Of a stretch of 48,270 bases of DNA, positions 1-48,270 are shown in pieces. The DNA comes from Prevotella sp. Lineage in GTDB: Bacteria; Bacteroidota; Bacteroidia; Bacteroidales; Bacteroidaceae. The notes beneath the pieces are model-generated. The model did not search any database. It worked only from the letters and a program-made list of their open reading frames with translations, and had not been told where the DNA came from. How positions within the stretch are numbered: the stretch's first letter is position 1; each line of letters opens with the position of its first letter. Position numbers and translations under genes: made by a program. The stretch is taken from the NCBI GenBank assembly GCA_017442825.1, contig JAFRYZ010000050.1:1-48270 (forward strand), in the 5' to 3' direction.

Positions 1-117
1 GCAGCCATCACCAAGGTATTCTCCATCGATGATGAAGAAGTGCTTGATGCCCTGGTTAATGAATCTGATGAGCTTGCCCATATCTGTGAATTATATCAAT
101 GTAAAATGGCGAGTTAG
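1..117 (+). CDS. C-terminal end of an unidentified protein (partial, cut by window edge)
   Basis: The first frame stays open from base 1 to a TAG at 115-117 and gives 38 residues ending HICELYQCKMAS. The piece is acidic in its first half (IDDEEVLDALVNESDE) and contains two cysteines. No family can be recognised from so short a tail. The clean stop, ordinary codon use and the promoter-rich non-coding stretch that follows support a real gene end, but its function cannot be judged. The next gene on this strand starts about 570 bases later, so this gene is not in an operon with it. Confidence 0.5.
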   Translation, partial: AAITKVFSIDDEEVLDALVNESDELAHICELYQCKMAS

Positions 118-480
118 GAACTCCCGAAACTTAAATTATGTATATTTTATCCTATTGAAGTATAGTCGTCAACATTCAGGGCATAATCGTACCTAAAAGG
201 AAACGAATACTTATTGAAAAGACGTAAACGAAAGAACGTGTTATCTATTGAAGATAAAGCGATAATGCCTTGTTTGTGCGGCATGTTTGCGTGCACACAT
301 TGGATTTTAGTGCAAAATTATGCGTTTTTGACCTATGGCAAACATCAATATTTGAGGGAAAAACCTTACTTTTTGTATAATTATCAATTTCTTAAGCAAT
401 CTTCGCAAATATCAAAGAAACGCAACAACTTGAAAATAATAGTTGCCGAAAACTTACAGTCCGAAAGTTTAGCGGGCTCA
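118..480. other. Non-coding stretch, no gene seen
   Basis: A+T-rich DNA with no convincing coding frame. The only long open frame, from 214 on the plus strand, would start with TTG and runs through the promoter repeats downstream, so I do not accept it. No tRNA, known riboswitch or clear terminator is visible. The last 30 bases look like a decayed upstream edge of the repeat array that begins at 481. Confidence 0.5.
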
Positions 481-681
481 GAAAAGCCAAAATATTTTTT
501 GGTTTTTCTCTCACTTAACCGTACCTTTGAAAGGTATTCTAAAGTACTTTCGTTCGGAAAAGCCAAAATAATTTTTGGTTTTTCTCTCACTTAACCGTAC
601 CTTTGAAAGGTATTCTAAAGTACTTTCGTTCGGAAAAGCCAAAATAATTTTTGGTTTTTCTCTCACTTAACCGTACCTTTG
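481..681 (+). repeat. Tandem array of a 76-base hairpin-promoter cassette (2 full + 1 partial copies)
   Basis: Units begin at 481, 557 and 633 (exact 76-base period) and are almost identical. Each has an A/T-rich inverted repeat (GAAAAGCCAAAA ... TTTTTGGTTTTTC), then TCTCACTTAACCG and a TACCTTTG box. The first two units continue with GAAAGGTATTCTAAAG and CTTTCGTTCG, which leads into the next unit. Every unit therefore carries a full Bacteroidetes promoter whose -33 TTTG lies in the right arm of the hairpin. Only the third copy abuts a gene. Related cassettes with other stem sequences occur near 3186-3275, 12277-12375, 27981-28103 and 34541-34690. Confidence 0.85.
650..681 (+). promoter_or_regulatory. 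Promoter of the pseudouridine synthase gene
   Basis: TTTG at 650-653, a 20-base spacer and TACCTTTG at 674-681 match the Bacteroidetes -33/-7 consensus. Only six bases separate the -7 box from the ATG at 688. Bacteroidetes transcripts start a few bases after this box, so the mRNA is predicted to be leaderless or nearly so. Confidence 0.7.
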
Positions 682-687
682 TACCAC

Positions 688-2379
688 ATGAAAGAAGTAT
701 TTCACCCGTTACAGACTTCTATTGCTCCGCCGGAAAGGATGAACAATCCGTTCTTTTACAAGCCTCATCCGCTTTGCCTATTAGCGGCAGAGGAGGTGAA
801 AGGCATGATTGCAGCTCATGAAGACTGGAAGGACGAGGTTGGAAGGGGGAAAATGTTTGGTGTTTTGATAGTAGAACGCACTGCCTCAAACGAGGATGGG
901 GAGCGGATGGAACAAACAAACTTAGGATTCCTGGCGGCATATTCAGGACAAATCGGGGGAAGAAGCGACTGGGAAGGATTTGTTCCTGCCGTGTTCGACT
1001 ACCTGCAACCTGATGGCTATTTCAAGCAACAGGAGGCTGAGATTGACCAGTTGAACCGCGAAGTGGAAAGGCTGACGGCATCGACAGAAAGACTACGGAT
1101 TATAGAATCATTAAATATGGTACGCGCGAGGGCTGAGAAAGCCATTGCCCGGCATCAAGCGGTGATGAAAGCTGCGAAGATGTTACGCGACCAACGACGA
1201 CGCGAGGCTCTGCTTTCTGAAAGAGAACAGCACGAGATGATTCGCGAAAGTCAATTTCAAAAGGCGGAGTTTCATCGCATGAAACAACGCTTTTCCGATG
1301 AAATCGAGAAAAAAGAACAGGAAAAGGTTGTTTTCGATAAACGTATTCAGACACTAAAACACAAAAGGAAGGAGAAGTCTGACGACTTGCAAAGGTGGCT
1401 GTTCTCTCATTTTGAAATGCTGAACAAAGAGGGAGAACGGCGCAACTTATTGGAGATTTTCTCAGAGACGGCTTTGCGTGTGCCGCCTGCTGGCGCTGGG
1501 GAGTGTTGCGAACCGAAGCTGTTGCAATATGCATACGCACATGGCCTGCGCCCGTTGTGCATGGCGATGTTCTGGTGGGGAGCAAGTCCAAAGGGGAAGG
1601 TGCGCCATCACGGTCAATTCTACCCTGCATGTAGCGGCAAGTGTAAGCCTATCTTAACATGGATGCTCGACCTGAGAAAACTCGAAAAGGAAATGGACGG
1701 CATCAAGAACGACCCGCCAGAGTTGCCCATTGTCTATGAAGATGACGACATCCTTGTGGTCAACAAGCCTGCTGGCATACTCTCTGTTCCTGGCATAGAC
1801 GCCCCCTACTCCGTCTGTTCTATCATTCGCGAACGCTATCCCGACTTGCTGTCGCCATTGATGGTACACCGTCTGGACATGTCAACGAGTGGATTGTTGG
1901 TTCTCGCAAAAACGAAAGAGGCGCACTGGAAACTGCAACAACAGTTTGAAGAACATTCAGTAACAAAGCAATACCGCGCCATTCTCGACGGTGAGGTGCA
2001 TGGAGAAGGTATTATTGATTTGCCGTTGCGCCCAGACCTGTTGGACAGACCGCGACAGGTGGTGGACTATGAAAACGGGAAACGGGCGGTGACAAGATAT
2101 CGGGTAGATAAAGTGGAAGACGGAAAGACGTGGATAACGCTCTTCCCGAAAACAGGACGCACACACCAGTTGCGCGTTCATTGTGCCCATCAAGACGGCT
2201 TGAACTGCCCTATTCTAGGCGATCCTATCTATGGCAGGAACGGTAACGAGCAAGAGGAACGCATGTATCTACACGCCGAACGACTGGAACTGACGCATCC
2301 TACGACGGGAAAAAGGATAGTTTTTATAGTGAAGAGTGAAGAGTGGAGAGTTAAAGGAGGTGGAGAAAACGCTCGATGA
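688..2379 (+). CDS. RluA-family RNA pseudouridine synthase with long N-terminal extension
   Basis: Predicted to convert specific uridines of rRNA or tRNA to pseudouridine in the cytoplasm. The protein is 563 residues, about twice a minimal RluA. Residues 1-110 carry the YKPHPLCLLAAEEV segment seen in Bacteroidetes members. Residues about 115-245 are a charged coiled coil rich in Glu, Arg and Lys. A short Cys-containing linker (around GKVRHHGQFYPACSGKCK) follows, then the catalytic domain with HRLDMSTSGLLVLAKT (catalytic Asp near residue 396) and GRTHQLRVH near 490. No S4 domain is seen. ATG at 688 is chosen because the frame's only earlier start is a TTG inside the promoter box. The last residues (VKSEEWRVKGGGENAR) are encoded by a 7-base tandem repeat and overlap the 3' end of the convergent kinase gene, so the native tail was probably replaced. 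Confidence 0.9.
   Translation: MKEVFHPLQTSIAPPERMNNPFFYKPHPLCLLAAEEVKGMIAAHEDWKDEVGRGKMFGVLIVERTASNEDGERMEQTNLGFLAAYSGQIGGRSDWEGFVPAVFDYLQPDGYFKQQEAEIDQLNREVERLTASTERLRIIESLNMVRARAEKAIARHQAVMKAAKMLRDQRRREALLSEREQHEMIRESQFQKAEFHRMKQRFSDEIEKKEQEKVVFDKRIQTLKHKRKEKSDDLQRWLFSHFEMLNKEGERRNLLEIFSETALRVPPAGAGECCEPKLLQYAYAHGLRPLCMAMFWWGASPKGKVRHHGQFYPACSGKCKPILTWMLDLRKLEKEMDGIKNDPPELPIVYEDDDILVVNKPAGILSVPGIDAPYSVCSIIRERYPDLLSPLMVHRLDMSTSGLLVLAKTKEAHWKLQQQFEEHSVTKQYRAILDGEVHGEGIIDLPLRPDLLDRPRQVVDYENGKRAVTRYRVDKVEDGKTWITLFPKTGRTHQLRVHCAHQDGLNCPILGDPIYGRNGNEQEERMYLHAERLELTHPTTGKRIVFIVKSEEWRVKGGGENAR
2327..2358 (+). repeat. Heptanucleotide repeat inside the pseudouridine synthase 3' end
   Basis: Consecutive seven-base units GTGAAGA, GTGAAGA, GTGGAGA and GTTAAAG encode the end of the protein. 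The same 7-base periodicity with other sequences appears elsewhere in the window, for example ACAATTG units near 3283 and 18562. The repeat also holds the stop codon of the opposite-strand kinase. Confidence 0.6.
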
Positions 2380-3169
2380 GGATGCCTCGATTCTTGTCGG
2401 GCAGGTCTTTATTCAAGTCTATGAGTTGATAGACCGTGTCCATAGCAATGCGGGTACTCTCTTTCAAGGGTTCGCCATCAAGCAGATGTCCAATGAGGAT
2501 GGCTGAGAAGAGGTCGCCAGTGCCGTGGAAATGTCCAGGAATTTCTTCGTATTCCAAATGGAAATACTCTCCGTTATAATGGTTGTAACCGACAACACAG
2601 TTCTTGCCGTCAACACGGCAACTGGTGATGAGCACCGACTTGGCGCCAATTTGACGTATAGCATCGAGGAGCAGACAAGCCTGTTCCCACTTCAACCCCT
2701 CTTCGCAGAACGGAACGTCCGCGAGATAGGTTGCTTCAGTATAGTTGGGGAAGGTGAGGTCGGCAACACTTACCATCTCACGCATAGCAGCCACCTGCTC
2801 AACCGTCATTCCATTATAAAGACGACCACCGTCACCCATCACAGGATCGACAAAAATAATGGTTCCCTTTGCCGCTTGTTCCTGACAATAACCAGAAAGC
2901 AACTTGGCTTGTTCTTCGCTGTACATCCAACCTGTACAAATGGCATCATAACCAAAACCTAACTGTTTCCATACGGAAAGAGTACCACGGATATAAGATG
3001 TGGTGTCGAGGGCATTGAACTTTCCATAGTCGAATGTGTTGGAAACCAATGCTGTAGGTAGGTTGAAGGTGGGATGGCCAAGATAAGAGAGTACTGGAAG
3101 CATCGCACCCATACCCACCTTACTGTGACCAGCCATGTCGTTGACAAGAAGAATTTGTTTTTTGCCCAT
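2351..3169 (-). CDS. Pyridoxamine/pyridoxal kinase (PdxY/PdxK-like, ribokinase superfamily)
   Basis: Predicted to phosphorylate pyridoxal or pyridoxamine with ATP in vitamin B6 salvage. The length, 272 residues, is normal for the family. It opens with ILLVNDMAGHSKVGMGAMLPVLSYLG, the typical B6-kinase N-terminus. It has VDPVMGDGG in the middle and the anion-hole motif GTGDLF at residues 216-221, whose Asp is the catalytic base. ATG at 3169 follows a -7 box at 3186-3193 by 16 bases. Its last 29 bases overlap the repeat-derived tail of the convergent pseudouridine synthase. A hydroxymethylpyrimidine kinase role is less likely given the N-terminal motif. Confidence 0.85.
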   Translation of the reverse strand: MGKKQILLVNDMAGHSKVGMGAMLPVLSYLGHPTFNLPTALVSNTFDYGKFNALDTTSYIRGTLSVWKQLGFGYDAICTGWMYSEEQAKLLSGYCQEQAAKGTIIFVDPVMGDGGRLYNGMTVEQVAAMREMVSVADLTFPNYTEATYLADVPFCEEGLKWEQACLLLDAIRQIGAKSVLITSCRVDGKNCVVGYNHYNGEYFHLEYEEIPGHFHGTGDLFSAILIGHLLDGEPLKESTRIAMDTVYQLIDLNKDLPDKNRGILIERFLHLL

Positions 3170-3185
3170 GTTGGAAATTTGGCTG

Positions 3186-3275
3186 CAAAGGTACGATTAA
3201 GTGAGGACAATACAAAAGGAAAGCGGCTTTTCTTTTTATTGTCGAGCGTGAGTAACTTCGACGAAGTCAAAGGTA
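3186..3275 (-). repeat. Hairpin-promoter cassette upstream of the B6 kinase, with a second promoter box
   Basis: On the minus strand two TACCTTTG boxes (3275-3268 and 3193-3186) lie 82 bases apart. Between them are ACTTCGTCGAAGT (a small palindrome), ACTCACGCTCG, a long inverted repeat (GACAATAAAAAGAAAAG pairing with CTTTCCTTTTGTATTGTC) and CTCACTTAATCG. The proximal promoter has TTTG at 3216-3213 with a 19-base spacer. The order of parts matches the arrays at 481 and 27981, but the stem sequence differs. Confidence 0.75.
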
Positions 3276-3280
3276 CGATA

Positions 3281-3317
3281 AATAATTGATAATTGAAAAT
3301 TGACAATTGACAATTAT
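3281..3317. repeat. Heptanucleotide AATTG repeat
   Basis: Five adjacent seven-base units: ATAATTG, ATAATTG, AAAATTG, ACAATTG, ACAATTA. The same family recurs at 18561-18597, 46390-46424 and 46781-46815. It lies between the divergent B6 kinase and transketolase genes. No function can be read from it. Confidence 0.75.
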
Positions 3318-3429
3318 TTCGACTACCTGCCTTTATAGTTGCTTTAACAAAGGTGATTTGAGGACTTTTCCTTTATTCGTGCGTCATGATATATAGTTAA
3401 CTGCTTTGCGGCAGATAGTTAAAGAAGAA

Positions 3430-4266
3430 ATGGAAAATAAAGAAATGAAACTGAAAGCCGAACAACTGAGACTGCGGCTGTTGCGGCTGATTTATGAAGG
3501 AGGAACAGGACATACCGGTGGCGACCTGTCGGTATTGAACGTGCTGACCGTACTCTACAACAAGATTTTGAATGTCGATGCGAAGAATCCTAAGAAGGAA
3601 GACCGCGACCGCTTTGTGCTGAGCAAAGGTCATTGTGCAGAAGCACTGTACACGGTGCTGAATGACAAAGGATTCATTGCCGACGAGGAACTGGATGCTT
3701 ACGGATCCTACCACGCACACCTTGGCGGACATCCCGACGTCACGATTCCCGGAGTCGAAATCAACAGCGGTGCTTTGGGACACGGGCTCTCGGTAGGCGT
3801 CGGTATGGCGCTGGCTGCAAAAATGGACAACAAGAACTATCATACCTTCGTTGTCATGGGTGACGGCGAACAGGCGGAAGGTTCCATCTACGAGGCTGCT
3901 ATGGCTGGAAACAAATACCATTTGGATAACCTCGTTGCCATTCTTGACCGTAACGGACTGCAGATTTCCGGTTCAACGGAAGATGTCATGCCGCTGGAAA
4001 ATATCCGTGAGCGATGGACTGCCTTCGGCTGGGATGTCATAGACATGAATGGAGACGACATCGACGACATCGTCAAAACATTCGAAAATATTGATTTCAA
4101 CAACAAAAAACCACACTTCGTCATCTCCCATAGCACAAAAGGCTTGGGTGTATCGTTTATGGAAAACGTGGCGAAATGGCATCACGGCGTTCCGAAAGGC
4201 GAAGAATATGAGCAAGCCGTAAAGGATGTCGAGAAGAGGATTGAAGAATTGAAAAAATCGGAATGA
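3430..4266 (+). CDS. Transketolase, N-terminal (thiamine pyrophosphate-binding) subunit
   Basis: Half of a split transketolase, which moves a two-carbon ketol unit between sugar phosphates using thiamine diphosphate. The 278 residues hold the pyrophosphate-binding domain only. LSKGH and NSGALGHGLSVGVGMA surround the cofactor site, and GDGEQAEGSIYEAA at 144-157 is the GDG...N metal/diphosphate motif. ATG at 3430 is chosen over an upstream in-frame TTG at 3406. The C-terminal partner starts 31 bases after the stop, so the two are surely co-translated. The downstream FGGY kinase and fucose-isomerase-like gene suggest a dedicated sugar pathway. The apulose-4-phosphate transketolase of D-apiose catabolism is also made of two subunits, but general pentose-phosphate use is equally possible. 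Confidence 0.88.
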   Translation: MENKEMKLKAEQLRLRLLRLIYEGGTGHTGGDLSVLNVLTVLYNKILNVDAKNPKKEDRDRFVLSKGHCAEALYTVLNDKGFIADEELDAYGSYHAHLGGHPDVTIPGVEINSGALGHGLSVGVGMALAAKMDNKNYHTFVVMGDGEQAEGSIYEAAMAGNKYHLDNLVAILDRNGLQISGSTEDVMPLENIRERWTAFGWDVIDMNGDDIDDIVKTFENIDFNNKKPHFVISHSTKGLGVSFMENVAKWHHGVPKGEEYEQAVKDVEKRIEELKKSE

Positions 4267-4297
4267 CGAAATACCGCCAAATCATAAAAGAAACATC

Positions 4298-5239
4298 ATG
4301 TTAACACCGAATAAAATTCCCTGCCGCAAGAGTTTCACAAGCACCTTGCAGGAACTGGCAGAAAAAGACAAGAGTATTATAGCCGTTACCTCTGATGCCA
4401 GTGGGTCGGCAACATTAACGGATTTTGGAAAAGCTCTTCCAGAGCAGTTTGTTGAGGTAGGTATTGCCGAGCAAGATGCTGTCGGCATATCCGCAGGACT
4501 TGCTTCAGCAGGCAAGAAACCTTTCATCTTCGGTCCTGCCTGCTTCTATGTGGCAAGAGCCTTGGAGCAAGTGAAAGTAGATATGGCATACAGCCAGATG
4601 CCCGTAACCATCTGCGGAGTCAGCGGCGGAGTGGCATACAGTCAGTTGGGTGCCACCCACCACAGCCTTCACGACATTGCCGTACTGCGCACATTCCCTG
4701 GCATGGAGGTTTATCTGCCGTGTGATGTCCGCCAAACGCGCAAACTTTGTATCGATTTGGCACAGCGTCCACGGCCAGCCTATGTGCGTGTCGGCCGTAA
4801 TGCCGTTCCTGACGTGTATGACAACGATGACTTTGAAATGATTCCCGGTAAAGCCAACACACTGATGGATGGCAACGACATGACCATCATAGCAACAGGT
4901 GAAACTGTGGCTCACGCCGTGGAAGCAGCGAAGATGTTACGTGAGAAGGGCATCCAAGCACGGGTTCTGGATATGTTTTCTTTGAAGCCCTTCGACAAAG
5001 AAGCTGTTATCAAGGCGGCGCAAGAGACAAAATACATCCTCACGGTAGAGGAACATAGTATGTTTGGCGGTCTTGGTGGTGCTGTAGCAGAGATTTGTGC
5101 ACAGGAATGTCCTGTAAAGATGCGCATACTGGGTATCCCCGACGAGAACGTCATTCATGCCAGCCCGTTAGAGGTCTTCCATCACTACGGCATTGACTAC
5201 GAGGGAATCTTTGCCGCAGCAGAGGAATTGTTGCGTTAA
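4298..5239 (+). CDS. Transketolase, C-terminal (pyrimidine-binding) subunit
   Basis: Partner of the preceding gene and completes the thiamine-diphosphate enzyme. It is 313 residues. The pyrimidine-binding domain has FVEVGIAEQDAVGISAGLA, whose Glu58 is the conserved acid that activates the cofactor. It also has the GGVAYSQLGATHHSLHDIA segment and the C-terminal transketolase domain from about 190 (MTIIATGETVAHAVEAA, EEHSMFGGLGGAVAE). Together the halves are about 590 residues, shorter than one-chain transketolases of 650-680, as expected for the split type. The 101-base gap to the kinase holds a small repeat with GAAGCG motifs and no obvious promoter, so read-through is likely. Confidence 0.88.
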   Translation: MLTPNKIPCRKSFTSTLQELAEKDKSIIAVTSDASGSATLTDFGKALPEQFVEVGIAEQDAVGISAGLASAGKKPFIFGPACFYVARALEQVKVDMAYSQMPVTICGVSGGVAYSQLGATHHSLHDIAVLRTFPGMEVYLPCDVRQTRKLCIDLAQRPRPAYVRVGRNAVPDVYDNDDFEMIPGKANTLMDGNDMTIIATGETVAHAVEAAKMLREKGIQARVLDMFSLKPFDKEAVIKAAQETKYILTVEEHSMFGGLGGAVAEICAQECPVKMRILGIPDENVIHASPLEVFHHYGIDYEGIFAAAEELLR

Positions 5240-5275
5240 CCACGCAAGGAAAACCGCTCTCAATTCTCATCTCTC

Positions 5276-5313
5276 TAATCGCGAAGCGCTTTTACCAAGC
5301 GAAGCGACTAAAA
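5276..5313 (+). repeat. Small GCGAAGCG repeat inside the sugar operon
   Basis: CGCGAAGCGCTTTTACC followed by AAGCGAAGCGACT forms direct and partly inverted copies of GCGAAGCG in the gap between the transketolase and kinase genes. A similar ACGAAGCGC ... GGAGCGC string lies inside prmC near 17000. Copy number elsewhere in the genome cannot be judged. Confidence 0.45.
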
Positions 5314-5340
5314 GAACTCTAAACTATCATCTTTCAACCC

Positions 5341-6831
5341 ATGAACTATACCATTGCCATAGACCAAAGTACATCGGCAACAAAAGCTTTGCTGTTTGAC
5401 GAAGGCTGCAAACTCGTTGCCCGTTCGTCAGTGGTTCACCAACAATACTATCCGCGAGCAGGATGGGTGGAGCACAATGCCGAAGAGATTTACCATAACA
5501 CGGTAAAAGCCATACAGGAAGTGATTGTTAATGGTCAGATCGCGAAGCACTTGCCAGAGCATGAATTTTCCTTAGCCATTACCAACCAGCGCGAGACCGT
5601 TGTCATCTGGAACCGAAAAACAGGAAAACCTATCGCCAACGCAGTCGTCTGGCAGTGTATGCGTGGTGTTGATATTTGCAATCAGTTGAAAGCAGAGGGC
5701 TACAGCGACATGGTCAAGGAGAAAAGCGGACTGCTCATAGATCCTTATTTTGCAGGTAGCGGTGCCAAATGGTTGCTCGACAACATCGACGGTGCACGCG
5801 AAGCGGCAGAACGGGGAGAACTCTGTTTCGGCACGATTGATTCTTGGCTTATCTATCGTCTGACAGAAGGCAGGGAGCACCTGACAGACTATACCAATGC
5901 ATCGCGCACGTTGTTGTTCAATATCCACACGTTGGATTGGGACGACGACTTGCTGCAAATGCTGACAATCCCACGCAGCATGATGCCCAAGCCGCTGCCT
6001 TGTGATGCCTGCTACGGTGAAACAACCGTTGAAGGTCTCTTTGAAACCCCTATAAAGATTGCGGGTGTTCTCGGAGATTCGCACGGTGCTCTTGCCGGAC
6101 AGATGTGCTACCAGAGTGGTTTCGGCAAGGCTACTTATGGCACGGGGTCGTCGGTAATGGTCAATATTGGAGAAGAAGCTGCCGAAGCACCGGCAGGACT
6201 GGTCACCTCCATCGGTTTTGCCGCTAACAGAAAAGTGTTCTATGCCTTTGAAGGCAACATCCACTGTACGGGTGCTACGATACAATGGATGAAAAACCAG
6301 TTGCACTTGATAGATGATGCCAGCGAGATAGAATCGATAGCCACATCGGTAGAAGACAATGGAGGTGTATATTTCGTTCCTGCCTTCTCTGGATTGGGTG
6401 CTCCTTGGTGGAACGACCATGTGAAAGCATCCATCAGCGGACTGACCTTAGCTTCGACAAAAGCCCATGTCTGTCGTGCCACGCTGGAGAGCATCGCCTA
6501 TCAGATAACCGATTTGATTGGTGCCATGACTCATTCTGCGGGCATTCAGTTGCAAGAATTACGTGTTGATGGCGGTCCTACCAAAAACCACTTCCTCATG
6601 CAGTTCCAAGCAGACATGCTGCAGGTACCCATCGTCAGGTCGGAAGTAGAAGACGCATCGGCTTTTGGAGCGCTCATCATGAATGGCTTCGCCTTAGGCA
6701 AGTGGTCGTCTTTTGAAGAGGCTGCACAGGTGTGGACGGCAGAATCACCTATTCAACCAGAGAAAACAGCAACAGACATGCAACCGCTCTACGAAGGGTG
6801 GCAACAAGCTGTCCGCCAACTGATGAAATAA
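5341..6831 (+). CDS. FGGY-family carbohydrate kinase, glycerol kinase-like
   Basis: An ATP-dependent kinase of 496 residues, the usual FGGY length. The phosphate-1 loop is IAIDQSTSATKALLFD at residues 5-20. AITNQRETVVIWNRKTGKP (about 80-100) and PAFSGLGAPWW are glycerol-kinase hallmarks. The catalytic base is Asp246 in GDSHGAL, the same position as in E. coli GlpK. RATLESIAYQ and LRVDGGPTKN are the C-terminal adenosine-side motifs. There is no glycerol facilitator or glycerol-3-phosphate dehydrogenase next to it. It sits between a split transketolase and a fucose-isomerase-like gene, so the substrate may be a ketose such as a tetrulose or apulose. Family placement is firm; the substrate is inferred. 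Confidence 0.85.
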   Translation: MNYTIAIDQSTSATKALLFDEGCKLVARSSVVHQQYYPRAGWVEHNAEEIYHNTVKAIQEVIVNGQIAKHLPEHEFSLAITNQRETVVIWNRKTGKPIANAVVWQCMRGVDICNQLKAEGYSDMVKEKSGLLIDPYFAGSGAKWLLDNIDGAREAAERGELCFGTIDSWLIYRLTEGREHLTDYTNASRTLLFNIHTLDWDDDLLQMLTIPRSMMPKPLPCDACYGETTVEGLFETPIKIAGVLGDSHGALAGQMCYQSGFGKATYGTGSSVMVNIGEEAAEAPAGLVTSIGFAANRKVFYAFEGNIHCTGATIQWMKNQLHLIDDASEIESIATSVEDNGGVYFVPAFSGLGAPWWNDHVKASISGLTLASTKAHVCRATLESIAYQITDLIGAMTHSAGIQLQELRVDGGPTKNHFLMQFQADMLQVPIVRSEVEDASAFGALIMNGFALGKWSSFEEAAQVWTAESPIQPEKTATDMQPLYEGWQQAVRQLMK

Positions 6832-6837
6832 AAACGA

Positions 6838-6893
6838 CCTTAAGGACTCTAAGGACTCTAAAGACCTTAAAGACTTAAAAAAACTAAAGACCA
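6838..6893 (+). repeat. Short tandem repeat (about 9-base units) between kinase and isomerase genes
   Basis: Units resembling TAAGGACTC, TAAGGACTC, TAAAGACCT and TAAAGACTT fill most of the 85-base gap. They contain no TAnnTTTG box, so they probably do not split the operon. The sequence resembles the AAGGTCTAAGG strings in ribD (near 15700) and at 27968. Confidence 0.65.
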
Positions 6894-6916
6894 TAACCAA
6901 AACAACAAATAGCATT

Positions 6917-8341
6917 ATGAAAGGGAACAAACAATGTTTCGGCGTGATTATTGGAACACGCGCCTATTTTAATTCCGAACTGGCGAAAGACGTTAGAAAG
7001 CAACTGCTAAAAGTCTTAGAAGAACAAGGATATGAGTATGTCATCCTGCCAGAAGATGCCACACCGACAGGTTCAAGTACCATTGAGACCGTTGAAGACG
7101 GTGTCCTTTGCGCAGAACTTTTCCGCCAGCATCGCGATGAAATCGATGGAATTATAGTCTCTTTGCCGAATTTCGGTTTTGAAATCGGTATCATCAACGC
7201 CATTAGCCGTGCCGAATTGAACGTACCGGTACTCGTTCAGGCTTGCGATGATGAAAACGACAAGGTGGATTTGGACAGCCGACGCGATGCGTTCTGCGGT
7301 AAGATTTCCGTCTGCAACAATCTATACCAATATGGTATTCCATTTACTGATACCACCCTGCATACCTACTCTATATATAGCGAGGAACTGGTGAAGGACA
7401 TCAACAAGTTTGCTGCCGTTTGTCGTGTGGTAAACACACTTCGTCATTGTCGTTTAGGACAAATCGGTACGCGTCCTCTTGGTTTCAACACCTGTCGCGC
7501 CAGCGAAAAACTGTTGCAACGCAGTGGCATTACTGTCGTACCTGCCGACCTTTCCGAATTACTCTTTGCAGCTGAGAAAATAGCAGACGACGATCCTGCT
7601 CTGTTGAAGAAGATGGAAGAGATCAGAGCTTATGCAAAGGTTCCTGAAGCATACGAAGAGAAACTGAAGGTTCAGGCAAAGTTCGGTGTTGCTGTAGAAA
7701 ACTGGGTTAAGGTAAACCAAGTTGACGCACTCGCCCTGCAGTGCTGGGACTCTTTGGAGCAGAACTATGGTTGTGCACCCTGTATAACGATGGCGATGTT
7801 GGGTGACATGGGCGTCCCCTGTGCCTGTGAGACCGACCTCGCCGGCGCCGTTTCCATGCTCGCCCTGCGACTTGCTTCTGGAAAAGCATCTGCCTTGGCA
7901 GATTGGAACAACAACTTTGCCGAAGATCGCAATAAGTGTGTCTGCACACACTGTGGCAACTTCCCGAAGTCGTTCGTGGGCAATGGAGATGTGAAACTTG
8001 GTCCGCTTGGTGTTCTCGGACGTACATTGGGCAAAGTTCGCACCTTTGGTGCTGTCTATGCAAAGGTTTCTGAAGGCGACTTTACCTACTTCCGCATCTC
8101 CACCGACGACCCACGTGGCTGCATCAAGGCCTACCTTGGCGAAGGACAGATTACCAACGAGCCTTACGGCATGGATGGTTGTATCGCCGTGACGAAGGTT
8201 GACAATCTGCAAAAACTGATGAAGTACATCTGCAAGAACGGTTTTGAGCACCATGTGGCTCTTGTTCGCAGCAATGTTGCAGACATCATGCAGGAAGCCA
8301 TTGAGACTTACCTCGGATGGGAACTATATGTGCATGAATAG
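6917..8341 (+). CDS. L-fucose/L-arabinose isomerase-family protein
   Basis: A 474-residue protein related to the fucose isomerase superfamily (COG2407 type): aldose-ketose isomerases with Rossmann-like N-terminal domains and a metal-dependent C-terminal domain. Visible segments are FGVIIGTRAYFN at the start, IIVSLPNFGFEIG, LALQCWDSLEQNYGCAPCITMAMLGD, and CHCGNFPKS-like cysteines (CVCTHCGNFPKSF). It is shorter than E. coli FucI (about 590). I could not match the FucI metal ligands with certainty, so the sugar is unknown. As the last gene after transketolase and kinase, it plausibly supplies the ketose that the kinase phosphorylates. The next gene is on the opposite strand. Confidence 0.72.
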   Translation: MKGNKQCFGVIIGTRAYFNSELAKDVRKQLLKVLEEQGYEYVILPEDATPTGSSTIETVEDGVLCAELFRQHRDEIDGIIVSLPNFGFEIGIINAISRAELNVPVLVQACDDENDKVDLDSRRDAFCGKISVCNNLYQYGIPFTDTTLHTYSIYSEELVKDINKFAAVCRVVNTLRHCRLGQIGTRPLGFNTCRASEKLLQRSGITVVPADLSELLFAAEKIADDDPALLKKMEEIRAYAKVPEAYEEKLKVQAKFGVAVENWVKVNQVDALALQCWDSLEQNYGCAPCITMAMLGDMGVPCACETDLAGAVSMLALRLASGKASALADWNNNFAEDRNKCVCTHCGNFPKSFVGNGDVKLGPLGVLGRTLGKVRTFGAVYAKVSEGDFTYFRISTDDPRGCIKAYLGEGQITNEPYGMDGCIAVTKVDNLQKLMKYICKNGFEHHVALVRSNVADIMQEAIETYLGWELYVHE

Positions 8342-8384
8342 GAGCCTTGCCCAAACCCTTTTCAAGGGGAGAGGGAGAAAGGCA

Positions 8385-9095
8385 TCAGAAGGAAAAAGAC
8401 ATCAGAATTTCTGATGCTTGAACTTCCTGTAAACCATTCTCTGAGAGGAGCAAGAATCTTGTAGCAATTTTCGCTGCAAGTTCTATATCATGGGTGGACA
8501 AGACAATCGTCTTGTCCATTTCTTTTGCCAGTCGGCAAAGTAGCTTCATCATCTCCACCTTACTGGGATAGTCGAGGAAAGCAGTCGGTTCATCTAAAAC
8601 CAGTACAGGCGTTTGCTGGGCAAGAGCCTTGGCTATCATTACCTTCTGCCGTTCTCCATCACTGAGCATCTGGACATAACGGTCGGCCCATGGCGACATA
8701 CCTACCTGTCGGAGAGCCTCATCAACCACCTCCCAGTCTGCCTTTGAGAGAGTCCCAAAGAAACCCGTATAGGGCGAACGTCCCATGGCAACCACCTCAC
8801 GCACCGTCAGATTCTGTACTTCCAGACGTTGCGTTAATACAACACCAATTAATCTTGCCCGTTCTATAGCTGAAAGGTTGCTTAGCGGTGTATCATCGAT
8901 GAGAACGCTACCAACCAAAGGCTGCTGCAAACCAGCAAGTGTGCGCAACAAGGTAGATTTACCCGTCCCGTTGCGCCCTACCAAGCAGGTAAGAGTAGCG
9001 GCAGGAAAAACACCTGTCAAATCATCGACAACCACATGTTGTCGACGACTGACCGTATATCCGATAGATAACTGTCGGAATGATAATGTCGCCAT
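8385..9095 (-). CDS. Orphan ABC transporter ATP-binding protein (FecE/BtuD type)
   Basis: ATPase subunit of the family that drives iron-siderophore or cobalamin uptake. It is 236 residues: Walker A GRNGTGKST at 40-48, Q-loop near VLTQRLEVQ, signature LSDGERQKV from 144, Walker B VLVLDEP from 164 and switch STHDIE. No permease or binding-protein gene is nearby. It follows DUF2059 and HAD genes, so partners must be elsewhere if it works. It ends early: the last codons (ASEILMSFSF) are made from a terminator-like hairpin at 8400-8416, and a longer C-terminal region is usual in related proteins. I suspect 3' truncation with capture of a terminator. Metal-chelate import is inferred from the family only. 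Confidence 0.8.
   Translation of the reverse strand: MATLSFRQLSIGYTVSRRQHVVVDDLTGVFPAATLTCLVGRNGTGKSTLLRTLAGLQQPLVGSVLIDDTPLSNLSAIERARLIGVVLTQRLEVQNLTVREVVAMGRSPYTGFFGTLSKADWEVVDEALRQVGMSPWADRYVQMLSDGERQKVMIAKALAQQTPVLVLDEPTAFLDYPSKVEMMKLLCRLAKEMDKTIVLSTHDIELAAKIATRFLLLSENGLQEVQASEILMSFSF
8388..8416 (-). terminator. Intrinsic terminator inside the 3' end of the ABC ATPase gene
   Basis: Read on the minus strand, CATCAG-AAATT-CTGATG forms a 6-bp stem followed by TCTTTTTCC, a standard stem plus T-tract. The ATPase reading frame runs through the hairpin and stops just after the T-tract. Confidence 0.6.
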
Positions 9096-9105
9096 CTAAA
9101 GATTT

Positions 9106-9543
9106 TTATCGAATGTATTTCATGACAGCATCCTGAATCGCTTTCATGACCTCCGGATCCTTTGCGACCTCAGCTCCAGCATTAGCCAACATCGGAGCCA
9201 GTTTAATGGTCTTTTGTCCGACAGGCGTTGCCATAAATGCATTCATCTGCTTCATGTCTTCCAACGTAAAGTTGTCAACATAGACTTTGCGGAGAATCAC
9301 CTCCAACTTTGGCTTCATGACTACCGAAATCTCTTTGATAAAAGCATCCATGTTTTCTATAGAGATATGGTTAGCCGAGAAGGCACTTGTCATCTGCAAC
9401 TTCATGGTATTCTCCAGCGTTTCACCCATGTGTTGCAACTCAATGCTTTTTCTCACTTCTGCATTAAACTCATCGTCTGCAGTCTGTGCTGTTGCCGTTA
9501 TCGTGGCGAACATCAACAGCATTAGAATCATCAATTGTTTCAT
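9106..9543 (-). CDS. DUF2059 domain secreted protein
   Basis: A 145-residue protein with a signal peptide (MKQLMILMLLMFATITATAQ) and a small helical domain. The segment YVDNFTLEDMKQMNAFMATPVGQKTI is the DUF2059 hallmark (F-T-x-E-x-x-x-M ... P-x-G-x-K). The family is common in Bacteroidetes and Proteobacteria, is exported to the periplasm and has no settled function. It lies 20 bases after the HAD gene and 10 bases before the ABC ATPase gene, so the three are probably one transcript. No catalytic motif is visible. Confidence 0.8.
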   Translation of the reverse strand: MKQLMILMLLMFATITATAQTADDEFNAEVRKSIELQHMGETLENTMKLQMTSAFSANHISIENMDAFIKEISVVMKPKLEVILRKVYVDNFTLEDMKQMNAFMATPVGQKTIKLAPMLANAGAEVAKDPEVMKAIQDAVMKYIR

Positions 9544-9563
9544 TGTTTTTTTCTTTTTTGTCG

Positions 9564-10277
9564 TTAAATATATTCCGTATCTGAGTTGATTCCTAATAAT
9601 GAAAGCAATTCACTGAAATGTGTAATGGTCTTGAGTTGGGGATGCTCATATGTTTCTGCGTGTTCGTGCGCCCACATGTATTCAAAAGGAATGTGTACGG
9701 CATAGCCGCCCAGCTGCAGTACGGGTTCAACATCAGATTTGAAAGAGTTGCCAACCATAAGCAACTCCCTGATGTCGATGCTGAAACGGTTGCAGAGTTT
9801 CGCATAGGCTTCCGGTGTTTTGTCTGCGACCACGATGATATCGTCAAAAAGCGGTACCAGTCCTGAACGCCTCATCTTGTTCTGTTGGTCTTGTAGTTCA
9901 CCTTTCGTAAAGACTACCATACGAAAACGTCCACTCTCCTTCATAGCCCTCAGAGTTTCCTCAACCTCTGGCAATGGTGTGGCAGGCAACCTCAACAGGC
10001 TTCTTCCCAACTCCTGTATCTCCAATAGATAGGATGCATCTATTTTCCCTTTGCTCACCTTGATGGCATTCTCGACCAACGAGAGTGTAAATGCTTTGCA
10101 GCCATACCCCAATTCCTCCATGTTAGCTGTTTCTGTCTTGAACAGCTCCTGAGAAATATGGTCTTCATCACCATAAGCAGCCAGCAACTCACAATACTGG
10201 TGCTCTACGTTGAAGAAGAACGACTGGCAATCCCACAGCGTATCGTCGGCATCGAAGGCTATCACTTTGACATTCAT
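9564..10277 (-). CDS. HAD-superfamily hydrolase (phosphatase)
   Basis: A cytoplasmic phosphatase-like protein of 237 residues. Motif I is VIAFDADDTLWDC at 5-17, with the nucleophile Asp9 and acid/base Asp11. Motif II is MVVFTKGE, and motif IV is LLMVGNSFKSDVEPV, with a Ser where the second acidic residue often lies. The helical cap between motifs I and II points to subclass I (YjjG/PGP-like). Start ATG at 10277 is chosen; it lies only four bases from a perfect -7 box, so the mRNA is probably leaderless. The substrate cannot be told. It heads the HAD-DUF2059-ABC transcript. Confidence 0.83.
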   Translation of the reverse strand: MNVKVIAFDADDTLWDCQSFFFNVEHQYCELLAAYGDEDHISQELFKTETANMEELGYGCKAFTLSLVENAIKVSKGKIDASYLLEIQELGRSLLRLPATPLPEVEETLRAMKESGRFRMVVFTKGELQDQQNKMRRSGLVPLFDDIIVVADKTPEAYAKLCNRFSIDIRELLMVGNSFKSDVEPVLQLGGYAVHIPFEYMWAHEHAETYEHPQLKTITHFSELLSLLGINSDTEYI

Positions 10278-10281
10278 AGTG

Positions 10282-10312
10282 CAAAGATACAACAGAAACT
10301 ACGAATTACAAA
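10282..10312 (-). promoter_or_regulatory. Promoter of the HAD-DUF2059-ABC transcript
   Basis: Minus-strand TTTG at 10312-10309, a 19-base spacer and TATCTTTG at 10289-10282. Four bases (CACT) then separate it from the ATG at 10277. Confidence 0.65.
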
Positions 10313-10348
10313 TTACTTGAATGATATTTTACAGGGATTTGCACAACA

Positions 10349-12271
10349 TTAAAGCATATCTGACTTGATGTGCTCAACATAATCATACAAACGCTTATAG
10401 AAAGGATGTTGGGTCAGCGTCTCTACATCGCCAAGGATAATCAATTTCATCCTGGCTCGGGTGATGGCAACATTCATGCGGCGTAGATCGCGCAGGAAAC
10501 CTATCTGCCCTTCCTCGTTGGAGCGTACCAACGAAATGAGGATGACATCACGCTCCTGACCTTGAAATCCGTCAACGGTATTGACAGAAATCAGACTGCG
10601 GTAGGGTTTGAAGAACGGGTGCTTTTTGATCAGGTGCCGCAAGTATTGCACTTGGGCACGATAGGGTGAGATGATGCCCACATCAATACGCTCGTCGAGG
10701 ATGCGCTGTTTCCCTATTTTGGTAAAATAGTCTTCCAATACCCGCAGCGTCTGTTCTGCTTCACCCCTATTGATTCGTCCGAAAGTAGAAGCGACAAATT
10801 CTTCTTTGGGAACTTTGTAGGAGGATTCTGCTAGTTCAGGCAACTCCGATGAATCAATCCACATCATAGGATTGTCGTAGTCGAGAATGCCGCGATACTT
10901 GATTTGAGGTGCACTCTCCACCATCCCACCATAGAACCAATCACTGGAAAAACGCATGATTTGCTCGTTCATGCGATACTGGACACGTAAAAGAGTCACT
11001 ACCTCAGGTTTGTTTTCCACGATACGTTCCATAAGCGTCTTGCCAAGTCCAGCCTTCAGTGCTGCAACGCTTTTCACAGTAGGCGGCAATTGGCAATGGT
11101 CGCCTGCAAAGACCACACGCGAAACCCGTCGGATAGGAATCCAGCAGGCTGCCTCCAAAGCCTGTGCAGCCTCATCAATAAAGAGCGTTCCAAACTTCCT
11201 TCCCTGTAACAAACGATTATCTGCTCCTACCAGAGTGGAAGCCACTACCCGCGCTTCCCCAAAAAGTTCTGACTGGATGCGAATCTCTATCTCTGTCGCC
11301 CTACTCTTCAAGCGATCCATTTTTTGATAATAACTCTCACTGCCCCGCTTACGCTGACTACGCAACTCACGTATAGCCTTACGAATACTCCACAATGTGG
11401 TATAGTCGGGATGGGCCTCGAACCGCCGCTCATAGGTAAAAGATAACATTTTATCATTCACACGAGTAGGATTGCCAATACGCAACACATTGATGCCACG
11501 GTCAACCAATTTCTCCGAAATCCAGTCGACAGCCATATTGCTTTGCGCACAGACCAACACCTGCGGCTCGCGCATCAGAGCTTCGTTAATCGCCTCAACA
11601 AGTGTAGTCGTCTTCCCCGTTCCCGGTGGTCCATGCACCACCGCCACATCTTTGGCACACAACACCTCGTTGACCGCCTGTTCTTGTGTGTTGTTCAACC
11701 ATGGGAAACGCATCGGTCCGAACGAGAAACGCTCTGCCTTCTGATGTGTATAGAACAAGTCGCGCAGGTATGCCATCCGGTTTTCACGAGCCTTGATGAC
11801 GCGATCTAAGGCATCAAACATAGCTCGATAGCTAGTCTCATCGAACGACAACTGACAACCCACTGGAGTTTCCGATGACTGCAGGTCTATCAGCGGTGCC
11901 GAGTCGGGAACGGTCAGTACCATTCGGTCGCCTTCAACATAAGACACCGTTGCCGTAAAAGAGAAATAGCGAAGGGATTGAACTTTCATTTTGTCACCCG
12001 TGGTTCTGAAGAAGACAACAGCTCTACCGAATTCAAAGTTGTGCTCTATGTCTGTATCGGCAGTACGGAACACTTCTATCGTCAGCTGATTCAACGAGTT
12101 ATAGAAACTCTTTCCAACCCGTAAAGGATACCACGCATCACCTCGCTTCACTTTCCGCATCATACCCGTTTGTTCGGTTTGCTTGCGGAAAGCTTCTTTC
12201 TCTGCATAGTATTCCAATTGCAAAAGCAGCCGTTGTTGCTGGAGTGCTTGTATGGATGAAGATTGGTTCAT
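10349..12271 (-). CDS. SF1 superfamily DNA/RNA helicase (IGHMBP2/Upf1-like AAA protein)
   Basis: A 640-residue ATP-dependent helicase of the Upf1-like group. An N-terminal beta-barrel region (about 1-190) precedes Walker A VVHGPPGTGKTTT (about 205-217). Then come motif Ia (VLVCAQSNMAVDWI), the DEAA-type Walker B GTLFIDEAAQALEA near 367, motif III FAGDHCQLPPTV, motif IV (YRMNEQIMRFSS), motif V (VNTVDGFQGQERDVI) and motif VI (NVAITRAR). Bacteroidetes proteins of this length are common, and their role in DNA or RNA processing is not settled. ATG at 12271 is preferred because the frame upstream runs through the promoter cassette. Five bases separate the -7 box from the ATG. Confidence 0.88.
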   Translation of the reverse strand: MNQSSSIQALQQQRLLLQLEYYAEKEAFRKQTEQTGMMRKVKRGDAWYPLRVGKSFYNSLNQLTIEVFRTADTDIEHNFEFGRAVVFFRTTGDKMKVQSLRYFSFTATVSYVEGDRMVLTVPDSAPLIDLQSSETPVGCQLSFDETSYRAMFDALDRVIKARENRMAYLRDLFYTHQKAERFSFGPMRFPWLNNTQEQAVNEVLCAKDVAVVHGPPGTGKTTTLVEAINEALMREPQVLVCAQSNMAVDWISEKLVDRGINVLRIGNPTRVNDKMLSFTYERRFEAHPDYTTLWSIRKAIRELRSQRKRGSESYYQKMDRLKSRATEIEIRIQSELFGEARVVASTLVGADNRLLQGRKFGTLFIDEAAQALEAACWIPIRRVSRVVFAGDHCQLPPTVKSVAALKAGLGKTLMERIVENKPEVVTLLRVQYRMNEQIMRFSSDWFYGGMVESAPQIKYRGILDYDNPMMWIDSSELPELAESSYKVPKEEFVASTFGRINRGEAEQTLRVLEDYFTKIGKQRILDERIDVGIISPYRAQVQYLRHLIKKHPFFKPYRSLISVNTVDGFQGQERDVILISLVRSNEEGQIGFLRDLRRMNVAITRARMKLIILGDVETLTQHPFYKRLYDYVEHIKSDML

Positions 12272-12276
12272 TGGTA

Positions 12277-12375
12277 CAAAGGTACGATTAAGCGAGGAAA
12301 GTGCCAAAAGTTTAAGGCTATTTCGAGCGTGAGTACCCTCGCCCAGACTGCAACAGTCTGCGCAAAAGGTACAAA
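12277..12375 (-). promoter_or_regulatory. Hairpin-promoter cassette of the helicase gene
   Basis: On the minus strand TTTG (12308-12305), a 20-base spacer and TACCTTTG (12284-12277) form the promoter. Upstream lie CTCGCTTAATCG, a short interrupted stem, and ACTCACGCTCG, the order seen in the other cassettes. Farther out the small palindrome is replaced by a different inverted repeat (CGCAGACTG-TTG-CAGTCTGGGCG). Confidence 0.65.
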
Positions 12376-12414
12376 AATCAACGGCAAGCATGCCGATTTC
12401 TCAGTTTTATTATG

Positions 12415-12422
12415 TAATTTTG
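12415..12422 (+). promoter_or_regulatory. -7 box of argS
   Basis: TAATTTTG fits TAnnTTTG and lies 62 bases before the argS ATG. A clear TTTG is not present 19-20 bases upstream, so the -33 element is weak or degenerate. Confidence 0.45.
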
Positions 12423-12484
12423 CAGCCGAAAAGAAAAAAGGAGTTCAATGATGTCAACTCCTAAACTCCCATAAAATAAAAAAG

Positions 12485-14302
12485 ATGAACATTGAAGCAC
12501 AGATAACAAACAGCGTTATCGCTGCCGTAAAAGATTTGTATGGACAGGATGTTCCAGAAAAGATGGTCGCTCTGCAGAAGACCAGAAGTGATTTTGAAGG
12601 AAATCTCACTCTCGTGGTATTTCCTCTGCTGAAGACCTCGAAGAAGAAACCTGAAGATACAGCACAAGATATCGGCAAATATCTCAAAGAGCATTGTGGG
12701 GCAATCGCTGACTTCAACGTTGTAAAAGGTTTTTTGAATCTAGTTATTGCACCGGAAGCATGGCTCGGACTGCTGAACGACATTGACACAGACCCAGCAT
12801 GGGGATATAAGAATGCTGACGAGAACTCCCCGTTGGTCATGATTGAGTATTCTTCACCCAACACCAACAAACCGCTGCACCTGGGACATGTGCGCAACAA
12901 CCTATTGGGATGGTCGTTGGCACAGATTATGGAAGCTAACGGCAACAAGGTGGTAAAAACTAATATTGTCAACGACCGCGGTATTCACATCTGCAAGTCT
13001 ATGCTGGCTTGGCAGAAATGGGGCAACGGCGAGACGCCTGAGAGTAGCGGGAAGAAGGGAGACCACCTAATTGGCGACTATTATGTAGCTTTCGATAAGC
13101 ACTACCGTGAAGAGGTGAAAGAGTTGAAAGAAAAGTTCATTGCCGAGGGCGTGGATGCCGAGAAAGCAGAGGAACAAGCCAAGAATGAGGCTCCTCTCAT
13201 CGTCGAAGCTCACGAAATGCTCGTCAAATGGGAACAAAACGATCCTGACGTTCGTGCACTATGGAAAAAGATGAACGACTGGGTCTATGCCGGTTTCGAC
13301 GAGACATACAAAGCATTGGGTGTCTCATTCGATAAGATTTACTATGAATCAAACACCTACCTCGAGGGAAAAAAGAAAGTGGAAGAGGGACTTGCCAAAG
13401 GTCTCTTCTACAGAAAGGATGACAACAGCGTGTGGGCAGACCTCAGCAATGATGGTCTCGATCAGAAACTGTTGTTGCGTTCTGACGGCACCAGTGTCTA
13501 TATGACACAGGACATCGGAACAGCAGACATGCGATTCAAGGACTACCCTATCGACAAGATGATTTATGTCGTAGGCAACGAACAAAACTACCACTTCCAA
13601 GTTTTGTCCATCCTGCTTGACCGCCTTGGTTTTAAATGGGGTAAAGAGCTGGTACATTTCTCCTATGGCATGGTAGAACTTCCTAATGGTAAAATGAAGA
13701 GCCGTGAGGGAACCGTTGTGGATGCCGATGAGCTCATTGCCTCCATGATTGAGAATGCCAAGCAACTGAGTGAAGACAAGGTGAACAAACTGGAAGGCAT
13801 CAGCGAAGAAGAGAAAAACGAAATTGCACGTATCGTGGGTATGGGTGCTCTTAAATACTTCATCCTAAAGGTGGATGCCCGCAAGAACATGCTCTTCAAC
13901 CCCGAAGAATCCATCGATTTCAACGGCAATACGGGTCCGTTCATTCAATATACTCATGCGAGAATTCGCTCTATCTTGCGTAAAGCACAAGAGAGTCAGA
14001 GCATTCCGAATCAACCGAATACGCCAATTACTCTGAACAACAAAGAGATTGACCTTATCCAAAAACTCAGCGAGTTCCCGGCAGCCGTTGAGCAGGCGGG
14101 TAAGGACTATTCGCCCAGCGGCATTGCCAACTATTGTTACGAACTAACGAAGCAGTTCAACCAGTTCTATCATGACTACAGCATCCTTGGTGCCGACACC
14201 GAAGAGCAGAAAGCCGTCCGCCTAATGCTGGCTAAAAATGTTGCGAAGACTATTAAGAACGGAATGGCACTCTTGGGAATTGAGGTTCCAGAGAGAATGT
14301 AG
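12485..14302 (+). CDS. argS: Arginyl-tRNA synthetase
   Basis: Charges tRNA-Arg with arginine; class Ia synthetase. It is 605 residues, slightly longer than E. coli ArgS. The N-terminal additional domain is about 1-110. The HIGH motif is in SPNTNKPLHLGHVRNN near residue 130, the KMSKS-equivalent KMKSREGTVVDADEL is near 403, and the helical anticodon-binding domain is about 480-605, ending with ALLGIEVPERM as usual. ATG at 12485 begins MNIEAQI, typical for the family. The RNase H gene begins 23 bases after the stop and may be co-transcribed. Confidence 0.96.
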   Translation: MNIEAQITNSVIAAVKDLYGQDVPEKMVALQKTRSDFEGNLTLVVFPLLKTSKKKPEDTAQDIGKYLKEHCGAIADFNVVKGFLNLVIAPEAWLGLLNDIDTDPAWGYKNADENSPLVMIEYSSPNTNKPLHLGHVRNNLLGWSLAQIMEANGNKVVKTNIVNDRGIHICKSMLAWQKWGNGETPESSGKKGDHLIGDYYVAFDKHYREEVKELKEKFIAEGVDAEKAEEQAKNEAPLIVEAHEMLVKWEQNDPDVRALWKKMNDWVYAGFDETYKALGVSFDKIYYESNTYLEGKKKVEEGLAKGLFYRKDDNSVWADLSNDGLDQKLLLRSDGTSVYMTQDIGTADMRFKDYPIDKMIYVVGNEQNYHFQVLSILLDRLGFKWGKELVHFSYGMVELPNGKMKSREGTVVDADELIASMIENAKQLSEDKVNKLEGISEEEKNEIARIVGMGALKYFILKVDARKNMLFNPEESIDFNGNTGPFIQYTHARIRSILRKAQESQSIPNQPNTPITLNNKEIDLIQKLSEFPAAVEQAGKDYSPSGIANYCYELTKQFNQFYHDYSILGADTEEQKAVRLMLAKNVAKTIKNGMALLGIEVPERM

Positions 14303-14325
14303 AGAACCCATCACAATTCTTAAAA

Positions 14326-14793
14326 ATGGCTGCCTTCATCAATCCGCCCGACTATCGCAACGATACCGTATTGCCACTTCCCATGGAAGTAAAGGCAGCG
14401 GCGTGGGCGGTAGATGCTGCCTGTTCAGGTAACCCAGGACCTATGGAATACCGTTGTATTGACTTGGCAACAGGAGCGCAGGTCTTCCACTATGGACCTG
14501 TGCATGGAACGAATAACATCGGAGAATTCTTAGCTATCGTTCATGCCTTGGCATTGATGGACAAACAAGGCATCAAGGACAAGGTTATCTATAGCGATTC
14601 GGTCAATGCCATGCTTTGGGTACAGAAGAAACACTGCAAGACAAAACTGGAGCGAAATGAACAGACAGCCGAATTATATAATATCATTGCACGCGCAGAG
14701 ACATGGTTGCGCGGTCACCAAATCACAATCCCCATCTTGAAGTGGGAAACTTCAAAATGGGGAGAGATTCCTGCAGACTTTGGCAGGAAGTAA
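14326..14793 (+). CDS. Ribonuclease H family protein
   Basis: Predicted endonuclease for the RNA strand of RNA-DNA hybrids. It is 155 residues. The four acidic catalytic positions are visible: Asp in AVDAACSGNPGPMEYR, Glu in GTNNIGEFLAIVHAL, Asp in VIYSDSVNAMLWV and Asp in WGEIPADFGRK. It lacks the N-terminal viroplasmin domain found in many Bacteroidetes RNase H proteins. Its first 20 residues (AAFINPPDYRNDTVLP) instead form a short extension. It lies 23 bases downstream of argS on the same strand and converges with ribD. Confidence 0.87.
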   Translation: MAAFINPPDYRNDTVLPLPMEVKAAAWAVDAACSGNPGPMEYRCIDLATGAQVFHYGPVHGTNNIGEFLAIVHALALMDKQGIKDKVIYSDSVNAMLWVQKKHCKTKLERNEQTAELYNIIARAETWLRGHQITIPILKWETSKWGEIPADFGRK

Positions 14794-14825
14794 TCAGACC
14801 TTAGCTTCTTGCGTGTACACTCTTG

Positions 14826-15824
14826 TTAACGTGTAGAAGAAACATACCTTATTAATATGTTGCTGTCATAATTATGGCTATCAAATACTGTAGCCTCAGC
14901 AGGGAGTCCTGGAGCTTTCGTGCCGTTGGCAACGGTGAAAGGAGCCGTCTCCACCCGTATTTCGTCCCACAGTCCTGCTGCCATGAAACTCTCGTGAGTT
15001 TGTCTTCCTCCTTCAACGATGAGCGACTGGATGCCATGTTGGTAGAGGTCTTCAATCAACAGCGGTAACGGTCGGTCGTGAGTCAGCACTATGCGTTTCG
15101 GATCGGGACCAAACCAATGGCGAACCGTCAACTGCGGATGTTCACGGACGTCTGTTGTATGCCCGACAAGAATAGCATCCTCCTCAGCCCGTAGTTTATG
15201 AGAGAGCATCTGTGTCTGCTCGTTAGAAATGGCAAGTGTTTTTCCGTTATCGTCAATGAATCCGTTTGCGGTCTGTGCCCATTTCAAGATGATATACGGA
15301 CGGTGTTTCTCATGATAGGTAAAGAAACGACGGTTCAGCCATCGACATTCTTCCTCCAATACACCTACTGTCACCTCAATTCCAGCTTCTCGTATGCGCT
15401 GGATACCACGACCCTTCACTTTTGCGAAGGGGTCTTCACATCCTACGACAACACGGCGTACCCCTTTTTTGATGATTAAGTCGCAACAAGGAGGCGTCTT
15501 TCCATAATGTGCACAGGGTTCCAAACTGACATAGATGGTCGCATCTTTCAATAAGTGTTCGTCTTCAGGACACACCGAAGCGAAGGCATTTACCTCGGCA
15601 TGTCCTTCACCGCAGCGTACATGATAACCTTCACCGATAATCCGTGGAAGATTCATGTTCCATTGTTCATCGTCCTTTGCCCTTTGCCCTTCCTTAGACC
15701 TTAGTCCTTCGCCTCCCGCAACTATTACCGCCCCCACCATAGGATTGGGACGAGCATTCTGTCTGCCGTTTTCTGCCAACTGGATACAGCGGCGCATATA
15801 AAATTCGTCCGTCTTCATATTCAT
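14826..15824 (-). CDS. ribD: Bifunctional riboflavin biosynthesis deaminase/reductase
   Basis: Catalyses the second and third steps of riboflavin synthesis: deamination, then NADPH-dependent reduction of the pyrimidine intermediate. It is 332 residues. The deaminase domain has the zinc site HAE at 75-77 and PCAHYGKTPPC near 107-117. The reductase domain runs from about 175 (ILKWAQTANGFI) to the end, with SLIVEGGRQTHESFM. Residues about 38-60 (GEGLRSKEGQRAKDDEQWNM and neighbours) interrupt the normally continuous NPMVGAVIV ... IIGEGYH segment. They are encoded by repeat-like DNA, so this is an in-frame repeat insertion. The loop probably tolerates it, as both active sites are intact. The -7 box lies five bases before the ATG. 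Confidence 0.93.
   Translation of the reverse strand: MNMKTDEFYMRRCIQLAENGRQNARPNPMVGAVIVAGGEGLRSKEGQRAKDDEQWNMNLPRIIGEGYHVRCGEGHAEVNAFASVCPEDEHLLKDATIYVSLEPCAHYGKTPPCCDLIIKKGVRRVVVGCEDPFAKVKGRGIQRIREAGIEVTVGVLEEECRWLNRRFFTYHEKHRPYIILKWAQTANGFIDDNGKTLAISNEQTQMLSHKLRAEEDAILVGHTTDVREHPQLTVRHWFGPDPKRIVLTHDRPLPLLIEDLYQHGIQSLIVEGGRQTHESFMAAGLWDEIRVETAPFTVANGTKAPGLPAEATVFDSHNYDSNILIRYVSSTR
15645..15713 (-). repeat. Repeat insertion inside ribD
   Basis: Minus-strand DNA reads GAAGGACTAAGGTCTAAGG, then GGGCAAAGGGCAAAGG, then GATGAACAATGGAACATG. GGGCAAA repeats with a 7-base period, and AAGGTCTAAGG matches strings at 27968 and, loosely, 6840. It encodes about 23 residues absent from the usual RibD deaminase motif order. 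Confidence 0.6.
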
Positions 15825-15829
15825 GTGGA

Positions 15830-15837
15830 CAAAGGTA
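15830..15837 (-). promoter_or_regulatory. -7 box of ribD
   Basis: Minus-strand TACCTTTG followed by TCCAC and the ATG at 15824, a gap of five bases that predicts a leaderless mRNA. No good TTTG lies 19-20 bases upstream. The sequence ahead (TTCGCTTAATCG and an A/T-rich stem) resembles a decayed hairpin-promoter cassette. Confidence 0.5.
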
Positions 15838-15961
15838 GTGCAAAAATCCGATTAAGCGAATAGAAATCAAAAACTATTTTGTTTTCAAGAGTGAAAGGAT
15901 TTTATTTAAACCACAGACAAAGCATAAAAAGGGAAATCCCTATCATTTTTGGGGAATTTTC

Positions 15962-15993
15962 TTTGGACTGTTCATCAAATCAACGTATTTTTG
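15962..15993 (+). promoter_or_regulatory. Promoter of the beta-flower protein gene
   Basis: TTTG at 15962-15965, a 20-base spacer and TATTTTTG at 15986-15993. The ATG is 28 bases further on. Confidence 0.7.
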
Positions 15994-16021
15994 CAGCAGT
16001 AAAACACTAAAACCTTTTATT

Positions 16022-16432
16022 ATGAAACGAAGAGTATTGATGATGATGATGGTCGCATTCCTTGGAATGACAACCGTAAACGCACAGACCTTGCGTGGTA
16101 GCAACGGACAAAGTATAGGAAGAATAGACCGCGACGGCACCATTCGTGGCAGCAACGGTCAGTCAATAGGAAGGTACGACAATAACGGGACTGTTCGTGG
16201 CAGCAACGGACAAAGCATCGGAAGGATTGAAAGCAACGGTACCTTCCGCGGCAGCAACGGACAGAGCATCGGTAGAATTGACAACGACGGCACAGTACGC
16301 GGCAGCAATGGACAAGCCATAGGAAAGGTTGAGCGCGATGGTACTATTCGCGATGCTAACGGGAGAAGTATCGGCAAAGCCCAGAACTGTGACCCGAAAC
16401 AAGCTGCAGCCTCCTTCTTCTTCTATAAGTAA
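16022..16432 (+). CDS. Secreted 17-residue-repeat protein (5-fold beta-flower type)
   Basis: A 136-residue exported protein. After a signal peptide (MKRRVLMMMMVAFLGMTTVNAQ) come six tandem 17-residue units with consensus RGSNGQSIGRIDxDGT, the last one degenerating to RDANGRSIGKAQNC. The pattern matches Bacteroidetes proteins named 5-fold beta-flower, in which each unit forms a small beta strand pair around a ring. Function is unknown. The units are also repeated at DNA level (51 bases), so copy number may vary between strains. It ends in AASFFFYK. prmC follows after 13 bases, so transcription may continue into it. Confidence 0.78.
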   Translation: MKRRVLMMMMVAFLGMTTVNAQTLRGSNGQSIGRIDRDGTIRGSNGQSIGRYDNNGTVRGSNGQSIGRIESNGTFRGSNGQSIGRIDNDGTVRGSNGQAIGKVERDGTIRDANGRSIGKAQNCDPKQAAASFFFYK

Positions 16433-16445
16433 CGCGAAAAGGGAG

Positions 16446-17348
16446 ATGCTCTGGCAAAGACTCACTCCTCTATACGATGCGGGCGAAGCGAAAGCTATCG
16501 TCCGCATGGTGTTGGAAGAACGTTTCGGTTTTTCCTATATAGATATTGCTTGTGGAAAGGAAAACTCTCTCTCCGCCGACCAAAGGGCGGAATTGGATGA
16601 AATCATGCAACGTTTGGAGGAAGCAGAGCCCGTACAATACATCTTGGGGGATTGCCGATTCTGCGGCAGGACTTTCCACGTTGAACCAGGTGTACTCATT
16701 CCGCGTCCAGAGACCGAAGAACTGGTCCATTGGGTATTGGAGACTCACGGGAAAGGCGAGCACGTCAAAGCAAATCAGAAACATATCCTGGATATCGGAA
16801 CAGGCTCTGGCTGTATTGCCATCAGTCTTGCATTGGCTTTAGAGCAGGCTGACGTGGAAGCATGGGACATCTCTGAGGATGCTTTACGTATTGCTGCCTG
16901 CAATGCCCGTCAGTTAGGAGCACGAGTAACTTTTTTCCAACAAGACTTTCTTCATTTTGAGATCAATCCTCTAACCGCACAGCGCTTGACAGAGACCTCT
17001 ACGAAGCGCCTGAGCACCAACGGAGCGCAAGAAGGACCTTACTCCATCATCATCAGTAACCCACCCTACATTTGCGACAACGAACGCCACAAGATGGAAG
17101 CAAACGTGTTAGCCTATGAACCTGAACAAGCACTCTTCGTACCAGACAACGACCCATTACTTTTCTATAGGGCCATAGCACGTTTTGCGATGGAATCGTT
17201 GGAAAGCAGTGGAGAACTCTATTTTGAAATCAATCCGCTATACGCGCAGGAACTTTCTGGAATGCTGTCATCAAGAGGTTTCCAACACATCACCATCCGA
17301 AAAGACCAATTTGGAAAAGAACGGATGATCAAAGCTATACGACCATGA
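16446..17348 (+). CDS. prmC: Peptide chain release factor N5-glutamine methyltransferase
   Basis: Methylates the GGQ glutamine of release factors RF1 and RF2 with S-adenosylmethionine. It is 300 residues. The N-terminal helical domain has YILGDCRFCGRTFHVEPGVLIPRPETEELV. The SAM loop is LDIGTGSGCIAISLAL near 117, and the catalytic NPPY lies in ISNPPYICDNE near 205. Between the methyltransferase core strand and NPPY there is a repeat-like stretch (NPLTAQRLTETSTKRLSTNG and on, 16963-17036) longer than normal. ATG 16446 follows the previous stop; the frame extends further upstream only inside the other gene. Its stop overlaps recX by four bases (ATGA). Confidence 0.92.
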   Translation: MLWQRLTPLYDAGEAKAIVRMVLEERFGFSYIDIACGKENSLSADQRAELDEIMQRLEEAEPVQYILGDCRFCGRTFHVEPGVLIPRPETEELVHWVLETHGKGEHVKANQKHILDIGTGSGCIAISLALALEQADVEAWDISEDALRIAACNARQLGARVTFFQQDFLHFEINPLTAQRLTETSTKRLSTNGAQEGPYSIIISNPPYICDNERHKMEANVLAYEPEQALFVPDNDPLLFYRAIARFAMESLESSGELYFEINPLYAQELSGMLSSRGFQHITIRKDQFGKERMIKAIRP

Positions 17349-17806
17349 ACGAGATAACTGAAGCACAAGCGCTCGCCCGACTTACTGCCGCTTGTGCACG
17401 GGCAGAGCACTGTATGGGTGAGATGTACGAGAAAATGCGACGCTGGGGCATAGAAGCAGATGCTCAAGAGCGCATTTCTACCTACCTGAAAGAACATCGC
17501 TATATTGACGACGAACGGTTTGCCAGATTGTTCGTCCGCGACAAGATGCAATTCAACAAATGGGGTCGTCGAAAAATAGAGCAAGCCCTATGGGCAAAAC
17601 AAGTTGACGAGACTATTTACAAAAACATTCTCGATGAAATCGACCAAAAAGAGTGGAAAGCTATTCTTTTGCCCGCTTTGCATGCTAAAAAGAAAAGCAT
17701 CAAGGCAGCCACTCCGTACGAGTCCTATGCCAAACTGGTGAGATTTGCTATGAGTCGCGGTTTTACAATGGATATTATCAAAGCGTGCATAGGAGAAGAA
17801 CCATGA
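17345..17806 (+). CDS. recX: Regulatory protein RecX
   Basis: RecX binds RecA filaments and modulates recombination. It is 153 residues of three-helix repeats. ITEAQALARLTAACARAEHC is the first, YLKEHRYIDDERFARLFVRDKM is the hallmark central segment and KWGRRKIEQALWAKQVDETI follows. No recA gene is near. It is coupled by ATGA overlaps to prmC before it and comF after it, so the three are translated as one unit. Confidence 0.88.
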   Translation: MNEITEAQALARLTAACARAEHCMGEMYEKMRRWGIEADAQERISTYLKEHRYIDDERFARLFVRDKMQFNKWGRRKIEQALWAKQVDETIYKNILDEIDQKEWKAILLPALHAKKKSIKAATPYESYAKLVRFAMSRGFTMDIIKACIGEEP

Positions 17807-18525
17807 AACGCATTTCTTTTTTCTCACGCCTTCTCAACCTCATTGCACCGCAATACTGTTATGTTTGCGGAACCCCTCTCAGCATCAGCGAGGAAGTACT
17901 ATGTGGTGTCTGCAATATGACATTACCAAGAACAGGGTTTGCAGCCTGTCCTGAAGACAACGAAATGGTGAGGATGCTTTGGGGCAGACTTTACGATAAA
18001 GAAAAAGGAACCAACCTGGCAGAAAAGGCAACAGCCTTGTTTCGTTTTGAACCGGATTCGCAAGTTAGCCGACTGATTTATCAGCTGAAATATAAATACC
18101 ACCCAGAAATCGGAGAATTGTTAGGGCGTATGACAGCAAAGGAACAGTCTGAGGATTTCTTTCAAGATATTGACGCCATTGTACCCGTACCTCTCACGCC
18201 ACGTCGGCAGCGACAAAGAGGATATAATCAAAGTTTGATGATAGCAGAAGGCGTCAGCAAGGTGACAGGAATTCCGATTGCAAAGCATGTTATCAAGCGA
18301 ATTGCATTCCAGGAAAGCCAGACCAAGAAAAACTGGTGGGAGCGCCAAACGAATGTGGAAGGAGCTTTTGAATTGGTTCAACCGCAAGCCATTACAGGCA
18401 AACATATCCTCGTGATAGATGATGTTATGACAACGGGGTCAACTATTCTTTCCTGTTGTGAAACCCTTCGGCAGGCAGAAGGTGTTCGTTTCAGTATCCT
18501 TACCATCGGTTTCACCAAACTATAA
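17803..18525 (+). CDS. ComF family protein (phosphoribosyltransferase-like)
   Basis: ComF proteins are linked to uptake or processing of transforming DNA in competent bacteria. In non-competent species their role is unclear. It is 240 residues. The N-terminal zinc ribbon has CYVCGTPL and CGVC. The phosphoribosyltransferase domain has VPVPLTPRRQRQRGYNQS and the PRPP loop ILVIDDVMTTGSTI near 205. ATG at 17803 overlaps the recX stop. It closes the prmC-recX-comF unit and is followed by a heptamer repeat. Confidence 0.87.
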   Translation: MKRISFFSRLLNLIAPQYCYVCGTPLSISEEVLCGVCNMTLPRTGFAACPEDNEMVRMLWGRLYDKEKGTNLAEKATALFRFEPDSQVSRLIYQLKYKYHPEIGELLGRMTAKEQSEDFFQDIDAIVPVPLTPRRQRQRGYNQSLMIAEGVSKVTGIPIAKHVIKRIAFQESQTKKNWWERQTNVEGAFELVQPQAITGKHILVIDDVMTTGSTILSCCETLRQAEGVRFSILTIGFTKL

Positions 18526-18560
18526 AGTTCGATGAAGAGCTCATAAAAACACGTACAAAT

Positions 18561-18597
18561 AAGAATTATCAATTGTCAATTGTCAATTATCAATTTT
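18561..18597. repeat. Heptanucleotide AATTGTC repeat, part of the pyrE promoter
   Basis: Seven-base units AATTATC, AATTGTC, AATTGTC, AATTATC, AATTTTA. They are the reverse complement of the family at 3281-3317. A TTG inside it lies 22 bases before the pyrE -7 box, so the repeat may provide the -33 element. Confidence 0.7.
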
Positions 18598-18612
18598 AAA
18601 TGCTTACCTTTG
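18580..18612 (+). promoter_or_regulatory. Promoter of pyrE
   Basis: TTG at 18580-18582 (within the heptamer repeat), a 22-base spacer and TACCTTTG at 18605-18612. The chosen pyrE start is 32 bases downstream. Confidence 0.55.
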
Positions 18613-18644
18613 CAACCAATAAAACGACAAAAAGGTACATCAAC

Positions 18645-19283
18645 ATGGACAACATGAAGAAAAAGCTGGCAGGCAAACTGCTGGACATCAAAGCCATCAA
18701 GCTCCAGCCCAACGATCCGTTCACATGGGCAAGCGGTTGGAAATCACCCATTTATTGTGACAACAGGAAGGTGAACTCCTACCCGGAAGTGCGCTCGTTC
18801 GTCAAACTCGAACTGGCTCACACCATCCTTGAAAACTTTCCAAATGCAGAAGCTGTAGCAGGAGTGGCTACGGGTGCCATCTCACAGGGCGCTTTAGTTG
18901 CAGACATACTCAGCCTTCCTTTTGCCTACGTGCGTCCGAAACCGAAAGACCACGGCATGGGCAACCAAATTGAGGGAGAACTCCAATCTGGCATGAAAGT
19001 TGTCGTTGTGGAAGACCTTATCTCTACTGGCGGCAGTTCGCTGAAAGCTGTTGAGGCATTGCGGTCGGCTGGTGTAGAAGTACTGGGAATGGTAGCTAGT
19101 TACACTTATGGTTTCCCGGTTGCAGAAGAAGCCTTCAAAGAAGCCGGCGTTACACTTTTCACTCTGACAGACTATAATCACGTCATTGCCGAGGCTGCCG
19201 ACACCGGCTATGTGTCTCTGGAAGACGTTGAGATGTTGAAAGAATGGCGAAAAGACCCAGCCAATTGGAAAGCGAAAGATTGA
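18645..19283 (+). CDS. pyrE: Orotate phosphoribosyltransferase
   Basis: Joins orotate and PRPP to form OMP in pyrimidine synthesis. It is 212 residues. FTWASGWKSPIYCDNRK is the orotate-site segment, AVAGVATGAISQGALVAD and the flexible loop RPKPKDHGMGNQIEGEL follow, and the PRPP signature is VVVVEDLISTGGSS. ATG at 18645 is chosen because the frame's earlier ATG at 18600 overlaps the promoter. It is followed after 23 bases by an SRPBCC gene, a pairing common in this phylum. Confidence 0.95.
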   Translation: MDNMKKKLAGKLLDIKAIKLQPNDPFTWASGWKSPIYCDNRKVNSYPEVRSFVKLELAHTILENFPNAEAVAGVATGAISQGALVADILSLPFAYVRPKPKDHGMGNQIEGELQSGMKVVVVEDLISTGGSSLKAVEALRSAGVEVLGMVASYTYGFPVAEEAFKEAGVTLFTLTDYNHVIAEAADTGYVSLEDVEMLKEWRKDPANWKAKD

Positions 19284-19306
19284 AAATTGATAATTGAAAT
19301 ATTAAG

Positions 19307-19723
19307 ATGGCGCAATTTGAAAGTAGCATAAAGCAAATTCCATACGCCCAGCAGAAAGTTTATGACATGCTGAGCGATCTCAGTAATATTGACCGAGTAA
19401 AAGATAAGATTCCTGAAGACAAGCTGAACGATCTGACATTCGACAGCGACAGTATCAGTATCAATGCATCGCCTGTTGGCAACATCACCATGCGTATCAT
19501 TGAGCGTGAGGAGCCGAAATGTATCAAGTTTGAGTCTGAAAACTCACCGATGCCTTTCAATTTCTGGATTCAGATTCTACCCACCAGTGAGACAGCATCA
19601 AAGATGCGCCTTACCATCAAGGCAGACATCCCCATTTTCTTGAAAGGCATGGTGACGAAACCCCTGCAAGAGGGTATCGAAAAGATAGCCGACGCATTGG
19701 CAATGATTCCTTACGAGGGATAA
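19307..19723 (+). CDS. SRPBCC (START-like) family protein
   Basis: A 138-residue small-molecule-binding fold of the SRPBCC/START type. It begins with FESSIKQIPYAQQKVYDMLSD, typical of the first strand and helix, and ends with LQEGIEKIADALAMIPYE, the long C-terminal helix that covers the pocket. No catalytic residue is evident, and the ligand is unknown. It is 23 bases after pyrE and 82 bases before argH on the same strand, so it could be transcribed with both. A cyclase or coenzyme Q-binding role is possible for the superfamily but not shown here. Confidence 0.78.
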   Translation: MAQFESSIKQIPYAQQKVYDMLSDLSNIDRVKDKIPEDKLNDLTFDSDSISINASPVGNITMRIIEREEPKCIKFESENSPMPFNFWIQILPTSETASKMRLTIKADIPIFLKGMVTKPLQEGIEKIADALAMIPYEG

Positions 19724-19805
19724 AGAAGACGTTTTGAGAAGAAGAGAGAATAGTCAAATCGCCAAATTTATTGTACATTGTAAAAATTGTAAATCGTTTA
19801 GGGTT

Positions 19806-21146
19806 ATGGCACAAAAGCTTTGGGAAAAGAACTTCGAGGTGAATTCAGAAATAGAAAGGTTCACCGTAGGACGTGACCGTGAGATGGATCTCTACCTTGC
19901 AAAATATGATGTATTGGGCAGCATGGCACATATCACCATGCTCGAAAGCATCGGACTTCTGGGTAAGGACGAACTACCCTTGTTGTTGGCGGAGTTGCGC
20001 AATATCTACCAACAAGCGGAAAAGGGTGAATTTGTCATTGAAGACGGCGTTGAAGATGTTCACTCCCAAGTGGAACTGATGCTGACACGCAAACTCGGCG
20101 ATATGGGTAAGAAAATCCACAGCGGCAGGTCACGCAACGACCAGGTGCTGGTCGATTTGAAACTATTCACCCGTCAGGAACTCCGTGAGACGGTAGAATC
20201 CGTCAAACTGCTTTTCGACGAACTGATTGCCAAGAGCGAACAATATAAAAACGTTCTGATGCCTGGTTATACCCATCTGCAAATCGCCATGCCCAGTTCG
20301 TTTGGTTTGTGGTTTGGTGCTTATGCAGAATCGCTGACCGACGACATGCTTTTCTTGCAGGCTGCCTATAAGATGACCAACCGCAACCCCTTGGGGTCGG
20401 CAGCAGGCTATGGCAGTTCGTTCCCGCTGAACCGACAGATGACCACCGACCTTCTTGGTTTTGAGTCGATGGACTATAATGTAGTATATGCACAGATGGG
20501 ACGAGGCAAGATGGAACGCAACGTGGCATTTGCCCTTGCCACTGTTGCCGGAACATTGGCAAAGATGGCATTCGATGCCTGTCTGTTCAACAGCCAGAAT
20601 TTCTCATTTATCAAACTGCCGAAAGAGTGTACAACGGGCAGTAGCATTATGCCGCATAAGAAAAACCCTGATGTCTTCGAACTGATTCGTGCCAAGGCCA
20701 ACAAGATTCAGAGTCTGCCGCAGCAGGTAATGCTCATCATGAACAATCTGCCCGTAGGTTATTTCCGCGATTTGCAGATTATCAAAGAAGTGTTCTTGCC
20801 GGCTTTCGGCGAACTGAAAGACTGTCTGCAAATGGCAGCATACATCATCAACAAGATGTCGGTCAACGAACATATCCTTGACAACCCGATGTACGACCCG
20901 ATGTTCTCTGTTGAAGAAGTCAACCGCCTGGCTGCCCATGGCACCCCGTTCCGCGATGCCTACAAACAGGTGGGACTGGAGATCGAGGAAGGAACCTTCA
21001 AAGCCGACCGCCATATCCACCACACCCATGAAGGCAGCATCGGCAACCTCTGCAACGACAAGATACAACAGCTGATGCAACAAAACCTCGATGGTTTCGG
21101 CTTCCTTCGTGTGGAAGAAGCAGAAAAGAAACTGCTGGCAAGATAA
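19806..21146 (+). CDS. argH: Argininosuccinate lyase
   Basis: Final step of arginine synthesis: cleaves argininosuccinate to arginine and fumarate. It is 446 residues, near the usual 450-460. It begins MAQKLWEKNFEVNSEIERFTVGRD, has KIHSGRSRNDQVLVDLKLF and the superfamily signature TGSSIMPHKKNPDVFELIRAKANKI near 277, whose flexible loop holds the catalytic Ser. ATG at 19806 fits family starts; the upstream in-frame extension is not conserved-looking. No other arg genes are adjacent apart from argS, a separate transcript about 7 kb upstream. Confidence 0.95.
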   Translation: MAQKLWEKNFEVNSEIERFTVGRDREMDLYLAKYDVLGSMAHITMLESIGLLGKDELPLLLAELRNIYQQAEKGEFVIEDGVEDVHSQVELMLTRKLGDMGKKIHSGRSRNDQVLVDLKLFTRQELRETVESVKLLFDELIAKSEQYKNVLMPGYTHLQIAMPSSFGLWFGAYAESLTDDMLFLQAAYKMTNRNPLGSAAGYGSSFPLNRQMTTDLLGFESMDYNVVYAQMGRGKMERNVAFALATVAGTLAKMAFDACLFNSQNFSFIKLPKECTTGSSIMPHKKNPDVFELIRAKANKIQSLPQQVMLIMNNLPVGYFRDLQIIKEVFLPAFGELKDCLQMAAYIINKMSVNEHILDNPMYDPMFSVEEVNRLAAHGTPFRDAYKQVGLEIEEGTFKADRHIHHTHEGSIGNLCNDKIQQLMQQNLDGFGFLRVEEAEKKLLAR

Positions 21147-21186
21147 AACAAAATGACAAATATCAACCCTCTACGTGATAAGAACC

Positions 21187-21753
21187 ATGCTTAAAACCAT
21201 TAGAAACATCCTGCTGTTAAGCACCGCCATAGTCCTGACGGCTTGCAATGCAGAAGAAATGATAAACCGCGATTACTTGTGTCGCTTTTCCTTTGACACG
21301 CAACTGCATCCTGGCAGCAATCTAGAGGCAGCCGTCGGTGGCGTGGGCACCTTCGTTTGGGTGACCTATTCGCGAGAAAACGGCATGGGGTGTTTTCATG
21401 TTCATTCGTACAACAGCAGTGAAGAGGAAACCATTCTCCTGACTACTGCCGAAGAAAACATGATCAGTTATAACCTAGGAGCCTATAACGGCATCTTTAT
21501 CGGAAGCACCAATTTCAATGGTCCCTGGGCATACGACCGCCAATGTCCCAACTGTTTGTCAGAGACAGGGTTGATGAAATATCCGTTGACGTGGGTCAAC
21601 AAACAGCCCATGAAGGTGGAATGTGCCAACTGCAAGCGCGTCTATTCATTGGAAACAGGAGCTTCAGAAACGGGCGGACTGCGTCTGATGACCTATTATG
21701 TTTCCTATTATGTTGCTGGTGGTATGAGTTCTAAAATCACCGCTTATAATTAG
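21187..21753 (+). CDS. Lipoprotein with Rieske-like fold and four-cysteine site
   Basis: A 188-residue predicted lipoprotein: MLKTIRNILLLSTAIVLTAC ends in a lipobox (LTAC). The middle has WAYDRQCPNC and, about 30 residues later, VECANCKRVYSLETGA. The arrangement resembles Rieske ferredoxins, but both His ligands are replaced by Cys, giving CxxC ... CxxC. Such a site more likely holds zinc or a different iron centre. I infer an envelope protein of unknown function. ATG at 21187 is preferred to a GTG at 21175. It starts 40 bases after argH and ends just before the tRNA promoter. Confidence 0.7.
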   Translation: MLKTIRNILLLSTAIVLTACNAEEMINRDYLCRFSFDTQLHPGSNLEAAVGGVGTFVWVTYSRENGMGCFHVHSYNSSEEETILLTTAEENMISYNLGAYNGIFIGSTNFNGPWAYDRQCPNCLSETGLMKYPLTWVNKQPMKVECANCKRVYSLETGASETGGLRLMTYYVSYYVAGGMSSKITAYN

Positions 21754-21780
21754 AAAGATGGACAAAAAACTGAATTTCTT

Positions 21781-21812
21781 TTTGGAACATTCGATATTTA
21801 ACCTTACCTTTG
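21781..21812 (+). promoter_or_regulatory. Promoter of tRNA-Leu
   Basis: TTTG at 21781-21784, a 20-base spacer and TACCTTTG at 21805-21812, a perfect match to the consensus. It precedes two 81-base repeats and then the tRNA, so the primary transcript should carry a leader of about 165 bases. Confidence 0.72.
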
Positions 21813-21821
21813 CATCCGCAA

Positions 21822-21983
21822 ATGCCGCAATGTTTGCGCAAGCCGAACGCAGAGAGCCATCTTTGCTGAGGCGCAGCCAAACATCGGGCAGTAGTGAAAC
21901 GTATGCCGCAATGTTTGCGCAAGCCGAATGCAGAGAACCATCTTTGCTGAGGCGCAGCCAAACATCGGGCAGTAGTGAAGCAA
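21822..21983 (+). repeat. Two 81-base tandem repeats in the tRNA-Leu leader
   Basis: Units start at 21822 and 21903 and differ at only a few bases. Each begins with ATGCCGCAATG, the same 11 bases found at 21984 where the tRNA starts. Each contains ATGTTTG ... CAAACAT arms that can fold into a hairpin around GCGCAAGCC and GAGGCGCAGCC. Each copy thus repeats the first nine bases of the tRNA followed by a structured insert. Confidence 0.8.
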
Positions 21984-21985
21984 AT

Positions 21986-22069
21986 GCCGCAATGGTGGAA
22001 TTGGTAGACACGAGGGACTTAAAATCCCTTGGCCGCAAGGCTGTGCGGGTTCGAGTCCCGCTCGCGGCA
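21986..22069 (+). tRNA. tRNA-Leu (anticodon UAA)
   Basis: An 84-base tRNA. The acceptor GCCGCAA pairs with TCGCGGC (one A-C mismatch) and is followed by discriminator A. The D arm contains TTGGTAGACA. The anticodon stem AGGGA/TCCCT has loop CTTAAAA with anticodon TAA at 22020-22022. A long variable arm (TTGGCCGCAAGGC) marks class II, and the T arm is GCGGG-TTCGAGT-CCCGC. CCA is not encoded, since ACACC follows. It decodes UUA. The downstream lipoprotein gene appears to begin inside its T arm. Confidence 0.95.
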
Positions 22070-23068
22070 CACCTCATTATCCTTTTATTCTTTTCCCTTT
22101 TCATTTTTTTGCTGACGTCCTGTGGTCCTTCGTCTGGTTATTTCAAGATTGAAGGTCGTTTCCTTCACATCAACCAAGGTGAACTGTATGTCTATAGCCC
22201 CGATGGAGTTATCGACGGCATGGACACCATCAAGATAGAAGCAGGACGCTTTGCTTATGAAACCAAGCTCAACTCCGAAGGAACGCTGATGCTGGTCTTC
22301 CCCAACTTCTCTGAGCATCCGGTCTTTGCTGAGTCTGGCGGCTCTGTTGATATCAAAGCCGATGCCTCACACCTGAAAGAGATGACTGTCGATGGCACCG
22401 ACGAGAACGAGCTGATGAACAAGTTCCGGAAGATGATTGCAGGCGTGTCGCCACCAGAGGAAGAGAAATATGCCGTGCAGTTTATCCAAGACTATCCAGA
22501 GTCGTACGTCAGCATCTATCTGGTTCGTAAATACTTTCTGCAAGCGGCAAATCCCGATTATCAGCAAGCCATGCAATTCATCAACCTCCTGTTGAAAGAA
22601 CAACCGCACAACAGTGTCCTCTTGCGCATGAGACAGCTGACTGCCCCTCTGGAAAAAACGGCTGTTGGCAAACCGCTACCCCCCTTCAGCGCCACCGATG
22701 TCAACGGAAGCGCCGTCAGCAGCAAAGACTACCAACATGGCACCGTTGTCATCAGTACCTTCCTCACGCAGAACTACGAGAGTCTGCAACAACAGCGGGC
22801 ACTGAGAGAACTGCAAGAATCATCGGGAGGAAGACTGATACTGCTAAGCATCTGCCTCAATCCCGAAGCCGATGAATGCAAGAGGACAATGCAGCGCGAA
22901 GACATATCGTGGCAAGTCATCTGCGACGGCAAAATGATGGACAACCAGCTGGTAGCCCTGTTAGCCCTCACCGCCGTTCCCGACAACATCATCGTCAGCA
23001 ACGGAACCATAAAAGCACGTTCGCTGGACACCCCCGCACTACAGTCAAGACTGAAAAACCTAAAATAA
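22043..23068 (+). CDS. DUF4369/thioredoxin-like lipoprotein without CXXC; start overlaps tRNA-Leu
   Basis: The signal region reads LIILLFFSLFIFLLTSC, a lipobox with Cys as the lipidation site. DUF4369-like beta domain (YFKIEGRFLHINQGELYVYS ...) covers about residues 30-130. The C-terminal third is an AhpC/TlpA thioredoxin fold (VGKPLPPFSATDVNGSAVS onwards). Where TlpA proteins have WCxxC this one has STFLTQNYESLQ, so it is not a redox enzyme of the usual kind. No ATG lies between the tRNA 3' end and the signal sequence. The best start is GTG at 22043, in the tRNA, giving MRVRVPLAAH as a positive n-region. An ATG at 21992, also in the tRNA, is the alternative. The body of the gene is sound; the start is uncertain. 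Confidence 0.72.
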   Translation: MRVRVPLAAHLIILLFFSLFIFLLTSCGPSSGYFKIEGRFLHINQGELYVYSPDGVIDGMDTIKIEAGRFAYETKLNSEGTLMLVFPNFSEHPVFAESGGSVDIKADASHLKEMTVDGTDENELMNKFRKMIAGVSPPEEEKYAVQFIQDYPESYVSIYLVRKYFLQAANPDYQQAMQFINLLLKEQPHNSVLLRMRQLTAPLEKTAVGKPLPPFSATDVNGSAVSSKDYQHGTVVISTFLTQNYESLQQQRALRELQESSGGRLILLSICLNPEADECKRTMQREDISWQVICDGKMMDNQLVALLALTAVPDNIIVSNGTIKARSLDTPALQSRLKNLK

Positions 23069-23073
23069 TCCCC

Positions 23074-24621
23074 ATGCTAGTAAAAACATACTGTGCTGCC
23101 GTCAATGGATTGGAAGTCACAACCGTCACCGTGGAAGTCAGTATCACACGTGGTGTTTTGTTCCATCTCACCGGATTGGGCGATGCCGCCGTGAAAGAGA
23201 GTCACGACCGCATAGCAGCCGCCTTGTTGAACAACGGCTATAAAATTCCTGTTGCCGACATCACCATCAACCTCTCACCTGCCGACATCCGAAAGGAAGG
23301 AAGCAGCTACGACCTGCCGCTCGCCATCGGCATACTGGCTGCCAACGAGAAGATGAAAGCCGACCGTCTGGGCGACTATATGCTGGTAGGTGAGTTGGGA
23401 CTCGACGGTCGTCTGCAGCCCATACGCGGCGCACTGCCTATTGCCATCAAGGCAAGAGCCGAGAAATTCAAAGGTCTCATCGTGCCCAGACAGAACGAGC
23501 GTGAAGCCGCCGTCGTCAACAATCTGGAAGTCTATGGCATGGAGTCGATAGCCGAAGTCATCAACTTCCTCAACGACAAGAGTCAGCCGGAACCTTGTTT
23601 CGTCGATACTCGCAAAGAGTTCTACGAGCAACAATACAACAACGAAATTGATTTTGCCGATGTTCGCGGACAAGAGAACGTCAAACGTGCTTTGGAGGTG
23701 GCTGCTGCCGGCGGTCACAACCTCATCATGATAGGTCCGCCGGGCAGTGGAAAGTCCATGATGGCAAAACGCTTGCCTGGCATCCTGCCTCCTCTGTCGC
23801 TGGCAGAGAGCCTGGAGACCACTCAGATTCATTCCATCGCAGGCAAGACGGGCAAAGAAACCACACTCATTGCCCAGCGTCCGTTCCGCAGTCCACACCA
23901 TACCATATCACAGGTAGCCCTGATAGGCGGTGGCAACAATCCGCAGCCAGGTGAAATCAGTCTGGCGCACAATGGAGTTCTTTTTCTTGACGAGATGCCA
24001 GAGCTGCCAAGGTCGGTATTGGAAGTTTTGCGCCAACCCCTTGAAGACCGCAGAATCAGCATCAGCCGAGCCAAATACACCATCGAATATCCGTGTTCGT
24101 TCATGCTCGTCGCGTCCATGAATCCCTGTCCTTGCGGCTACTACGGCGACCCTACTCACAACTGCGTCTGCACTCCAGGGCAGATACAGCGCTATATGAA
24201 CAAGATCAGCGGTCCCCTGCTCGACCGTATCGACATTCAGGTGGAGATTACGCCCGTGCCTTTCAAAGATATTTCCAAAGCACAGCCTGGAGAACCCTCG
24301 GAAAAGATTCGCGAACGCGTCATTGCAGCCCGCAATATCCAGACCGAGCGTTTCAAAAACATCAAGGGTGTCTATTGCAACGCGCAGATGACCGAGCGCA
24401 TGATTCACTTGTTTGCTGAACCCGATGAGCAAGGGCTCAACCTCCTACGTATGGCAATGGAACGACTAAAGCTCTCCGCTCGTGCCTACAACCGCATCCT
24501 GAAGGTTGCCCGCACCATTGCCGACCTCGCTGGCTCGGAGGAGGTAGAGTCCATGCACATTGCCGAAGCCATCGGGTATCGTAATCTTGACCGCGGCGAC
24601 TGGGCTGAAAGAGGAATATGA
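23074..24621 (+). CDS. YifB/ComM-family Mg chelatase-like AAA ATPase
   Basis: A 515-residue ATPase. In transformable bacteria ComM is a helicase that aids branch migration of incoming DNA. The N-terminal ChlI-like domain (about 1-165) has INLSPADIRKEGSSYDLPLAIG. Walker A is GPPGSGKSMMAKRLP near 219, Walker B LFLDEMPELPR, and the Cys-rich loop NPCPCGYYGDPTHNCVC precedes the C-terminal Mg chelatase domain. ATG at 23074 begins MLVKTYCAAVNGLE, the normal start, five bases after the preceding stop. A divergent 62-base copy of its 3' part lies at 26465-26526. With comF in the window it could serve DNA uptake or repair. Confidence 0.93.
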   Translation: MLVKTYCAAVNGLEVTTVTVEVSITRGVLFHLTGLGDAAVKESHDRIAAALLNNGYKIPVADITINLSPADIRKEGSSYDLPLAIGILAANEKMKADRLGDYMLVGELGLDGRLQPIRGALPIAIKARAEKFKGLIVPRQNEREAAVVNNLEVYGMESIAEVINFLNDKSQPEPCFVDTRKEFYEQQYNNEIDFADVRGQENVKRALEVAAAGGHNLIMIGPPGSGKSMMAKRLPGILPPLSLAESLETTQIHSIAGKTGKETTLIAQRPFRSPHHTISQVALIGGGNNPQPGEISLAHNGVLFLDEMPELPRSVLEVLRQPLEDRRISISRAKYTIEYPCSFMLVASMNPCPCGYYGDPTHNCVCTPGQIQRYMNKISGPLLDRIDIQVEITPVPFKDISKAQPGEPSEKIRERVIAARNIQTERFKNIKGVYCNAQMTERMIHLFAEPDEQGLNLLRMAMERLKLSARAYNRILKVARTIADLAGSEEVESMHIAEAIGYRNLDRGDWAERGI

Positions 24622-24658
24622 CTAAAACATAAAAACAATTTAAACCATCATTACATAA

Positions 24659-25601
24659 ATGAAAAAACTACTCTTTTTATTGGTTTTTCTACCAAAAATA
24701 TCTTTTTGCCAATATCTAACAAAAGAATTTACGATTACCGAAACAGACATAATAAATGATGTCATACTTAATGTTTCAATAACAAACAAGGTCTCAACGA
24801 TTTCAGTTGAGAGTTCTCCTGTTCTTTCGGGATTCTTTATTTCCGGAAGTGTAAGCAATGTTAATTTGCCTGATAGTTATGTAAGGGTAGTTATGACAGA
24901 TACAAATGACATAGACTACTTAATCTATGAGGCTTATTCTCTACTTTTAGATAAACCAAGCTGTTCCGTTTCAAAAATAGGATTAGAAACCGCTATATTG
25001 GATAATGTTATAGCTAAAGAGATATTGATAGAGGCTCACAATGTTTCCTTTTCTTTGGATACCATATCCTTTGCCATTTCAGAAGGCTCTTCAAGGAAAA
25101 TGAGTAACGCTGTCTCCAATAGGAAAGCCCTATGTGAATATATTTCGGATAAACTCAACAGAAAGCTTGAAAACGAAAACGGGCTGTGGAGAGCTGGCAT
25201 TACTTTTGTCTCACAAATGACTTTTGAAGAGAAAAAAGACATGTTTGGTGGGAAAGTACCTATGCTATACGGTTTTGATTATTACAAAAGGGGAATCTTT
25301 ATACTGCCTGGATATAATAGTTCAATATCGAATGAAAGTTTTATCCGTTCTTCGAATTCCTATGTGACAGAATGGGATTGGCGTAACCGTCATGGCAAAA
25401 ACTGGATGACTCCAGTCAAGAACCAAGGCAGTTGTTCGTCCTGTTGGGCTTTTTCTGCAATTGGAACATTTGAGTCATACATAAATCAATGTGACACTCC
25501 CACAGACCGATTATCTTTTGAGCATCAGACATAATGATGCCGTTAGTTTTGAGATACCTTTGGGCGTTACTCTACAACAAAATTCAGGAACTATTGAATA
25601 A
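24659..25601 (+). pseudogene. Broken papain-like (C1A) cysteine protease gene with internal deletion
   Basis: The open frame from 24659 to 25534 gives 291 residues with signal peptide [18 protein letters not shown] and a long propeptide-like region. The start of a papain domain follows: [30 protein letters not shown] with the active-site Cys. It stops soon after, without the catalytic His and Asn. In another frame the DNA from about 25518 reads [20 protein letters not shown] to a TAA at 25599-25601. This looks like the original C-terminus. An internal deletion plus frameshift therefore fits best. The region is clearly more A+T-rich than its neighbours. It could still make a secreted, inactive fragment. 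Confidence 0.68.
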
Positions 25602-25619
25602 CCGCTAAAAAAACATTGT

Positions 25620-26441
25620 ATGAACAGATTATTTATTTCATTTCTATTAGTTTTCGTTAGTGCGAATGCCAAGTCATTTAGCGCAGTTTTTGATGAGAAT
25701 ACTGAGTATCGTCCTTTTGTTGAAGAAGGTAAGCAATGGACTGTCATTCAAGCGGATTATAGAGTTTATAGTGTGAAGACATACTATGTAGCTGGAGACA
25801 CAATTATTGGAAATTATGTCTGCAAGAGACTTATGTGCAAGACGACAGACTATTCGAGAAAAACGAGCACAACGGAGTTACACTCTTGTCTCTATGAAGA
25901 GAATGGAAAAGTTTGCTATTTTCCCAAATCTGCCCAGAACACTTCTGCCCCCATCGTACTTTACAATTTTGGTGCTATCCCAGGCGACACACTCTATCTG
26001 GGTGGTCAACGTGAAGACGAAAGCGGGATAATCTGCTATCAAATATGGAAAGAATTAACTTTGGAGAACGGAAATGAAGCATTCCGTGGACAGTTAGCGA
26101 CCATTTACGATAGTAATCTGAAAGATGTGGATGAGAACTCCAATCTTGATCTTTTTGAGTGGTATGAGGTTATCGGATCTGTATTCCATCCCTTCGAGAA
26201 GACATTTTTCAACAATTATATGGGTGGTCCCAAATATTGGCTATATCAATGCAAGGTTGGAGAGAAACTTTTATATTCGAACACGAAGGGAATTGAAATA
26301 GATGATGTTTCCAATATAGCTATTACAGAAAATAGACCTTCTGATGTGAACACCTTTTATAATATCAACGGACAAAAAATACTTCAACCGGTATCAAAAG
26401 GCGTTTATATAAAAAATAATCAAAAGTATATCTGTAAATGA
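25620..26441 (+). CDS. Secreted protein of unknown function with type IX-like C-terminal signal
   Basis: A 273-residue exported protein with signal peptide MNRLFISFLLVFVSANA. The body is rich in Tyr, Glu and aromatic residues (EEGKQWTVIQADYRVYSVKTYYVAGDTIIGNYVCKRL). I recognise no enzyme motif. The tail DVNTFYNINGQKILQPVSKG, then VYIKNNQKYICK, is the short Prevotella-type sorting or anchoring signal (YNxNGQ ... GxYIxNxxK). It has the same A+T-rich composition as the broken protease gene 18 bases upstream and may belong to the same acquired segment. It could be a partner or inhibitor of that protease, but this is a guess. Confidence 0.7.
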   Translation: MNRLFISFLLVFVSANAKSFSAVFDENTEYRPFVEEGKQWTVIQADYRVYSVKTYYVAGDTIIGNYVCKRLMCKTTDYSRKTSTTELHSCLYEENGKVCYFPKSAQNTSAPIVLYNFGAIPGDTLYLGGQREDESGIICYQIWKELTLENGNEAFRGQLATIYDSNLKDVDENSNLDLFEWYEVIGSVFHPFEKTFFNNYMGGPKYWLYQCKVGEKLLYSNTKGIEIDDVSNIAITENRPSDVNTFYNINGQKILQPVSKGVYIKNNQKYICK

Positions 26442-26464
26442 TACGGGGTTACATAATTCCCGCA

Positions 26465-26526
26465 CGTATCGACATCCAAGTAGAGATTACCCCCGTTCTT
26501 TTCAAGGATATTTCCAAGGCGCAATC
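26465..26526 (+). pseudogene. Remnant of a second, divergent comM gene
   Basis: These bases encode RIDIQVEITPVLFKDISKAQ, matching RIDIQVEITPVPFKDISKAQ of the intact gene (24226-24287). About ten of 62 bases differ, mostly at third codon positions. It is not a recent duplicate but a piece of a homologue from a related genome. It flanks the A+T-rich pair of genes on the right just as the intact comM does on the left. Confidence 0.75.
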
Positions 26527-27029
26527 GTGATGGAGTAAATTATTGCGACTTATGGAAACAAGCGAATAGAGTTTGAGTAAGGTTGAAATAGAAAGGCATT
26601 GGTATTGCGTTCCAAAGGGATAGGTTTTGGAGGGCAAAAGGGGTGAGTTTGGAGGGCAAAGGGATAGGTTTTGAAAATGGGGCGGTTTGGGGATAAAAAA
26701 GTGAAGATTTTGTGGTAAAAAACGACCTTTTTTGCAATAACACCTAACACCTACCTCAAAACGCTTGAAATGCCGATGGATAAAGGGATTGACATAAGGT
26801 AGGTGTTGCCTTAACACCTACCTGTCTCCTACCTATCACTTACCTTGACACCTACCTCAACTCTATCCCCCAAAAAGCTGCTTGCATAGATGGATTACAG
26901 GTAGGTGTTGAGGTAGGTCTTAGGTAAGTGTTTGAAGAACACCTACCCCACCTTTAGCCCTTTGTTTATGGGCATTTCAAGCGTTTTAAGGTAGGTGTTA
27001 GGTATTGTTGAAGAAATGTGTAGGAAGCG
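26527..27029. repeat. Non-coding block of AACACCTACC/GGTAGGTGTT inverted repeats
   Basis: No gene is visible here. An inverted repeat of roughly 45 bases has its left arm near 26744-26796 (CCTAACACCTACC, AAAACGCTTGAAATGCC, AAAGGG). Its right arm is near 26957-27004 (CCCTTTG, GGGCATTTCAAGCGTTTT, GGTAGGTGTTAGG). Between the arms are further AACACCTACC and GGTAGGTGTT copies in both directions. GGTAGGT and GTTAGGT follow a 7-base period. The left part (26580-26700) is G-rich with repeated GGAGGGCAAA and GGGATAGGTTTTG. The whole may be a small non-autonomous mobile element. Confidence 0.65.
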
Positions 27030-27061
27030 TTTGGTGTTTTCACTCCTTTCCACTACCTTTG
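27030..27061 (+). promoter_or_regulatory. Promoter of the bile acid:sodium symporter gene
   Basis: TTTG at 27030-27033, a 20-base spacer and TACCTTTG at 27054-27061. The ATG lies 54 bases downstream. Confidence 0.7.
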
Positions 27062-27115
27062 CAACCGTTTCGAAAAAAGTCGTAACGAAAAGAACTGCAA
27101 AGGGAAATCATTCTT

Positions 27116-27973
27116 ATGAATACTATCTTCATCGTACTACCCATACTCACTATCCTGATGTTCGACTTGGGATTGGCGTTGAAACCGCAAGATTTTCAAC
27201 TTTTCCTGCATCGTCCGCTCCCCATCTTGGCAGGTTTGTTGGGGCAGATTGTAGTATTACCCTTGCTGGCTTGGACTATCTGCTACTTCTTCCACGTCAG
27301 TCCGCTGTTTGCCATCGGCATCATGCTCATTGCCTGCAGTCCGGGCGGCAGTTCCAGCAATGTCTTTTCCATGTTGGCAGGTGGCGACGTAGCCTTGTCA
27401 GTGTCGCTGACCGCCCTGAGCAGCGTCATCACCCTGTTTACTGTACCCGCCATCATGGCCTTCGTGACGCAATCCGTGGGTACGGCTACCGACATCCAGT
27501 TGCCTGTTGGCAACCTGTTGGTACAGAACCTTGTGCTGATGGCTGTTCCCATTTTCCTCGGACTATGGTTGGCGATGCGCCGTAAGGCGTTGGCAGAGCG
27601 GTTGCATGCCCTGTTGAAGCGGTTGGCATTTCCCTGTCTGCTGTTGCTGGTCACCATCTTCTTCCTGCAACATCGCGACACCATTGTCAACTCGTTTGCC
27701 ATGCTGGGCGGTGCCGTCACCGTGCTTATCATAGCCGCCATGGGTAGCGGAGCCCTGTTGTCGTGGGTGATGCGGCTGACATCGCGCGAACGCCGCACCA
27801 TCGTCATCGAAGTGGGCATGCAGAATGCCGCCCAAGCCATCACGGTGGCCTGCAGTCCGTTTGTCTTCAACAATGAGACGATAGCCGTTCCCGCCATCAT
27901 CTATGCCCTGATGATGAACATCATTCTGCTCATCTACGTGTTTTGCTTAGGAGGTCGAAGGGCAAAGGTCTAA
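27116..27973 (+). CDS. Bile acid:sodium symporter family transporter
   Basis: A 285-residue inner-membrane protein of the BASS family, which moves organic anions such as bile acids or pantoate with sodium. About nine hydrophobic segments are visible from MNTIFIVLPILTILMFDLGL onward. Diagnostic stretches are LIACSPGGSSSNVFSMLAGGDVALS and EVGMQNAAQAITVA, the two discontinuous-helix crossover regions. The last residues (GGRRAKV) come from repeat-like DNA (GGGCAAAGGTCTAAGG), so the native end may have been altered. The substrate is unknown. Confidence 0.85.
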   Translation: MNTIFIVLPILTILMFDLGLALKPQDFQLFLHRPLPILAGLLGQIVVLPLLAWTICYFFHVSPLFAIGIMLIACSPGGSSSNVFSMLAGGDVALSVSLTALSSVITLFTVPAIMAFVTQSVGTATDIQLPVGNLLVQNLVLMAVPIFLGLWLAMRRKALAERLHALLKRLAFPCLLLLVTIFFLQHRDTIVNSFAMLGGAVTVLIIAAMGSGALLSWVMRLTSRERRTIVIEVGMQNAAQAITVACSPFVFNNETIAVPAIIYALMMNIILLIYVFCLGGRRAKV

Positions 27974-27980
27974 GGTCAAT

Positions 27981-28103
27981 CGGAAAAACTCAAATAAATT
28001 TGGTTTTTCCCTCGCTTAATCGTATCTCTGACTTTGTCGAAAATACTCACGCTCGGAAAAACTCAAATAAATTTGGTTTTTCCCTCGCTTAATCGTATCT
28101 TTG
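27981..28103 (+). repeat. Two hairpin-promoter cassettes in tandem (73-base period)
   Basis: CGGAAAAACTCAAAT pairing with ATTTGGTTTTTCC, then CTCGCTTAATCG and TATCTCTG (28023-28030), is repeated from 28054 with a perfect TATCTTTG (28096-28103). Between copies is ACTTTGTCGAAAATACTCACG, the same linker as in the other cassettes. The upstream copy's -7 box is mutated (TCTG for TTTG), so only the gene-proximal copy looks fully active. Confidence 0.8.
28072..28103 (+). promoter_or_regulatory. Promoter of the DUF4491 operon
   Basis: TTTG at 28072-28075 in the hairpin's right arm, a 20-base spacer and TATCTTTG at 28096-28103, with the ATG 22 bases further on. It probably drives four genes up to the terminator at 32759. 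Confidence 0.7.
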
Positions 28104-28125
28104 CCGCGTTATTAGTACGACAATA

Positions 28126-28410
28126 ATGTATTTCACTGGAATCACCATAGCCGTGATGACCTTTATCACTATCGGCATCTGGCATCCTATCGTTATCAAG
28201 ACAGAGTATTACTGGGGCACGCGCCCTTGGATTCTCTACTTGATAGTAGGTTTGGGGTGTTGCGTGACTGCCCTTTTCGTAGCGAATGTCTATCTGTCTT
28301 CGTTCCTGGGTGTCTTTGGTGCATCAGCCCTCTGGGGTATCGGTGAACTCTTTACGCAGAAGAAGCGTGTTGAAAAGGGATGGTTTCCCAAAAATCCGAA
28401 AAGAAAATGA
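28126..28410 (+). CDS. DUF4491 family small membrane protein
   Basis: A 94-residue protein with three hydrophobic segments: FTGITIAVMTFITIGIWHP, ILYLIVGLGCCVTALFVANV and SSFLGVFGASALWGIGELF. IGIWHPIVIKTEYYWGTRPW is the typical DUF4491 segment. Function is unknown. The C-terminal tail (QKKRVEKGWFPKNPKRK) is basic and probably cytoplasmic. Its stop codon overlaps the next gene's start as ATGA, so the two are translationally coupled. Confidence 0.82.
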   Translation: MYFTGITIAVMTFITIGIWHPIVIKTEYYWGTRPWILYLIVGLGCCVTALFVANVYLSSFLGVFGASALWGIGELFTQKKRVEKGWFPKNPKRK

Positions 28411-29336
28411 AGACGTTGAAGATATACGAAGCCGATGACAAGATGATTTCGCTCATCAAGGACAACTACAGCGTGCTGCAGTCGTTGGGGGCTTTTGGCA
28501 TCAGTCTGGGTTTCGGCGACAAGACCGTTGCCGAGACTTGCCAGATGAACGGTGTGGATACCTATACCTTCCTGGCTGTCGTCAACTATACCAGAAACAA
28601 CATCAGCGACTACGAGGACGATGTACGGATTCACGTTCCCACCCTGTTGCACTACCTGAAAGCGAGCCACACCTACTATCTCGACTTCCAGTTGCCCTCT
28701 ATTCGCCGCGAATTGCACGAAAGCATCAGCCAGGACGACGCGATGGGCAAGCTCATCATGAAATTCTACGATGACTACTCACGCGAGATACGGCGTCACA
28801 TGAAGTACGAAGAGAAGACACTCTTCCCCTACGTGGAGTCGTTGCTGGCAGGCAGTCCGCTGAGCAACTACAACATTGAGACCTTCTCCAAGCATCACGA
28901 GCAGACCGACCAGCAGCTGCGCCAGCTGAAACTGATGATTATCAAATACCTGCCTGGCGACACCTTGCGCAACAGCCAGCTGACAGCCACCCTCTACGAC
29001 ATCTACAACAACGAAGAGTGGTTGAGGATGCACGCCGAGGTGGAAGACCATATCTTCACCCCAGCCATCAAGCGTTTGGAGCATAGCGCCACACCCGTGA
29101 ACGTGCCGCAACCCGGCAACAGCGATGTACTGTCGGAGCGTGAACGCGATGTCGTCATCGGTGTGGTAGAAGGACTGCTGAACAAGGAGATAGCCGACCG
29201 CCTCTGCATCTCCGTCAACACGGTCATCACCCACCGCCGCAACATAGCCCGTAAGTTGCAGATTCACTCTCCTGCCGGACTCACCATCTACGCTATCGTC
29301 AACGGACTTGTCGATATTTCCAACGTGAAACTCTGA
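28407..29336 (+). CDS. Ric/YtfE-like hemerythrin protein fused to LuxR-type DNA-binding domain
   Basis: A 309-residue predicted regulator. Residues 1-60 (IYEADDKMISLIKDNYSVLQ, then CQMNGVDTYTFLAVVNY) match the DUF542/ScdA N-terminal domain of Ric proteins, which repair iron centres damaged by nitric oxide. A hemerythrin-like helical domain (about 75-225) shows likely di-iron ligands in HYLKASHTYY, HMKYEEKTLFP, KHHEQTD and MHAEVEDHIFTP. The C-terminus has LSERERDVVIGVVEGLLNKE and NTVITHRRNIARKL, a LuxR helix-turn-helix. It may sense oxygen, NO or iron and act on transcription. ATG at 28407 is used, overlapping the DUF4491 stop. Similar fusions occur in Bacteroidetes, but its targets are unknown. 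Confidence 0.82.
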   Translation: MKTLKIYEADDKMISLIKDNYSVLQSLGAFGISLGFGDKTVAETCQMNGVDTYTFLAVVNYTRNNISDYEDDVRIHVPTLLHYLKASHTYYLDFQLPSIRRELHESISQDDAMGKLIMKFYDDYSREIRRHMKYEEKTLFPYVESLLAGSPLSNYNIETFSKHHEQTDQQLRQLKLMIIKYLPGDTLRNSQLTATLYDIYNNEEWLRMHAEVEDHIFTPAIKRLEHSATPVNVPQPGNSDVLSERERDVVIGVVEGLLNKEIADRLCISVNTVITHRRNIARKLQIHSPAGLTIYAIVNGLVDISNVKL

Positions 29337-29366
29337 TAATATACCATCAAACAAACTACAACAACA

Positions 29367-31559
29367 ATGAAACGAATTTATTTTTTATTCGCGCTCGTAG
29401 CAGCAGCAGTCTGCGCCTCAGCAGCAAATCTGTCGGAAGACTTTTCGTCTCTTCCAGCCCAAGACTATTCTGGAACGGTAACCACCAGTTCCGGTCAATG
29501 GGAGTTAATCAACATGAAAGCAACCACCAAAAACGGTTCCCAGGTGTTGCTCTTCAACGGCAATGGCTCCTATGTCAGGTCACCTAAAGTGGATAATCCC
29601 GGAACCCTTACCATAGCCTTCGGTTGTGGCGGCTCCAAGGAGTTCAACATCGCCTACTCTGTCAATGGCGGCGAATGGACCACCCTGGACACATACAAGA
29701 TGTCCAGTGCAGGCACCTATACGTACAACAAAGACACCGGCCTCGGCGAGACCGAAGGCGTGCGCTTTAAGATTACTGCCACAAAAGGTGGCAACGTCTG
29801 GATGACATCTATCACCATCGGCAATGCTTCCGGCGGCGGCAGCCAAGGCGGCGGTGAAGGTGGTGAAGGTGGCGAAGGTGGCGACGAGCCCACCAACCCC
29901 GACCCACAGCCAGAGATTCCGTGGACGGGTCCGCACAGTGTGGAACACTGCATCTACGTAGCCCCCTGGGCACCCGACGACAGTGGAGACGGTTCGTGGG
30001 AGCATCCCTATTACAACTTGCAGAAAGCCGTTGACCAGGCACAGCCCGGCGACAGCATCTATGTGCGCGGCGGCACCTACTATCCCAGTGCTTGGCGCGA
30101 CAAGATGTCGGATGGCAAAATGCTCAAGACCAACAAGGTTCTCATCAACAAGAAGGGTGATGCCGACCATTGGTACACCATCAAGACTTTCCCCGGCGAA
30201 TTCCCCGTGCTGAATTTCAAAGACCAGCCTAAGGGCACCAACAAGTCATCCACCTATGGTGGCATACAACTTGAGGGAGAATACTGGCACATCTACGGTC
30301 TGCACATTACCGAGGCTGGCGATAACGGCATCAAACTGGAGGGTTCACACAACAGAATTGAACGTTGCACCTTCAGCAAGAACGACGACACGGGCATTCA
30401 GCTGGGCTTCGGCCACAAATTTGAAGACTCCCACCCGGGCATCAGCAAGAACGACGGTACGTATTGTGCCTACAACGACGTTATCAACTGCGACTCCTAC
30501 CTCAACTTCGACCAAGCCAGCGGTGGCGGCAATGCCGACGGCTTCGCCTGCAAGATGCACAACGGCATCGGAAACCGGTTTATTGGCTGCCGCGCTTGGC
30601 ACAACAGCGACGATGCCTGGGACCTCTATGAAACCGACTTTGCCGTGAAGATGATTGAGTGCTGGGGTTGGGCATCGGGCGATCCGAACGACTTCGGAGG
30701 TCGTCGCGGCAACGGTAACGGCATCAAGCTCGGCGGCAACGGAACGGGCGGCTCTTCTGTCGGCATTCATGAGGCATGGTACTGTGTTGCTTTCAAGAAT
30801 AACCAGACATCTTCCGTGAAAGGCTTCGATGAGAACTCCCACAAGGGTGGCGTGAAACTCATCAACTGTCTGGCATTCGACAACGGCTACGACTTCATGT
30901 TCGAAGACTGCGACGACCCCAACGAATTCTTCTTCTACAACAACGTCTGCATGGGTAAGACCGAGACCAAAGGCGGATACACCGACAGCAACAACGCCGT
31001 CAACCTAAGCATTGCCGATGCCAAGAACGCTTGGAAGAACAACGCTGTCACTACTGGTTTCTCGAAGGACGACTATGTCAGCCTCAGCGAGGAAGATGCT
31101 ATGGCTCCACGCGCTGCCGACGGCAGTCTGCCTACACGCTTTGCCCGCCTGAAGAGCAGTTCTGTTCTCATTGGCAAGGGTAAGGACATGACGGAAGAAC
31201 TGAAAGCCTCTTTCCCCGACCTGTGGCAAAACTATGTGGACCGCTGCGGCAAGGATCTGGGTCCGTATGACTACAAGTCTTCTGCTACGACAGGTGCCCA
31301 GCTTATCCTCACCAATAGTAAGGAACTGTCGCTGACTGTTGCCCACGGCAACCTTCAGTTTACTGTTCCTGCCGATGGCAAAGCTTGCGTTGACCTCTTC
31401 TCTCCGCAGGGCGTACAGGTGGCAAAGGTAGCCAACCTGCTCGTATCTGCAGGCGGTCAGTACAGCATACCCGTCAATGCGCAACTGACGACAGGAGTCT
31501 ATGTTGCACGTCTTAGTTTTAACGGAGAAACACGAACCGTGAAATTTACCGTGAAATAA
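29367..31559 (+). CDS. Secreted pectate lyase, polysaccharide lyase family 9-like
   Basis: Predicted to cleave polygalacturonate (pectin) by beta-elimination with calcium. It is 730 residues. Signal peptide MKRIYFLFALVAAAVCASA is followed by an N-terminal beta-sandwich (to about 150) and a Gly/Glu linker (GGGEGGEGGEGG). The right-handed parallel beta-helix (about 195-640) has DGSWEHPYYNLQKAVDQAQP, GIKLEGSHNRIERCTF and ADGFACKMHNGIG followed by NSDDAWDLYE. That last set matches the PL9 calcium Asp cluster and catalytic Lys. The C-terminal 80 residues (VDLFSPQGVQVAKV to RTVKFTVK) form a type IX-secretion sorting domain. It lies 30 bases after the regulator gene and 18 before fucO, so it is likely in the same operon. 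Confidence 0.82.
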   Translation: MKRIYFLFALVAAAVCASAANLSEDFSSLPAQDYSGTVTTSSGQWELINMKATTKNGSQVLLFNGNGSYVRSPKVDNPGTLTIAFGCGGSKEFNIAYSVNGGEWTTLDTYKMSSAGTYTYNKDTGLGETEGVRFKITATKGGNVWMTSITIGNASGGGSQGGGEGGEGGEGGDEPTNPDPQPEIPWTGPHSVEHCIYVAPWAPDDSGDGSWEHPYYNLQKAVDQAQPGDSIYVRGGTYYPSAWRDKMSDGKMLKTNKVLINKKGDADHWYTIKTFPGEFPVLNFKDQPKGTNKSSTYGGIQLEGEYWHIYGLHITEAGDNGIKLEGSHNRIERCTFSKNDDTGIQLGFGHKFEDSHPGISKNDGTYCAYNDVINCDSYLNFDQASGGGNADGFACKMHNGIGNRFIGCRAWHNSDDAWDLYETDFAVKMIECWGWASGDPNDFGGRRGNGNGIKLGGNGTGGSSVGIHEAWYCVAFKNNQTSSVKGFDENSHKGGVKLINCLAFDNGYDFMFEDCDDPNEFFFYNNVCMGKTETKGGYTDSNNAVNLSIADAKNAWKNNAVTTGFSKDDYVSLSEEDAMAPRAADGSLPTRFARLKSSSVLIGKGKDMTEELKASFPDLWQNYVDRCGKDLGPYDYKSSATTGAQLILTNSKELSLTVAHGNLQFTVPADGKACVDLFSPQGVQVAKVANLLVSAGGQYSIPVNAQLTTGVYVARLSFNGETRTVKFTVK

Positions 31560-31577
31560 CTAACCAATAAGACAACT

Positions 31578-32732
31578 ATGGTCAACAGATTCATCTTGAA
31601 CGAAGTGTCATACTTCGGACCGGGCGCTCGCAAGGAGCTGCCCGGAGTAGTTCAGCGCCTCGGCTTTAAAAAGGCGTTAGTGGTAACCGACAAAGGGCTG
31701 ATGAAATTCGGCGTGGCACAAAAAGTGCTCGACGTAATGGACGAGGCAGGCATCCCCTATGCCATCTTCGACGATGTGAAACCCAACCCCACGGTGACCA
31801 ACGTGAAAAACGGTATCGATGCCTGCAAGGCTGCGCAAGCCGACTTCATCGTAGCTATTGGTGGAGGCTCCGCCATGGACACCGCCAAAGGTATCGGCAT
31901 TGTCATCAACAACCCTGAGTTCGCCGACATCGTATCGTTGGAAGGCGTTGCTGACACCAAGAAGAAGACGTTGCCTATCATCGCACTGCCTACAACGGCA
32001 GGAACGGCGGCAGAAACCACCATCAACTACGTCATCATTGACGAAAGCCGACAGGCAAAGATGGTGTGCGTAGATCCGAACGACATCCCCTGTGTAGCTA
32101 TCGTCGATGCCGAACTGATGTACTCACTGCCGAAGTCACTCACGGCGGCTACGGGCATGGATGCCATGACGCACGCCATTGAGGGTCTCATCACGAAAGC
32201 CGCTTGGGAGATGAGCGACATGTTCGAGTTGAAAGCCATAGAGATGATTTACAAATATCTGCCCATCGCCGTCAACGACCCGACGAATCCGGAAGGTCGC
32301 AACGGTATGGCGGTGGCGCAGTATATCGCCGGTATGGCATTCTCCAACGTCGGTCTGGGTGTTGACCACGGTATGGCTCACCCTATGTCTGCCCTTCACG
32401 ACGTGCCTCACGGCGTGGCTTGTGCCATTCTGCTGCCTACGGTAATGCGTTTCAATGCGCCCGTTGCCAAAGCGAAGTATGTAGATATTGCGAAAGTCTG
32501 CGGCGTCTATCAAGACGGCATGACTGTTGATGAGGCTGCAGATGCTGCCTGCAAGGCTATTGAAGACCTGTCGAAGCTGGTAGGCATCCCACAGCATCTC
32601 ACCGAACTGGGTATTGAGGAAAAAGACATTCCGGCATTGGCAGAACAGGCTATTGTCGATGTCTGCACACCAGGCAACCCGCGCGAGGTGACCAAGCAGG
32701 ACATCCTCGACTTGTATCATAAGATTTTGTAG
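31578..32732 (+). CDS. fucO: Lactaldehyde reductase (iron-dependent alcohol dehydrogenase)
   Basis: Reduces L-lactaldehyde, made from fucose and rhamnose breakdown, to 1,2-propanediol with NADH. It is 384 residues, the usual FucO length (E. coli 382). The NAD site is IVAIGGGSAMDTAKGIGIV near 91-109. The iron site uses Asp and His residues in ATGMDAMTHAIEG and GVDHGMAHPMSALHDVPHG. FNVGLGV-like SNVGLGVDHG and CTPGNPREVTKQDI at the end are FucO hallmarks. It follows the pectate lyase gene by 18 bases and ends before a strong terminator. No fucose or rhamnose aldolase is in the window. Confidence 0.92.
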   Translation: MVNRFILNEVSYFGPGARKELPGVVQRLGFKKALVVTDKGLMKFGVAQKVLDVMDEAGIPYAIFDDVKPNPTVTNVKNGIDACKAAQADFIVAIGGGSAMDTAKGIGIVINNPEFADIVSLEGVADTKKKTLPIIALPTTAGTAAETTINYVIIDESRQAKMVCVDPNDIPCVAIVDAELMYSLPKSLTAATGMDAMTHAIEGLITKAAWEMSDMFELKAIEMIYKYLPIAVNDPTNPEGRNGMAVAQYIAGMAFSNVGLGVDHGMAHPMSALHDVPHGVACAILLPTVMRFNAPVAKAKYVDIAKVCGVYQDGMTVDEAADAACKAIEDLSKLVGIPQHLTELGIEEKDIPALAEQAIVDVCTPGNPREVTKQDILDLYHKIL

Positions 32733-32758
32733 GACAGAACAACCTCTTTATGACCTAT

Positions 32759-32788
32759 AAAAAAGCCTCCCGATTGGGGAGGCTTTTC
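32759..32788. terminator. Bidirectional terminator between fucO and the Na/Pi symporter gene
   Basis: AAAAGCCTCCC-GATT-GGGGAGGCTTTT is a perfect 11-bp G+C-rich stem flanked by A and T tracts on both sides. It can end transcription of both convergent genes. Confidence 0.9.
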
Positions 32789-32792
32789 TTTA

Positions 32793-34505
32793 TCAACTAT
32801 TTCTTTGTTTTGTTCCCATTCGGGCTTCAACGACGTTGACGACATAGTCGCCCAGCTTTTCGCATTCGCTGATGATGTCCATATACATTGTACCGATGGC
32901 ATAGGTATATTTGTGGTCATCGATATCGTTGATGTTCTGAGACTTCAACTGGTTGCGGTAGTTGTTGATTTCGTTTTCTATGTTGAACGAACGGTTGATG
33001 TCGTTCTGCTCGCGGTAGCCCACCAGCGTGGCATTCATCTGCGACAAGGCTTGGTTGGTGAGTTCCATCATCTGATGCATGTGATGGTATTGGTCTTGGG
33101 TGAAATCTTCCTTGCCCTTGATGCGTCGGTTCAGTGTTCGGGCAATGTTATAACAAGAGTCACCGATACTCTCTATCTCGCTGATTTCGCGCAACATGGC
33201 TCGAATCTTTGCCTTCGTCTCGTCGGAGAGATGGGCATCTGAGATTTCGTCCAGGTATTTGGCTATCTCTATCTCCATGTTGTCGGAGATGCCTTCGTAT
33301 TTCTCTATGCGCGAGAAGGCTTTGACAAAGGCTGCCTCATCTTTCTCTACCACCAGTTCGCGCACCATGCCGAACATGCGCTGGATACGGACGGCAAAGG
33401 ATTGGATTTCTTTTTGTGCCTCAAGCACGGAAAGCTCTGGCGTCTTCATGAAGCCGGCTGTGATGAAACGCAGACGGAAGTCTTCTTCCTCGCCATCGAC
33501 CTTCTTCGGTTTGATGACACGACAGACAATCTTTTCTATCTGAGGTATGAACCAGATGAGGATGATGGTGTTGGCAACATTGAAGCAGGTGTGGAAGGCT
33601 GCCAATACGAACGACAGCTTGGCGGCGTTGGCAAGGAAGCCAGGAGCACCCTTGACCATCGTCTCGTCGTAGCCCACCAGTCCGCACACCATATCGACAA
33701 AGGGTTTGAAGACAACAAGTATCCAGCAGATGCCGAAGAGGTTGAAGAACATATGGGCAAAGGCAGCTCGACGCGCCTGTGTGTTGGCTGTCATCGCTGC
33801 GATATTCGAAGTAACAGTAGTTCCGATGTTCTCACCCATGACGAGGGCTATGCCCTGATAGATGGGCAGTACGCCACTGGAACAGAGTATCATCGTGATG
33901 GCCATAACGACTGCCGACGACTGGACACAGAGTGTCAGCACACCTCCCAATAGAAGGAAGATAATAGTGGTGACAAACGAATTGGGGTCAAACTGCGAAA
34001 AGAAGTCGAGCACAGCCTGATTCTCACCCAGATGCATGTCGATACCTGTCTGGCGAAGAGTGCCCAGTCCGAGAAACATAAAGGCGATACCGAAAAGGAA
34101 ATCACCGATAAATCGTTTCTTTTTTGAATAAATCAGGATGATGGCAATGAAGAATGCCGGATAGACAAAGTCGGTGATGTTGAACGAGAAACCGGCAGAC
34201 ATAATCCACGCCGTCAGCGTTGTACCGATGTTGGCACCCATGATGACGGAGATGGCTTGTGCCAACGTCAACAGTCCCGCATTGACAAACGAGACGGTCA
34301 TCACCGTAGTAGCAGTGGACGACTGCACGGCAGCTGTGACGAACATTCCCGTCAGCATTCCCGTAAACCGGTTGGTAGTCATAGCTTGCAGGACGTGACG
34401 CAAATGCGAACCTGCCATTTTCTGCAAACTGTCGCTCATCGATTTCATACCGAACATCAGCAAAGCCAACGAACCGATGAGCTTAAAGAAAATCCAAATC
34501 GACAT
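32793..34505 (-). CDS. Na/Pi cotransporter family protein with PhoU-like C-terminal domain
   Basis: A 570-residue inner-membrane protein predicted to move phosphate with sodium. The two inverted family repeats are visible: AAVQSSTATTVMTVSFVNAG with GANIGTTLTAWI, and CVQSSAVVMAITMILCSSG with GENIGTTVTSNIAA. After about residue 340 a soluble helical PhoU-like domain continues to the end (EISEIESIGDSCYNIARTL, SECEKLGDYVVNVVEAR). ATG at 34505 is chosen, since the frame's earlier start would be TTG. The promoter is a hairpin cassette whose -7 box (34541-34548) lies 35 bases upstream. No pho regulator is adjacent. Confidence 0.88.
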   Translation of the reverse strand: MSIWIFFKLIGSLALLMFGMKSMSDSLQKMAGSHLRHVLQAMTTNRFTGMLTGMFVTAAVQSSTATTVMTVSFVNAGLLTLAQAISVIMGANIGTTLTAWIMSAGFSFNITDFVYPAFFIAIILIYSKKKRFIGDFLFGIAFMFLGLGTLRQTGIDMHLGENQAVLDFFSQFDPNSFVTTIIFLLLGGVLTLCVQSSAVVMAITMILCSSGVLPIYQGIALVMGENIGTTVTSNIAAMTANTQARRAAFAHMFFNLFGICWILVVFKPFVDMVCGLVGYDETMVKGAPGFLANAAKLSFVLAAFHTCFNVANTIILIWFIPQIEKIVCRVIKPKKVDGEEEDFRLRFITAGFMKTPELSVLEAQKEIQSFAVRIQRMFGMVRELVVEKDEAAFVKAFSRIEKYEGISDNMEIEIAKYLDEISDAHLSDETKAKIRAMLREISEIESIGDSCYNIARTLNRRIKGKEDFTQDQYHHMHQMMELTNQALSQMNATLVGYREQNDINRSFNIENEINNYRNQLKSQNINDIDDHKYTYAIGTMYMDIISECEKLGDYVVNVVEARMGTKQRNS

Positions 34506-34540
34506 AAACAAAAATGGGTTTAAATCATATTTTTATGGTG

Positions 34541-34572
34541 CAAAGATACGATTAAGCGAGCACAAAAACAAA
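34541..34572 (-). promoter_or_regulatory. Promoter of the Na/Pi symporter gene
   Basis: Minus-strand TTTG at 34572-34569, a 20-base spacer and TATCTTTG at 34548-34541. Confidence 0.68.
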
Positions 34573-34690
34573 GAACTTGTTCTTTTTTTGTCAAGCGAGA
34601 GTATCTTCGACATAGTCAATGATACGATTAAGCGAGCACAAAAACAAAGAACTTGTTCTTTTTTTTGTCGAGCTTTCCTTTGTTTTTTTG
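34541..34690 (-). repeat. Two hairpin-promoter cassettes (76-base period) in the divergent symporter/kinase intergenic region
   Basis: GATACGATTAAGCGAG followed by CACAAAAACAAAGAACTTG and TTCTTTTTTTGTC occurs at 34545 and again at 34621, exactly 76 bases apart. The inner stem is AACAAAGAAC/GTTCTTTGTT-like. Between copies is AGCGAGAGTATCTTCGACATAG, equal to the linker of the other cassettes. The outer copy's box is changed (ATCATTG), so the gene-proximal copy is the likely active promoter. Confidence 0.8.
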
Positions 34691-34709
34691 TCGTTTCTTC
34701 GTATCTTTG
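34679..34709 (+). promoter_or_regulatory. Promoter of the nucleoside kinase-korAB transcript
   Basis: TTTG at 34679-34682, a 19-base spacer and TATCTTTG at 34702-34709; the ATG is 20 bases further. It lacks the CTCGCTTAATCG tract of the cassettes but starts at their edge. Confidence 0.65.
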
Positions 34710-34729
34710 ACCCCTATAATGCAACTAAC

Positions 34730-36424
34730 ATGGAAAAAACAATCGTTATCAAGTGTCTCAACAACGGCAAACAGCTGTCGGTACCCATCGGTACGAGTCT
34801 GATAGAAGCCTACGAATTACTGCAGGTGGAGATGCGGTATCCTCCCGTATGTGCGCGTGTAAATAATAAGGTAGAGGGATTGCACTACCGCATTTATCAT
34901 GCCAAGACCATCGAGTTTCTCGACATTACCAGTTCCAGCGGCAAACGCTGCTATACACGGACACTCTTCTTCGTGCTCTGCAAGGCTGTGGAAGACTTGC
35001 GACCTGGCACTCACGTGTGGATAGACATTCCCGTCAGCAACGGATACTACGTCGATTTGGAGTTCCCCGTCGATGTAAATGCGCTGCGACAACGCATGCA
35101 GGAGATTATTGATGCCGATATGCCCGTACGCCGGTTTGAGGTGCCAACGGAGGAAGCTATCGAAATGTTCGATACCAAAGGCGACAAGGTGAAAGCTAAA
35201 CTGTTGCGAAGTACGGGAAAACTCTATACGATTTACTACCAGATAGAGCATTACGTGGACTTCTACTACGGTTCGTTGCTGACACGCACTTCACAACTCA
35301 CACTATTCGGACTGGAACCCTACTACGACGGGTTGCTGTTGCGCATTCCAACACGTGAAGACCCGTCAAAGCTGGGCGAAATTACCAAGCAGGACAAGAT
35401 GTTCGAAATCTTTAAGGAGCACCACCGCTGGCAAAAACTTCTCGGTGTGAGCAATGTCGGTGACTTCAACGAGATTGTAGATAAGGGGCAAACCAACAGT
35501 ATCATACAAGTTTCCGAGGCGCTGCAAGAGAAGAAGATTGCCAAGATTGCCTTCGATATTGCTGCTCGCATCAATCCTGAATTGTTGCCGGAACGCTACC
35601 GCAACGATGTCGAAACGCAACCGGTAAAGATGGTTCTTATAGCAGGACCTTCATCATCGGGCAAGACGACTACCTGCAAGCGGCTCTCCATTCAGTTGCT
35701 GACCAACGGCATAAAACCTGTGCCTATCTCTCTTGACGATTATTTCCTCGACCGTGAAGCTACACCGAAAGACGAAACGGGCGACTACGACTTCGAGAGT
35801 CTCTATGCACTCAACCTGCCTTTACTCAACGAGCAGCTGACGGCTCTTTTCGATGGCAAGGAAGTGGAACTGCCACGATATGACTTCCTACAGGGCAAGA
35901 GCGTGAAGAGTGGAAAGAAACTGAAACTGCAAGATAACGAAGTGCTCGTAGTGGAAGGAATACATGCACTCAACCCAGAACTCACGGCAAGCATTCCCGA
36001 GGAAATCAAATACCGCGTCTATGCCTCAGCACTCACGACGATCCTCCTCGACGACCATAACTACATTCCTACTACCGACAACCGACTACTACGCCGCATC
36101 GTACGCGACAACAACTATCGAGGTGTGTCGGCTCAGGAAACCATACGCCGGTGGCCTAGTGTGAGGCGAGGGGAAAACAAATGGATATTCCCCTATCAGG
36201 AGAATGCTGATGCCATGTTTAATACTGCCATGCTCTATGAACTGGCTGTTATCCGCGATTATGCGCTAGCCTTGTTGGAGCAGGTACCAGAAAACTGTGC
36301 GGAATACAGCGAGGCATACAGGTTGAGGAAATTCCTGACTTATTTCAAACCTGTTTCCATGGAGACATTGCCACCAACGAGCCTGTTAAGGGAATTCCTG
36401 GGTGGTAGTTCCTACGAATATTAA
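34730..36424 (+). CDS. Nucleoside (uridine-type) kinase with N-terminal TGS/ThrRS-like region
   Basis: A 564-residue protein that joins two parts. Residues 1-180 resemble the TGS and editing-side domains of threonyl-tRNA synthetase (VPIGTSLIEAYELLQ, HVWIDIPVSNGYYVDLEF). The rest is a P-loop kinase of the uridine kinase/phosphoribulokinase type: Walker A VLIAGPSSSGKTTTCKRLS near 300-317, SLDDYFLDREATPKDETGDYD, and VVVEGIHALNP. It is expected to phosphorylate a nucleoside or similar hydroxyl group, but the substrate of this fused form is not settled. ATG at 34730 is chosen; the frame upstream runs through promoter DNA. korA follows after 25 bases and is probably co-transcribed. Confidence 0.83.
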   Translation: MEKTIVIKCLNNGKQLSVPIGTSLIEAYELLQVEMRYPPVCARVNNKVEGLHYRIYHAKTIEFLDITSSSGKRCYTRTLFFVLCKAVEDLRPGTHVWIDIPVSNGYYVDLEFPVDVNALRQRMQEIIDADMPVRRFEVPTEEAIEMFDTKGDKVKAKLLRSTGKLYTIYYQIEHYVDFYYGSLLTRTSQLTLFGLEPYYDGLLLRIPTREDPSKLGEITKQDKMFEIFKEHHRWQKLLGVSNVGDFNEIVDKGQTNSIIQVSEALQEKKIAKIAFDIAARINPELLPERYRNDVETQPVKMVLIAGPSSSGKTTTCKRLSIQLLTNGIKPVPISLDDYFLDREATPKDETGDYDFESLYALNLPLLNEQLTALFDGKEVELPRYDFLQGKSVKSGKKLKLQDNEVLVVEGIHALNPELTASIPEEIKYRVYASALTTILLDDHNYIPTTDNRLLRRIVRDNNYRGVSAQETIRRWPSVRRGENKWIFPYQENADAMFNTAMLYELAVIRDYALALLEQVPENCAEYSEAYRLRKFLTYFKPVSMETLPPTSLLREFLGGSSYEY

Positions 36425-36449
36425 TCATCTAAACACATAACACTCTTCT

Positions 36450-38297
36450 ATGAACAAACCAATAGAAATTAAAGAGCTGTCACAGGTTGTCGTACGCTTT
36501 TCTGGCGACTCTGGTGACGGCATGCAACTCGCAGGCAATATTTTTTCTACCATCTCAGCAACCGTCGGCAACGGCATCTCTACCTTCCCAGATTATCCTG
36601 CCGACATTCGTGCACCGCAAGGTTCACTGACTGGTGTCAGCGGTTTTCAGGTACATATCGGAGAAGGACGGGTCTATACGCCTGGCGACCAGTGCGACGT
36701 GCTCGTTGCCATGAATGCGGCTGCTCTGAAAACACAATATCGCTATGCTAAACCGCAGGCAACCATCATCATCGACACCGATGCTTTCGAAGCCAATGAC
36801 TTGAAGAAGGCGCAGTTTGAAACTGACGACTATCTTGCCGAGATGAATATTGACCCTGACCGCGTCATTCAATGCCCGCTGACAACCATGGTGAAAGACT
36901 GTCTTGCCGACAGTGGGATGGACAACAAAGCCATACTGAAGTGTCGCAACATGTTTGCACTGGGATTGGTGTGCTGGCTCTTCGACCGTGACCTCAATCT
37001 GGTGTTCAACTTCCTACGTGAGAAATTCGCCAAGAAACCTGCCATTGCCGAAAACAATATCAAAGTGGTACAGGCTGGTTACGATTACGGATACAACACT
37101 CACTCTTCTGCCATCAATGTCTATCGCATAGAGACAAAGGAGAAGGTGCCAGGCCGCTATATGGACATCACCGGCAACAAGGCTACAGCCTACGGATTTA
37201 TTGCCGCTGCCGAGAAAGCCGGACTGCGTCTTTTCTTGGGTTCCTACCCCATCACACCGGCTACCGACGTGTTGCACGAATTGTCCAAACACAAGTCGTG
37301 CGGTGTCATCACCGTACAGTGTGAAGACGAAATCTCTGGCTGTGCCTCAGCCCTCGGAGCTTCGTTTGCTGGTGCATTGGGAGTCACCTCCACCTCCGGA
37401 CCGGGTATCTGCCTGAAGTCAGAAGCCATGAACCTCGCTGTCATCATGGAACTGCCCCTCGTCGTTCTCGACGTTCAGCGTGGCGGTCCTGCTACCGGTC
37501 TGCCAACAAAGTCAGAACAGACTGACCTCCTGCAGGTGCTCTTCGGACGTAATGGAGAGAGTCCCATGCCGGTGATGGCGGCAACAAGTCCTGCAGACTG
37601 CTTCGATGCTGCCTACCAAGCCTCGAAGATGGCGTTGGAACACATGACGCCCGTCGTGTTGCTTACCGATGCTTATGTTGCTAATGGTTCCGGCGCCTTC
37701 AAACTGCCCGAGATGGCAAAACTCGATGCTATCAACCCGCCATTCGTTCCTGAGGAGTTGAAGGAAACGTGGACGCCCTATATGCGTACGGAAGACGGAG
37801 GCCGCTACTGGGCTGTGCCTGGACGCAAAGGGTTCGCACATATCCTCGGCGGACTGGAGAAGGACAGCAAGACAGGTGCCATCTCTACCAATCCTGAAAA
37901 CCACGACCTGATGACTCGCCTGCGTCAGCAGAAGATTGCCAACATCAAAGTGCCCGACCTTGAGGTGGAAGGCGATGTCGATGATGCCGACCTGCTCATC
38001 GTAGGTTTTGGTTCCACCTATGGTCATCTGCACTCTGCCATGGACGAACTGCGCCAAAAGGGTTACAAGGTGGCACAGGCCCACTTCAAATACCTCAATC
38101 CACTTCCTGCCAATACAACAGCCGTCATGAAACGCTACAAGAAGGTGGTGGTGGCAGAACAGAACATGGGACAGCTTGCTGCCTATCTCCGCATGAAGAT
38201 CGACAACTTCGTACCGGAACAATACAACGAAGTGAAAGGACAACCTTTCTCCATCAACGAATTGGTTAAACACTTCGAAGGAATCATCAATCAATAA
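36450..38297 (+). CDS. korA: 2-oxoglutarate (2-oxoacid):ferredoxin oxidoreductase subunit alpha
   Basis: With KorB it interconverts 2-oxoglutarate and succinyl-CoA using ferredoxin, central to anaerobic carbon metabolism. It is 615 residues. An N-terminal gamma-type domain (VVRFSGDSGDGMQLAGNIFS, about 10-190) is fused to the pyrimidine-binding domain (GFIAAAEKAGLRLFLGSYPITPATDVLHEL; ECEDEISGCASALGASFAGA-like EDEISGCASALGAS). The C-terminal domain has VAEQNMGQLAAYLRM. The gamma-alpha fusion is usual in Bacteroidetes. No ferredoxin-like delta subunit gene is adjacent, so the electron acceptor is encoded elsewhere. korB starts 27 bases on. Confidence 0.9.
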   Translation: MNKPIEIKELSQVVVRFSGDSGDGMQLAGNIFSTISATVGNGISTFPDYPADIRAPQGSLTGVSGFQVHIGEGRVYTPGDQCDVLVAMNAAALKTQYRYAKPQATIIIDTDAFEANDLKKAQFETDDYLAEMNIDPDRVIQCPLTTMVKDCLADSGMDNKAILKCRNMFALGLVCWLFDRDLNLVFNFLREKFAKKPAIAENNIKVVQAGYDYGYNTHSSAINVYRIETKEKVPGRYMDITGNKATAYGFIAAAEKAGLRLFLGSYPITPATDVLHELSKHKSCGVITVQCEDEISGCASALGASFAGALGVTSTSGPGICLKSEAMNLAVIMELPLVVLDVQRGGPATGLPTKSEQTDLLQVLFGRNGESPMPVMAATSPADCFDAAYQASKMALEHMTPVVLLTDAYVANGSGAFKLPEMAKLDAINPPFVPEELKETWTPYMRTEDGGRYWAVPGRKGFAHILGGLEKDSKTGAISTNPENHDLMTRLRQQKIANIKVPDLEVEGDVDDADLLIVGFGSTYGHLHSAMDELRQKGYKVAQAHFKYLNPLPANTTAVMKRYKKVVVAEQNMGQLAAYLRMKIDNFVPEQYNEVKGQPFSINELVKHFEGIINQ

Positions 38298-38324
38298 AAC
38301 TACGAATTAAACGAAAAAAAGGAT

Positions 38325-39335
38325 ATGACGAGTTATACAGCACAAGATTTTAAGAAAGGACAGCCACGTTGGTGTCCGGGGTGTGGCGACCACTTCTTCC
38401 TTGCCAACCTCCATAAAGCTATGGCAGAGATAGGCGTTGCTCCAGAGAATATAGCTGTCATCAGCGGCATAGGCTGCTCCAGCCGTCTGCCACACTATAT
38501 GGCAACCTATGGCATGAATACTATCCACGGTCGTGCAGCTGCTATAGCCACAGGAGCAAAGGTTGCCAATCCCAACCTGACGGTTTGGCAGGTTTCTGGC
38601 GACGGTGACGGTCTTGCCATCGGCGGCAACCACTTCATCCATGCCAACCGACGCAATATCGACCTGAACATGATATTGCTGAACAACCGTATCTATGGTC
38701 TGACAAAAGGGCAATACAGTCCGACATCACCACGAGGCTTTGTCTCGAAGTCCAGCCCCTATGGTACGGTGGAAGACCCCTTCCGCCCCGCCGAGCTTTG
38801 TTTCGGTGCCCGCGGCCATTTTTTCGCCCGTTGTGTGGCTACCGATTCCAAAGGTTCCATCGAGGTTTTGAAGGCAGCCTACGAACACAAGGGAGCGTCT
38901 GTCACAGAGGTGTTGCAAAACTGTGTCATCTTCAACGACCATTGTCACGACATCGTCTATAACAACGAAGGTCGCAAGAAGAATGCCATCTACGTACGCC
39001 ACGGAGAGAAACTCGTCTTTGGAGAAAACAACCAGTTCGGACTGGTACAGCAGGGATTCGGACTGAAGGTTGTTGAAATAGGCAAAGACGGCTATACCCT
39101 TGACGATGTTCTGGTACATGACGCTCATTGCGAAGACAACACTTTGCAACTGAAACTCGCCATGATGACTCCCGAAGAAGGATACCCCATTGCCCTCGGT
39201 GTCATCCGTGATGTCGAAGCACCCACATACAACGATGCCGTACATGCACAATTGAAGGAGGTGTCGGCACAAAAGAAATACCACAACTTCGAAGAACTGT
39301 TGGAGACCAATGACATCTGGGAAGTGAAAGGTTGA
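38325..39335 (+). CDS. korB: 2-oxoglutarate (2-oxoacid):ferredoxin oxidoreductase subunit beta
   Basis: Thiamine-diphosphate and iron-sulfur subunit, partner of KorA. It is 336 residues. RWCPGCGDHFFLANLHKAM begins the domain with cluster cysteines. GIGCSSRLPHYM and the cofactor motif VSGDGDGLAIGGNHFIHANR with LLNNRIYGLTKGQYSPTS follow. The 2-oxoglutarate rather than pyruvate preference is inferred from the two-subunit layout and the SPTSP segment typical of KorB. A hairpin follows the stop at 39386. Confidence 0.9.
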   Translation: MTSYTAQDFKKGQPRWCPGCGDHFFLANLHKAMAEIGVAPENIAVISGIGCSSRLPHYMATYGMNTIHGRAAAIATGAKVANPNLTVWQVSGDGDGLAIGGNHFIHANRRNIDLNMILLNNRIYGLTKGQYSPTSPRGFVSKSSPYGTVEDPFRPAELCFGARGHFFARCVATDSKGSIEVLKAAYEHKGASVTEVLQNCVIFNDHCHDIVYNNEGRKKNAIYVRHGEKLVFGENNQFGLVQQGFGLKVVEIGKDGYTLDDVLVHDAHCEDNTLQLKLAMMTPEEGYPIALGVIRDVEAPTYNDAVHAQLKEVSAQKKYHNFEELLETNDIWEVKG

Positions 39336-39383
39336 AGACCGTCCCCATCACTAAAGGCGGGGGTGAATATCACAAAAGGATGA

Positions 39384-39411
39384 AGCCCCTCCCAAAAGTA
39401 CGGGGAGGGTT
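39384..39411 (+). terminator. Hairpin after korB
   Basis: CCCTCCC-AAAAGTACG-GGGAGGG with TTT on the right forms a 7-bp G+C stem 50 bases after korB. The T tract is short, so termination may be partial. The sequence is like the C/G-rich repeats near 45300 and 45450 and could also be a member of such a family. Confidence 0.5.
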
Positions 39412-39443
39412 TCGCCATGGGATGAAAAGATACAGTATACAGT

Positions 39444-39818
39444 ATGCAAGGATATCAGGTAAAGAACTATGGGCAGCCAGTGAAGCGATACTGCCAGACC
39501 ATGGACTTGCGCGACAACCCCGAGCTGATAGCACAATATCGCAAACGGCACAGCGAGGGCGAGGCGTGGCAGGAAATCATCGACGGCATACGAGCGGTAG
39601 GTATTCTCGAAATGGAAATCTACATCCTCGGCACACGCCTCTTCATGATTGTGGAGACACCGTTAGACTTTGATTGGGACACCGCGATGGCGAAGCTCGC
39701 CACCCTGCCACGTCAGCAAGAGTGGGAAGAGTCGATGGCTGTGTTCCAACAATGTGCCAAGAGTGCCACTTCCGATGAGAAATGGAAGATGATGGAACGT
39801 ATGTTCCGGCTCTATTGA
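39444..39818 (+). CDS. L-rhamnose mutarotase-family protein (RhaM/YiiL type)
   Basis: A 124-residue protein of the ferredoxin-like RhaM family, which speeds exchange between alpha and beta forms of L-rhamnose (some members act on L-fucose). VKRYCQTMDLRDNPELIAQY and RKRHSEGEAWQEIIDGIRAV carry the conserved His. GILEMEIYILGTRLFMIVET and the FDWDTAMAKL segment complete the domain. The first 12 residues (MQGYQVKNYGQP) extend beyond a typical start. It stands alone, 108 bases after korB and before the metG promoter. fucO at 31.6 kb is the only other gene in the window tied to deoxy-sugar breakdown. Confidence 0.8.
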   Translation: MQGYQVKNYGQPVKRYCQTMDLRDNPELIAQYRKRHSEGEAWQEIIDGIRAVGILEMEIYILGTRLFMIVETPLDFDWDTAMAKLATLPRQQEWEESMAVFQQCAKSATSDEKWKMMERMFRLY

Positions 39819-39896
39819 CACTCGTCTTAACGCTCTTTGTTTAGAAAGAGGGGGCAAAAAGAGTGTAAGGGCGCATTCAGTTGGCACGATAATGAA

Positions 39897-39924
39897 TTGA
39901 ATTGAGAATTATTTGTTACCTTTG
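39897..39924 (+). promoter_or_regulatory. Promoter of metG
   Basis: TTG at 39897-39899, a 17-base spacer and TACCTTTG at 39917-39924. The ATG is 28 bases downstream. Confidence 0.6.
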
Positions 39925-39952
39925 CACGCGAAAAAGAATAAATCATCTATAC

Positions 39953-42019
39953 ATGGAACAGAAAAAGTATAAGCGTACCACCGTGACGTCGGCACTGCCA
40001 TACGCCAACGGTGGTGTACATATCGGACACTTGGCTGGTGTCTATGTGCCTGCCGACATCTATGTCCGCTACCTGCGACTGAAGAAGGAAGATGTCATGT
40101 TTATCGGTGGAAGCGACGAGCATGGTGTGCCCATTACCATTCGTGCACGCAAGGAAGGCATCACGCCGCAGGATGTCGTCGACCGTTACCACAAGATGAT
40201 CAAGGACTCTTTCAAGGAGTTCGGCATTTCGTTCGATGTCTATAGCCGTACCACCAGCGAAACCCACCATAAGTTTGCAGCAGACTTCTTCCGCAAGCTC
40301 TATGACGAAGGCAAGCTGACCGAGGAGACGACGACGCAGCTCTATGACGAGGAGGCTCACCAGTTCCTTGCCGACCGCTATGTGACGGGCGAATGTCCCC
40401 ACTGCCACAATGAGGGAGCTTACGGTGACCAGTGTGAGAAGTGCGGACGCGACCTCAGTCCTACGGAACTCATCAACCCGAAATCGACCATCAGCGGCTC
40501 CACCCCCGTGCTGAAAGAGACCAAGAACTGGTATCTGCCGCTGAACGAATATCAGGAGTGGCTGAAGAAATGGATATTGGAAGAGCACAAGGAATGGCGC
40601 CCCAATGTCTATGGACAGTGCAAGTCGTGGCTGGATATGGATCTGCAACCGCGTGCCATGACCCGCGACCTCGACTGGGGCATCCCCGTTCCTGTTGAGG
40701 GTGCCGACGGCAAGGTGCTCTATGTCTGGTTCGATGCACCTATCGGCTACATCTCCAACACCAAGGAACTGTGTGAGAAAGAACCTGAACGCTGGGGCAG
40801 CTGGCAACAGTGGTGGCAGGATGAAGACACGCGTCTCGTCCACTTCATCGGTAAGGACAATATCGTTTTCCACTGTATCATCTTCCCTGTCATGATGAAG
40901 GCACATGGTGGCTACATCATGCCCGACAACGTACCTGCCAACGAGTTCTTGAACCTGGAAGATGACAAGATTTCCACTTCGCGCAATTGGGCGGTATGGC
41001 TGCACGAGTATCTGGTCGACATGCCGGGCAAGCAGGACGTGTTGCGCTATGTGCTCACTGCCAATGCACCGGAAACCAAGGACAACAACTTCACTTGGAA
41101 AGACTTTCAGGAACGCAACAATTCGGAACTGGTAGCCATCTATGGTAACTTCGTGAACCGTGCCCTGCAACTGACCAAGAAGTATTGGGGCGGTATCGTG
41201 CCTGCCTGTGGCGAGTTACAAGACGTAGACCGCGCAGCTCTCGACGAGTTCAAGGATGTCAAGGCAAAAGTAGAAGAGCTGCTCGACCAGTTCAAGTTCC
41301 GTGATGCACAGAAGGAAGCGATGAACCTCGCACGCATCGGCAACAGATACATCACCGAATGTGAGCCGTGGAAAGTATGGAAGACCGACCCGAAACGTTG
41401 TGAGACTATCCTGAACATCTGCTTGCAGTTGACTGCTAACCTCGCCATTGCTTTCGAACCATTTTTGCCGTTTTCATCGAAGAAACTGCGCGATATGCTG
41501 AACATAGAAACCTTCGAATGGGACCAGTTGGGTAGCACCGACCTGCTGCAGCCTGGTCACCAACTCAACGAGCCTTCGCTGCTCTTTGAGAAGATTGAGG
41601 ATGAGGTCATCCAGAAGCAACTCGACAAGTTGGAGGCAACGAAGAAAGCTAACGAGGCAGCTGAATACAAGGCTGCTCCTGTGAAGGACACCGTCAGTTT
41701 CGAAGAGTTTGAGAAACTCGACATACGTGTCGGACTAGTCAAGAGTTGCGAGAAAGTAAAGAAGTCGAAGAAACTCCTACAGTTCACCATCGACGACGGT
41801 AGCGGCACCCTCCGCACCATCTGCTCCGGCATTGCCGCCTTCTACGAGCATCCCGAAGAACTGGTAGGCAAGCGCATTCTCTTCGTTGCCAACTTCGCTC
41901 CACGCACGATGATGGGCATCGAGAGTCAGGGAATGATTCTCTCTGCCGTCGATGCCGACGAAAGTCTCAGCGTCGTCACCACCACTAAGGATGTCAAACC
42001 TGGTTCACAAGTAGGATAA
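39953..42019 (+). CDS. metG: Methionyl-tRNA synthetase
   Basis: Charges tRNA-Met. It is 688 residues, close to E. coli MetG (677). [18 protein letters not shown] holds the HIGH motif near 25. The zinc-binding knuckles are [20 protein letters not shown]. The KMSKS-equivalent is DKISTSRNW. The anticodon-binding helices cover about 390-560, and the C-terminal EMAPII/Trbp111 tRNA-binding domain ([20 protein letters not shown] to the end) is fused. ATG at 39953 is chosen; the frame upstream overlaps the promoter. A strong hairpin follows the stop. Confidence 0.96.
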
Positions 42020-42053
42020 GGTAGCTAACAAGGATTACAACTTGCTGATGACA

Positions 42054-42087
42054 AATCGCCCTGCACGTTCTTTCGTGCGGGGCGATT
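42054..42087. terminator. Strong hairpin between convergent metG and pfkA
   Basis: AATCGCCC-T-GCACG-TTCTTT-CGTGC-G-GGGCGATT, a long stem with one T-G pair. It lies 35 bases after metG and 27 before the pfkA stop. It lacks a long T tract but is well placed to terminate both genes. Confidence 0.75.
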
Positions 42088-42113
42088 ATCATTATAGATA
42101 CTCAACTATCATT

Positions 42114-43091
42114 TTAGATACTCAGTTCGTTGAGCACCTTAATCAAGCGCTTGTCAAAACGCTTGTCCGTACGGATACACTCAGAGAAGGGAACATATAC
42201 CACTTCGTTATTGCGGATACCTACCATGATGTTGCGCTGTCCCTGCTTGATAGCCTCAATAGCTCCCACACCCATGCAACTTGCCAAGATGCGGTCGCGC
42301 GCCGACGGCGAGCCGCCACGTTGCAGATGACCGAGAATGGAGACACGTACGTCAAACTTCGGAAATTCCTTCTTCACACGGTCAGCATAATACAAGGCAC
42401 CACACTTCGGACTCTCCGATACGATGACGATACACGACTTCTTCGACTTGCGGATACCGCGTCCCATGAATTGAGCCAACTGGTCCACATCCGTAACCTC
42501 TTCCGGCACGATGGCAGCCTCAGCACCGCAGGCAATAGCACTGTTTTGTGCCAGGAAACCGGCATCACGCCCCATCACCTCGATGAAGAAGATGCGTTCG
42601 TGCGAGTTGGCAGTGTCGCGAATACGGTCCACACACTCCATGATGGTGTTCATCGTTGTGTCGTAGCCAATGGTAGAGTCTGTTCCATACAGGTCGTTGT
42701 CGATGGTTCCCGGTAAACCGATAACGGGAAAGTCGAACTCCATGCCGAAGTTTCGGGCACCCGTCAGCGAACCATTGCCGCCGATGACCACCAGCGCATC
42801 AATCTCCTCATGCTTACAAGTCTCGTAAGCCTTCTGCATACCCTCCATCGTCATAAACTCCTTACTACGGGCAGTCTTCAGGATGGTACCGCCACGAGTG
42901 ATGATGCCACTGACATCCTCAGTGGTGAAAGCTTTCACCTCACCCTTGATCAGTCCGTCGTAGCCACGATAGATACCCTTGATGTTTAATTCGTTGTAGA
43001 TGGCAGCGCGTGTCACGGCGCGAATAGCTGCGTTCATGCCAGGAGCATCGCCACCCGATGTCAAAATGCCGATAGTCTTGATCTTACTCAT
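42114..43091 (-). CDS. pfkA: ATP-dependent 6-phosphofructokinase
   Basis: Phosphorylates fructose 6-phosphate in glycolysis. It is 325 residues (E. coli PfkA 320). It has [18 protein letters not shown] at the nucleotide site, [19 protein letters not shown] with the catalytic Asp, and [23 protein letters not shown] keeps the Gly associated with ATP rather than pyrophosphate use, but the preceding Asp that helps bind magnesium in E. coli PfkA is Asn here. [13 protein letters not shown] is the effector/sugar site segment. The start ATG at 43091 is clear. Confidence 0.93.
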
Positions 43092-43111
43092 AGTATAATC
43101 TATTTTTTATA

Positions 43112-45385
43112 TTAAAACGCATATCCGAGGTTAATCCATAGATACATTTTCTTGGTGTGGTTGCTGTAGCCCAGAGAGGCTCCGGCAGGACCGAAAGGAG
43201 TGTTGTAGTAATAGGCTGCCTGCATACCCAGCAGCGTACGGTTGTCAAAGATCTCGCGCAGGTGTGTTGACTGCTGGGCGGCGGCAAAGCGGAGCAGCAG
43301 ATAGTGGTTGGTGGCGATGCGCTGTTGAGCCTGAATTTGGGCAGCCACAAACTTATAGTTTGTATATTCCATGTTGCCGACACCGGCAAAAGGCATTTGT
43401 TGTTCGATGTAATGACCGAAACAACTGCCGCCAATGGTGTTGCCAAACGTAGGTGGAGCGTAGCTGCCGAAGAGCAGACGCCCATAGACCATAGGCTGCA
43501 GGGTGAAGCGGTCGCCAAAGGTAAAGGACATGCGCCAGTTGGCATTCACCTCGCTCATACCCCTTGTCTTTCCCTGTTCTGTTCCGTCGTCGGCACGGAC
43601 TTTTATTTTTGCGAAATCGTTGGTAAGATAGGCATATTCAGCCTTGAAGCGTGCTCCACGTGTAGGGAAGTACCAGTTATCTTCGCTGTTGTAGTTCAAT
43701 CGCGCACGATAGCTGAAGAAGTGCTCGTTCTTGAGCGCCAACATCTTGTCAGCCTCTGCCCCTAACGTACTGCGGTAATGCATGTAGTCCCAACGCACAC
43801 CCATCTGGAGATTGAAGTGTCGCAGATTAAAGTTGATGGGAGTGAGTTCGGTCTGAAACTGGTTATAACGTACGTTATAGTCGCGGTCGCCTTCAAAATA
43901 GACATCTATGTCGTTGCGACGGAACGTGAAGCTGAGCATAGGGCGCGTAAAACTGCGTGGATGAACGGTCAGCTCGCCACGTGCCATCAAGCGTTTACCG
44001 AGTCGCAAGGTGATGTCGGCATTCATGGGCACGGCAGTCTTTAACGGGATGTCGAGTCCTAACTGCAGGGCAGCATACTCCTCAGTATCATAGCGCACAC
44101 CGGCATGCAACTGCATCGACTTGCGGTTGCCGGCAGAGAGTACGACACGCACCCCATCGTCCTGGGGTTCCAGACGACATTCGGCAGTCTGATAGAACAA
44201 ATCGACACGCATCGACGTGGTGATTTCATGCATCCGCTGAGCATCGATAACATTACCGGTAGTCAGTTTGAACTTCTGCTTTAGGAAGACTTCGTCCTGT
44301 GGTGTCATGTTCTCAAACGAATAGCCGACAACACGCTGTTTCTCCGTCATCACCTGTGGACGCAGCGGGTGCAGGATGACAGGGCGGAACGAATCGTCTA
44401 TGCCGATGCGCTTTTTCAAGGCGATGATGTCATCCCAGTGGCGCATCGCTTCCTCCTCGCCTCGGCGCACCAACGTGTCGATGGCAGCCTCAGAAAAGCT
44501 TGCCGCATTGTATCCTTTCGTATCGACAGCCATGTGGAGGTCGGTCATCGCAATATTCTCATCGACTTTATTCTTACAGTTCACGTCAACAATCTGACCG
44601 ATGATGCTCATCGCACCGCCAAGGTCGTCAGCCACCTTCGGTGGTCCCTGCACGGTGACACCGATAACGATGTCCGCCCCCATCTCACGGGCTATATCTA
44701 CAGGATAGTTATTCTTCAAACCGCCGTCCACCAACACCTTGTCGCCCATTCTCACAGGTGAGAAAGCAGCAGGGATAGCCATCGAGGCACGCATCGCCTG
44801 TGGCAGCCGCCCGCTGTGGAAATCCACTTCGCTGTTGTCCACGATATTGGTTGCCACACAGGCAAAAGGTATCGGTAAGTCTTTCGAGAAGTCGAGCGAG
44901 TCGGTATATCCTACGCAGAGTTGCTGGAACAGTTCAGCAAGGTTCTTTCCCTTGATGATGCCACCGGCAGTCTTGTCTTTCTTACCGAAAGTCAAACCCG
45001 TCGTGAAGAGGTAGGTGTTTTGTTTCCGGCGGTCGTCAAGACTCTGGTTGCGCAAGTCTTCCTTGTCGGTAATGACATAGCCCCAGTCCTGTACGCGCAC
45101 CATGGAGTCCAGCGAATGGGAATTGTAGCCGATGGCATAGAGTCCACCGATGATGCTACCCATCGATGTGCCGGTAATCACGTCAACGGGGATGCCCGCC
45201 TTCTCCAATACCTTCAGCACACCGATATGTGCCATACCTTTGGCACCGCCGCCACTGAGCACAACCCCCACCTTCTTGCGGCCCCCCTCTAATCCCCCCT
45301 GAAGGGGGGAAGCATTGTCAATTGCCGATTGCGCAAGGGCAATCGGCGCAAGGGCAGTTACTGCCATCAGCCATATTCTTTTCAT
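43112..45385 (-). CDS. Patatin-like phospholipase with C-terminal outer-membrane barrel
   Basis: A 757-residue envelope protein. After a signal peptide (MKRIWLMAVTALAPIALAQ) the patatin domain has the oxyanion loop GGGAKGMAH, nucleophile GTSMGS (Ser74) and DGGLKNNYPVDIA with the catalytic Asp. From about 320 comes a POTRA-like segment (VVGYSFENMTPQDEVFLKQK) and then a beta-barrel of the Omp85/BamA kind ending NHTKKMYLWINLGYAF. This order matches PlpD-like patatin-barrel proteins, in which the lipase is held at or passed through the outer membrane. Residues about 22-36 (IDNASPLQGGLEGG) come from a C/G-rich repeat inserted between signal peptide and lipase domain. pfkA starts 20 bases downstream on the same strand. 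Confidence 0.87.
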   Translation of the reverse strand: MKRIWLMAVTALAPIALAQSAIDNASPLQGGLEGGRKKVGVVLSGGGAKGMAHIGVLKVLEKAGIPVDVITGTSMGSIIGGLYAIGYNSHSLDSMVRVQDWGYVITDKEDLRNQSLDDRRKQNTYLFTTGLTFGKKDKTAGGIIKGKNLAELFQQLCVGYTDSLDFSKDLPIPFACVATNIVDNSEVDFHSGRLPQAMRASMAIPAAFSPVRMGDKVLVDGGLKNNYPVDIAREMGADIVIGVTVQGPPKVADDLGGAMSIIGQIVDVNCKNKVDENIAMTDLHMAVDTKGYNAASFSEAAIDTLVRRGEEEAMRHWDDIIALKKRIGIDDSFRPVILHPLRPQVMTEKQRVVGYSFENMTPQDEVFLKQKFKLTTGNVIDAQRMHEITTSMRVDLFYQTAECRLEPQDDGVRVVLSAGNRKSMQLHAGVRYDTEEYAALQLGLDIPLKTAVPMNADITLRLGKRLMARGELTVHPRSFTRPMLSFTFRRNDIDVYFEGDRDYNVRYNQFQTELTPINFNLRHFNLQMGVRWDYMHYRSTLGAEADKMLALKNEHFFSYRARLNYNSEDNWYFPTRGARFKAEYAYLTNDFAKIKVRADDGTEQGKTRGMSEVNANWRMSFTFGDRFTLQPMVYGRLLFGSYAPPTFGNTIGGSCFGHYIEQQMPFAGVGNMEYTNYKFVAAQIQAQQRIATNHYLLLRFAAAQQSTHLREIFDNRTLLGMQAAYYYNTPFGPAGASLGYSNHTKKMYLWINLGYAF
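45281..45312 (-). repeat. G/C-rich palindromic repeat inside the patatin gene
   Basis: Minus strand reads TTCCCCCCTTCAGGGGGG then ATTAGAGGGGGG, coding for SPLQGGLEGG. It is the reverse complement of the copy at 45443-45473. Proteins with such PLQGG strings are known from other genomes that carry this repeat type. Confidence 0.75.
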
Positions 45386-45442
45386 ATCAATCTTCTATTT
45401 ACTCTCCCCTATCTTTTTATTGATTATTTGACCTTTGACCCT

Positions 45443-45473
45443 CCTTCCCCCTTCAGGGGGGATTAAGGGGGGC
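45443..45473 (+). repeat. G/C-rich palindromic repeat between patatin and receptor genes
   Basis: CTTCCCCCTTCAGGGGGG then ATTAAGGGGGG. Together with the inverted copy at 45281-45312 it could form a long stem. It lies eight bases before the 3' end of the receptor gene and may act as its terminator. Confidence 0.75.
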
Positions 45474-45481
45474 TTCTTTTT

Positions 45482-48028
45482 TCATTCCTCTCCTCCTCCT
45501 TCGTACGAAGAATTAAAGTCGTTCTCTTCCTGTTCGCCCTGCTGCGGTTTTCCTTTCCTCTTCGGCGTATTGTTGCCGAAGCTGTAGGTCAGCGTGAAGC
45601 GTACACTACGTCCGCGTCGCCAGTTTTCCTGATGGCGTGTAAAGTCGTCCGTCTCCGTATAGGTACGCCAGCGGCGCGAGTTCAGCAAGTCGCGGCAGTT
45701 GATGGCGAGCGTGAGTTGTTTGTTCAGGAAACTCTTGCGCACACCCAGGTCGATGTTGTAGTTAGCCTTGCGGTAACCCTGTGCCGTCACCTGTCGTGCA
45801 CGGTAGCGCCCCGTTGCCTGGAACGAGATGCCATAAGGCAGCATGACACTTGCCTGCGTACGTACATTCCATGTGAAGTTATGGTTGCCTTCGCCGCTCA
45901 CCGTCTGTCCGTCAATGTCGAAGTCAAAGCCGTCCACCTTGTAATAATAGAAGTTGGCACTCGTACTGAGGTCGAGGATGCGGAAGAGTTTGTTCTTAGC
46001 CGTTATCTCCAGACCCGAACTGGTACTCTTTGCCACGTTGAAATTCGTCTGGTACATCAGTCCGTCTGTGCTGCTCTGGTAGGTGATGCGTTGCATGACA
46101 TCCGTCGTCGGACGGTAGTAAGCCGATACCAGCAGCGAGTGGTTCTTCCACTGTTTCAGGTAGTTCAGCGAGAACGAGTTGGAATATTCCGGTGTCAGTT
46201 CCGGGTTACCGTAAGAGATCACCGTGGCGTCGCGCGTATTCTTAAACGAGTTCAGCTGTCCGCCCCACGGCCGTTTCAGTCGTCGTGTATAGTTCAGTTG
46301 CAACTGTCCCGTGGGCGTTATCTGATAGGAAAGGAAGATGCTGGGGAACAACTGGAAATAATCTTTTTTAAAAGTTGAGGGTTGAGAGTAATTGTCCATT
46401 GTCAATTGTCCATTGTCAATTGAATAGTGCTCCTGCTCCCAGTTATAGCTCTTCGTGTCCACCTTCCAGTATTCGCCGCGAAGACCAGCCATGATGCCGA
46501 ACTTACCCAGTTTCAGCGTTCCTGTAGCATAGAGGGCATGCACGTCCATATCGTAGATAAATCGGTTGAAGAAGGCTTTGTCTTCCACCGCCTCAGATCC
46601 GTCGAAATGTCTGTCGTCGATATAGCTCTCCTGTGGCGTGTTCTCGTGCGAGAATCGTCCGTTGTAACCCGCCTGCAACAGGAATTTGTCCGAGATAGGG
46701 TTCTCATAGTCCAGCTTCACCTCCCATGCACGGTTGTTGATGTTCTGCGGCCGACTCTGGTACATATATTCGGTAGGCCTTAATTGTCCATTATCAATTG
46801 TCCATTGTGAATTATATGTAGTGCTGTCCTGATAGATATTGTCGTTTCTGGACTTCCATTGTCCGTACGATACCGTCAGGTCCAGGAAATGCCGGTCGGT
46901 GAAGTTGTGGCGATAGTTCATTTCACCGTTCCACATGTGCATGCCAGCTCTGGCATTGGTATAGCGATACATGGTGCGCGTGTCCTCGGCAGCCCCTATC
47001 GTACCGTAGTGATAGGGAGTCATGTTGTTGCCGCGGCCTCCACCGTGCATCGTCATTCCCGTCAGCGACAAGTCGTCTTTCTTCGTAGCATGCCAAGTCA
47101 GTCCGGCACGCGCGAAGATGCCGTTGCCCATGTTCGTGTTGCGGGTGCTGTAGTTCTGGTAGGTGTTCGAGTTCAGGAACGTCTGGTCGCTCACGGCGCC
47201 GCCCTTGCTGTGGCGGTGGCGATAGCCCACGTTGACGAAGGCATCCCACTTGCCGCTGTTGTAGTTGAAGTTGAAACTTGTCTGAGCGCCCTTGCGCGTG
47301 TCGGCGCCAGCCTGCACCGAACCATAGTAGCCGGCCTTGCGGTCTTTCTTCAGCACGATGTTGATGATGCCTGCCGACCCTTCAGCCGAAAACTTGGCAG
47401 AAGGGTTGTCGATGACCTCGATGCGCTCGATGCTCTCTGCCGGCAGCTGCTGCAGTATCTCCGCACGGTTGTCGCTGGTCAGTCCGCTCGACTTGCCGTT
47501 GATCCACACCTCCACACTGCTGTTGCCTCGCAGCGACACGTTGCCGTCTTGGTCTACTTCTACCGACGGGATATTCTCCAACGCATCGGAAGCGGAGCCA
47601 CCGGCATTGCTGATCTGCTGGTCCACGTTGAACGACTTGCGGTCCACCTCCAGTTTCATCTCCTGCCGCTGGGCGGTCACCGTCACCTCTTCCAGCAGAT
47701 GGCTGTCTTCCGACAGGTAGAGAGCGGTGAAGTGACGGGTGCGACTTTTCGATGAAATCGTGAAATTTCGGACCAAATCCTTGTATCCGGTAAACGAAAC
47801 CTTCAGCGTATAGTTGCCGTCGTCAAGTCCTGTGACGGTGAAATTGCCGGAAACATCGGTCAACGCTCCTTTCAGAATCTTCTCCTCGCCACGCTTCGTC
47901 ACTACGACGTTGATAAACTCCAACGCCTCGTTGCTCTTCTTGTCAAGCACTTTACCCTTGACAACACCCTGAGCATCTGCCCCTATTGCACACAACAGGA
48001 GCAGACCAAAAAGTATCAATCGATTCAT
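45482..48028 (-). CDS. Outer-membrane beta-barrel receptor (TonB-dependent type) with CarboxypepD_reg-like domain
   Basis: An 848-residue outer-membrane protein. Signal peptide MNRLILFGLLLLCAIGADAQ is followed by a carboxypeptidase-like regulatory domain (GVVKGKVLDKKSNEALEFIN to about 105). The plug has EEVTVTAQRQEMKLEVDRKS, NIPSVEVDQDGNVSLRGNSS and GSAGIINIVLKK, and the barrel of the OMP_b-brl_3 type spans about 250-820. No SusD partner lies beside it, so it is not a glycan SusCD pair; the ligand is unknown. Two stretches, around residues 405-416 (SQWTIDNGQLR) and 535-546 (SIDNGQLTMDN), are encoded by heptamer repeats inserted in barrel loops. The tail is charged (GEQEENDFNSSYEGGGEE). ATG at 48028 is preferred. 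Confidence 0.86.
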   Translation of the reverse strand: MNRLILFGLLLLCAIGADAQGVVKGKVLDKKSNEALEFINVVVTKRGEEKILKGALTDVSGNFTVTGLDDGNYTLKVSFTGYKDLVRNFTISSKSRTRHFTALYLSEDSHLLEEVTVTAQRQEMKLEVDRKSFNVDQQISNAGGSASDALENIPSVEVDQDGNVSLRGNSSVEVWINGKSSGLTSDNRAEILQQLPAESIERIEVIDNPSAKFSAEGSAGIINIVLKKDRKAGYYGSVQAGADTRKGAQTSFNFNYNSGKWDAFVNVGYRHRHSKGGAVSDQTFLNSNTYQNYSTRNTNMGNGIFARAGLTWHATKKDDLSLTGMTMHGGGRGNNMTPYHYGTIGAAEDTRTMYRYTNARAGMHMWNGEMNYRHNFTDRHFLDLTVSYGQWKSRNDNIYQDSTTYNSQWTIDNGQLRPTEYMYQSRPQNINNRAWEVKLDYENPISDKFLLQAGYNGRFSHENTPQESYIDDRHFDGSEAVEDKAFFNRFIYDMDVHALYATGTLKLGKFGIMAGLRGEYWKVDTKSYNWEQEHYSIDNGQLTMDNYSQPSTFKKDYFQLFPSIFLSYQITPTGQLQLNYTRRLKRPWGGQLNSFKNTRDATVISYGNPELTPEYSNSFSLNYLKQWKNHSLLVSAYYRPTTDVMQRITYQSSTDGLMYQTNFNVAKSTSSGLEITAKNKLFRILDLSTSANFYYYKVDGFDFDIDGQTVSGEGNHNFTWNVRTQASVMLPYGISFQATGRYRARQVTAQGYRKANYNIDLGVRKSFLNKQLTLAINCRDLLNSRRWRTYTETDDFTRHQENWRRGRSVRFTLTYSFGNNTPKRKGKPQQGEQEENDFNSSYEGGGEE
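46390..46424 (-). repeat. Heptanucleotide repeat inside the receptor gene (copy 1)
   Basis: Minus-strand units TCAATTG, ACAATGG, ACAATTG, ACAATGG, ACAATTA. They translate as SIDNGQLTMDN within a presumed extracellular loop. Confidence 0.75.
46781..46815 (-). repeat. Heptanucleotide repeat inside the receptor gene (copy 2)
   Basis: Minus-strand units TAATTCA, CAATGGA, CAATTGA, TAATGGA, CAATTA. They translate as NSQWTIDNGQL, about 130 residues before copy 1 in the protein. Confidence 0.75.
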
Positions 48029-48047
48029 ACAAATGTTTAGACGTGTT

Positions 48048-48083
48048 GGTTGCAAAATCGTTTAATCTATTTACGATGCAACC
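48048..48083. repeat. Inverted repeat in the divergent intergenic region
   Basis: GGTTGCA at 48048-48054 pairs with TGCAACC at 48077-48083, with ATCGT/ACGAT extending the stem. It lies between the receptor start and the next plus-strand gene's -7 box. It could be an operator or a hairpin. Confidence 0.5.
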
Positions 48084-48089
48084 ACCAAC

Positions 48090-48097
48090 TATTTTTG
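48090..48097 (+). promoter_or_regulatory. -7 box for the last, partial gene
   Basis: TATTTTTG matches TAnnTTTG; no clear TTTG is seen 19-20 bases upstream. The ATG is 76 bases downstream. Confidence 0.45.
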
Positions 48098-48173
48098 CAT
48101 AATTGATGAATTCCCATCGTGAGTAAAGCCAGTGTCTTTTTGTAGATAAGGTTGACACCTAAAATTCAAAAAG

Positions 48174-48270
48174 ATGAAAACAAGTAAGGATTATCTTCGT
48201 TCAGGTATTGAGCGTGTTCATTTGCAAGAAGAGGTGTACAAACTTTATCGTATTGAGAACCTTCCTCTTA
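48174..48270 (+). CDS. N-terminal start of an unidentified protein (partial, cut by window edge)
   Basis: ATG at 48174 opens a frame that runs to the window end (32 codons: MKTSKDYLRSGIERVHL and on to ENLPL). The piece is helical and charged, with no signal peptide, so a cytoplasmic protein is likely. I do not recognise the family. The -7 box 76 bases upstream and its divergent placement from the receptor gene support it as real. Confidence 0.5.
   Translation, partial: MKTSKDYLRSGIERVHLQEEVYKLYRIENLPL

Follow-up and report, generated by a model that had tools for sequence, protein, structure and literature searches.

The Correia elements of Neisseria are promoter-bearing MITEs, small non-autonomous mobile repeats that lie upstream of genes and supply promoters, as set out in the part of the published account used here (PMC10969869). 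BrickBuilt, a MITE of Porphyromonas gingivalis, is an intergenic element of a genus related to Prevotella, with predicted stem-loops and a reported promoter activity; the leader, tail and 23-nt direct repeats that the extract of its description mentions were not found in any of the Prevotella units read (PMC4596501). REP elements of the REP/RAYT systems are GTAG/CGTC-tagged palindromes of 20–40 bp, and, like the units described below, they are small palindromes present in many copies, singly and in tandem; in the sections of PMC3733652 that we draw on the families are mapped near gene 3′ ends, whereas the Prevotella units measure 61–78 bases and lie at gene starts, and no Y1 transposase was found in three of the genomes that carry them (G000, G034 and G060).

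The DNA analysed here, referred to as the window, is a stretch of 48 270 nt from a Prevotella sp. (contig JAFRYZ010000050.1; genome G000, 2.31 Mb, 79 % complete). Two other systems of folded DNA are also relevant: integron attC sites have a conserved outer stem, internal bulges and a variable inner stem, and it is their bottom strand that folds, while the promoters of the phage N4 virion RNA polymerase are template-strand DNA hairpins with small loops. Correia elements for their part have their own terminal repeats and a TA target. The Prevotella element is short and non-coding, occurs in many interspersed copies and has precise empty and filled sites, as MITEs do, and it has an outward promoter upstream of genes, judged by sequence and position, as Correia elements do. 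Its identity, however, appears to lie in its fold and not in terminal repeats of fixed sequence: the two sides of the outer stem, AAGRTAC/GTAYCTT, form an inverted pair that covaries, and an autonomous copy was absent among the few left-only motifs inspected. It differs from Correia elements further in its target, the TTT of a −7 box, which is rebuilt, in its ends, NNATA (or a small palindrome) and GTAYC, and in its range, Prevotella and some other families of its order. The one-strand folding of REP/RAYT and IS200/IS605 systems may have a counterpart in the strand asymmetry of the folding energies and in the G·A motifs, and the conserved outer stem, bulges, variable inner stem and single folded strand recall attC; the outer stem nevertheless lacks an R-box GTTRRRY (GTTRRRY/RYYYAAC core) in both alignments (A1 and A2, below), and there are no gene cassettes. 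Unlike the N4 promoters, the boxes are of the ordinary Bacteroidetes −33/−7 type, and the hairpin extends upstream. By analogy, the element would work like a promoter-carrying MITE of the Correia kind and fold like a single-strand recombination site, and for Correia elements, REP/RAYT and attC alike, one or more of the defining features tested are absent from it.

Elements of the window

An earlier note, made from the letters of the window, had described three copies spaced by 76 bases at 481–681, and Tandem Repeats Finder returns just such an array (period 76, 2.6 copies, 99 % matches). The core CTYRCTTAAYCG is found on the + strand at 510, 586, 662, 28011 and 28084 and on the − strand at 3205, 12296, 34560 and 34636, and a −7-like box follows every one of them. 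The further loci that the note had called comparable are all real, but those at 3186, 12277 and 34541 are on the minus strand. The box arrangement TTTG-N20-TACCTTTG is true of the first array, but ACTCACGCTCG is not universal, since the array at 481–681 reads ACTTTCGTTCG and the locus at 34541 reads ACTCTCGCTTG instead; nor does every cassette hold a complete promoter, the upstream copies with TATCTCTG and TATCATTG having broken −7 boxes. The features are as follows, R1 being a covariance model.

465..529, + strand: array copy 1, farthest upstream (hairpin arm and promoter; −7 box 522–529), left half divergent; R1 E 6e-8
521..547, + strand: linker palindrome between copies, comprising −7 box, transcription start region and the AAGTAC left end of the next unit; from sequence and family covariation
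542..605, + strand: array copy 2, complete element, −7 box 598–605; R1 E 6e-16
618..681, + strand: array copy 3, complete, gene-proximal, −7 box 674–681, 6 nt ahead of the ATG at 688; R1 E 6e-16
688..2379, + strand: RluA-family pseudouridine synthase gene, downstream of the array; NCBIfam TIGR00005 E 2e-56, 191.4 bits, slightly below the cut-off of 192.7
2351..3169, − strand: pyridoxamine kinase-like gene, downstream of the element at 3186..3257; NCBIfam NF005491 E 2e-61, slightly below the curated cut-off
3186..3257, − strand: complete element, long-stem class, −7 box 3186–3193; R1 E 3e-10
10349..12271, − strand: IGHMBP2-family helicase gene, downstream of the element at 12277..12338; TIGR00376 E 4e-119
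12277..12338, − strand: complete element, −7 box 12277–12284; R1 E 9e-13
15841..15902, − strand: additional element without a −7 box, found with the covariance model; R1 E 2e-10
27966..28030, + strand: upstream copy, −7 box broken (TATCTCTG at 28023–28030); R1 E 7e-10
28041..28103, + strand: complete gene-proximal element, −7 box 28096–28103; R1 E 1e-19
32793..34505, − strand: Na/Pi cotransporter-related gene, downstream of the elements at 34541; NF037997 E 5e-49, over the cut-off
34541..34606, − strand: complete gene-proximal element, −7 box 34541–34548; R1 E 4e-13
34617..34683, − strand: upstream copy, −7 box broken (TATCATTG at 34617–34624); R1 E 1e-4

Older boxes accompany two of these elements: a −7 box at 3268–3275 lies upstream of the element at 3186..3257, which is flanked by divergent genes (core at 3205), and a decayed box, GTACCTTTTG, lies at 12363–12372 near the element at 12277..12338. 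The element at 15841–15902 ends in GGATTTTTG, keeps an outer stem AAATCC/GGATTT and is directly upstream of a separate TACCTTTG promoter. The ORF that follows the element at 28041..28103 (28126–28410) has no NCBIfam match. Arrays of identical units, such as that at 542–681, look like the product of tandem duplication rather than of separate insertions.

Anatomy of the unit

Read towards the gene, the unit is AAGGTAC-TCACGCTCG-(inner stem, 26–43 nt)-CTCGCTTAATC-GTACC-TTTG. The whole of it forms one long imperfect hairpin, a point that was overlooked in the earlier reading, together with the insertion into a pre-existing promoter and the decay of upstream copies described below. The outer stem, AAGRTAC/GTAYCTT, is joined by an internal loop in which GATTAA faces GNRA and by a short G-Y/R-C helix, and a tandem G·A/G·A mismatch and a variable AT-rich inner stem complete the fold. 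The inner stem, whose right arm carries the −33 TTTG, falls into classes such as GAAAAGCTCAAATAAATTTGGCTTTTC and ACAAAGCAAAAGAAAAACAAGTTTTCCTTTTGCTTTGT; the −7 box is made up of the GTAYC of the element's 3′ end and TTTG. Arm-to-arm length is 61–78 bases in the aligned units, and the period of arrays is mostly 73–87 including the linker to the next unit, which consists of NNATA or else of a small palindrome, GGCTTCGCCGA for instance. A left end of the NNATA kind after TTT is common to G000, G010 and G060.

A second cassette, type B, has the same architecture with other loops, AAGGTAG-GTTGCRYCTCAG ... CTTCGRYTTGCA-CTACCTTTG; its outer pair is changed from C-G to G-C, and in the copies read its RYC and GRY segments covary by eye. 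Types A and B occur together in the arrays L009, L057, L059 and L060. The second cassette (AAGGTAG-GTTGCRYCTCAG...CTTCGRYTTGCACTACCTTTG) was seen in G000 at loci L009, L027, L035, L037, L054, L057, L059, L060 and L204. Two loci of another genome, G058 (L133 and L134), carry an additional repeat, some 70 bases long (CCATATAACAAATTTGTTTAGGAGGTGTTATTCGGG...), within the left loop of their units, twice in tandem in L134, and a third (L333) has a unit without the inner stem (GTACTTTCGCTCGCTTATTCGTACC), the apparent cause being recombination between CGCTCG-like motifs.

Covariation and strand preference

Type-A units, 101 in all (52 from G000 and 49 from other genomes; 96 distinct), were extracted with a pattern that admitted C or T at the left middle position and A or G at the right one, within one substitution over the right motif. 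Of the distinct units 41 were aligned as A1 and 35 as A2, and the remaining 20 (16 with intermediate stem lengths and four second copies) were set aside. Among the 101 units the base in the outer stem covaries with the −7 box of the same unit (Fisher P 3e-13) and is more weakly associated with the upstream box (P 1e-6), and the middle pair covaries with the spacer base (P 1e-17; C-G 56, T-A 34, C-A 11, T-G 0); since the copies are related, these P values overstate their independence, and because of the bases that the pattern admits, others could hardly appear at the middle pair. On the template strand, 95.5 % of the cells of the 41 A1 units are paired, compared with 88.0 % after shuffling and 18–58 % when slid, and changes on both sides are seen in 10 of 20 pairs; the 35 A2 units have such changes in 7 of 21 predicted pairs.

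The template strand gives the better whole-unit fold in 87 of the 96 distinct units with RNA parameters (mean −17.7 versus −13.6 kcal/mol) and in 74 of 96 with DNA parameters. The inner stem alone has no strand difference by energy, which we counted against a mobile element. On the template strand the conserved mismatches of A1 and A2 are GA/GA and GATTAA opposite GNRA, the motif names being our own reading. AT-biased mutation of the free arm could be part of the source of the strand bias, but the zero T-G cells and the conserved G·A tandem speak against it as the whole cause. What is conserved is probably the folded single strand, and not the sequence.

Copy number and taxonomic range

The 20-base pattern CTYRCTTAAYCGTAYCTTTG, with up to two mismatches, has 86 sites in G000, 48 of them exact, and its reversed control has none. 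A variant pattern, CTCGCTTAATCGNNNNTA, which places a wrong spacer before the −7 box, has no matches in G000 because the box follows directly. The control pattern matches once in G160, and a 13-base control for the left motif once in G058 and three times in G031. The strict pattern is present in 20 of 59 genomes of the same genus and in none of 40 others of the order. With R1 at E ≤ 0.001, carriers number at least 50 of the 59, at least 36 of them with five or more copies, and at least five of the 40 genomes from other families (at least 16, 8, 6, 1 and 1 copies); copies were read in G060, G084 and G087, the two single matches standing apart. At E ≤ 1e-6 only G000 was found among the candidates scored in 198 genomes sampled from the phylum. 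All of these R1 counts are lower bounds, as 53 candidates were scored per genome in the order sample and 27 in the phylum sample. Some genomes have a spacer variant of their own, for example CTYRCTTATTCG in G176–G178.

Of 19 named genomes reached through rluA, six match the pattern with at most one mismatch, one of them once, and all six are uncultured Prevotella or Prevotellaceae MAGs; at this setting it is absent from Segatella baroniae B14, S. albensis and Prevotella sp. KH2C16, and none of the 19 rluA orthologue loci (45–59 % identity) has a unit at that gene. A blastn search of INPHARED phages and PLSDB plasmids with one unit gave no match, and five IMG/VR contigs have the exact core together with a hairpin and a left arm. 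Twenty loci searched leniently against Rfam gave only miRNA-like matches below cut-off, to another long hairpin in L133. Literature searches, including a full-text search for the motif strings, found no description of the element.

Position before genes and decay of upstream promoters

In G000, 55 of 63 array-last sites are followed within 100 nt by the ATG of an ORF of 60 aa or longer, 51 of them within 50 nt. When other promoter cassettes are considered there are 55 gene-proximal sites, and such an ATG lies within 40 nt in 51 of them (median 22); among the exceptions are L032, where a tRNA-like sequence comes next, and L055, where the next sequence resembles RNase P RNA, both named by eye. 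The downstream genes, also assigned by eye, are mixed housekeeping genes, among them ffh, dxs, metK, pheS, mfd, rpsP, typA, fabD, dut and upp. The −7 box fits TAnnTTTG at all 55 gene-proximal sites, and the promoter has the Bacteroidetes housekeeping form, its TTTG spacing (TTTG-N19/20-TAnnTTTG) having been read on a few sequences. At L031, L036, L043 and others in G000 the ATG is 4–10 nt past TTTG, which suggests near-leaderless mRNAs.

Where another promoter lies downstream, 10 of 31 boxes in G000 are broken (TCTG, TTTA, CATTG, CATC) and 21 intact (P 1.3e-5), a count in which a hand-made pattern list judged whether another cassette or promoter follows, L009:1312 was assigned by hand, and the sites came from the pattern with at most two mismatches, so that more decayed copies are missed. 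The pattern fits a state in which the gene-proximal promoter carries the function and the older ones drift. From their sequences, many Prevotella genes appear to be read from promoters within one arm of a small folded element of about 75 bases, and these promoters presumably fire.

Empty and filled sites

Related IMG/VR contigs with a common left flank present one site in two states, empty in L327 and L328 and filled in L322, L324 and L325. The empty allele has the native box, TAACTTTG / TATCTTTG, and then CAACCGAAAGTTG; in the filled allele the native box is followed by the unit, by TATCTTTG and then by the former downstream sequence, and the contig of L322 ends only about 20 bases into the latter. 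On one side, L327 and L324 (the latter identical to L325 across the 1699 bases compared) are 91 % identical along 192 bp, and beyond that there is an offset of 74 bases. The left box of L322 is TAAC, as in the empty L327, and its right box is TATC, which therefore comes from the element. A NAD-dependent ligase (L327) and a DarB-like antirestriction protein (L325) are encoded near the site, so the contigs are probably large mobile elements, phage or not, and they may be plasmids or integrative elements rather than phages.

In G060, which belongs to another family, the hairpins that match R1 are located in a host repeat, and, relative to the empty paralogues L315, L316 and L319, L321 has a single clean insertion of 64 bases with TTT at its borders; L318 is cut off by the end of its contig, and L317 is filled at an inverted target with a less clean alignment. 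The host repeat itself is a separate palindrome, CACTGGATTTAGTT..GCCATATTTATATCACTTTCTTTG, with seven pattern matches (L315–L321), several of them at contig ends. The G060 hairpins end in GCATT, GCAGT or GCAAT followed by TTT, without a −7 box, and the 300 nt downstream hold no start of an ORF of 60 aa or more at any of the seven loci read; the hairpin is therefore independent of being a promoter. At ffh, units are present only in G000 among 30 loci read (two with less than 100 nt upstream), between the first promoter and the gene, and where G000 has a unit between two TACCTTTG boxes G046 has TTACCTTTGCACGGCAAAA.

In 54 of the 101 units the 45 nt ahead of the left arm contain an exact TAnnTTTG, compared with 3.3 in letter shuffles that do not keep dinucleotides. 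Thirty-six of these boxes are part of a preceding cassette core and 18 are not (one is beside masked bases); the 18 look like older native promoters. TTT, extending up to CTTTG, is found on both sides of the insertions, where a duplication and an identical element end look alike, and the difference between empty and filled sites could conceivably be a deletion from the filled state.

Proposed origin of the promoters

The observed structure, covariation, position, decay pattern and empty and filled sites are probably to be explained by a small non-autonomous mobile element of Prevotella's order that is conserved by its fold and targets TTT in promoters. It would insert at the TTT of an existing −7 box, between the TTT and the G of TAnnTTTG, where its 3′ end GTAYC with TTTG would form a new −7 box, the 3′ arm of the inner stem giving the TTTG at −33. 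The gene would keep a promoter, now part of the element, while the old upstream promoter, being redundant, would decay, and arrays would grow through further insertions and through tandem duplication. With a TTT inside TAnnTTTG and TAYC at the end of the element, an insertion into a promoter would restore one, and this would explain the orientation, the choice of site, the tolerance before essential genes and the arrays. Mobility would proceed through a single-stranded DNA (or RNA) form, the folded strand being recognized by an enzyme acting in trans and joined at TTT. Tentatively, and with rather more doubt than confidence, we suggest further that this is a class of structure-conserved mobile elements copied as a folded single DNA strand, which targets and rebuilds the −7 box and has replaced many housekeeping promoters in Prevotella; the rebuilt box would make insertion harmless before essential genes and let the element become the gene's promoter.

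Much of what the earlier note proposed holds for such an element: a promoter-like module recurs and is copied through the genome (86 sites against none for the reversed control), it adjoins genes on their upstream side (51 of 55 gene-proximal sites with an ATG within 40 nt), its stems vary while pairing is kept, with strong covariation beyond the −7 box, and the covariance-model search proposed there finds many copies in relatives (at least 50 of 59 same-genus genomes), so that neither of the outcomes named in the note as refuting was seen. The part that finds no support is terminator insulation, in which the stem would stop upstream read-through and its right arm would be the promoter. The stem does lie upstream of promoter-like sequence, sense to the gene at the sites read, and is in some cases very stable (−22 and −23.5 kcal/mol in L041 and L067), but whole-unit stability and the conserved G·A tandem favour the other strand, the template, in none of the copies read is the stem followed by a U-run, the copy at 3205 stands between divergent genes, and the seven G060 loci have related hairpins with neither a −7 box nor a nearby ORF start; such a module is highly improbable. 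Operators of a dimeric factor, with the conserved spacer CTCRCTTAATCG as its site, would make these a regulated promoter class, and would suit both a spacer that the species share, each with its own drift (CTYRCTTATTCG in G176–G178), and the promoters that have the same core without the left arm. A reader of double-stranded DNA would not, however, need arms that change in sequence while their pairing is kept, and the mixed housekeeping genes and few RNA genes, the cores without a −7 box in G060, and the insertion seen in empty and filled sites make this quite unlikely.

The hairpin could instead belong to an upstream or antisense transcript and act as a leader, a regulatory RNA or an RNA intermediate. 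GNRA and tandem G·A motifs with G·U tolerance are typical of RNA, and RNA energies favour the template-strand sequence more clearly than DNA energies do; yet an RNA of the better strand would be antisense, with its start within the gene start or past it, Rfam has no matching family at 20 loci, and an intact upstream promoter is absent for some gene-proximal units, and we give this reading little credence. Quasi-palindromes made and corrected by template switching during replication would pair without selection, and could yield inverted arms beside promoters, tandem copies and compensatory changes between copies, but the mismatches (the G·A tandem and GATTAA opposite GNRA) are conserved and not corrected, the same motifs recur at unrelated loci, in several families and on mobile contigs, and the insertion borders are precise. 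A mutational by-product of this sort is scarcely credible.

Prevotella is a dominant gut and rumen genus, and the promoters of housekeeping genes are usually regarded as fixed host sequence. Under the mobile-element explanation, dozens of housekeeping promoters in a single genome have the appearance of a mobile hairpin's 3′ end, a mobile element seeming to supply start signals for everyday genes, and promoter turnover in Prevotella may therefore be driven by a transposable element, with function preserved on insertion. Covariation with one strand favoured offers a direct route toward the enzyme that reads the fold. Caution is also called for in annotating promoters and hairpins in this order, where such stems are probably neither ordinary terminators nor operators.

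Age and mobilization

In G177, 4 of 28 loci share with G000 both an orthologous gene (69–85 % identity) and the promoter core, two of them (L227 and L234) with the complete unit, and L235 and L272 (of G177 and G176) look identical over the unit; such old, vertically shared sites mean that transposition is not frequent. G176–G178 have many sites with the core but without the left arm, the left motif being present in 11 of the 28 G177 loci. These cores are either remnants or an ancestral form, and their number means that the core may also matter as a promoter.

No mobilizing gene was found. The Y1 transposase (PF01797) has no match in G000 (79 % complete), G034 or G060 and was rejected as the mobilizer on account of these three carriers, although it is present in some others. 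Left motifs without the listed right half were inspected in G000 and G058, and none borders an autonomous copy: the three new ones among 27 places in G000 are a degenerate copy, a unit whose right arm gives way to heptamer repeats, and an unrelated match, and the three regions in G058 include deletion derivatives.

Other repeats

The heptamer repeats, AATTGAC/AATTATC/AATTGTC, occur in the window at 3284–3315, 18564–18595 and 46390–46422, and also in L206 and L330, where they replace the right arm of a unit. At the Rfam gathering cut-offs the single match in the window is a tRNA. A tandem repeat of 81 bases (21819–21994) lies beside a tRNA gene at 21986–22069, and an ORF with 51-base repeats (16022–16432) encodes a RGSNGQSIGRID-like repeat protein.
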